Below, piece by piece: positions 1 to 32,389 of a stretch of 32,389 nt of DNA. This stretch comes from Dehalococcoidia bacterium. GTDB taxonomy: Bacteria > Chloroflexota > Dehalococcoidia > GIF9 > AB-539-J10. The notes beneath the pieces are model-generated. The model did no database searches. It had not been told where the DNA came from and worked only from the letters and a program-made list of their open reading frames with translations. Every line of letters starts with the position of its first letter. Position 1 is the first letter of the stretch. The DNA lies in NCBI GenBank assembly GCA_030611085.1, contig JAUWQI010000001.1, positions 1 through 32,389 on the forward strand, in the 5' to 3' direction. The translations under genes and the position numbers were made by a program.

Positions 1-349
1 TAAACTCTATGAGGTCAACAGGCAAAAGAAGGGGTCTGCAAGGGTCGTTCCCCTTAAAAAACAGAAGCCTCGTAGGGTTACAAATTATATGATTCAACAA
101 GACCTAGTTGGGTTACCTACTTAAATGATTTGACACGGTGCAAACACATGTGCTCGTTGTTGAAGCTTCACTCGGCACCGGGCTACTGCCCACCAAGCAA
201 GTTCAAAGTGATGCTTGTTATGGAATGGAATACAGCACTACCCCATCAACCCCCAATCCTTTCTGTCCAAACCCAGGGGGGCAGTCCAAGCCTTCCTTCA
301 ACAAATTGCTGCCACAGTAATAGCCCTCTGACACAAAAACTAGATTGAT
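1..349. other. Upstream non-coding stretch
   Basis: No convincing gene is seen. Two overlapping short reading frames start at TTG 130 and GTG 138. Both lack a ribosome binding site, are rich in Pro, Ser and Cys, and show no recognisable motif. The stretch contains an imperfect direct repeat (72-135) and ends at a good promoter (350-378). Confidence 0.5.
72..135 (+). repeat. Imperfect direct repeat, two copies
   Basis: Copy 1 (72-99) and copy 2 (107-135) both begin GT(A/T)GGGTTAC and end with ATGATT(C/T)(A/G)ACA, with a period of 35 bp. A shorter third echo, TTGATTTGACA, lies at about 345-355 and overlaps the promoter -35 box. It could be an operator or chance; no regulator is adjacent. Confidence 0.4.
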
Positions 350-378
350 TTGACATTCAGTCCCTCAGATGATATACA
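350..378 (+). promoter_or_regulatory. Sigma-70-type promoter of the acyl-CoA operon
   Basis: A perfect -35 hexamer TTGACA (350-355) is followed, after 17 bp, by TATACA (373-378; 4 of 6 matches to TATAAT). Transcription would start near 385, leaving a leader of about 45 nt before the SD sequence and ATG 429. This supports 429 over the upstream in-frame ATG 369, which would lie before the transcript start. Confidence 0.6.
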
Positions 379-428
379 CTGCGACTAAGCACCACCAAGG
401 CATATTGATTTTAATGCAGGAGGTAGAA

Positions 429-1166
429 ATGGAGAAAATAAGCAAGGTTGCCATCCTGGACAGTGAGGAGGGAGGGAAAAAGATACACGACTTACTTTCC
501 CAAGCTGGCGTGGAAGTCGTTATGCTAAATCCGAAAGGAAATTATGTAAAGGAATTAACGAATACTGATTTGGTGTTGGATGCCCTTTCCCAGAATATGG
601 AATCGCGGAAGGAGACTCTGCGCAAATGTGCTGAAAAAACCCCGGCGACAGCAGTTTTGGCTACCACGGCTTCATCAGGGATTACCGAGATGGCTGCCGC
701 CACTAAAAGACCACAAAAGTTTATTGGTCTAAACTTCACCTTTAATCCTTCTGGAGATAAGTGCCTTGTTCAGATAACAAAGGGGTTGGAAACTTCAGAG
801 GGAACTATTCAATCTTGTAGAAGTCTTGTCGAGAAAGCTGGAGCTACGGCTGTAGAACTTGAAGACTCACCTGGTCTCATTCTCGATAGAGTGATAGCTG
901 CAGTGGTAAACGAAGCTGCCACCATATATGCGTCTAAGACTGCCTCCGTTGAGGACATTGATAACATGACAAAATTGTGTCTCAACTGGCCTATGGGACC
1001 TTTCGAGTTTGCCGATACTCTTGGCATAGATAATGTAGTAGCTACTTTAGAAGCTCTTTCTCAACAGTCAGGTCAACAATACTTGCCTTGCCGCTTACTC
1101 AGGCAAATGGTAGCATCGGGGAGACTGGGAAAGAAAACTGGCAAAGGATTTTACCGGTACTCTTGA
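429..1166 (+). CDS. Degenerate 3-hydroxyacyl-CoA dehydrogenase paralogue (probable pseudoenzyme)
   Basis: 245 aa. The start is ATG 429, which has AGGAGGT just upstream; an in-frame ATG at 369 has none. The fold is recognisable: a shortened Rossmann half, then FIGLNFTFNP (98-107), DSPGLILDR (146-154), a WPMGPFEFAD segment (187-196) and the family C-terminus GKKTGKGFYRY. It is about 40 residues shorter than its neighbour at 2004-2861, because the NAD-binding half lacks the GxGxxG loop (ILDSEEGGKK instead) and the helices after it. Aligned with that neighbour, all four catalytic positions are changed: Ser to Ala81, His to Asn102, Glu to Gln115 and Asn to Asp153. It is unlikely to oxidise hydroxyacyl-CoA. 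A structural or regulatory subunit is my inference. It is the first gene of the operon, 31 bp before the hydratase. Confidence 0.8.
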   Translation: MEKISKVAILDSEEGGKKIHDLLSQAGVEVVMLNPKGNYVKELTNTDLVLDALSQNMESRKETLRKCAEKTPATAVLATTASSGITEMAAATKRPQKFIGLNFTFNPSGDKCLVQITKGLETSEGTIQSCRSLVEKAGATAVELEDSPGLILDRVIAAVVNEAATIYASKTASVEDIDNMTKLCLNWPMGPFEFADTLGIDNVVATLEALSQQSGQQYLPCRLLRQMVASGRLGKKTGKGFYRYS

Positions 1167-1197
1167 AGAAAAACTATGTGCGCGCAAGGAGGAAATT

Positions 1198-1986
1198 ATG
1201 GAATTTAAGAACATCATATATACTAAGGAAAAGGGAATAGCAAGAGTTACCATTAATAGGCCAGAAGTGCGCAATGCATTAAACATGCCCACTAGACAAG
1301 AGATTAGGAAAGCCATAGAAGATATCAAAGGGGATAAAGGTGTCAGGGTAGCTATTATCACTGGAGCAGGTGATAAGGCATTTGTAAGTGGTGCTGATAT
1401 TAACGAGTTTAAGGGAATGAGCCCAGTAGCAATAGAAGAGCAACGTGCCTCACCCTTAGGAATGCACCTGAATTTAGATATAGAAAATTTGCCCGTTCCT
1501 ATTATCGCCAGGATAAATGGATTTTGCCTTGGTGGAGGTTGCGAAATGGCCATGGCTTGCGATATAAGAATTGCCTCCGAAAATGCTAGATTCGGGCAAC
1601 CTGAGATTAACATTGGGATATTCCCTGGAAATGGTGGCACTCAGAGATTGCCTAGACTAGTAGGTTGGGGTAGAGCTAAGGAATTGATATACACTGGCAG
1701 GATAATAGATGCTGCTGAAGCAGAAAGAATTGGCTTAGTCGATAAGGTTGTGCCACAGGACAAATTAGAGGAAACAGTGAATCAATTAGCTGAAACTATA
1801 GCTAGTAAAAGCCCAGTAATCATCAGATTCGTCAAGGAGGCTATGAATAGAGGAATGTATACTGATCTTGTTACTGGGTTAAACTATGAAAAAGGTTATT
1901 TCAGTCTTTGCTTTGCTACCAAAGACCAACAAGAAGGGATAGCAGCCTTTCTGGAAAAACGGAAGCCTGAATTTAAAGGAGAATAA
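1198..1986 (+). CDS. Enoyl-CoA hydratase (crotonase family)
   Basis: 262 aa, the usual length for a monofunctional crotonase, with GGAGGAAATT before ATG 1198. Crotonases hydrate trans-2-enoyl-CoA to L-3-hydroxyacyl-CoA in beta-oxidation in the cytoplasm. The first oxyanion-hole segment is AFVSGADINEF (61-71). The second is NGFCLGGGCEMAMACD (107-122), followed by FGQPEINIGIFPGNGGTQRL. Both catalytic glutamates are present, Glu116 and Glu136, 20 residues apart as in classical enoyl-CoA hydratase. This argues for true hydratase activity rather than isomerase or dehalogenase activity. It lies between the two dehydrogenase-family genes, 17 bp before the intact one, so it should feed that enzyme directly. 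Chain-length preference cannot be read from the sequence. Confidence 0.92.
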   Translation: MEFKNIIYTKEKGIARVTINRPEVRNALNMPTRQEIRKAIEDIKGDKGVRVAIITGAGDKAFVSGADINEFKGMSPVAIEEQRASPLGMHLNLDIENLPVPIIARINGFCLGGGCEMAMACDIRIASENARFGQPEINIGIFPGNGGTQRLPRLVGWGRAKELIYTGRIIDAAEAERIGLVDKVVPQDKLEETVNQLAETIASKSPVIIRFVKEAMNRGMYTDLVTGLNYEKGYFSLCFATKDQQEGIAAFLEKRKPEFKGE

Positions 1987-2003
1987 CTCTTCAAGGAGGA
2001 GAA

Positions 2004-2861
2004 ATGGAAATTAAGAGGATATGTGTTCTGGGAGCTGGAGCTATGGGGCACGGCATTGCTCAAGTATGTGCCCAGGCAGGATACGATGTCAGTTTGCGAG
2101 ATATTGAGGATAAGTTCGTTCAGGGTGGCATAGATAGGATACGGAAGTTCCTTGATGGAAGCGTTGAACGGAAAAAGATGACTAGAGAAAAAGCTGACGC
2201 TACTTTGTCTAGAATCAAGGGGTATGTTGATTTAAAGGAAGCAGCCAGAGATGTTGACCTCGTAATTGAAGCCATAATTGAGAATATGGAAATCAAAAAA
2301 GCTACTTTTAAAGAATTGGATGCGCTATGTCCAGCACACACTATTTTTGCCTCCAATACCTCTTACCAGTGTGTCACCGAGATAGCAGCAGCAACGAAAA
2401 GGCCAGATAAGTTTCTGGGAATGCACTGGTTTAATCCTCCCCCGATTATGCGAGGTGTAGAAGTAATCAAGGGCGAAAAGACTTCTCAGGAGACACTGGA
2501 TATCATTGTAGATTTATGCCACAAGCTTGGCAAGCAGCCAGGGGTATGTAAAGATTCGCCAGGTTTTATTGTTAATAGACTTCTCCAACCCTGGCGCAAT
2601 GAAAGCTTTAGGTTATACGATGAAGGTGTAGCCTCATTTCAAGATATAGATAAAGCACTTAAGACAGCTTACAACTTTAGAATGGGTCCTTTCGAACTCG
2701 GCGATTTGGTCGGCTTGGAAATTGCCATAGTAGGAAACGAAACTATGTATCGTGAGTTGAAAAGCGATGTCTTTAAGCCCGCTCGGTGTCATATCATGAA
2801 AGTCAGGGCTGGGGATTGGGGGAGGAAGACAGGACAGGGTTTCTACGAATATGGGAAGTAG
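2004..2861 (+). CDS. 3-hydroxyacyl-CoA (3-hydroxybutyryl-CoA) dehydrogenase
   Basis: 285 aa, the normal length for the monofunctional family, with AAGGAGGAGAA before ATG 2004. The enzyme oxidises L-3-hydroxyacyl-CoA to 3-oxoacyl-CoA with NAD(P), or works in reverse. The dinucleotide-binding loop VLGAGAMGHGIA is at 8-19. The catalytic set is complete: Ser120 in SNTS, His141 in GMHWFNP, Glu153 twelve residues later, and Asn191 in DSPGFIVNR. The C-terminal dimerisation domain contains FRMGPFELGDLVGLE and ends KTGQGFYEYGK. It follows the hydratase by 17 bp and is followed by a small hairpin and then the HMG-CoA-synthase-like gene. It is the active counterpart of the degenerate paralogue at 429-1166, giving two family members in one operon. 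Acyl chain specificity is unknown. Confidence 0.93.
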   Translation: MEIKRICVLGAGAMGHGIAQVCAQAGYDVSLRDIEDKFVQGGIDRIRKFLDGSVERKKMTREKADATLSRIKGYVDLKEAARDVDLVIEAIIENMEIKKATFKELDALCPAHTIFASNTSYQCVTEIAAATKRPDKFLGMHWFNPPPIMRGVEVIKGEKTSQETLDIIVDLCHKLGKQPGVCKDSPGFIVNRLLQPWRNESFRLYDEGVASFQDIDKALKTAYNFRMGPFELGDLVGLEIAIVGNETMYRELKSDVFKPARCHIMKVRAGDWGRKTGQGFYEYGK

Positions 2862-2863
2862 TT

Positions 2864-2885
2864 GCCTGATTCATCAGGCTTTATT
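2864..2885 (+). terminator. Small hairpin after the dehydrogenase gene, possible intra-operon terminator
   Basis: GCCTGA (2864-2869) pairs perfectly with TCAGGC (2874-2879) across a 4-nt loop, followed by TTTATT. The stem is only 6 bp and the T run is broken, so it may attenuate or process the transcript rather than end it. A further short inverted repeat, CCGT-GAC-ACGG, follows at about 2904. The next gene has its own strong SD sequence. Confidence 0.4.
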
Positions 2886-2958
2886 GCCCAATAAAACGGC
2901 CCCCCGTGACACGGACATGTGGTACTAGGATTTAATCTGCGTAAGGAGGAGTAAATTT

Positions 2959-4386
2959 ATGGCAGGCATTATTTCGTACGGCGCTTATATACCATTGTGG
3001 AGGCTAAGTAGAGATGCTATTGCTGAGGCCTGGGGTAGTGGTTCCACCGGTGGGGAGCGAAGCGTAGCTAACAACGATGAGGATGTTGTTACAATGGCAG
3101 TTGAAGCTGCGTTTGATTGTCTTAATGGTGTTGGACGTGAGAATGTTGATGGCTTATATTTTGCCTCCACTACGCCACCATTCAAGGAAAAGGAATGCTC
3201 TACATTGGTGGCTACAGCAACTGATTTAAAGCCGGAAATCGTAACCGCGGATTATGGCAATAGTTTAAGAGCAGGGACTGCAGCATTCAGGGCAGCATTA
3301 GATGCAGTAGTCGGCGGCTCTGCCAGGAGTGTATTAGTAACTGCTTCTGATTGCCGCCTAGGTTATCCTCGCTCAAATTACGAACAAAGCTTCGGTGATG
3401 CTGCAGCGGCTTTCCTAATCGGCAATACTACCAAACCGGCTGTTATTATAGAAGGTAGTTATTCTATTTCTAATGAGCTATATGATGTGTGGAGACTGGA
3501 CAAGGATACTTATGTTCAGTCTTGGGAAGACCGCTTTATTATAGAACATGGTTATACTGAAAATATGGAGAAGGCGATCTCTGGCTTAATGAAGAAGAAA
3601 GGCCTCTCGCCGAAGGATATTACTAAGGCTATACTTTACGCTCCCACAGCAAGAGCTCAGCAAGGGCTAGCTCGCCGCTTGGGCTTTGACGCCAAAACAC
3701 AACTTCAAGACCCTCTCATTAGCAATATCGGGGTTTCAGGCTGTGCCCATGCCTTACTTATGTTGGTAGCTGCCCTAGAGGAAGCTAATCCAGGTGACAA
3801 GCTTCTTCTCGCTAGCTATGGGAGTGGTGCCGATGCATTCCTCCTTCAAGTAACGGATGAAATAGAAAAGATTAATGAGGGTAGAAGAGGAGTGAAAGGT
3901 TTTCTTTCTTCAAAGAAAGCACTTCCTAGTTATACCAGGTACTTGAGTTACAAAGGATTGTTGGAACCCCAGCCCGGAGAGCCCTTTCGGCTTTTTCCAG
4001 CAGCGACCACCAGTTGGCGGGAGCGTGACTGGGCTATTCGTATGCATGCCAGCAAATGCAGGAATTGTGGACTCACCACTTTCCCTATAGAGAGGGTATG
4101 TTATAGCTGTCGCAGCAAAGACAATTATGAAGAGGTGAGGCTTTCAGATAAAAAAGCAAAGGTATTTACCTACACCTTAGATAATCTAGCTGGCAGAAGT
4201 GATGACCCGACGATACCACAAACAGAGGTGGCATTTGAATTTGGAGATGTCAGAACCTACATTCTGATGACGGATTGCGAGCCTAAAGAGGTTAGCATAG
4301 GTATGCCAGTTGAGATGACATTTAGGAGAATGTACGAAGGAGCGGGTATGTATAACTACTTCTGGAAGTGCCGACCCATTAGATGA
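2959..4386 (+). CDS. HMG-CoA-synthase-like domain fused to a DUF35 Zn-ribbon/OB-fold domain
   Basis: 475 aa, with TAAGGAGGAG before ATG 2959. Residues 1-305 have a thiolase-superfamily fold of the HMG-CoA synthase type (start ISYGAYIPLWRL, later FGDAAAAFLIG and LLLASYGSGADAF). Residues 350-475 form a rubredoxin-like zinc ribbon, C367-x2-C370-x10-C381-x2-C384, followed by an OB fold (DUF35). In archaea these are separate proteins that assemble with a thiolase and share a CoA-binding site. Here they are one chain, 16 bp before a thiolase gene. By motif alignment with archaeal HMG-CoA synthase, the catalytic triad is absent: Glu is Thr71 (STTPP), the nucleophilic Cys is Leu103 (NSLRAGTAA) and His is Tyr227 (ILYAPT). 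HMG-CoA synthesis is therefore doubtful. An acyl-CoA-binding scaffold for the thiolase is more likely, though this is inference. Confidence 0.82.
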   Translation: MAGIISYGAYIPLWRLSRDAIAEAWGSGSTGGERSVANNDEDVVTMAVEAAFDCLNGVGRENVDGLYFASTTPPFKEKECSTLVATATDLKPEIVTADYGNSLRAGTAAFRAALDAVVGGSARSVLVTASDCRLGYPRSNYEQSFGDAAAAFLIGNTTKPAVIIEGSYSISNELYDVWRLDKDTYVQSWEDRFIIEHGYTENMEKAISGLMKKKGLSPKDITKAILYAPTARAQQGLARRLGFDAKTQLQDPLISNIGVSGCAHALLMLVAALEEANPGDKLLLASYGSGADAFLLQVTDEIEKINEGRRGVKGFLSSKKALPSYTRYLSYKGLLEPQPGEPFRLFPAATTSWRERDWAIRMHASKCRNCGLTTFPIERVCYSCRSKDNYEEVRLSDKKAKVFTYTLDNLAGRSDDPTIPQTEVAFEFGDVRTYILMTDCEPKEVSIGMPVEMTFRRMYEGAGMYNYFWKCRPIR

Positions 4387-4402
4387 AAGGAGGGAAAACT
4401 AA

Positions 4403-5596
4403 ATGGAGAGCATAAAGGATAAAGTTGCTATTGTTGGCATGGGCTGTTCTAAATTCGGGGAGAGATGGGATGCTAGCATTGATGACCTTGTAATAGAGTC
4501 TGCCTACGAAGCTTACGAAGATGCCGGTATTGACCCTAAAGATATTCAGGCTTGCTGGTATGGAACTGTAACCCAACCTTTGATTGGTGATGGCGCTACT
4601 CACTTAGCCAGGCCACTAAAGTTACACGGGATCCCCATGACTAGAGTAGAGGCTTGGTGTATTACTGGCCATGAGGCATTGCGAAATGCTTGCTTTGCTG
4701 TGGCTTGTGGCATGTATGATTTGGTTCTAGTTTTAGGGGCAGAGAAGCTTAAGGATACCGGCTTTCCTGGGTTGGGAGCCGGTCGGGGTATGAGCCCGGT
4801 ATTAGAAGCTCGACGTACTGCGCCGGGCTCGTTTGGCATGATCGCTACCAGATATTTTTATACTTATGGATTAGGTCCAGAGGAAGGGAAGAGGACTATT
4901 GGCAAGATTGCAGTTAAAAATCATTATAATGGCAGCATGTGCCCTAAGGCTCACTTTCGCAACAAGGTAACTTTAGAGCAAGTATTGAAGGCGCCTATAA
5001 TTGCCTGGCCTTTGGGGCTATTCGATTGCTGTGGCAACAGCGATGGTAGCGCCGCAGCTATCATAGTCCCAGCGAAGGATGCCAGAAAATATAGGGATGA
5101 CCCCATCTACATAAAGGGTATAGGTTCGGCGCATGTTGCTTTGCTTCCTCAGAATTGCCCTAGTTTTGACTGGCTTCACTTTGAGGAAGTTATTAATTCC
5201 GCCCACCAAGCTTACGAACAAGCCGGGATAACAAATCCTCGGGAGCAGATAGATGTTGCCGTAGTTCATGATTGCTTTACTAGCACTGAAATGCTCCTCT
5301 ATGAAATGCTCGGCTTTAGTCCTGAGGGTAAAGCTAAGGAGGATATCGATTCTGGCTTTTTTGAGCTTACAGGTGGGCTTCCAGTGAATAGCGATGGAGG
5401 ACTAAAGTGTTTTGGCCACCCGGTTGGTGCTAGCGGCATAAGGATGACTTACGAAATTTATAAACAATTGCAGGGCAAAGCACAATTACCAGAGCGCCAG
5501 TTGAAAGATGTGAGGCTTGGCTTATCAAATACCTTTGGTGGACCTCCTCAGGTATCCGCTGTTGCTGTTTTGGGTAAAGAACCAGGGTATCCTTAA
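4403..5596 (+). CDS. SCP-x-type thiolase (acetyl-CoA acyltransferase family)
   Basis: 397 aa, with AAAGGAGGGAAA before ATG 4403. It would cleave 3-oxoacyl-CoA with CoA, or condense acyl-CoAs, in the cytoplasm. The nucleophile is Cys86 in VEAWCITGHEAL. Other active-site motifs are VVHDCFTSTEML (His289, Cys291) and CFGHPVGASG (His339). The C-terminal loop reads LSNTFGG rather than the CxGGG of bacterial biosynthetic thiolases, as in the SCP-x and archaeal type that works with DUF35 partners. It closes the operon and follows the HMGCS-like/DUF35 fusion by 16 bp, matching the gene pairing of the archaeal thiolase/HMGCS/DUF35 complex and of the BbsA-BbsB thiolase of anaerobic toluene degradation. 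Its active site looks complete, unlike that of its neighbour. The substrate is unknown. Confidence 0.87.
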   Translation: MESIKDKVAIVGMGCSKFGERWDASIDDLVIESAYEAYEDAGIDPKDIQACWYGTVTQPLIGDGATHLARPLKLHGIPMTRVEAWCITGHEALRNACFAVACGMYDLVLVLGAEKLKDTGFPGLGAGRGMSPVLEARRTAPGSFGMIATRYFYTYGLGPEEGKRTIGKIAVKNHYNGSMCPKAHFRNKVTLEQVLKAPIIAWPLGLFDCCGNSDGSAAAIIVPAKDARKYRDDPIYIKGIGSAHVALLPQNCPSFDWLHFEEVINSAHQAYEQAGITNPREQIDVAVVHDCFTSTEMLLYEMLGFSPEGKAKEDIDSGFFELTGGLPVNSDGGLKCFGHPVGASGIRMTYEIYKQLQGKAQLPERQLKDVRLGLSNTFGGPPQVSAVAVLGKEPGYP

Positions 5597-5642
5597 TTAG
5601 TTTGGTCACCCATAGTCTAATCCGCTCGCACCAATATTTCTC

Positions 5643-5699
5643 GTAGCTGCCTAGTTTTTCGGGAAAAATCGCCCAATAAATTAGGCAACTACATTTTTA
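5643..5699 (+). terminator. Likely terminator of the acyl-CoA operon
   Basis: GTAGCTGCCTAGTTT (5643-5657) pairs with AAATTAGGCAACTAC (5678-5692) with one mismatch and one G-U wobble. A TTTTT run follows (5694-5698). The loop is about 20 nt. It sits 46 bp after the thiolase stop. The remaining gap up to 5796 contains a possible extended -10, TGCTAAAAT (5746-5754), for the zinc-ribbon genes. Confidence 0.6.
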
Positions 5700-5796
5700 A
5701 ACCTCTCTTTCTAATGTTAGTTCATTTCCGTTGAGATGGTGAATGTGCTAAAATTCGTTTAAATAAGTGTAACGGATAGTAAGCCAGGAAAATAAA

Positions 5797-6189
5797 ATGC
5801 CTATTTACGAATATTGGTGTAGCCCTTGCCAGAAAAAGGTTAGTTTATACCAACGAGGGTTTTCTTCCTCCCCTCCCCCTTGCCCTCATTGCGGGAATAG
5901 CCAACTCAAGCGAATATTCTCCACCTTTTCTATGCATAAAACATATAAAGATGTTTATGAAGATATACTTTCTGACCGTGAGTTAACCCAAGGCATGGTG
6001 CATAACGATCCTAGAGCGTTAATTGAGTGGAATAAACGGATGAGCGGGGGCGAAGAAGCTGGCCCCGAATATGAAGAGATAACAGAGAGGATGGAAAGAG
6101 GAGAGTGGCCCGTTGAGCAAATACAGGAGAAAAGGAAGGAATTTCTTGGTGAAGAGGAAGCTAAGCCTAAGTCAGCAACAAGTGAATGA
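5797..6189 (+). CDS. FmdB-type zinc-ribbon protein, first of a tandem pair
   Basis: 130 aa. It begins with the FmdB-family signature MPIYEYWCSPCQKK, with a four-cysteine zinc ribbon Cys8-x2-Cys11 ... Cys29-x2-Cys32 (CPHCG). The family was first noted as a putative regulator beside formamidase and amidase genes, but most members have no proven role. After the ribbon comes a charged tail (about residues 45-130) rich in Glu, Lys and Arg, without membrane segments. The start is ATG 5797 with CCAGGAAAATAAA upstream. It is followed after 10 bp by a second copy of the same architecture. Both share the segment after the ribbon (I-S-x-F-x-x-H-K-x-x-K-x-V), so they arose by duplication. The role of the pair next to a thiamine gene is unknown. 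Confidence 0.8.
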   Translation: MPIYEYWCSPCQKKVSLYQRGFSSSPPPCPHCGNSQLKRIFSTFSMHKTYKDVYEDILSDRELTQGMVHNDPRALIEWNKRMSGGEEAGPEYEEITERMERGEWPVEQIQEKRKEFLGEEEAKPKSATSE

Positions 6190-6199
6190 GAGATAATAT

Positions 6200-6574
6200 A
6201 TGCCCATCTATGAGTTTATGTGCCAAAATTGCTGCAGGAAATCAAGCTTTCTAATAAGAAGCTCTTCAGCTTCTTTTAGCCCTGAATGCCCGTTTTGTGG
6301 CGGCACCAACCTATCCCGCACTATATCAAGCTTTGCCTACCACAAGTCTTTGAAAACCGTGTGGGAGGAAAGTGGTGAGCCAACGTTGCACCCCAGCGAT
6401 GATTATTACAAAGACCCTCGCAATATTGGTCGTTGGGCGGAAAAGAAATTTCAAGAGATGGGTGAAGAGATGCCATCCCAACTTCAAGAGAAGATACAAG
6501 CGGCCAGGGATGGTGAATTACCTGAGCCGCTGAAGGATTTAAAAGGTGCCTCTCCAACCGCTGCGTATAGTTGA
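6200..6574 (+). CDS. FmdB-type zinc-ribbon protein, second of a tandem pair
   Basis: 124 aa. It starts MPIYEFMCQNCCRK. The zinc ribbon is Cys8-x2-Cys11 with Cys30-x2-Cys33 (CPFCGG), and there is an extra Cys12. The tail contains DPRNIGRWAEKKFQEMGEEMP, which parallels DPRALIEWNKRMSGGEE of the upstream copy, so the homology extends beyond the ribbon. The SD sequence before ATG 6200 is weak (GAGAGATAATAT), and the 10-bp gap suggests coupling to the first copy. Its last 29 nt overlap the GTG start of the ThiD2-ThiE gene in another frame. Function unknown; it may bind nucleic acid or a protein partner. Confidence 0.8.
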   Translation: MPIYEFMCQNCCRKSSFLIRSSSASFSPECPFCGGTNLSRTISSFAYHKSLKTVWEESGEPTLHPSDDYYKDPRNIGRWAEKKFQEMGEEMPSQLQEKIQAARDGELPEPLKDLKGASPTAAYS

Positions 6575-7619
6575 TGCTAACCTCAACCGTTTAAGTGAAG
6601 GCCTGCGTTTCCTCGAAGATGTTGCTCGCTTTCTTCTCAACGATGCTACGCTGAGTCAGCAGTTAAAAACTATGCGCCACAATTTAGCCGAGGTGACTAA
6701 ACCGCTAACCGCGAAGCTCCTATCTCAAAGAAGCTCAGAACATGATGTTGGTATTAGCAAAGAAAATGTTAGCTATGAGCAAGAAGCGAAGCACACTCAG
6801 CAGGACTTGCCAGGTGTGATTACCGCCAATGCTAAAAGAGCGGAGGAATCTTTTCGTGTATTAGAGGAGTTAGCTAAATTGCCCGAAATAAATCCCATGC
6901 TGGATTCGGTCAGATTTGAGCGACTACGATTTACCCTTTATACTCTGGAGCAGAAGTTGCTATCCAAAATATTACGCCGAGATAAAATAAATCAGCTAAG
7001 TGGGCTTTATGTTATTTTGGATAGGCAAGTTTTAGCCGGCAGGGATGAATTAGATATCGCGAGCCAAATTATTCGTGGAGGTGCCAAGATAATCCAACTT
7101 CGTGATAAGCAAGGCAATAGGGGAAAGTTATTGCCTCTAGCTCAGAAACTTAAAGACATCTGTACTGAATCGGGCGTTCTATTCATAATAAATGATTACC
7201 TTGATTTAGCGCTGGCTGTCGATGCTGATGGACTCCACATCGGTCAAGAAGACTTGCCCTTGCCTGTCATTCGAAGGGAGTTGCCCATAGACAAAGTAGT
7301 TGGCTGTTCAGTTACCACAGTATCTCAAGCAATAAAAGCACAAGATGAAGGAGTAGATTATATTTCCGTAGGCTCTATATTTCCCACAACAACGAAGAAG
7401 GAGGCTACTGTAGTTGGAGTGGATATGCTTAAGGAAATCAGGCAATCAGTATCCTCTCCTTTAGTGGCTATTGGTGGCATCAATGAAGATAACATCAGTC
7501 AAGCAATGGCTGCCGGCGCCGATTCTATAGCTGTAATTAGCGCTATCTTGGGTGAGGAGGATATTAAAGGAGCAGTGCAGCGACTAACCGCACAGATGAA
7601 CTTAACAGAAAAGTCCTAA
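6546..7619 (+). CDS. thiE: ThiD2-ThiE fusion, thiamine-phosphate synthase
   Basis: 357 aa, longer than plain ThiE (about 210 aa). Residues 1-145 match the ThiD2-type N-terminal domain (RIVDANLNRLSEGLRFLED; later ANAKRAEESFRVLEE), an all-helical domain proposed by others as an alternative hydroxymethylpyrimidine-phosphate kinase. Residues 150-352 are a TIM-barrel ThiE, which joins HMP-PP and thiazole phosphate: QLRDK (184-188), NDYLDLA (216-222), GLHIGQEDL (229-237), SVGSIFPTTTKK (274-285) and AIGGI (308-312). The start is GTG 6546, inside the end of the second FmdB gene (29-nt overlap), implying translational coupling. No earlier start preserves the ThiD2 domain, and no TPP riboswitch is visible upstream. 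Other thiamine genes are not in the window. Confidence 0.9.
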   Translation: MPLQPLRIVDANLNRLSEGLRFLEDVARFLLNDATLSQQLKTMRHNLAEVTKPLTAKLLSQRSSEHDVGISKENVSYEQEAKHTQQDLPGVITANAKRAEESFRVLEELAKLPEINPMLDSVRFERLRFTLYTLEQKLLSKILRRDKINQLSGLYVILDRQVLAGRDELDIASQIIRGGAKIIQLRDKQGNRGKLLPLAQKLKDICTESGVLFIINDYLDLALAVDADGLHIGQEDLPLPVIRRELPIDKVVGCSVTTVSQAIKAQDEGVDYISVGSIFPTTTKKEATVVGVDMLKEIRQSVSSPLVAIGGINEDNISQAMAAGADSIAVISAILGEEDIKGAVQRLTAQMNLTEKS

Positions 7620-7620
7620 G

Positions 7621-7719
7621 CACGAAATCCGAAATGCTAAACAATATCAAATGACCAAAATTCAAAACAAAGTGAGTTTTTGATATTCGAATTTGGAATT
7701 TGTTTAGGATTTGAAATTA
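7621..7719. repeat. AT-rich imperfect palindromic element
   Basis: The left arm (about 7622-7668) and right arm (about 7680-7719) are imperfect inverted copies built on GAAAT, CTAAACAA and AAATTC words; CTAAACA matches exactly between the arms. The RNA could fold into a long hairpin. It resembles small non-autonomous palindromic repeats scattered in many environmental bacterial genomes. It runs into the 5' end of the translin-like gene and may supply its TTG start. Confidence 0.5.
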
Positions 7720-8361
7720 GAGGAAATGACAGAGACAATAGAGGATTTGGAAGCTATTGCTGCAGAGCTTCGACCTTACTTTATGGCTGAAGATGAAGCA
7801 AGAGAGAAAGCTTTACATAATTGTCGTCAGATAATCCGTTATAGCGCTAGTGCCATACGTGCTGTGCATCGTGAGGAACAAGATAATGCTAGAGAACTTC
7901 TCAAGTCAGCCCGTAAGTTGATTCAAGATATAAACTATAACCTTAGTGAACATGGTAAGTTACTTCACTCAGGTTTTGTCCATGATGCTCAGAAAGAGTT
8001 TGCTGAGGGATGTATCACCCTGGCCTTGATTGCCGAAGAAAACTTGCCGAAGCCTGAAATGTTGGGCGTGAGTAACGCTGCTTACCTTGATGGCTTGGGT
8101 GAATCTGTGGGTGAGCTAAGGCGCTACATATTAGATAATTTAAGGAGAGGCGATTTTTCCCGCTGTGAAGGATTGCTCGCTACAATGGATAGTATCTATG
8201 GCATATTGATGACCATGGATTTCCCCGAGTTACTTGCTCATGGCTTAAGACGAACCACAGATGCCATACGAGGCATCACAGAAAGGACTCGGGGGGATTT
8301 AACAGTAACTTTAATACAAAAGCAACTAGAAACGAAGCTAGATCCCTTATCTAACATTTAA
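7711..8361 (+). CDS. Translin-family protein (Trax/C3PO-like)
   Basis: 216 aa from TTG 7711; ATG 7726 (211 aa) is an equally plausible start, with AGAGGA very close to it. The all-helical pattern matches translin: AREKALHNCRQIIRYSASAIRAVHR (about 30-54), YLDGLGESVGELRRYILD (125-142) and GLRRTTDAIRGITERTRGD (178-196). In eukaryotes translin and Trax bind single-stranded nucleic acid, and Trax is the RNase of C3PO. The Trax acidic residues have counterparts: the E-x2-E pair at Glu96/Glu99, and Glu131 and Glu135 in GESVGELRR, with Glu where Trax has Asp at the first of these. RNase activity is therefore possible but unproven. The gene converges with an acyl-CoA dehydrogenase gene, leaving only 8 bp between the stops. 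Confidence 0.82.
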   Translation: MKLEEMTETIEDLEAIAAELRPYFMAEDEAREKALHNCRQIIRYSASAIRAVHREEQDNARELLKSARKLIQDINYNLSEHGKLLHSGFVHDAQKEFAEGCITLALIAEENLPKPEMLGVSNAAYLDGLGESVGELRRYILDNLRRGDFSRCEGLLATMDSIYGILMTMDFPELLAHGLRRTTDAIRGITERTRGDLTVTLIQKQLETKLDPLSNI

Positions 8362-8369
8362 GTGGGAAG

Positions 8370-9539
8370 CTATTTGCTCGGTAGCCCTAATCCTCGTGTA
8401 GCTAAAATGTTCTTCAAAATTTCTGTTGTGCCGCCTTGCAAGCTATAGCCCTTAGAACCTAGATATGAGCGGACTGCCAATCCACGAATCGGACAGTATT
8501 TAGAGCCATCTACTAATTGCCCATACGGTCCTAGAATCTCCGTAGCGCTATTAGCTAATCGCTTTTCGAACTCGGTAGTATATGCTTTGGACATCGCAGA
8601 CTCCCAATTAGGGGCACGCCCTCCATCCATAACCATTGCTACTCGATAAACAAGCAATCTGCCAACTTCAAATTCAATCTGGAGCTGAGCTAGTTTGTTG
8701 CGAATCAATGGTTCCTGGGACAAAGGTTTCCCGCTCAGCTTGGTTTCCTTAGTGAATTGGACAAGAGCTTCAAACAAGGGGTAATTGCCCATGAGACGTT
8801 CTATTCCGCTTCTCTCATAATCAAGCTGTTCAATAATTTGGTAGAAACCACGATTTTTCTCCCCTATCAGGCAGTTCTTGGGAACACGCACATCATCAAA
8901 GAAGACTTCGTTAAACTCAGCTTCGCCGGTAATAACTACAAGAGGGCGAACAGTAATACCAGGCAAACTTAAATCTGCGATAAACTCGCTAATGCCTCTG
9001 TGCTTTGGTGCCTCTGGGTCCGTTCGTGCTACTAAATAGATGTAATTTCTGAATTGCCCCGTAGTCCATACCTTTTGACCATTAAGAACATAATAATCTC
9101 CATCCTCAACAGCCTTAGTCTGAAGTGATGCTAAGTCAGACCCAGCTTCTGGCTCACTCATTCCTACAGCGAAAAAAACTTCGCCCCGTACAATCTTAGG
9201 TATGAATTCCTTCTTCTGTTCCTCAGTGCCATGGGCAAGTATAGAGCGACCCACCTGTCGGTCAGCGAACCAGTGACAAGCTGTAGGTGCCCCATACCTC
9301 AGCATTTCCTCAGTAAGTATAAGGCGATCTACATTGCTACGCCCTTGCCCACCATACTCCTTGGGTAAGGCTAAACCAATCCAACCCTTTTGCGCCACCT
9401 TACGGCTAAACTCTGGCGAATTTCCCGTCATCCAGACATCGACACTTGGTGTGAAAGTCCCCAGCCTTATTTCTTCTTCCAGAAAGTCACGAACCTCTTG
9501 CCTGAATTTCTTCTGTTCCTCAGTAAAGCTAAAATCCAT
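8370..9539 (-). CDS. Acyl-CoA dehydrogenase (FadE/CaiA-like, full-length partner)
   Basis: 389 aa, with AGGAGAGAG before the ATG. An FAD enzyme that introduces the 2,3-double bond into an acyl-CoA and passes electrons to ETF. Domains in order: N-terminal helical (1-120), middle beta barrel with FAVGMSEPEAGSD (123-135) and VLNGQKVWTT (151-160), and C-terminal helical domain ending in LQGGTTEILKNILATRGLGLP. The Glu of the short-chain-type YEGT motif is replaced (QGGT). Instead Glu242 in LDYERS sits where long-chain and isovaleryl-CoA dehydrogenases carry their catalytic base. It is the last gene of the minus-strand cluster, 15 bp after the carboxyltransferase gene. With the acyl-CoA dehydrogenase at 11240-12355 it may form an alpha2-beta2 enzyme like the mycobacterial FadE pairs. 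Substrate unknown. Confidence 0.88.
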   Translation of the reverse strand: MDFSFTEEQKKFRQEVRDFLEEEIRLGTFTPSVDVWMTGNSPEFSRKVAQKGWIGLALPKEYGGQGRSNVDRLILTEEMLRYGAPTACHWFADRQVGRSILAHGTEEQKKEFIPKIVRGEVFFAVGMSEPEAGSDLASLQTKAVEDGDYYVLNGQKVWTTGQFRNYIYLVARTDPEAPKHRGISEFIADLSLPGITVRPLVVITGEAEFNEVFFDDVRVPKNCLIGEKNRGFYQIIEQLDYERSGIERLMGNYPLFEALVQFTKETKLSGKPLSQEPLIRNKLAQLQIEFEVGRLLVYRVAMVMDGGRAPNWESAMSKAYTTEFEKRLANSATEILGPYGQLVDGSKYCPIRGLAVRSYLGSKGYSLQGGTTEILKNILATRGLGLPSK

Positions 9540-9554
9540 TGTCTCTCTCCTTTT

Positions 9555-11135
9555 TCAAAGATTAATGTTGGAATACTTCCTCCAGGGCTGTGCTTTATAG
9601 GCTGTCTCCCATTTGTTTTCCAAAGCATCCAGCGCGCTATTTATTATTCTCCTTGTATCCTCAGGCATTATCACATCATCTACATAACCCCGCGCTGCTG
9701 CATGGTACGGGTTGGCATAAATGTCGTTGTATTCTTTCATCCTCTCATCTCTCATCTCTTCCGGGTTTTTTGCTTCCCTTATCTCTCTAGCGAAAATGAC
9801 GCCAGCTACTGTTTTAGCATCTAGGGCAGTAACAATAGCTGTTGGCCAGGCAAAGACAAAATCAGCTCCAATAGACTTGTCCAGCATCCCATAATGAGCT
9901 CCAGCATAGGACTTCCCGATTATCATTGAAATCAAAGGCACAGTAGCGTTGGCCCAGGCAAAGAGCATCTTGGCACCGTGTCGCAGAATACCTGCCCAAT
10001 CCTGTTGGGACCCTATCATATAGGCAGGGGTATCCACAAAAGTAACTAGGGGGATGTTGAATAGGTCACAGAATCTTATAAACCGTGCCCCTTTATCAGA
10101 AGCGTCAATGTCTATAGCGCCTGCCATCCACTTTGGCTGGTTAGCCACTATTCCCACAGGGCGCCCGTTAAAACGGGCAAAACCTGTTATCATATTTCTG
10201 GCGTGAAGTCCCAGAGTCTCAAAGAAGTAGCCATCATCCACTACTCTTTTAATTATTTCATACATGTCATAAGGTAGATATGGCTCCTCTGACACCAAAT
10301 CAATTAGGCCTTCGATTTTCCTTGCAGGGTCGTCTTTTGTCTCAATTCGAGGTGGCTTCTCCCGATTATTGGAAGGGAAGAAAGATAAGAACTCTTTTAC
10401 TTTATCCAAGGCGTCTTTATCATCCTCAGCTACCACATGCGTCTGTCCTGATTTGATAGCATGGGCTCTATAGCTAGAGAGTTTTTCAAGGGTTATTTCC
10501 TCACCTGTTTGTGCTTTAACAAATGCGGGACCAGCAATGCCCATGAAACCGGTATTTCTGACCTGGATGACGAAATCTTGCATTACAGGGTGATAGGCTT
10601 GCCCTCCCAAAACGGGACCCATTATCACAGATATTTGAGGAATTATCCCTGAAGCTTGATTTTGAGAATGGAATAGCCAGCCATAAGCTTCCAACGCGTC
10701 CATGCCTTCTTGCATTCGTAGCCCTCCAGAGTCATTCATGCTTACAAATGGCCATCCCTCCTCCTTAGCAAGATCTATAGCGTGGGAAAATTTTCTCCCG
10801 TGATATTCACTATAACTCCCCGCCATAGAGGTAAAATCCTCACTAGCAGTGACAACATATCTGCCGTTTACCTTACCAAAGCCAGTAACAATCCCTTCAG
10901 CAGGCACATCTCTTTTATCCATTCCAAAAGCAGTGGCTCTGTGTTTAACATGCATTCCTATTTCCGTAAAAGTGCCAGGGTCAAAGAGATAATCTATTCT
11001 CTCCCGAGCTGTCAACTGCCCCCCCTTATGGCGTTTCTCAATAACCTCGGGCCCTCCCATCCGCAAATTATATTCTCGCCTCCTCTTTAGTTCTTCTACC
11101 TTCTCTAATTTTTTACTGACAGGTTCATCGCTCAT
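9555..11135 (-). CDS. Biotin-dependent acyl-CoA carboxylase, carboxyltransferase subunit
   Basis: 526 aa, the usual length for PccB/MmdA-type subunits, with AAGGAGG and 8 bp before the ATG. It moves CO2 from carboxybiotin to an acyl-CoA, or works in the decarboxylase direction. The N-terminal half has TARERIDYLFDPGTF (42-56), the oxyanion segment NDSGGLRMQEG (134-144) and GGQAYHPVMQDF (177-188). The C-terminal half has VDTPAYMIGSQQDWAGILRHG, then SYAGAHYGM and AWPTAIV. The residue that in propionyl-CoA carboxylase beta subunits is a specificity-determining Asp (GGAYDVM) is Tyr here (AGAHYGM), so propionyl-CoA should not be assumed. No biotin carboxylase or biotin-carrier gene is in the window, so partners must be elsewhere. 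It lies between two acyl-CoA dehydrogenase genes. Confidence 0.87.
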   Translation of the reverse strand: MSDEPVSKKLEKVEELKRRREYNLRMGGPEVIEKRHKGGQLTARERIDYLFDPGTFTEIGMHVKHRATAFGMDKRDVPAEGIVTGFGKVNGRYVVTASEDFTSMAGSYSEYHGRKFSHAIDLAKEEGWPFVSMNDSGGLRMQEGMDALEAYGWLFHSQNQASGIIPQISVIMGPVLGGQAYHPVMQDFVIQVRNTGFMGIAGPAFVKAQTGEEITLEKLSSYRAHAIKSGQTHVVAEDDKDALDKVKEFLSFFPSNNREKPPRIETKDDPARKIEGLIDLVSEEPYLPYDMYEIIKRVVDDGYFFETLGLHARNMITGFARFNGRPVGIVANQPKWMAGAIDIDASDKGARFIRFCDLFNIPLVTFVDTPAYMIGSQQDWAGILRHGAKMLFAWANATVPLISMIIGKSYAGAHYGMLDKSIGADFVFAWPTAIVTALDAKTVAGVIFAREIREAKNPEEMRDERMKEYNDIYANPYHAAARGYVDDVIMPEDTRRIINSALDALENKWETAYKAQPWRKYSNINL

Positions 11136-11239
11136 AAGTAAGCCTCCTTATGCTAAAAATATAATGCACCTCATGCAGTGCAATTCGCACATAAAACAGG
11201 AAGCCAGAAAAGAAGTTCCAGCTTAAATCCCCAGCTAGA

Positions 11240-12355
11240 TTATAACCCCATTTCATTGGCTACTGTCTCCCGGTGAAAATTGGCATCGCCAAAACTGGAT
11301 TCGCCAGCCTTAGCTCTTCGGGTATAGAATTGCAAATCATGGTCCATGGTAACACCAAGAGCCCCATGAATCTGATGTGACAATGCAATAACGCGCTGAG
11401 AAGCCTCACCTACCCAAGCTTTGGCTATGGCTGCTTCTTTAGTGCAGGGAAGTCCCTCACTTAACATCCAGGCTGCTTGGTAGGTAGCGAGCCTGGAACC
11501 CTCAACATCGGTTACCATATCAGCGCAGTAATGCTGCATGATTTGGAAGCTACCAATAGGACGGTCAAATTGCTTCCTCTCTTTAGCGTAATCGGTTGTC
11601 ATTTCCAGCACTTGCTGAATGTTACCAACTATCTCACAACATTTTGCTACTGCGGCTCGCTCCACTATCTTTTGCACTCCGTTCCATCCTTGGTTCAGTT
11701 GCCCCAAGATATTAGCCTTGGGCACCCGCACTCGGTCAAAAATCACCTCGCATTGTTTATCCCTGGCGATGGTTTGCAGGACGGTATAGCTTATTCCTGG
11801 GCTCTTGGCATTTACCAAGAATATAGTGATTCCATGTTCAGTCTTAGCTACACACAGAAGATAGTTAGCAATATGAGCATCGGGAACAAACAATTTTGTG
11901 CCGTTAATGATATAGTCATTATTATCAGGGGTAGCCTTGACTGTAATTGAGGCAGCATCGTATCTGGCAACAGGCTCAGTTAAAGCCAGCGTAGAAATTT
12001 GTTCGCCTGTAATTATTTTGGGCAGGTACTCCTGTTTTTGCTCCTCGTTGCCAAGGTCTAAGATGGGCAAGCCACCAAGAACTACTGTGGAGAAAAAAGG
12101 TCCAGATAGACAGGCACGTCCCATTTCCTCCAGCAACACTGCTAGGTCAAGAAAACTCATACCACCACCACCATACTTTTCGGGAAATGCCAACCCCATC
12201 CAGCCTAACTCTGCCATTTCTTGCCACAGCTCTGCTGAGTAACCTTCGTCACTCTCCTCGCTTGCTTTGACCACCGTTTTAGGACATTTATCCGCTAAGA
12301 ACTCACGAGCTGCTTTCTTTAGCATTTCTTGTTCTTCAGAAAGAGTCAAGTCCAT
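11240..12355 (-). CDS. Acyl-CoA dehydrogenase, FadE-beta-like partner subunit
   Basis: 371 aa, with AAGGAGGG and 6 bp before the ATG. The N-terminal helical domain is normal (LSEEQEMLKKAAREFL). The middle domain replaces the usual S/T-E-P-x-A-G-S-D flavin motif with LTEPVARYDAAS. The C-terminal helical domain has YAKERKQFDRPIGSFQIMQH, which supplies FAD-contacting Arg and Gln. The tail is GDANFHRETVA instead of the (Y/Q)(E/G)GTxEI segment, typical of the partner subunit in heterotetrameric acyl-CoA dehydrogenases that oxidise bulky side chains in Actinobacteria. It probably pairs with the product of 8370-9539. The carboxyltransferase gene between them would be co-transcribed; the 104-bp gap to it contains no obvious terminator. 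Confidence 0.85.
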   Translation of the reverse strand: MDLTLSEEQEMLKKAAREFLADKCPKTVVKASEESDEGYSAELWQEMAELGWMGLAFPEKYGGGGMSFLDLAVLLEEMGRACLSGPFFSTVVLGGLPILDLGNEEQKQEYLPKIITGEQISTLALTEPVARYDAASITVKATPDNNDYIINGTKLFVPDAHIANYLLCVAKTEHGITIFLVNAKSPGISYTVLQTIARDKQCEVIFDRVRVPKANILGQLNQGWNGVQKIVERAAVAKCCEIVGNIQQVLEMTTDYAKERKQFDRPIGSFQIMQHYCADMVTDVEGSRLATYQAAWMLSEGLPCTKEAAIAKAWVGEASQRVIALSHQIHGALGVTMDHDLQFYTRRAKAGESSFGDANFHRETVANEMGL

Positions 12356-12493
12356 TGGTACCCTCCTTTATTTTATTTAACTACCAGCTAAGAATCTTAA
12401 TCCTCATGTATGACCTAGCAACAACTTCACTTCCCAAAGCATCTAAGGCCCAGGGCATCGTTTTCTCCAATATATTGGGGTATTATAACATTG
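12356..12493. other. Decayed gap before the FadE-beta gene
   Basis: With the pseudogene it makes up most of a 454-bp stretch without an intact gene. It holds the SD of the minus-strand FadE-beta gene at its left end and possibly the frameshifted tail of the carboxyltransferase relic. No plus-strand gene is credible. Confidence 0.5.
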
Positions 12494-12670
12494 TCACCAA
12501 AGTTTTGCTTTGGGCGCAAAGGGAAATTTCACAAATTTCTGAGAATTCCTTATCCTTTTTATCCACACCACATCAGGATTCTTCGCCCCTCTTATTTCTC
12601 CAGCAAATATGATGCAGGCTGCAGCTTCTGCACCAACAATTATGGTGCAGGCAATCGACCAAAGCAGGTT
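12494..12670 (-). pseudogene. Remnant of a second carboxyltransferase gene (C-terminal piece)
   Basis: Read on the minus strand, this stretch translates to LLWSIACTIIVGAEAA, then ACIIFAGEIRGAKNP, ending at TGA 12494-12496. It aligns position by position with AWPTAIVTALDAKTVAGVIF and AREIREAKNP of the intact carboxyltransferase at 9555-11135 (shared I-F-A-x-E-I-R-x-A-K-N-P). Its GAEAA word is closer to the canonical GAEGA of the family than the intact copy is, so it looks like a different paralogue rather than a recent duplicate. Further on (to about 12381) another frame reads WALDALGSEVV, recalling the SALDALENKWE tail. No N-terminal part remains. It sits just before the FadE-beta gene. Confidence 0.75.
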
Positions 12671-12690
12671 AACCCCAAATTGCCTGATTT

Positions 12691-12722
12691 TTGACAGGCT
12701 TACTAGTCAATGCTATTATAAT
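12691..12722 (+). promoter_or_regulatory. Sigma-70-type promoter of the CNNM/CorC gene
   Basis: TTGACA (12691-12696), 17 bp, then TATTAT (12714-12719; 5 of 6). A perfect TATAAT overlaps at 12717-12722 with a 20-bp spacing. The leader to GTG 12810 would be about 80 nt. Confidence 0.65.
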
Positions 12723-12809
12723 TTGTGTAAAGGTAGATTCTCAGATTAGAAGTTTATTATCACAGCATGTTCAGTGTAATTAAAGGGTGGGTTTAGGAGG
12801 TGGTAATAG

Positions 12810-14087
12810 GTGGACGACGCCGATAGTTGGCTTTTATTAGCCTTTCTAGCCTGTCTGGTGCTTTCAGCTTTCTTTTCCAGTGCCGAATCAGCATTCATCT
12901 CTCTACCTAAACTCCGCATAAAGTATTTAGTAGAAAGCGGTGTTAAGAAAGCAACGCAGCTAGCAAAGAATGCGGAGAAACCAGAGAGATTTTTAGCCAC
13001 CGTTTTATTGGGTAATAACCTGGTAAATGTGGCTGCAGCTACATTGGGCACCATCATGGCAGTGGCGGTCTTTGGCCTACCATGGGGACCAATCATAGCC
13101 ACTTTAGGAGTAACAGCACTCATCTTAGTCTTTGGAGAAGTTATTCCCAAGTCTTTGGCTATGCACCATGCGCAGCGACTATCCCTGGCTTATATTAATC
13201 CATTGAGAATAATAGAATGGTGTCTTTATCCTTTTGTCTTAGCATTGGGTCACATCGGCTTGGGATTCACCAGGATGGTAACTGAGTCTGAGGAAGAGGG
13301 AAAGCTAGTGAGCGAGGGTGAGATACGCTCCGCAATAAATGCTGGTGAAAGCGAAGGGGTGGTGGAACAAGACGAGGCAGAGATGTTGCACAAAGTGTTT
13401 GAATTTACCGACCGCCCCGTAAGCAAGATAATGATTCCCAGAACAGAAATTGCTTGGGTAGTGCAAGGAACGAAATTAAGTGGTTTTTTGGATATCTATA
13501 CTCAAACGCCATATAGCCGTTTCCCTGTATATAAAGATAATACTGATAATGTAGTGGGCATCTTGTCTGCTAAAGATGTTCTGATGAAGCTAGCCGATGA
13601 TTCTACTAGCGACGAAGTTGTCATCGATGATTTGATACGCCCCGCCTATTTTGTGCCTGAGAGCAAGCGATTGGGAGAGCTTCTCACTGAAATGAGAGAT
13701 GGTGGCTATCACATAGTGATTGTTGTGGATGAGTTTGGGGGAATGGCTGGAATGGTTACCCTGGGACAGTTAACTGAAGAGATTGTGGGCGATATTCGGG
13801 ATGAGCTGACCGGTGAAGAGAAGGATTTTGTAGTAACTGGTGATAATACTTTTCAACTGGATGGAGGATTCCGGGTTGAAGAGGCCAACGATGAATTGGG
13901 ACTAGAATTACCTGTGGGTGATTATGAGACTGTGGCTGGCTTTATTCTTAGCCACCTTGGTCAGATACCGAAGCAAGGTGAACATCTAAAGTATCGGAAC
14001 TTGAAATTTGTTATCACGGAGATGCGAGGAATGAAGATAGAGAAAATCATGGTGACTAGAGAGGAAGATGTAACACCTGCGCCTTAG
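12810..14087 (+). CDS. CNNM/CBS/CorC-type membrane protein (hemolysin-C-related, divalent-cation transport family)
   Basis: 425 aa from GTG 12810, with AGGAGGT 8 bp upstream. The N-terminal CNNM domain (about 1-180) holds several hydrophobic segments and the family words FFSSAESAFISLP (21-33) and GEVIPKSLA. It is followed by a paired CBS module (about 200-330; VSKIMIPRTEI, DNVVGILSAKDVL, HIVIVVDEFGG) and a C-terminal CorC/HlyC domain (about 345-425; DGGFRVEEANDELGLELP, ETVAGFIL). Relatives affect Mg2+ or Co2+ efflux and transport and sense nucleotide or Mg2+ through the CBS pair. It has its own strong promoter and lies 24 bp before the M48 protease gene, so the two are probably co-transcribed. 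Despite the family name it is not evidence for a hemolysin. Confidence 0.9.
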   Translation: MDDADSWLLLAFLACLVLSAFFSSAESAFISLPKLRIKYLVESGVKKATQLAKNAEKPERFLATVLLGNNLVNVAAATLGTIMAVAVFGLPWGPIIATLGVTALILVFGEVIPKSLAMHHAQRLSLAYINPLRIIEWCLYPFVLALGHIGLGFTRMVTESEEEGKLVSEGEIRSAINAGESEGVVEQDEAEMLHKVFEFTDRPVSKIMIPRTEIAWVVQGTKLSGFLDIYTQTPYSRFPVYKDNTDNVVGILSAKDVLMKLADDSTSDEVVIDDLIRPAYFVPESKRLGELLTEMRDGGYHIVIVVDEFGGMAGMVTLGQLTEEIVGDIRDELTGEEKDFVVTGDNTFQLDGGFRVEEANDELGLELPVGDYETVAGFILSHLGQIPKQGEHLKYRNLKFVITEMRGMKIEKIMVTREEDVTPAP

Positions 14088-14111
14088 CCCACTGGCTATT
14101 TAGGATTCTTT

Positions 14112-15224
14112 ATGCTTGACCCAGCACGCCAACAGAAAGCGCGGGAGTATAGCAAACTGTCGCGGCGCGTGCTATTTCTTGAACTCGGAATAGGAGCAAT
14201 CCTATTACTAGCCCTTCTTTTCACCCATGCCTCGGCTATGCTAGCTAGCTGGTTACCCTTTCCCTCCCCGTGGCTAGCACCATTGTATCTGTTGATTTTG
14301 ACACTGGGCTATGGAGCAATAATGGCGCCGTTAGGCTATTACCAAGATTTTATATTGTCCCATCGCTACGGCTTGTCAACTCAAAATGTGACAGGCTGGT
14401 TAAAGGACAAAGTTAAAGCTTCGGTCCTGGGACTATTATTGAGCCTGTGTCTGGTCACAATCATCTATTGGCTTATGGAGAACCTCCCTGCACTATGGTG
14501 GCTAGCAGCGGGATTGATTATGTTTTTGCTTAGCTTACTCCTCACCTGGCTAACTCCTACCTTTCTTATACCTTTATTCTTCAAATTGAAGCCCCTAGAG
14601 GACGGGGAGCCTAAAGAGAAATTGTTGAATTTAGCCAAGAGAGCCAGAGTTGATATTAAAGAGTGCCTCACCATGAATTTAAGTAGCAAAGCTACCACAG
14701 CTAACGCTATGCTAAGCGGCTGGGGCAACTCCAGGCGCATCATTATTAGCGATACTTTGCTGCAGGGATATTCAACAGACGAGATAGAGGTAACTTTGGC
14801 TCATGAATTAGACCATCACCTCCACCATGATATTGCTAAGCTTATGACAATCCAGACGGGCATCTTCTTGCTGGTATTTTATTTAGCCAATCTCGCTTTT
14901 AAAACGGGGGTGGTGTTATTTTCTTTCCAGGGGATAAGTGATGTAGCTGGACTCCCCTGGCTAATCCTAGTTTTAGCTACGCTTACCTTAGTAACTCGTC
15001 CCGCTCTTAATTGGTGCAATCGTCGTGTGGAACTAGCGGCGGATGAAACTGCACTGGAGTTGAGCAGTAATCCCCAAGCCTTCGTCAGTTTAATGACTAA
15101 GCTCACGGACCAGAATTTGTCTGAGGCTGAGCCTGCTCATTGGGCAAAACTCCTATTCTATGACCACCTTACCTATAATGAACGCCTAAAGCTAGCTTAT
15201 ACTGCACAGGCTTCATCAGGTTAG
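14112..15224 (+). CDS. M48-family integral-membrane zinc protease (Ste24-like)
   Basis: 370 aa. The zinc motif HELDH is at 231-235 and the third ligand is probably Glu307 in the VELAAD segment. Hydrophobic segments lie at about 18-46, 54-74, 104-122, 128-150, 247-272 and 280-298, so the protein is embedded in the membrane with the active site at the cytoplasmic face, as in Ste24/HtpX relatives. The segment SSKATTANAMLSGWG before the active site is typical of Ste24. Likely role: membrane-protein quality control (inference). No SD is clear before ATG 14112; translation may be coupled to the CorC-type gene 24 bp upstream. Its stop overlaps by 4 bp the stop of the convergent CBS-ACT gene. Confidence 0.9.
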   Translation: MLDPARQQKAREYSKLSRRVLFLELGIGAILLLALLFTHASAMLASWLPFPSPWLAPLYLLILTLGYGAIMAPLGYYQDFILSHRYGLSTQNVTGWLKDKVKASVLGLLLSLCLVTIIYWLMENLPALWWLAAGLIMFLLSLLLTWLTPTFLIPLFFKLKPLEDGEPKEKLLNLAKRARVDIKECLTMNLSSKATTANAMLSGWGNSRRIIISDTLLQGYSTDEIEVTLAHELDHHLHHDIAKLMTIQTGIFLLVFYLANLAFKTGVVLFSFQGISDVAGLPWLILVLATLTLVTRPALNWCNRRVELAADETALELSSNPQAFVSLMTKLTDQNLSEAEPAHWAKLLFYDHLTYNERLKLAYTAQASSG

Positions 15225-15874
15225 GAGGTCCTTGGCTTTACCGAGTAGCCGAGTTTCTTGAGTTCCGTCATAATTTCGCTAGCATCCTCAGTATCCAAAT
15301 GAATCAGGAGCGCATTCTCGTTGTCCTCGGGAGTAACAGTGCACATGCTTTTTATCCTTAAGTTGTGTTTGCTGATGCATTCTAGCGTTTTTTGTATATC
15401 CTTGGGGTCGCTGCATTTATAGATAATGATGCGTGCACCGGGGATGCGTTTCCCTCCCTTCTCTAGACCCATTACAGGATTCAAGAGGTTATAGAAGAAA
15501 TCATTAGTGGTGACTATACCTACCAGATTGTCATCTTCAAGCACCAGCAGTGAACCAACTCTGTTAGCTTGCGCTAGCATAATAGCTTCTTCCACTATGG
15601 TATCAGGAGCGACTGTAAGCAGGTTCTTTTGCATAATCTCACTCACTCGCAGCTTAGCTAAAAGGTAAGTCAACTCTTGTCTCGTGAACGAAGTAGCCGG
15701 GGAAGGCAAAGCGCGTAGTAATCTATTTTTAGTTACTAGGCCTACAAGCTTCCTCCTATCGACCACCGGCAACCGCTCAATGCGATGGACTCGCATAATC
15801 TCCTGAGCCTCGGGCACAGTAGTGCTGCTTGGTACACTAACCACATTTGTTGTCATGATATCCTTTACACGCAT
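15221..15874 (-). CDS. CBS-pair plus ACT-like domain protein (AcuB-like)
   Basis: 217 aa from the ATG at 15874, which has AGGAGG 8 bp upstream; a GTG three codons earlier lies within that spacer. Two CBS motifs occupy about residues 1-140: VKDIMTTNVVSVP with RIERLPVVDRRKLVGLVT, and VSEIMQKNLLTV with GSLLVLEDDNLVGIVT. The last ~70 residues form an ACT-like ligand-binding fold (ARIIIYKCSDPKDIQKTLE to the C-terminus). CBS-ACT proteins of this size resemble AcuB and usually bind adenine nucleotides, sensing energy or amino-acid state. The target is unknown. It is transcribed divergently from the histidine-phosphatase gene; the 160-bp gap between them must hold both promoters. Confidence 0.87.
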   Translation of the reverse strand: MRVKDIMTTNVVSVPSSTTVPEAQEIMRVHRIERLPVVDRRKLVGLVTKNRLLRALPSPATSFTRQELTYLLAKLRVSEIMQKNLLTVAPDTIVEEAIMLAQANRVGSLLVLEDDNLVGIVTTNDFFYNLLNPVMGLEKGGKRIPGARIIIYKCSDPKDIQKTLECISKHNLRIKSMCTVTPEDNENALLIHLDTEDASEIMTELKKLGYSVKPRTS

Positions 15875-16043
15875 TGTTCCCACCTCCTATTTTTGATGTT
15901 GCTGCTCTCATTAGCCAACATCTTTTTTCTTTTGCATACTCCAACTAAATATGCAATTATATGTTTACACTTTATATGCTGTCTGTCAATAGCTGAATCC
16001 ACTTGTATGGCATTTTGCACTTTATTTTGGGGGAGGTAATGCT

Positions 16044-16652
16044 TTGAAGCTTATTTTAGTTAGACATGGTGAGACTTATTGGAACGAGGAAAGGCGTGTC
16101 CAAGGGGGTGGTAGCGATACCGAATTAAGCAAGACTGGGGTAAAACAAGCGCATAAGTTAGCGACATTCCTAAAGAATGACAACATCGTTGCCATAATTT
16201 CTAGTCCTTTGAAGCGAGCTGTAAGTACCGCCGAGGCAATAGCTAGTCACCATCAATTGCCTGTAGAAATTGATGGTGGACTCAAGGAGCTTGGAGTTGG
16301 CGAGTTGGAGGGTTTGTCTCTCTCCAATTTGAGCACCACATTTAGTCAATTTCTGATGCAATGGTGGCGGGAAGGCGGAGCAGAGAGATTGCCTGGTGGA
16401 GAAAGCCTCATTGAACTGCAAGAAAGGTCCTGGGCTACTATTGAACATTTATTAGCACAGCATAAAGATGAAATAGTGGTGGCAGTTAGCCATTACTTTG
16501 TTATCCTGGCTATCATCCTCAAAGCTTTGGACTTACCGTTAGAATACTTCACCAAATTTAAAGTAGACCCTGGGAGTGTGAGCATCCTTGAGTTTGAGGA
16601 CAATGGAACCCGTCTGGTGGCGTTTAATGATACCTCGTATCAAGGCCTTTAA
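16044..16652 (+). CDS. Histidine phosphatase (phosphoglycerate-mutase-like, CobC/GpmB type)
   Basis: 202 aa from TTG 16044, with GGGGAGG upstream; the ATG at 16039 is out of frame and stops at once. The phosphate pocket is built from LVRHGET (5-11, catalytic His8), Arg58 in SSPLKRAVSTAEAI (53-66), LKELGVGELEG with the acid Glu, and the second histidine in VAVSHYFVI (His149). The length is typical of alpha-ribazole-phosphatase and broad phosphatase members rather than glycolytic dPGM (about 230-250 aa). No cobalamin genes are nearby, so the substrate remains open. tilS follows after 72 bp that include a dispersed repeat. Confidence 0.88.
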   Translation: MKLILVRHGETYWNEERRVQGGGSDTELSKTGVKQAHKLATFLKNDNIVAIISSPLKRAVSTAEAIASHHQLPVEIDGGLKELGVGELEGLSLSNLSTTFSQFLMQWWREGGAERLPGGESLIELQERSWATIEHLLAQHKDEIVVAVSHYFVILAIILKALDLPLEYFTKFKVDPGSVSILEFEDNGTRLVAFNDTSYQGL

Positions 16653-16665
16653 GGTGAGGAAACCT

Positions 16666-16702
16666 CACCCTATTCCTCTCCCTTCGAAAGGGGTTAGGTA
16701 AG
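16666..16702 (+). repeat. Dispersed repeat B, copy 1
   Basis: Contains CCTCACCCTATTCCTCTCCC followed by TTCGAAAGGGG. The reverse complement of 17830-17868, inside tilS, reads CCTCACCCTCATCTTCTCCC then TTCAAGGG, so these are inverted copies of one element. It has a short internal dyad (TCTCCCTT...AAAGGGG-like). It forms most of the gap before tilS. Confidence 0.65.
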
Positions 16703-16724
16703 GATAACGAAATAAGCAATCTCT

Positions 16725-18371
16725 ATGGAAAAGGTTAGCTTAGAGTCAAGAGTTAAAGATTTTATTCAGAGACATAACTTACTTTCGCCCAAGGAAACAT
16801 TGGTTGTGGGAGTATCAGGTGGTGCTGATTCAGTATGCCTGTTTCATCTTCTGACAAGATGGCGAGAAGAATTGAAGATAAAGCTTCATGTAGCTCATCT
16901 AAACCATCAACTCCGAGGTGCTGAGTCTGAAGCAGATGTTAGATATGTAGCTGAACTAGCTAGCTCTCTTGGCATTCCATCTACTATTGACAGGCAAGAT
17001 GTGGCTATTTACAAGGATGAAAGAAATTGCTCTATTGAAGAAGCTGCACGGGAGCTAAGGTATGATTTCCTTGCTAAGGTAGCTAATGATGTTGGAGCTA
17101 ATCGGGTAGCCATAGGTCATACTCGGGGTGATCATGTGGAAACCATTTTGATGCATATATTGCGGGGGACGGGAACTTCGGGGCTACGCGGTCTTGAGCC
17201 ATGCTCACCTTTCCCATTTTGTCATTCTGAGCGTGTGAGCCAAAGCCCTGAACAGAGCGAAGGGGAAGAATCTCATATTGCTCAGGGTAAACTCCACGAA
17301 GAATCCCTGAAGGCGAAGAATCTGGGACCGTTGGTAATAAGGCCACTTCTTGATATCACCAGAGAAGAAACATCGAATTACTGTCGAGGATACCAACTCG
17401 AGCCGCGTATTGATTCTTCAAACCTTTCATTATCCTTCTTGCGAAATCGCCTTCGCCTTGAGCTGTTGCCCCTGCTTAGAGAATATAACCCGAAAGTGGA
17501 TGAGGCTCTACTTCGCCTGGCTGAAATTGCTAAAGATGATAGTTCCTTTATGGAACAGCAAGCTTTGGGGTTGTGGAATGAAGTAGCCAGACAGGAAGGC
17601 AATACTGTCTATCTGGATAAGGGAAAATTTAATGCTTTGCCTGTAGCTTTACAAAGACAGTTACTAAGGTTAGCTACAGCCAGAATTTTGGGGAATACCA
17701 GAGATATAGAAATCAATCATATTGAAGCATTGAGGAGTTTATTGAGCAAACCTGTAGGCAAAAGAATCTCCCTGCCCCATGGGCTTGTGTGTTGGAGTGA
17801 ATATAATGAAGTCGCCATTGCAGGCTTACTCCCCTCTCCCTTGAAGGGAGAAGATGAGGGTGAGGGTAGAAAGCCCCAAGCAAAACAGCTTCCATTCCTG
17901 TCATGTCCCTTTCCTCACTTGCATGGTGAGCTTTCCCTCAAAGTACCTGGGGAGACATGCTTGCAGGGGTGGAAAGTGATAGCTAGCATTGCCCCTGTCT
18001 TTGCGGTGAGCCGAAGTCTTGAGCACTTCGCCTCCGATCATTCTGAGCGAAGCGAAGAATCTCATAACGTTCAAGACAGGCTTCGTGAAACAATCTCAGC
18101 TGAATTCGATTTGCATCAAACGGGAACTGAATTATTTGTCCGCCAGCGCCAGCCAGGGGACAGATTCCAGCCTTTAGGCATGAATATGCCCAAGAAGCTT
18201 CAGGATTTCATGGTTGATGCCAAAATACCTCTTTCCTGGCGAGACAGTATTCCCATAGTTTGCTCTCTTGGACAAATCATCTGGGTGGTAGGCTGGCGTA
18301 TTGATGATAGAGTTAAGGTTACTGATACAACCAGACAAATTCTTCGTTTGGAGTTTATTAACTCATTATGA
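16725..18371 (+). CDS. tilS: tRNA(Ile)-lysidine synthase with repeat-derived insertions
   Basis: 548 aa, roughly 80-100 residues longer than usual. TilS converts C34 of the CAU-anticodon tRNA(Ile) to lysidine with ATP and lysine. The PP-loop SGGADS is at 31-36, HLNHQLRG at 58-65 and GHTRGDHVETILMHILRG at 131-148. The C-terminal TilS domain (about 465-545) contains VRQRQPGDRFQPLG and KKLQDFMVDAKIP. Three segments do not fit the family and derive from dispersed repeats read through in frame: residues about 160-203, about 368-405 and about 428-455. The first separates LRGTGTSGLRGLEP from VIRPLLDI, which are normally only a few to about ten residues apart. Conserved motifs on both sides are intact, so the gene is probably functional. 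Its stop overlaps the next start (ATGA). Confidence 0.92.
   Translation: MEKVSLESRVKDFIQRHNLLSPKETLVVGVSGGADSVCLFHLLTRWREELKIKLHVAHLNHQLRGAESEADVRYVAELASSLGIPSTIDRQDVAIYKDERNCSIEEAARELRYDFLAKVANDVGANRVAIGHTRGDHVETILMHILRGTGTSGLRGLEPCSPFPFCHSERVSQSPEQSEGEESHIAQGKLHEESLKAKNLGPLVIRPLLDITREETSNYCRGYQLEPRIDSSNLSLSFLRNRLRLELLPLLREYNPKVDEALLRLAEIAKDDSSFMEQQALGLWNEVARQEGNTVYLDKGKFNALPVALQRQLLRLATARILGNTRDIEINHIEALRSLLSKPVGKRISLPHGLVCWSEYNEVAIAGLLPSPLKGEDEGEGRKPQAKQLPFLSCPFPHLHGELSLKVPGETCLQGWKVIASIAPVFAVSRSLEHFASDHSERSEESHNVQDRLRETISAEFDLHQTGTELFVRQRQPGDRFQPLGMNMPKKLQDFMVDAKIPLSWRDSIPIVCSLGQIIWVVGWRIDDRVKVTDTTRQILRLEFINSL
17221..17274 (+). repeat. Dispersed repeat A, copy 1, inside tilS
   Basis: Begins GTCATTCTGAGCGTG and ends GAAGAATCTCA, with a longer middle than copy 2. 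It is translated in frame as part of TilS (CHSERVSQSPEQSEGEESH, from residue 166). It matches the start and end of the copies at 18036 and 20554. Confidence 0.75.
17830..17868 (-). repeat. Dispersed repeat B, copy 2, inside tilS
   Basis: CTCCCCTCTCCCTTGAAGGG then AGAAGATGAGGGTGAGGG: an inverted copy of the repeat at 16666-16702. It is translated in frame as LPSPLKGEDEGEGR near TilS residue 370 and contains an internal dyad, TCTCCCTT-GA-AGGGAGA. Confidence 0.7.
18036..18064 (+). repeat. Dispersed repeat A, copy 3, inside tilS
   Basis: GATCATTCTGAGCGAAGCGA then AGAATCTCA, the compact form of the element. Translated in frame as DHSERSEESH (TilS residues 438-447). The same peptide words, HSER and EESH, recur in copy 1 because both copies are read in the same phase. 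Confidence 0.75.
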
Positions 18372-18625
18372 AATCAGTAGATAGAGAATTGCGAATACGT
18401 CATCTTACAGTTGATGAAGCTTTATTTCGGCTCGACCAATATCTTAACGATGCCTTTATGACTAGATTGCCCTATGTGCGTATTGTTCACGGTAAGGGGA
18501 CGGGGACATTACGTCGAGCGGTGCATGAAGTGTTAGCTAAGCATCCTTTGGTTAAATCTTATCGCCTCGGTGATTATGGCGAAGGGGATTATGGCGTCAC
18601 TATAGCCGAGTTGATTAAACGTTGA
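18368..18625 (+). CDS. Stand-alone Smr-domain protein
   Basis: 85 aa; ATG 18368 overlaps the tilS stop by 4 bp (ATGA), indicating translational coupling. It matches the C-terminal Smr domain of MutS2: LTVDEALFRLDQYLNDA (13-29), VRIVHGKGTGTLRRAVHEVL (37-56) with the HGxGTG loop, and GDYGEGDYGVTI (68-79). There is no MutS ATPase part. The usual LDL(H/R)G start of the fold reads LRIRH here, so the conserved Asp and Gly are missing. Smr domains bind or nick branched DNA, or cleave RNA at stalled ribosomes. Which applies is unknown, and the changed N-terminal motif makes nuclease activity uncertain. Confidence 0.87.
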   Translation: MKSVDRELRIRHLTVDEALFRLDQYLNDAFMTRLPYVRIVHGKGTGTLRRAVHEVLAKHPLVKSYRLGDYGEGDYGVTIAELIKR

Positions 18626-18665
18626 CATTATCCTCGGGGCAAAAGGCAGTTACATAAGTTAGCTA

Positions 18666-18695
18666 TTGATTGTTTTTGGCTCAAGGTTTTATAAT
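18666..18695 (+). promoter_or_regulatory. Promoter of the coiled-coil gene
   Basis: TTGATT (18666-18671), 18 bp, then a perfect TATAAT (18690-18695), 31 bp before ATG 18727. A match to the sigma-70 consensus seen by eye. Confidence 0.5.
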
Positions 18696-18726
18696 AAGCC
18701 TGTCCTAAAGTACTAGGTAGAAAGTC

Positions 18727-19326
18727 ATGGAAACGATTGATAGCGTAATAAACCAAGAACAAGTTTCCAGTGAGCGAAGGGAGCCGCTGAGTAAAATAGA
18801 AGGAATACGAGGGGAGGTGGAATTCTTTAGTAGGAGGCTTGACAGGCTAGCGAAGTTAGAAATTCTCCTTGAAGAGAAATACCACAAAAAACTGGGTGTT
18901 CTTAATGACCAGTTTAATAAAGCTGATGGATATCAAGGGGAGCTTAAAAGTTTGGCAAAACAGCTAAAGAGGAATAAAGAGAGGCGGTTAATTCTCAAAA
19001 AGCAGATATCTGATTTAGAAAAGCATAAGAAGACCATTCGCGAAACAATGAAGCAGGTTGCTGGATATGAAAAATCCAGCAATAAACAGATTGAGTTAAT
19101 AAAAGATGAGCAAGAGGTTCTTTGTCAACGAGTTCAAGACTTAATGCAGATGCTGGAGCTTGCAGAGCAAGCCGAGCTAAGTGAAAAAGAGTTAGAGATT
19201 GTCTGTCAGCGAGTTTGTGCCACAAGGAGATTGCTGGAAGAGTACGAGATGGACCTTCGCAAGCGCACTATAGACTTGCTTTTTGAATTTTATATCCCTC
19301 CCAAGAATGGCAAACTCAGATGGTAA
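18727..19326 (+). CDS. Coiled-coil protein of unknown function
   Basis: 199 aa, no recognised family. Residues about 20-180 are almost entirely charged helix with heptad-like Leu/Ile spacing (LDRLAKLEILLEEKYHKKL, ELKSLAKQLKRNKERRLI, ISDLEKHKKTIRETMKQ), consistent with a long coiled coil. There is no signal peptide and no membrane segment; the one compact hydrophobic patch is LLFEFYIPP near the C-terminus. A TATAAT-bearing promoter precedes it. The SD is weak (TAGGTAGAAAGTC). It converges with the radical SAM gene, and the two overlap by 11 bp at their 3' ends. The SMC-like look reflects composition only; no ATPase motifs are present. Confidence 0.7.
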   Translation: METIDSVINQEQVSSERREPLSKIEGIRGEVEFFSRRLDRLAKLEILLEEKYHKKLGVLNDQFNKADGYQGELKSLAKQLKRNKERRLILKKQISDLEKHKKTIRETMKQVAGYEKSSNKQIELIKDEQEVLCQRVQDLMQMLELAEQAELSEKELEIVCQRVCATRRLLEEYEMDLRKRTIDLLFEFYIPPKNGKLRW

Positions 19327-20500
19327 GTAATTTACTGGTTGATTGGTAGGGGATTAGGGTGGGGTCAAAACATAGCTTGTTCAGTTTCATGGGTTCATGC
19401 GTTATCAATTTTGGCTGCCCACAAGGTGGTATGGGTAGCCTTCGGCAGGAAACCCAACAATTAGCAGTGCAGCCGGGAATGGGCTTAAATTTGCCGTTAG
19501 CTTTCTTTTTGGCGAAAGGGAGAGGCAAACCATGGCAACTAGGGATGTCTTTGGAATCGCTCTCCTCGGCAGAAAGCTCCTGACAAGTAGCATAGGTCAT
19601 TCCTTTAGCTTCGACCAACTCTCTTACTTTATGGTGAAAATCCCGTCTTAAATCCTTGCGCAGGCGATAGCCTCCCCCCGACCAGTTTGCTTCATATTTA
19701 TATTCCTGCTCAAACCTCTTAGCTGCTAGTGGTGACTGAGTATGGATAACTTTATATACTCGTTGCCATGTGCTCGTGCCTTCATAGCCACTAAATTGGG
19801 AGTGCTTTCGAGACAATTTACCTGTACTGCTGATGATATGCTTGGCTCCAGTGGAAGCGAAGATGTCAATTAGCTCGGCTATTTTGCCAAACCAGGAATC
19901 GCCATAAAGAGCCTGGAAGAGGTGGATGAAAATGGGGTCAAGTCGAATGACCGTATCTATACCAAGGTTAGACAATTTACGTACCGTGGCAATTCTAGCA
20001 TCAAATGGCGGCGCTCCAAGTGAAAGAAGCCGGAGTATCTCAGGAGTTCCCTCAATGGTTGTGGCTATGAGCTTAGGCTTATACTCGATAAAGCCTGGTA
20101 ATTCCAAAAGAAATGATGGGTTACCTTTAGTGGTGATGAAAAAAGAGACGCCGTAGTCCATTAGAAGCTTTACTAATCTTTTAACCTCTTCCCTTAATTC
20201 GGGGATATCCTGGCAGGGGTCTGAGATATTGGACAGGGAAATTGGTGGGCATAGGGTTAGCTTTTTAAGGTCTTTCTCTACTAACTCGGGTAGATTATTG
20301 TAAATTAGAGTGTCCTCGGAATAGTTAGAGTAAATAGCCTCTCTGGCGTAGCAGTAAATGCACTTATGAAGGCATTGATTTGGTCCTGGCGGCGTGACAT
20401 TGATAATCCAGCAATGGAAGCATTTCCGCTCCGGGCTGGAGTAGGGAAAATCGTGAAAGGTAGAGCCCTTCTTAGCTATTAGCTTTACTGACATTGCCAT
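19316..20500 (-). CDS. Radical SAM protein of the spore-photoproduct-lyase type (SplB-like)
   Basis: 394 aa. The radical SAM triad is Cys43-x3-Cys47-x2-Cys50 (NQCLHKCIYCYA). The following segments LSNISDPCQDIPE (89-101) and FFITTKGNP (120-128) are typical of SplB-like proteins, which are widespread outside spore formers and mostly uncharacterised. Additional cysteines suggest another metal site: Cys27 and Cys30 (CFHC) before the triad, and Cys306, Cys322, Cys344, Cys348, Cys352 and Cys360 near the C-terminus (CTANCWVSC spaced 4 and 4). Spore photoproduct lyase itself is about 340 aa and lacks such a tail. The start at 20500 has no good SD, and a second in-frame ATG follows two codons later. 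No spore genes are in the window, so DNA repair should not be assumed. Confidence 0.82.
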   Translation of the reverse strand: MAMSVKLIAKKGSTFHDFPYSSPERKCFHCWIINVTPPGPNQCLHKCIYCYAREAIYSNYSEDTLIYNNLPELVEKDLKKLTLCPPISLSNISDPCQDIPELREEVKRLVKLLMDYGVSFFITTKGNPSFLLELPGFIEYKPKLIATTIEGTPEILRLLSLGAPPFDARIATVRKLSNLGIDTVIRLDPIFIHLFQALYGDSWFGKIAELIDIFASTGAKHIISSTGKLSRKHSQFSGYEGTSTWQRVYKVIHTQSPLAAKRFEQEYKYEANWSGGGYRLRKDLRRDFHHKVRELVEAKGMTYATCQELSAEESDSKDIPSCHGLPLPFAKKKANGKFKPIPGCTANCWVSCRRLPIPPCGQPKLITHEPMKLNKLCFDPTLIPYQSTSKLLTI

Positions 20501-20553
20501 TATTTTGAGAGCGTTTAATAATCTTAGCTGTTATTCTGAACCCTTCGCCTCTT

Positions 20554-20620
20554 GTCATTCTGAGCGTGGCGAAGAATCTAGAGACCCTTCTCCTTCACTT
20601 CGTTCAGGCTCAGGGTGACA
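20554..20620 (+). repeat. Dispersed repeat A, intergenic copy with terminal inverted repeats
   Basis: GTCATTCTGAGC at the left end and GCTCAGGGTGAC at the right end are inverted copies with two mismatches. GTGGCGAAGAATCT follows the left end and TTCACTTCGTTCAG precedes the right. A partial copy (TTATTCTGAACCCTTCG) precedes it at about 20531. This is the fuller form of the element inserted twice in tilS. Confidence 0.72.
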
Positions 20621-20688
20621 GTTAAGCATCCTCTTTATTTTAGCACTAGCTTAGTTTCGGCGAACTTTTTAAGATAAAACCTAAGAAT

Positions 20689-20718
20689 GCAACTTTTTTA
20701 GAGCTACTGCGTTTTATA
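20689..20718 (+). promoter_or_regulatory. Candidate ECF-sigma promoter 1
   Basis: GCAACTTTTT (-35-like AAC at 20691) and GCGTTTTATA (CGT at 20710) are 19 bp apart, start to start. The same two words recur at 21006-21037 and, more loosely, at 31434. It precedes the sigma-like fragment and the first 29-aa peptide gene. Confidence 0.35.
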
Positions 20719-20743
20719 AGTAGAAGTACCCTTATTGGTCAAT

Positions 20744-20870
20744 ATGGATTTGAGTGAAGAGAAAGAGTTCGTTGAGAGGGCTCCCAGAGATCCTGGTCAC
20801 CTTTGTTAATATTTGAGGATAGACTAATCTTTTTCCTCTGTCTATCGTTCTAGTTATTACAAGAAAGCTA
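20744..20870 (+). pseudogene. Possible remnant of an ECF sigma factor gene
   Basis: ATG 20744 opens a 21-codon frame, MDLSEEKEFVERAPRDPGHL-C, ending at TAA 20807-20809. ECF sigma factors commonly begin with such a segment, (E/K)-x-x-(L/F)-V-E-R-A-x-x-D-P. After the stop another frame reads LLIFEDRLIFFLCL, which loosely fits the following sigma region 2 (LYDRYFDRIYRFL). The rest of the gene is gone. The call rests on a short resemblance and could be coincidence. Confidence 0.35.
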
Positions 20871-20894
20871 CCTAATTTAGAAAGGATTTCAGAG

Positions 20895-20984
20895 ATGAAT
20901 ATGAAGTTATTGATTAGTTTACTGGTTTTGGGTGTGATATTGCTGGCTGTGGGTTTGGCGCTGATGTTTGCGAGGTTGCCCTAG
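20895..20984 (+). CDS. 29-residue single-span membrane peptide, copy 1
   Basis: 29 aa, with AAAGGATTTCAGAG before ATG 20895. It starts MNMKLLI and ends ALMFARLP. About 20 residues between are uninterrupted Leu, Val, Ile, Gly and Ala, i.e. one membrane span with a single lysine near the N-terminus. A second copy at 29164-29253 is the same length and identical at 22 of 29 positions. The differences are conservative inside the span, and several codons differ silently, which suggests selection on the peptide. No family is recognised. Possible roles include a membrane regulator of a neighbouring complex or a toxin-like peptide, but nothing seen decides this. Confidence 0.72.
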   Translation: MNMKLLISLLVLGVILLAVGLALMFARLP

Positions 20985-21005
20985 GATTTTCATCTCCTCC
21001 AAAAA

Positions 21006-21037
21006 TGAACTTTTTCCTTGGAAATAGCGTTTTATAT
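21006..21037 (+). promoter_or_regulatory. Candidate ECF-sigma promoter 2
   Basis: TGAACTTTTT (AAC at 21008) and AGCGTTTTATA (CGT at 21028), 20 bp apart start to start, matching candidate 1 in both words. It lies 21 bp after the stop of the first 29-aa peptide gene. Which gene it would serve is unclear. Confidence 0.35.
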
Positions 21038-21270
21038 TATGAAAGGTAGCAAGAGAAACCGATAGAAAAAGGCTAGATTTACTGCTGAGCACTATTTGTG
21101 CGGTAGATCTGTTAGTAATCACGGTGGTGCCGGCAAATTAGCCATATTCTATTGAGAGATATTCGTCAGCATAATCTGACAAAACGTTCAGTCGGCGGGT
21201 CATACCCCCGAGAATTGCTATAACTCAATCAACGTGACTTGGTACAAAATTGCGGCACCTTCCTCAAATC

Positions 21271-21292
21271 TTAACGGGATTTTAATACTTGG
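21271..21292 (+). promoter_or_regulatory. Tandem 11-bp TTAA(C) box upstream of the DUF2680 gene
   Basis: TTAACGGGATT (21271-21281) followed directly by TTAATACTTGG (21282-21292): two half-sites with an 11-bp period, 42 bp before ATG 21334. The same arrangement occurs at 21963 and 24048. Direct repeats of TT(A/T/C)ACA with about 11-bp spacing are the known PhoP-type sites of Bacillus. Confidence 0.55.
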
Positions 21293-21333
21293 GTGCTAGC
21301 ATGGTAGAAATAAAGAAAGGAGGTGAAACAAAA

Positions 21334-21858
21334 ATGTGGCGAAGAAAGAAGTTCATCGTCGCCGTGGCACTGGCTATTGTGGTATTGGTCGGAGGTGTGG
21401 GTGGAGCAGTTCTTGCCCAAGATAGAAATGAGGGCAAGAACCAGCCTCAGGCTCAACATGCCGCTCTACTAGACAAAGTCTGTGCGATCTACGAAGATAA
21501 GACAGGCGGCGATATTGACCCAGAGGCCTTAAAAGATGCCTTTGCCCAGGCCCAAAACGAGATGCGGACTGAAGCTCTGCGAAACCGTCTCCAGAAGCTG
21601 GTAGACGAGGACAAGATAACCCAGGGCGAAGCGACCGCATATAAGGAATGGTTGCAGGAGAGGCCAGACATGGAGCAATTCAGGCAACAGTTGGGAAAGT
21701 GGCAGCAAGCGAGGCCGGACATACCGCCAGAGATGAAAGAGTGGCAAGAGTCAAGGCCCGACGTTTCGGCTGGATTTGGCTTTCGTGGTCATGGTGGGTT
21801 CCATGGTATGCGTGGACCACTTGGCTGGGGTGGACTATGTGCCCCAAAGAACGACTAA
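21334..21858 (+). CDS. Secreted DUF2680-type protein with RPD repeats and Gly/His-rich tail
   Basis: 174 aa from ATG 21334, preceded by a very strong SD (AAAGGAGGTGA); the in-frame ATG at 21301 and earlier starts lack one. A signal peptide or membrane anchor spans 1-28 (KKFIVAVALAIVVLVGG to AVLAQD). Residues 45-110 fit DUF2680: EALKDAFAQAQNEMRTEAL, then LQKLVDEDKITQGEATAYKEW. Three copies of a (K/E)W(L/Q)(Q/E)xRPD word follow (about 105-144). The tail GFGFRGHGGFHGMRGPLGWG could bind metal or simply be flexible. DUF2680 has no established role. The gene has a TTAAC-type box upstream and a strong terminator downstream, so it is its own unit next to the two-component system. Confidence 0.8.
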   Translation: MWRRKKFIVAVALAIVVLVGGVGGAVLAQDRNEGKNQPQAQHAALLDKVCAIYEDKTGGDIDPEALKDAFAQAQNEMRTEALRNRLQKLVDEDKITQGEATAYKEWLQERPDMEQFRQQLGKWQQARPDIPPEMKEWQESRPDVSAGFGFRGHGGFHGMRGPLGWGGLCAPKND

Positions 21859-21899
21859 CCGAGATTCCCGTACGGATACTTCGGCTAACCATGAGCAGG

Positions 21900-21929
21900 A
21901 GAGGGGGAGAATATTCTCCCCCTCTTTTT
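21900..21929 (+). terminator. Strong rho-independent terminator after the DUF2680 gene
   Basis: AGAGGGGGAGAA (21900-21911) and TTCTCCCCCTCT (21914-21925) are perfect inverted repeats around a central TA, followed by TTTT. It cleanly separates the DUF2680 unit from the two-component operon. Confidence 0.93.
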
Positions 21930-21962
21930 GTAAGTATCTAGGTGATAGGAAGACCACTAACA

Positions 21963-21984
21963 TTAACAATTTTTTAACATTTCT
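21963..21984 (+). promoter_or_regulatory. Tandem 11-bp TTAAC box upstream of the two-component operon
   Basis: TTAACAATTTT (21963-21973) followed by TTAACATTTCT (21974-21984), 46 bp before ATG 22030. An AT-rich -10 candidate follows (TATAAC or TAGATA, 21987-22000). It suggests autoregulation by the encoded response regulator. Confidence 0.6.
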
Positions 21985-22029
21985 GTTATAACATTAGATA
22001 AACATGTGGAATCATTAAGAGGCTCAGAG

Positions 22030-22719
22030 ATGGCGGGTAAAAGGGTTCTGGTAGTTGATGATGATGTTAAAACGGTGGAATTGGTCAAGCTCTACCTGAA
22101 TAGAGATGGCTACAAAGTTCTTGCCGCTTACGATGGCGTTGAGGCTCTGCGATTGGCTAGGGAGGGCCATCCTGACCTTATTGTTCTGGACCTAATGCTG
22201 CCCGGCATCGATGGCTTGGAAATTTGTCGTACACTCAGGGATGAATCCGATGTACCAATAGTTATGCTGACTGCCAGAACCACCGACGAAGACAAGCTAA
22301 CTGGCTTAGGTTTAGGAGCGGATGATTATGTGACCAAGCCCTTCAGTCCCAGGGAACTGGCAGCCCGAGTCCGGGCAGTGCTCCGGCGCTTGCCTGGGGA
22401 GCGTGGCCCCGCAGAGATTAAGCATGGCGAGCTTACCATGAACTTCGCCAAGCATAAAGCATCTCTTGCTGGCAGAGCCCTTAATCTCAGCCCAACAGAA
22501 TTCAAGCTGCTGGGAGTACTTGCCAAGGAACCAGGGAGGGTTTTCAGCCGGGCACAGCTTATTGAACAGGCACTTGGCTATGATTTCGTCGGCTTCGACC
22601 GCACGATGGATGTTCACATCCTCAACCTGCGTCGAAAGCTAGAGCCGGACTCCAACCATCCTAAATATGTAAAGACAGTCTACGGAGTTGGCTACAAGTT
22701 TTTGGAGGGCGAGCAGTGA
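22030..22719 (+). CDS. OmpR/PhoB-family response regulator
   Basis: 229 aa from ATG 22030, which has AGAGG seven bases upstream; GTG 22006 is in frame but has no SD and would add only eight residues. The receiver domain (1-120) has the acidic pocket Asp10-Asp12 (VVDDD), phosphoacceptor Asp54 (IVLDLMLPG), Thr81 (MLTAR) and Lys103 (TKPFSP). The C-terminal winged-helix DNA-binding domain (about 135-227) has [29 protein letters not shown] and [15 protein letters not shown], ending GVGYKF. It would bind direct-repeat half-sites as a dimer, fitting the 11-bp TTAAC boxes at three nearby promoters. Its stop overlaps the kinase start (GTGA), so the pair is translationally coupled. The signal is unknown. 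Confidence 0.93.
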
Positions 22720-24062
22720 TACATAAGCTGCAGTTTCGTATCATGCTAGCTTTTAGCCTGGTGATACTTGTAACCATAGGCACGGCATTTTTCTTTTTTG
22801 GTCAGGCTACCAAAAGTGAAATCCACCGCTTTGAGGAACGCGCCGAGTATGCACTCGCTACGAGGATAGCAATCGAGCTGTCCCATTATCACCATGTTCA
22901 AGGGAGCTGGGAGGGGATTCAGCCTTTTGTAGAACAATGGGGGACCCTTTCTGAACGGAGGATTATACTAGTCAATACTGAGGGGACGGTGGTCGCTGAT
23001 TCTCGAGGGGACCTCTTAGGAAAGCCCTATGCGCCTGATTCACTGGGTACGACTTTAGAGTCCCCGTGGCGACAAGGTCCCTTGGCAACTCTCTATATTA
23101 GTGAAGCAAAATCAACTGCACTATATATCCTTTATAACGCAATAGGTCGTTTTCTAATCTGGGGAGCTTGTGTGGCAATTGCTATTGCCCTTTTGCTCAC
23201 CTTTTTCCTGTCCCGGCGTATCTCAGGACCAATTCGTGCTCTTACGGTAACTGCCAGGAAATTGGGGCAAGGCGACTTCTCTCAAAGAGTACAGGTTAAG
23301 GACAAAAGTGAAGTGGGAGAATTAGCCCAAACCTTTAACTCCATGGCTAGCGATCTGGAGAAAGCAGAGCAGGTGCGACGAAATATGGTAGCTGATGTTG
23401 CTCACGAGCTAAGAACCCCTCTTTCCAACATTCGGGGGTACCTAGAGGCAATTCGTGAGGGGGTGGTAAAGCCAAATGCAGCGACTATTCGCTCCCTTGA
23501 GGAAGAGGCAACTCTACTGTCACGGCTAGTTGACGACCTCCAAGTGCTAAGTCTTGCTGAAGCGGGTAAGCTGGATCTGGTTTGCCAAGCTGAAGATATC
23601 GCTGAGTTAATCAACCGTGTAGTGGCTGCGGAGCAGTCCCAAGTAGCAGCAAAGGGGTTATCGGTGTCCATTAACTTGCCCGATAATCTGTCACTAGTGA
23701 ACATTGACTCACACCACATTAGCCAGGCATTGCGTAATCTTCTGGAGAATGCCGTGACTCACACCGATAAGGGAGGTAGCATCACTGTGACTGCTACACA
23801 GCAGGGCGATTGGATTGAGGTAAGCGTAGTCGACACTGGTGAAGGTATTCCTCCAGATGACCTGCCCAATATCTTTGAGCGCTTTTACCGGGTGGATAAA
23901 TCCCGCGCCAGAGCCACCGGCGGCAGCGGTCTGGGACTTACCATTGCCAAACGCCTGGTCGAGGCTCATGGAGGTAAGATTGAAGTCCAAAGTGAATTGG
24001 GAAAGGGGAGCCGTTTTTCGTTCACCGTCCCCGTTGCGCTGCCAAATTTAACAACTTCTTAA
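22716..24062 (+). CDS. Membrane sensor histidine kinase
   Basis: 448 aa from GTG 22716, overlapping the regulator stop by 4 bp. Order: TM1 (about 9-29), extracytoplasmic sensor (30-140, no motif recognised), TM2 (about 143-165), HAMP (165-218; [12 protein letters not shown]), dimerisation/phosphoacceptor helix with His230 ([18 protein letters not shown]), and ATPase domain with N box [11 protein letters not shown] (339-349), G1 DTGEGIPP (373-380), F box NIFERFYR and G2 [19 protein letters not shown] (402-420). All catalytic motifs are present, so it should be active. The second TTAAC half-site of the efflux-operon box includes its stop codon. Genetic context suggests control of the efflux genes and the DUF2680 gene. 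Confidence 0.94.
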
Positions 24063-24069
24063 CAATTCT
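24048..24069 (+). promoter_or_regulatory. Tandem 11-bp TTAAC box upstream of the efflux operon
   Basis: TTAACAACTTC (24048-24058) followed by TTAACAATTCT (24059-24069). It overlaps the last codons and stop of the kinase gene and lies 80 bp before ATG 24150. Same 11-bp period as the other two boxes. Confidence 0.6.
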
Positions 24070-24080
24070 ATGTCATGCTA

Positions 24081-24146
24081 TTTGCCAAAGGCAAAAAGGG
24101 GTGGAGAGGAGGAATTAAATAAGTTCATTTTGCCCCAAGGGCAAAA
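24081..24146 (+). promoter_or_regulatory. Two matching hairpins in the efflux-operon leader
   Basis: TTTGCC-AAA-GGCAAA (24081-24095) and TTTTGCCC-CAA-GGGCAAAA (24128-24146) share the same stem core. An AGGAGG lies between them (24108-24113) without a start codon at normal distance. The second stem contains the only SD-like AAGGG and ends 3 nt before ATG 24150, so folding could block initiation. They could also be paired protein-binding sites. Confidence 0.5.
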
Positions 24147-24149
24147 ACA

Positions 24150-25451
24150 ATGAGAATGAAAGTATTGAAAATAGCAATAATCCTGGTGCTATGTTCCTTC
24201 GCCATTTCCTCTCTAAGCTGTGCCTCGGAATCAAGCTCGGCTCAAATAGAGAGCAAGGTGGTGGAAGTGCAACGAGGCAATCTAGTGGTGGATATTCCTG
24301 CTAGCGGCAATCTGGCGTTATCCCTCAAGAAGGAGCTCGCTTTCGAGATGTCAGGAACAGTGGAAGAAATTCTGGTGGAGGAAGGAGATAGCGTTGAAGA
24401 AGGACAGGTGCTGGCTAAATTAGATACCTCCGAATGGGAGAAAAACCTGAGAACATTGGAGCTTGATGTGACCCAGAAGAAGATCAACCTGAAGAATGCC
24501 AGGCTTGCTCTGGAGAAGGTTGAGTATCCCACTGATTCTCAACAGGCACCTGACCCATTAGAAGTAGATGTTAAGGAGCTTCAGGTTGACCTAGCCAAAG
24601 CTCGACTGGAAGAGGCAGAGGAAGCTTTAGACGAAGCAGAAAAGGCCAGTCCAGCGATTACCGCTCCCTTTGATGGTTTCATCACCAAAGTAAATGTTGA
24701 GGGTGGTGATGAGGTACTGAAAGGGACAGTGGCTGTAGAGCTCGCCGACCCGACCCAATTTGAAACAGAGGTTCTCGTGAATGAGATGGACATCTTTAAG
24801 GTGAAAGTGGGAACACGAGCTACAGTGCAGGTGGTTGCCATGTCCACGCTCACCCTTCCGGCTAAGGTTAGCTGGATTTCACCTACAGCTACGGTCCAGG
24901 CTGGGGTGGTAAACTACCGAGTGAAGGTCGAAATACAGTCACTCCAAGCTGTCTTGCAAGAACAACAAGAAGCAAGACAAAGGTTTTCTTCCGGGGAACT
25001 CCCCGAGCAACTTAAAAAAGCTATTGAAGAGGGTCGCATTACTCAGGAACAGGTTGAGGAAATGCTCAAACAGAGGCAACAAGGACAGGGATGGCAGCAA
25101 GGACTGCCGTCGATGATACCTGAAGACTTTCAGATGAAAGAAGGTTTGACTGTCACCGTCAGTATAATAGTAGATGAGAAAAACGATGTGCTGCTGGTGC
25201 CCAACTCGGCAATTACCATCCAGGGACGCCAAACCTATGTCCGGGTGATGTTGCCGAATGGCACGGTTGAGGAACGAGCTATAACGGTTGGCATATGCGA
25301 CTGGCAATACACCGAGGTAATTGATGGACTCAATGAAGGCGAACAGGTAATTGTTCCGCAGGGCACTACCACCACACCGACAACACCGCAACAAAGACAA
25401 CCCGGTGGAACAATGCCAATACCGGGGATGCCGAGAACATGGCATGATTAA
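24150..25451 (+). CDS. MacA-like lipoprotein adaptor of an ABC efflux system
   Basis: 433 aa. A signal peptide ends in lipobox SLSC (Cys24), so it is probably anchored outside the membrane by lipid. The biotinyl-lipoyl half-motifs flank a helical hairpin: GTVEEILVEEGDSVEEGQVLAKLD (69-92) and ITAPFDGFITKVNVEGGDEV (170-189). Beta-barrel and membrane-proximal domains follow (about 200-265 and 330-405), with LLVPNSAI. Between them is an insertion (about 268-329), Gln- and Glu-rich, with LKKAIEEGRITQEQVEEMLK, that resembles the DUF2680 segment of the 21334-21858 product. The tail is Thr/Pro/Gln-rich. It overlaps the ATPase gene by 8 bp. ATG 24156 is an alternative start. No TolC-like protein is nearby, fitting a single-membrane cell. 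Confidence 0.88.
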   Translation: MRMKVLKIAIILVLCSFAISSLSCASESSSAQIESKVVEVQRGNLVVDIPASGNLALSLKKELAFEMSGTVEEILVEEGDSVEEGQVLAKLDTSEWEKNLRTLELDVTQKKINLKNARLALEKVEYPTDSQQAPDPLEVDVKELQVDLAKARLEEAEEALDEAEKASPAITAPFDGFITKVNVEGGDEVLKGTVAVELADPTQFETEVLVNEMDIFKVKVGTRATVQVVAMSTLTLPAKVSWISPTATVQAGVVNYRVKVEIQSLQAVLQEQQEARQRFSSGELPEQLKKAIEEGRITQEQVEEMLKQRQQGQGWQQGLPSMIPEDFQMKEGLTVTVSIIVDEKNDVLLVPNSAITIQGRQTYVRVMLPNGTVEERAITVGICDWQYTEVIDGLNEGEQVIVPQGTTTTPTTPQQRQPGGTMPIPGMPRTWHD

Positions 25452-26112
25452 GTTGCGTGATATAACCAAAGTCTATCCTATGGGCAAGAGAGAGCTAACC
25501 GTACTCAGAGGGATAAACCTCCATATTGAACAGGGCGAGATGGTGGCGATTATGGGTCCCTCAGGGTCAGGCAAGACGACTCTCCTCAACCTTACCGGTT
25601 GCTTGGATATACCAACTTCAGGCAATTATTACCTGGAGGGTAGAAAAGTCAGCCATCTGAGCAGTGGCGAACTGGCTGGCATCAGAGGTGAGAAGATTGG
25701 GTTTGTCTTTCAGACTTTCAATCTGCTGCCCCGGCTCTCAGCGCTCGCCAATGTCGAGCTTGGTATGAGATATGCTGGTGGTGTTGACCGCCAACGTGCT
25801 GTGGCGGCGCTGACTAAGGTTGGCCTCTCCGACCGTGCCAACCATCGTCCTACCGAGCTTTCAGGTGGCGAGCAGCAGAGAGTAGCCATCGCCCGGGCTG
25901 TGGTAAAGAACCCGCCCCTGCTCCTGGCGGATGAGCCTACCGGCAACCTGGACAGCCGCTCCGGCGACGAGATAATCTCCATGCTCACCACATTGCATGC
26001 CGAGCAGGGCATTACCCTGGTCATAATAACCCACGATGCCGATATCGCTCATCACTGCCAGCGCATCATCCATCTCAAGGATGGGCAGGTAGAAAGGGAG
26101 GAGAAGGTATGA
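25444..26112 (+). CDS. MacB/LolD-type ABC transporter ATPase
   Basis: 222 aa from ATG 25444; the open frame extends further upstream but only inside the adaptor gene and lacks family residues. Walker A GPSGSGKTT (38-46), Q-loop FVFQTFNLLP (87-96), signature LSGGEQQRVAIARA (139-152), Walker B LLLADEPTGNLD (159-170) and switch His in IITHD are all present. The length and the LLPRLSALANVELGM segment are those of the FtsE/LolD/MacB class, which does mechanical work through FtsX-type permeases rather than moving substrate through a channel. It overlaps the adaptor gene by 8 bp and the permease gene by 4 bp (ATGA), so the three proteins are made in fixed ratio. The substrate is unknown. Confidence 0.94.
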   Translation: MIKLRDITKVYPMGKRELTVLRGINLHIEQGEMVAIMGPSGSGKTTLLNLTGCLDIPTSGNYYLEGRKVSHLSSGELAGIRGEKIGFVFQTFNLLPRLSALANVELGMRYAGGVDRQRAVAALTKVGLSDRANHRPTELSGGEQQRVAIARAVVKNPPLLLADEPTGNLDSRSGDEIISMLTTLHAEQGITLVIITHDADIAHHCQRIIHLKDGQVEREEKV

Positions 26113-27344
26113 AGAAGTGGCTTGAACCTTTATCCACCGCCTGGGTTGGGGTGAGGACGCATAAGCTCCGCAGCGCTTTAACCATGCTGGGAATCGTTAT
26201 TGGCGTCGCTGCCGTGATTACCCTGATGTCCATCGGCAGAGGGGCTACAGCAGCTATTCTCGCTAATATCGAAAGTATGGGATCGAACCTCATTACCATC
26301 GGCCCTGGGGCTAGTGTTGGTTTTGGTGGAGTCAGGAGTGCTGGTGGCAGCGCCCAAACCCTCACCCAAGAAGATGCGGAGGCAATAGCAGAGCAAATCC
26401 CCTACATAGCTGCGGTATCTCCTTCCTACTCCAGCCGTCTCCAGCTGGTTGCTGGTGGTGAGAATATGAATAGCCAGGTCACCGGGGTGACCCCGGAGTA
26501 TTGGGAGGTACTGAATTTGGAGCTCGCCAATGGTGCTTTCTTCTCCGATTATGATTATCAGTGTGGCGCGAAGGTAGCTGTGCTTGGCTCTAATGTTAAA
26601 GAGACGCTCTTTGGAGATGCTGACCCCATCGGGCAACAGATGCGGATGGGCAGCACTATCGTGCGCGTTATCGGTGTACTGGAGAGCAAGGGAACATCTA
26701 TGATGGGCTTGTCCGATGACGCCGTCATTATTCCATTAACCGCCTTGCAGCAGACTGTCGCCCAACGGACCGCACAAGGTGAGCGCGTAGTGTCGTCCAT
26801 AGCGCTGCCGGTAAGTGACGAAGGGCAGGCTGATTACGTCGCTGAGGAAATCACCGAACTGCTTCGCTCCCGCCACCAGCTTGGTCCTGGGGTGGATGAC
26901 GACTTCAGAATTACTTCCATGGAGGAAATAGCCAGTGCCATTTCTGAAGTATCGGGCACGATGACTCTTTTCCTGGGTGCCATCGCCGCCATTTCACTGC
27001 TGGTTGGAGGTATCGGGGTGATGAACATCATGCTGGTATCAGTCCTGGAGAGGACCAGAGAGATAGGCATCCGCAAGGCGCTGGGAGCCAGGGAGCGGGA
27101 CATATGGGGGCAATTCCTTATTGAGGCCGTGTTTCTGACCTTTGCCGGGGGCATCATCGGAGTTATCCTGGGCTATGTCGCCTCACACCTTGTTGCCAGC
27201 ATAGGACAGATGACAACCGTAGTTTCTGCTGATATAGTTATCCTTGCCGTTTCGGTATCGGTGGGCATTGGTCTATTCTTCGGATTCTACCCCGCCTGGC
27301 AAGCCTCCCGTCTCAACCCCATTGAAGCACTAAGATACGAATGA
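26109..27344 (+). CDS. MacB-like FtsX-family permease
   Basis: 411 aa. Topology is that of MacB/FtsX: TM1 near 20-45 (LRSALTMLGIVIGVAAVITLMSIG), a large extracytoplasmic core (about 50-280; QTLTQEDAEAIAEQIPYIAAVSP), then three C-terminal TM segments in the FtsX domain (about 290-405) with LVGGIGVMNIMLVSVLERTREIGIRKALGA-type sequence (split here by reading only) and the C-terminus PAWQASRLNPIEALRYE. Its start overlaps the ATPase stop, and its stop overlaps the ATG of the beta-propeller gene. With the adaptor and the ATPase it forms a tripartite pump or mechanotransmission complex. Possible cargos are peptides, lipids or antibiotics. Confidence 0.93.
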   Translation: MKKWLEPLSTAWVGVRTHKLRSALTMLGIVIGVAAVITLMSIGRGATAAILANIESMGSNLITIGPGASVGFGGVRSAGGSAQTLTQEDAEAIAEQIPYIAAVSPSYSSRLQLVAGGENMNSQVTGVTPEYWEVLNLELANGAFFSDYDYQCGAKVAVLGSNVKETLFGDADPIGQQMRMGSTIVRVIGVLESKGTSMMGLSDDAVIIPLTALQQTVAQRTAQGERVVSSIALPVSDEGQADYVAEEITELLRSRHQLGPGVDDDFRITSMEEIASAISEVSGTMTLFLGAIAAISLLVGGIGVMNIMLVSVLERTREIGIRKALGARERDIWGQFLIEAVFLTFAGGIIGVILGYVASHLVASIGQMTTVVSADIVILAVSVSVGIGLFFGFYPAWQASRLNPIEALRYE

Positions 27345-29119
27345 TAGCCTCTAGTTGGTGCTTTGTCTCCGTTAAAATGAAGGCAAAATGTTTTCTTGCA
27401 TTGCTATTAGCGGTAGTCCTGGGCACTTTATTTATCCCATCCCTGGCTTGGGCAGATGAGGAAGAGCTTCAATGGACAGAAGTAGATAATCCAGAACTGG
27501 TCAATCTTTGCGATATAGCTGTCGCGCCTGAGCCTAGAAGTCTATTTGCAGCAACATACGATTCCGCTGGTCACGAGATCGTCTGGCGTAGCGCGGGTGA
27601 GCCTTTGGGCAAGTTTTGGGGACCAGTGCTAACTCTGGATACCACATCTGGCAGGATTATTTTGAGGTTAAGCCCCAGTTATAGCCAAGATTATACTATT
27701 TATGTGGCTGAAGTGAGTGGTGACCTTATAGCAGTATCGCATAATCGGGGCAATTCATGGGAGGAGCAGCATGCCCACGGACCGATACTTGACCTGATAG
27801 TCGAGGATGAGGATACCATTTATATTGCTCTGTCCCGTGGCTTTATCCAGAAAAGCACTGATGCTGCCTGGACATGGCAAGATGCAGTGGATAGCGGGCT
27901 TTCAAAAATTAACATGCTAAGTGTTGCTGAAGGCGGGACTGTTCTTGTTGGTGGTAGCAACGGGGAAGTGGCTTATTCTCTGGATGGTGGCAACAGCTTT
28001 ATTAAAATTCCCGAGGATATTGGTGATGGCGATGTTCAGGTTATAGCCGATATCAATTACAGGGAAAATGGCATTATCTACGCCTCTGCGGATAAGGGCG
28101 TTTATCGCTGGACTGTAGGAACCTCGACTACATGGCAGCGAATAGCAAAGGAAGATGGCGCTGTAGGCTTAGCTGTGGGCAGCGAAGGAACGCTTTACGC
28201 CATCAAGCCCAGTGAGGGTGTAATGCGTTTATTAAACCCCTCCACCTCAAACAGGGCAGAAACCGACCTTATAGGTTTGCCAGCAGAGGGCAAATTTCCT
28301 ATCCTTAGACTGTCAAGTAGTCCCGAAGAGAATGAGTTATGGACCTTTGGTGCTGTCAACAATGTTATTTATTACCTCACAGATACCTTGTGTAAAGCTG
28401 CTCCGAGTTTGGATACTCCTTCTGCTGGAGCTACTATATCGCTTGACTCTACAGGTCATGTTTGGCACCTCTACCTGAAGTGGAGTGAACTACCTGAGGC
28501 TACGATATATGAGGTAGCTATATATTTGGATTCGGATTGCACTCAAAGTGTGTGGCTAGGTAATAGCGAAACCACAAGCATCCTCGTCACAGACGGGAAT
28601 AACTCTGCTCGATTAACTGCTGGCTCTACCTATTACTGGGGGGCGAGGTCCATTGTCCCTCTAAAAAGCTCCTGGTCTGAGCTAAGAAGTTTCACCATCG
28701 GGTTTGGAGGTGTTCAGGCGACTTGTCCCGCCACTGGCACCACTGGGGTAGAAATAAGCAATGCCGTTTTTACTTGGACTACGCAACCAGGTGCCACAGA
28801 GTATGAGTTCATTCTATCTAAGAATGCTGACCTAACTAACCCGCTAGTCGTTGGTAGGGTAACCTCAACAGCCTATGCATACAGTGGCACTCTCGAGTAT
28901 GGCACAACTTATTTCTGGGGCGTCAGCGTCACCAAGCCAGCATTGGGGCTGCTATCAATGTTCCCCTTCACCACAAGAGCAGCCCCACCAGAAATATCGC
29001 CACCGGCTCAAGTAGAAGTTGTTTCACCAGTGATAACCCCTGTCTGGGTCTGGTTAATTATAGGTAGCTGTGTTGCTCTGCTAGCTGCCGTCATAATTCT
29101 GCTCTTTAGGACACGCTAA
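27341..29119 (+). CDS. Membrane-anchored beta-propeller surface protein with Asp-box and FnIII-like domains
   Basis: 592 aa from ATG 27341, which overlaps the permease stop (ATGA); ATG 27377, where the signal peptide proper begins (MKAKCFLALLLAVVLG to AWA), is an alternative. Residues 45-345 form a repeated beta structure with Asp-box-like motifs: SHNRGNSW (133-140), STDAAWTW (172-179) and SLDGGNSF (213-220), as in BNR/sialidase-type propellers, without recognisable hydrolase residues. Two FnIII-like domains follow (about 350-455 and 456-550), each ending in a TYYWGA- or TYFWGV-type strand. The C-terminal TM segment (about 568-588) has a short RTR tail. The overlap suggests a function tied to the efflux complex, for example as a sensor or ligand-binding partner. 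No homologue with a known role is recognised. Confidence 0.8.
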   Translation: MIASSWCFVSVKMKAKCFLALLLAVVLGTLFIPSLAWADEEELQWTEVDNPELVNLCDIAVAPEPRSLFAATYDSAGHEIVWRSAGEPLGKFWGPVLTLDTTSGRIILRLSPSYSQDYTIYVAEVSGDLIAVSHNRGNSWEEQHAHGPILDLIVEDEDTIYIALSRGFIQKSTDAAWTWQDAVDSGLSKINMLSVAEGGTVLVGGSNGEVAYSLDGGNSFIKIPEDIGDGDVQVIADINYRENGIIYASADKGVYRWTVGTSTTWQRIAKEDGAVGLAVGSEGTLYAIKPSEGVMRLLNPSTSNRAETDLIGLPAEGKFPILRLSSSPEENELWTFGAVNNVIYYLTDTLCKAAPSLDTPSAGATISLDSTGHVWHLYLKWSELPEATIYEVAIYLDSDCTQSVWLGNSETTSILVTDGNNSARLTAGSTYYWGARSIVPLKSSWSELRSFTIGFGGVQATCPATGTTGVEISNAVFTWTTQPGATEYEFILSKNADLTNPLVVGRVTSTAYAYSGTLEYGTTYFWGVSVTKPALGLLSMFPFTTRAAPPEISPPAQVEVVSPVITPVWVWLIIGSCVALLAAVIILLFRTR

Positions 29120-29163
29120 ATGTTAAGCTTTTTGGCATCTTTGGTGAAAGAGGAGTTTTACAA

Positions 29164-29253
29164 ATGAATATGAAACTACTGATTGGTTTACTGGCTTTAG
29201 GCGTGATAGTGCTGGCTGCGGGGGTGGCGCTAATGTTTGCAGGGGTGCCCTAA
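29164..29253 (+). CDS. 29-residue single-span membrane peptide, copy 2
   Basis: 29 aa, with a good SD (AGAGGAG, 8 bp) before ATG 29164, 44 bp after the beta-propeller gene and probably part of its transcript. It starts MNMKLLI and ends ALMFAGVP. It matches copy 1 (20895-20984) at 22 of 29 residues, and the substitutions within the hydrophobic core are small-for-small or Leu/Val. The same length, start and SD position in two places 8.3 kb apart make chance unlikely. Function unknown; the location after efflux and surface-protein genes suggests an envelope role. Confidence 0.75.
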   Translation: MNMKLLIGLLALGVIVLAAGVALMFAGVP

Positions 29254-29318
29254 GCCCTTTCCCCTATAGTTTCGTTTTTATTACGGGAGGCTGGCAATAA
29301 TGGGGTAAACCAATAAGG

Positions 29319-29525
29319 GTGAAAGTCATTAATTGTTCAGACTATCGGGCGCAGCTTCTGGAAGCTGGCTGGAAATTAAAGGACGGGGGAAGCAATGGAA
29401 CCGTCGTCTGGAGCACCTGGTCATTCGCTGATAATTCTGACAATGATTGAGTGGGGCTTCTGCTTGTGCGTGCACCAAAGGAAGATTGGCGGATACAGTG
29501 GCTGTCAGCAGACCTTGTCCCTTAA
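29319..29525 (+). pseudogene. Small gene interrupted by an in-frame TGA
   Basis: From GTG 29319 a 43-codon frame reads MKVINCSDYRAQLLEAGWKL, continues to WSTWSFADNSDND, and meets TGA at 29448-29450. The same frame then continues with VGLLLVRAPKEDWRIQWL and SADLVP to TAA 29523-29525. Both halves have ordinary protein composition and an amphipathic beta-like pattern; with TGG in place of TGA it would be a 68-aa protein. The alternative frame 29395-29610 is Cys-rich and unconvincing. A recent nonsense mutation or a recoded TGA are the options. No family recognised, and the SD is poor (AATAAGG). Confidence 0.5.
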
Positions 29526-29829
29526 CCCGACCAGCAAGGAGTTAAATTCTGTGATAACTAAATTCTGCGATTGGCAAGGATTAGTGGAATCCCATATACT
29601 ACTAGAGTGAAGTGACGTAGGAGCCAATCTTTGATTAAAGAAATTGCGAGGAGAATAAACCAAAAACTGCTTTATTCGTTATACAAAGTGAGATGCACAG
29701 TAAAGAACTGTGAGAATAAAAGGGGGTGATAACTTTTAGGGCTATGAAGAAAATCAATGGCTAGTGGTTAATAGCAAGTGTTAGAGCGAACCATAAACAG
29801 GCGCCGAAAAAATCGGAAGGAGGAAAATC
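29526..29829. other. Gap upstream of the acidic surface-protein gene
   Basis: About 300 bp without a credible gene. A short frame from TTG at about 29632 gives 33 residues with no motif. Just before the next gene a small hairpin (CCGA-AAAAA-TCGG, 29804-29816) precedes the SD GGAAGGAGG. No clear -35/-10 pair was identified. Confidence 0.45.
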
Positions 29830-31422
29830 ATGAGAAATGTTAGCAAGCTGTTTCGGATTATAGCGCTGGCGGCTATCCTATCCCTGCTGGCAGTAGCCAT
29901 ACCCGCTTCACCAGCTCTAGCTGCCGAGTCGATTGAGCTAGACCCCGAGGAGGGTGAAATTAGTGAATGGATCGATATTGAGGGCGATGGTTTCACAGAA
30001 GGGGAAGAGGTTGATATCTATTTTTCTAGTGAGGAAGCTGACAGATATGATGACATTGGCGACGAGGTTGAAAACTACGAGTGCGTGAAGTCGGGGGTGC
30101 TGGTAGATGAGTATGGCGAATTTGATACCAGCTTCAAGGTGCCAGATGAACTAATTGATGGCGATGAGGATGAAGAGGTGCACGGCGGTACTTATTATGT
30201 CTATGTTACCTATTACGATGAAGATAACATAGAGGCTATTGCCGAATTCATAGTGCTCGCCGGCGAGATTGAGCTAGACCCCGACGACGGCCCAGTGGGC
30301 ACCGAGGTCGAGATTAGCGGTACTGGTTTCACTGATGATGAAGACATCACCGTGGAATACGATGATGACGAGGTAGATATAGCAAGCGGCAATGAGGAGA
30401 CTGATGAAGATGGCGAGTTTGTGTGCACCATTATCATCCCCAAAAGCACCGCTGGTGACCATACTATAACTGTAACCGACGATGCTGGCTCCATGACTGA
30501 GGCCGACTTTACCATGGAACCGGAGATAACCGTTACCCCGGCTAAAGGGACAGCCGATGATACCGTAAAAGTAAAAGGTACCGGCTTTGGCGAGGATGTT
30601 GATGTTACCATCGAACTTGACAGTGATGAAGTAGCCGAAGATGAGACCGACTACTACGGCAGCTTTGAGGTTACCTTTATCCTGCAGGTAAAGAGCTCCG
30701 GCACCTACGATATAGAGGCAAAGGATGAGGATGACAATAAGGATGAAGTAGACTTTACCATAGCTGCTGGTGTCAAACTCAGCCGAACGACAGGGAACGT
30801 GGGTGACAATATCACCGTCAGCGGCACTGGCTTCGCCCCTAACAATGCAGTAACTATCAAGTATGATGCCACTCAGGTAGCTGCCACTACAAGCAATAGT
30901 AACGGCGGTTTTTCAGGCGTTAGCTTCAAGGTGCCTAAAAGCATACATGGCAAACATCCTGTAGTGATAGCTGATGCTTCGCACAATTCAGTTACCACTA
31001 ACTTCGTCATGGAATCGACGCCGCCAGCCAAGCCCACGCTTGACTTGCCAGCCGATAGCGCCAGGGTTGGATTTATCAGCAGCCAGGCTCCTACTTTCCA
31101 GTGGGCGGCGGTAACGGACCCCAGCGGGGTAAGCTATAAGTTGCAGATTGCCAGCGACCTGGGCTTCGTCAGTCTGGTGGTTCCCGAAATTAGCGGGTTA
31201 ACAGAAGCTAGCTATACCTTACCCCAGGAACAAGCCCTGCCCCACGGTACTTATTACTGGAAGGTGAAGGCAATAGATGGCGCCCAAAATGATAGCGGTT
31301 GGACTGCAGCTCATTCTTTCCATGTGGGACTCATGCCCTTATGGGCATTTATCGCCATAGTAGTCGTAATCGTGGTGCTCATTGTAGCCTTGCTATTCCT
31401 CTTTTCCTCAAAAAGAAGATGA
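29830..31422 (+). CDS. Acidic surface protein with four IPT/TIG-like repeats, FnIII-like domain and C-terminal anchor
   Basis: 530 aa with a strong SD (GGAAGGAGG) before ATG 29830. Signal peptide 1-32 (ends ALAAES). Four immunoglobulin-like repeats start at about residues 35, 147, 233 and 315; the last three share the pattern G-x-x-x-(D/T)-x-(V/I)-x-(V/I)-x-G-T-G-F (GTEVEISGTGF, DTVKVKGTGF, DNITVSGTGF). Repeats 1-3 are extremely rich in Asp and Glu (YDDDEVD, ELDSDEVAEDETD), while repeat 4 is nearly neutral. An FnIII-like domain (about 400-500; TFQWAAV, GTYYWKVKAIDG) leads to a TM segment (about 504-525) ending SSKRR. The final layout matches the beta-propeller protein at 27341. Probable cell-surface or S-layer-associated, possibly Ca2+-binding; function unknown. 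Confidence 0.82.
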   Translation: MRNVSKLFRIIALAAILSLLAVAIPASPALAAESIELDPEEGEISEWIDIEGDGFTEGEEVDIYFSSEEADRYDDIGDEVENYECVKSGVLVDEYGEFDTSFKVPDELIDGDEDEEVHGGTYYVYVTYYDEDNIEAIAEFIVLAGEIELDPDDGPVGTEVEISGTGFTDDEDITVEYDDDEVDIASGNEETDEDGEFVCTIIIPKSTAGDHTITVTDDAGSMTEADFTMEPEITVTPAKGTADDTVKVKGTGFGEDVDVTIELDSDEVAEDETDYYGSFEVTFILQVKSSGTYDIEAKDEDDNKDEVDFTIAAGVKLSRTTGNVGDNITVSGTGFAPNNAVTIKYDATQVAATTSNSNGGFSGVSFKVPKSIHGKHPVVIADASHNSVTTNFVMESTPPAKPTLDLPADSARVGFISSQAPTFQWAAVTDPSGVSYKLQIASDLGFVSLVVPEISGLTEASYTLPQEQALPHGTYYWKVKAIDGAQNDSGWTAAHSFHVGLMPLWAFIAIVVVIVVLIVALLFLFSSKRR

Positions 31423-31433
31423 GGAAGTTACTA

Positions 31434-31488
31434 TAAACCTTTTCGCTAGCTGGTTCGTTTTTATTACTGAAATAGAGAATAAAACGAA
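31434..31488 (+). promoter_or_regulatory. Inverted repeat with ECF-promoter-like words, or terminator
   Basis: TTCGTTTTTATT (31454-31465) and AATAAAACGAA (31478-31488) form an imperfect hairpin, readable as a terminator of the surface-protein gene. The same left arm, preceded by TAAACCTTTT 20 bp earlier (AAC at 31436, CGT at 31456), also fits the ECF-like pattern seen at 20689 and 21006. The 14-mer TTCGTTTTTATTAC also occurs exactly at 29271-29284. Which role is right is undecided. Confidence 0.4.
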
Positions 31489-31585
31489 GGGGTAAAGATG
31501 AAAGGTAAGTTAGTAAAATATGGCTCCCGTGCCGGTGGCGGTGTTGATAGGTGACAAAATAAAACAATCAGGAGGTTTTATTAGG

Positions 31586-32323
31586 ATGAAAAAGACCTGG
31601 TGGTTAATTCCTTGTTTGGTATTGGCGTTAGGCGCTGTTGGCTGTGCTCCAGGAAGTAGCCAAGTAGTTACCCCTATTGTGCAGCAAAGCACTGGAATAT
31701 GGGTTACTGGCCAGGGAGAGGTAATGGCGGTTCCTGATATAGCTGAGCTTCGTCTTGGTGTCGAGGCTCGAGCGGATACCGTAAGCGAGGCTCAGTCGCA
31801 GGCAAGCGAGGCAATGAATAAGGTGATGGAGGCATTAAAGGATAACGGCGTAGCTGAGAAGGATATCCAAACACAGCGATTCAGCATCTATCCCATGACG
31901 AAATGGATTAAAGAGAGGGATGAAGAGGTAATTACTGGTTATCGAGTAACCAATGTGGTTCTTGCCAAGATAAGGGAGGTGGATAAAGCTGGCGTTATCA
32001 TAGACGCTGTAGCCAGGGCGGGTGGTGATTTTACGCGAATTCAGGGCGTAAGCTTCACTGTGGATGACCCGACACCATACTATGAGGAGGCACGAAATAA
32101 GGCGATGGAGGATGCCAAGAATAAAGCAAAACAACTGGCTGATTTAGCTGGTGTTAAGCTGGGTAAGCCCACTTATATTTCCGAGGGCACTGTCTATTGG
32201 CCACGGGGCATCATCGAGGAATTTGCTCAAGGTGGTGGAATGGCACCTGCCCTAGCACCTCCCATTAGCCCCGGAGAATTGAAGGTCACGGTCAGCGTTC
32301 AAGTAGTTTATGAGATAAGTTAA
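31586..32323 (+). CDS. SIMPL-domain (DUF541) lipoprotein
   Basis: 245 aa from ATG 31586; the frame is open from 31520, but the signal peptide begins here and GGAGG lies 10 bp upstream. A lipoprotein-type signal ends at Cys20 (LGAVGC). The SIMPL domain covers about 35-245: GIWVTGQGEVMAVPDIAELR at the start, a central Q-x-(R/F)-S-I-Y-P segment (TQRFSIYPM), YRVTNVV, then the helix ARNKAMEDAKNKAKQLADLAGVKLG and the last strand ELKVTVSVQVVYEI. The family (Oxidative-stress defence BP26-like and others) forms extracytoplasmic channel-like oligomers in some members; function here is unknown. It is the last gene of the envelope cluster. Confidence 0.9.
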   Translation: MKKTWWLIPCLVLALGAVGCAPGSSQVVTPIVQQSTGIWVTGQGEVMAVPDIAELRLGVEARADTVSEAQSQASEAMNKVMEALKDNGVAEKDIQTQRFSIYPMTKWIKERDEEVITGYRVTNVVLAKIREVDKAGVIIDAVARAGGDFTRIQGVSFTVDDPTPYYEEARNKAMEDAKNKAKQLADLAGVKLGKPTYISEGTVYWPRGIIEEFAQGGGMAPALAPPISPGELKVTVSVQVVYEIS

Positions 32324-32372
32324 GTATGGTATCCTGTAAAAAATGACTGCGTTATGTCATTGCGGGTATGAG

Positions 32373-32389
32373 GCGGGGATGAACCCCGC
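32373..32389 (+). repeat. Hairpin at the window edge, likely terminator or repeat end
   Basis: GCGGGG-ATGAA-CCCCGC is a perfect 6-bp GC stem, but the window ends immediately after it, so a T run cannot be checked. The preceding TGTCATTGCGGG resembles the start of the GTCATT-type dispersed repeats seen elsewhere in the window. Confidence 0.45.

Follow-up and report, generated by a model that had tools for sequence, protein, structure and literature searches.

The window analysed here, a 32,389-nucleotide stretch of a Dehalococcoidia bacterium genome, carries on its forward strand genes for a degenerate 3-hydroxyacyl-CoA dehydrogenase-like protein (369 to 1166; assigned by Pfam and by its motifs relative to orthologues), an enoyl-CoA hydratase of the crotonase family (1198 to 1986; Pfam ECH_1, 1.8e-77), an intact 3-hydroxyacyl-CoA dehydrogenase (2004 to 2861; Pfam, with the GAGAMG, HWFNP and Glu motifs in place), a 475-residue protein with a 3-hydroxy-3-methylglutaryl-CoA synthase (HMGCS)-like domain and a DUF35 domain (2959 to 4386), and a 397-residue thiolase (4403 to 5596). 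An open reading frame check showed the last two to be real and adjacent. Beyond the thiolase, positions 5797 to 7619 hold two tandem FmdB-type zinc-ribbon ORFs and then a ThiD2-thiamine-phosphate-synthase fusion ORF, which adjoin the thiolase in many relatives. Further along, on the opposite strand, two acyl-CoA dehydrogenases surround a carboxyltransferase (8370 to 12355); the carboxyltransferase is mmdA-like, and the flanking proteins resemble the pimeloyl-CoA dehydrogenase large- and small-subunit models, scoring well below cutoff.

Both domains of the 2959-4386 product were matched by subunits of the archaeal acetoacetyl-CoA thiolase/DUF35/HMGCS complex. In phmmer searches, the HMGCS of Methanothermococcus thermolithotrophicus (6esq_I) aligned with residues 3 to 335 (E=1e-38), and the DUF35 subunit (6esq_E) aligned with residues 351 to 474 (E=4.9e-16 to 4.5e-15). 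The HMGCS-like domain (residues 1 to 335; 2959 to 3963) scored 236.4 bits against the NCBIfam model PRK04262, "hydroxymethylglutaryl-CoA synthase", under the curated cutoff of 244. The DUF35 domain, a zinc-ribbon/OB unit (residues 350 to 475; 4006 to 4383), carries its zinc cysteines at positions 367, 370, 381 and 384. An AlphaFold model built from 18 close homologues was poor (mean pLDDT, 58; DUF35 part, below 50), so that structural conclusions were drawn from sequence alignments to solved homologues; the best Foldseek matches of this low-confidence model (6esq, PhlA and MucABC) were used as support only.

Next, the catalytic residues of the HMGCS-like domain were examined. In the phmmer alignment, the 6ESQ columns Glu82, Cys114 and His238 (the His number was counted from the alignment; Glu82 and Cys114 are key residues of archaeal HMGCS [PMC6392133]) are occupied by Thr71 (3169 to 3171), Leu103 (3265 to 3267) and Tyr227 (3637 to 3639), and a profile alignment to Staphylococcus aureus HMGCS (1tvz) gave the same columns. 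The original prediction had described a single ORF joining synthase and DUF35 parts, with the triad replaced by precisely these residues, and on both points the alignments agreed with it. No hidden Cys/His/Glu set was found in the fusion with the two structure-known references and the profile. Fused homologues were then gathered from relatives, a phylum sample and annotated plasmids and reduced to 37 representatives below 75% identity, which span Chloroflexota, Pseudomonadota, Actinomycetota and haloarchaea. The catalytic Glu and Cys were each present in 0/37 and the His in 1/37, and in all 37 representatives surveyed the triad as a set is missing. The sole representative with a His at the catalytic position, a Sphingopyxis protein (L100:3980-5410), has neither Glu nor Cys, and the catalytic-His column is otherwise variable (Y, P, S, A, T or Q).

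For comparison, 23 intact HMGCS proteins were chosen for carrying all three catalytic residues: 21 unfused Chloroflexota proteins, the 6ESQ chain and a distant Leuconostoc protein. A thiolase adjoins most of the intact genes, and within flanks of only 1.5 kb a separate DUF35 gene was visible in eight loci. No triad-less full-length unfused homologue was present among the Chloroflexota proteins recovered; L056 and L066, two fragments of the fused clade truncated at the ends of their contigs, were counted on neither side. Since the triad is absent from the fused set and kept in unfused Chloroflexota HMGCS, fusion and triad loss travel together in this sample, although PhlA, which lost its triad without being fused, demonstrates that the loss can happen in an unfused protein. 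Across these alignments, triad loss is a rule of the clade and not local decay.

To extend the analysis beyond the triad, the 108 columns that are invariant in 22 archaeal-type intact HMGCS proteins were followed into the fused set, which has essentially lost 32, keeps 26 and is intermediate at 50. Among the lost columns are those of the triad and several close by, for example (in 6ESQ numbering) Phe112, Gln239 and Tyr272, of which Tyr272 has become an invariant Gly; those retained include the DED motif and Arg17, Arg191 and Arg203. In the DUF35 domain, each zinc cysteine is kept in 92 to 97% of the 37 representatives, and Arg456, Tyr467 and Lys470 are present in all 37. Every Cys of the synthase domain was counted, and none was conserved in more than 57% of the representatives; thus, no alternative Cys nucleophile is held family-wide, as the earlier reading had required. 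Other residues of the pocket region are better kept and specific to the family (Gly261 in 37/37, Arg133 in 31/37 and Asp147 in 30/37), and hydroxyl residues are frequent: Thr or Ser at position 71 in 34/37 and Ser or Thr at position 102 in 31/37 (Ser102 in 28/37). Close orthologues all have His264, and nearly all have Cys262. Such conservation would be expected had the synthase-like pocket been rebuilt for another reaction or a second ligand, making the fusion itself an enzyme or a sensor. We consider this unlikely, because the cysteine counts name no nucleophile, the catalytic-His column varies freely, and Cys262 and His264 are found in only 4/37 and 16/37 representatives, respectively.

The adjacent thiolase, in contrast, is intact. 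The 4403-5596 product was matched by the archaeal thiolase chain 6esq_A (E=3e-57) and scored 503 bits against PRK06157 (NCBIfam cutoff, 403); it also matches BbsB, though it is nearer to the archaeal chain. It retains Cys86, the nucleophile that the original prediction had assigned to it, as well as His289 of the HDCF motif and His339 of the GHP motif. A thiolase was found automatically at 55 of the 62 fused loci with more than 300 bases downstream, a count of loci and not of independent events, as a few rows repeat one gene. Of the remaining seven, one (L035) ends too early, one (L067) has the thiolase in an overlapping frame, and five have an acetyl-CoA acetyltransferase annotated directly downstream, so every fused gene has an adjoining thiolase wherever the contig allows. 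At the haloarchaeal loci the gene order is reversed, with the thiolase before the fusion. Wherever partner thiolases were aligned, the nucleophilic Cys and HDCF were present in all and GHP in all that covered the segment. Distances among the fusions and among their thiolases were correlated (Spearman 0.79; 28 pairs), a value expected from linkage and shared descent alone and hence no proof of partnership.

The same genome encodes three additional fusion-thiolase pairs (L006:5373-10939 and L007:8596-11264), of which two are arranged in tandem together with genes for two MaoC-type proteins and a short-chain dehydrogenase. One fused paralogue in the genome, L057:1084-2499, scored 244.1 bits against PRK04262, exceeding the cutoff by 0.1 bit despite its missing triad, so that automatic annotation would misname it as an HMG-CoA synthase. 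Fused open frames are conserved at 40 to 80% identity across families of the order. A single clade of all fused rows was not rejected (p-AU 0.394); because the three haloarchaeal fused rows branch apart in the best tree, on a long stem and poorly placed, a single origin of the fusion is a possibility only. In that same tree, with its poorly placed haloarchaeal rows, PhlA grouped with HMGCS and not with the fused clade (support 80/99, not starred).

The neighbours of the fused loci are nearly always genes of acyl-CoA catabolism, namely, hydratases, dehydrogenases, acyl-CoA dehydrogenases and CoA ligases or transferases. Genes for CoA-thioester enzymes or CoA ligases lie near all 16 plasmid loci (flanks of 3 to 7 kb); at one further locus, that of Natrinema thermotolerans, none were found nearby. 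The pairs on haloarchaeal megaplasmids (L102:3992-5428 and L103:3986-5416) stand beside genes for phenylacetate-CoA ligase, hydratase and hydroxyacyl-CoA dehydrogenase. In sister members of Dehalococcoidia, fusion and thiolase are separated by a crotonase-family gene (L011:7453-8307, with counterparts at the corresponding position in L010, L012 to L017 and L021); its product comes closest to the BadI and MenB models, in both cases under the cutoff, and these hits are leads only as to substrate. In Novosphingobium ES2-1, a fused protein without the triad is encoded at a locus whose gene order matches that reported for the edc cluster of Novosphingobium tardaugens. In that cluster, EGO55_13555, named "HMG-CoA synthase", adjoins a thiolase in an estradiol-induced operon; its authors assigned no step to it, placed it outside known HMGCS groups and suspected that it was not a condensing enzyme (PMC7793797). 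Likened by gene order only, EGO55_13555 is probably a member of the fused triad-less clade.

Several characterized systems resemble parts of the pair. All three parts of the archaeal complex (6ESQ and 6ET9) are homologous to it chain by chain, with adjacent genes and a retained thiolase nucleophile; there, however, the synthase is a separate chain with its Glu/Cys/His and serves the mevalonate pathway, whereas here synthase and DUF35 are fused, the triad is gone and the context is catabolic. All three proteins of 6ESQ contribute to an interface where the CoA lies (PMC6392133). PhlABC (5M3K and 5MG5) likewise combines a triad-less PhlA, the DUF35 protein PhlB and an active thiolase-fold PhlC with Cys88, and although only its thiolase subunit takes part in the chemistry, none of the three genes can be dispensed with (PMC6392133). 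Unlike the two halves of the fusion, PhlA and PhlB are distinct polypeptides, and PhlABC acts on phenols in antibiotic biosynthesis. MucABC (9VBO and 9VBT), a multicomponent acyltransferase, is grouped with PhlABC among the nearest solved relatives. Benzoylsuccinyl-CoA thiolase, BbsAB (7PXP), a degradative enzyme, shares with the window a Cys thiolase, a DUF35-type partner and a beta-oxidation operon but is described without a synthase-like subunit. The steroid aldolases Ltp2-ChsH2 and Sal-Shy likewise join a thiolase fold to a DUF35 partner (PMC12329534); they lack the thiolase nucleophile and perform retro-aldol cleavage. A retro-aldolase reading of the window pair was rejected on the grounds that its thiolase keeps the Cys. 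A synthase-like subunit is dispensable for some DUF35 thiolases, as BbsAB, Ltp2 and Sal function with DUF35 and without one. DUF35 fused to thiolase-superfamily domains, as well as the inactive PhlA, was described in 2010 (PMC2954200). Among open-licence papers, we found neither a characterized fused member nor a catabolic fused triad-less clade described as such.

We propose, with a probability of about 0.7, that the fusion is a non-catalytic partner of the adjacent thiolase and that the two may form a heteromeric 3-ketoacyl-CoA thiolase of beta-oxidation-type catabolism. The fusion itself, the clade-wide triad loss, the intact thiolase, the constant pairing and the catabolic neighbourhood are seen at the level of sequence. 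That the two proteins physically associate and form a CoA cleft, that activity depends on the partner and that the reaction runs in the degradative direction are suggested by the homologous 6ESQ and PhlABC complexes; the CoA site at the three-protein interface of the former and the chemistry of the latter led us to read the fusion, by homology, as an assembly and CoA-site subunit. The DUF35 part would dock on the thiolase, and the dead synthase-like part would hold the complex together and supply part of the CoA-binding cleft. All chemistry would fall to the thiolase: Cys86 would attack the 3-ketoacyl-CoA, with His289 and His339 serving the proton and oxyanion steps. The original prediction had offered the synthase fold as a reused scaffold or acyl-CoA clamp; this fits all of the evidence, including the lack of a hidden triad and of a conserved Cys. 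An inactive synthase-like subunit in such a complex has a precedent in PhlA (PMC6392133 and PMC2954200).

The same relatives raise the question of direction. With the acyltransferases PhlABC and MucABC among the nearest solved relatives, and with thiolases being reversible, the pair could act in the C-C forming or acyl-transfer direction and not in degradation. That is quite unlikely, given that beta-oxidation and ring-degradation genes adjoin nearly all loci and that a probable relative belongs to a catabolic operon induced by estradiol. The fusion-thiolase pairs are most likely a widespread kind of two-part degradative thiolase.

The degradative thiolase proposed here shares its operon with a further degenerate protein. 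The 369-1166 product is without the GxGxMG motif, the HxFxP histidine and the partner Glu. In its orthologues, conserved at 45 to 65% identity in several genera, the nucleotide-binding motif and the Glu are likewise missing, and the His is absent from nearly all of them. By these motifs, the product is a maintained pseudoenzyme, and it may plausibly pair with the intact dehydrogenase encoded in its cluster. That the operon holds two pseudoenzymes, this protein and the fusion, was thus borne out, both losses recurring in orthologues. BbsCD, the dehydrogenase of the toluene pathway, reportedly contains inactive subunits too, although it belongs to another family, that of the short-chain dehydrogenases. 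The original prediction had also raised a channelled complex, in which the thiolase pair would join the hydratase and the dehydrogenase/pseudo-dehydrogenase. In its favour, the pseudo-dehydrogenase is conserved, and several genera carry it in one cluster with the fusion or at least on one contig with it. We regard it as very unlikely: searches of four relatives with the orthologous fusion found no pseudo-dehydrogenase, most fused loci elsewhere are without such a gene, and it accompanies only part of one orthologous group. A bolder picture is unlikely as a whole, namely, pan-prokaryotic two-component catabolic thiolases with a dead synthase-DUF35 acyl-CoA clamp and, in this lineage, one channelled complex for two consecutive beta-oxidation steps, with a conserved pseudoenzyme at the side of the active enzyme in both.

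Finally, to read the gene as a genuine HMG-CoA synthase whose residues are unusual, or as a pseudogene in decay, is practically untenable even with PRK04262 scores just under the cutoff for the fusion and just over it for one paralogue in the genome, as the triad is missing clade-wide, no HMG-CoA reductase was found in the source assembly (83% complete) and the conservation of the open frames across families argues against decay. A mevalonate role was rejected on the same triad loss and missing reductase.

As probable partners of a degradative thiolase, these proteins bear on annotation beyond the window. Many genes of aromatic, steroid and other degradation clusters named "hydroxymethylglutaryl-CoA synthase" or "OB-fold domain-containing protein" most likely encode thiolase partners, and databases may mislabel fused triad-less proteins as HMG-CoA synthase. 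This reading also offers an explanation for the "HMG-CoA synthase" left unplaced in the estradiol (edc) cluster. Within one phylum, active unfused HMGCS operons and inactive fused ones offer a natural comparison.
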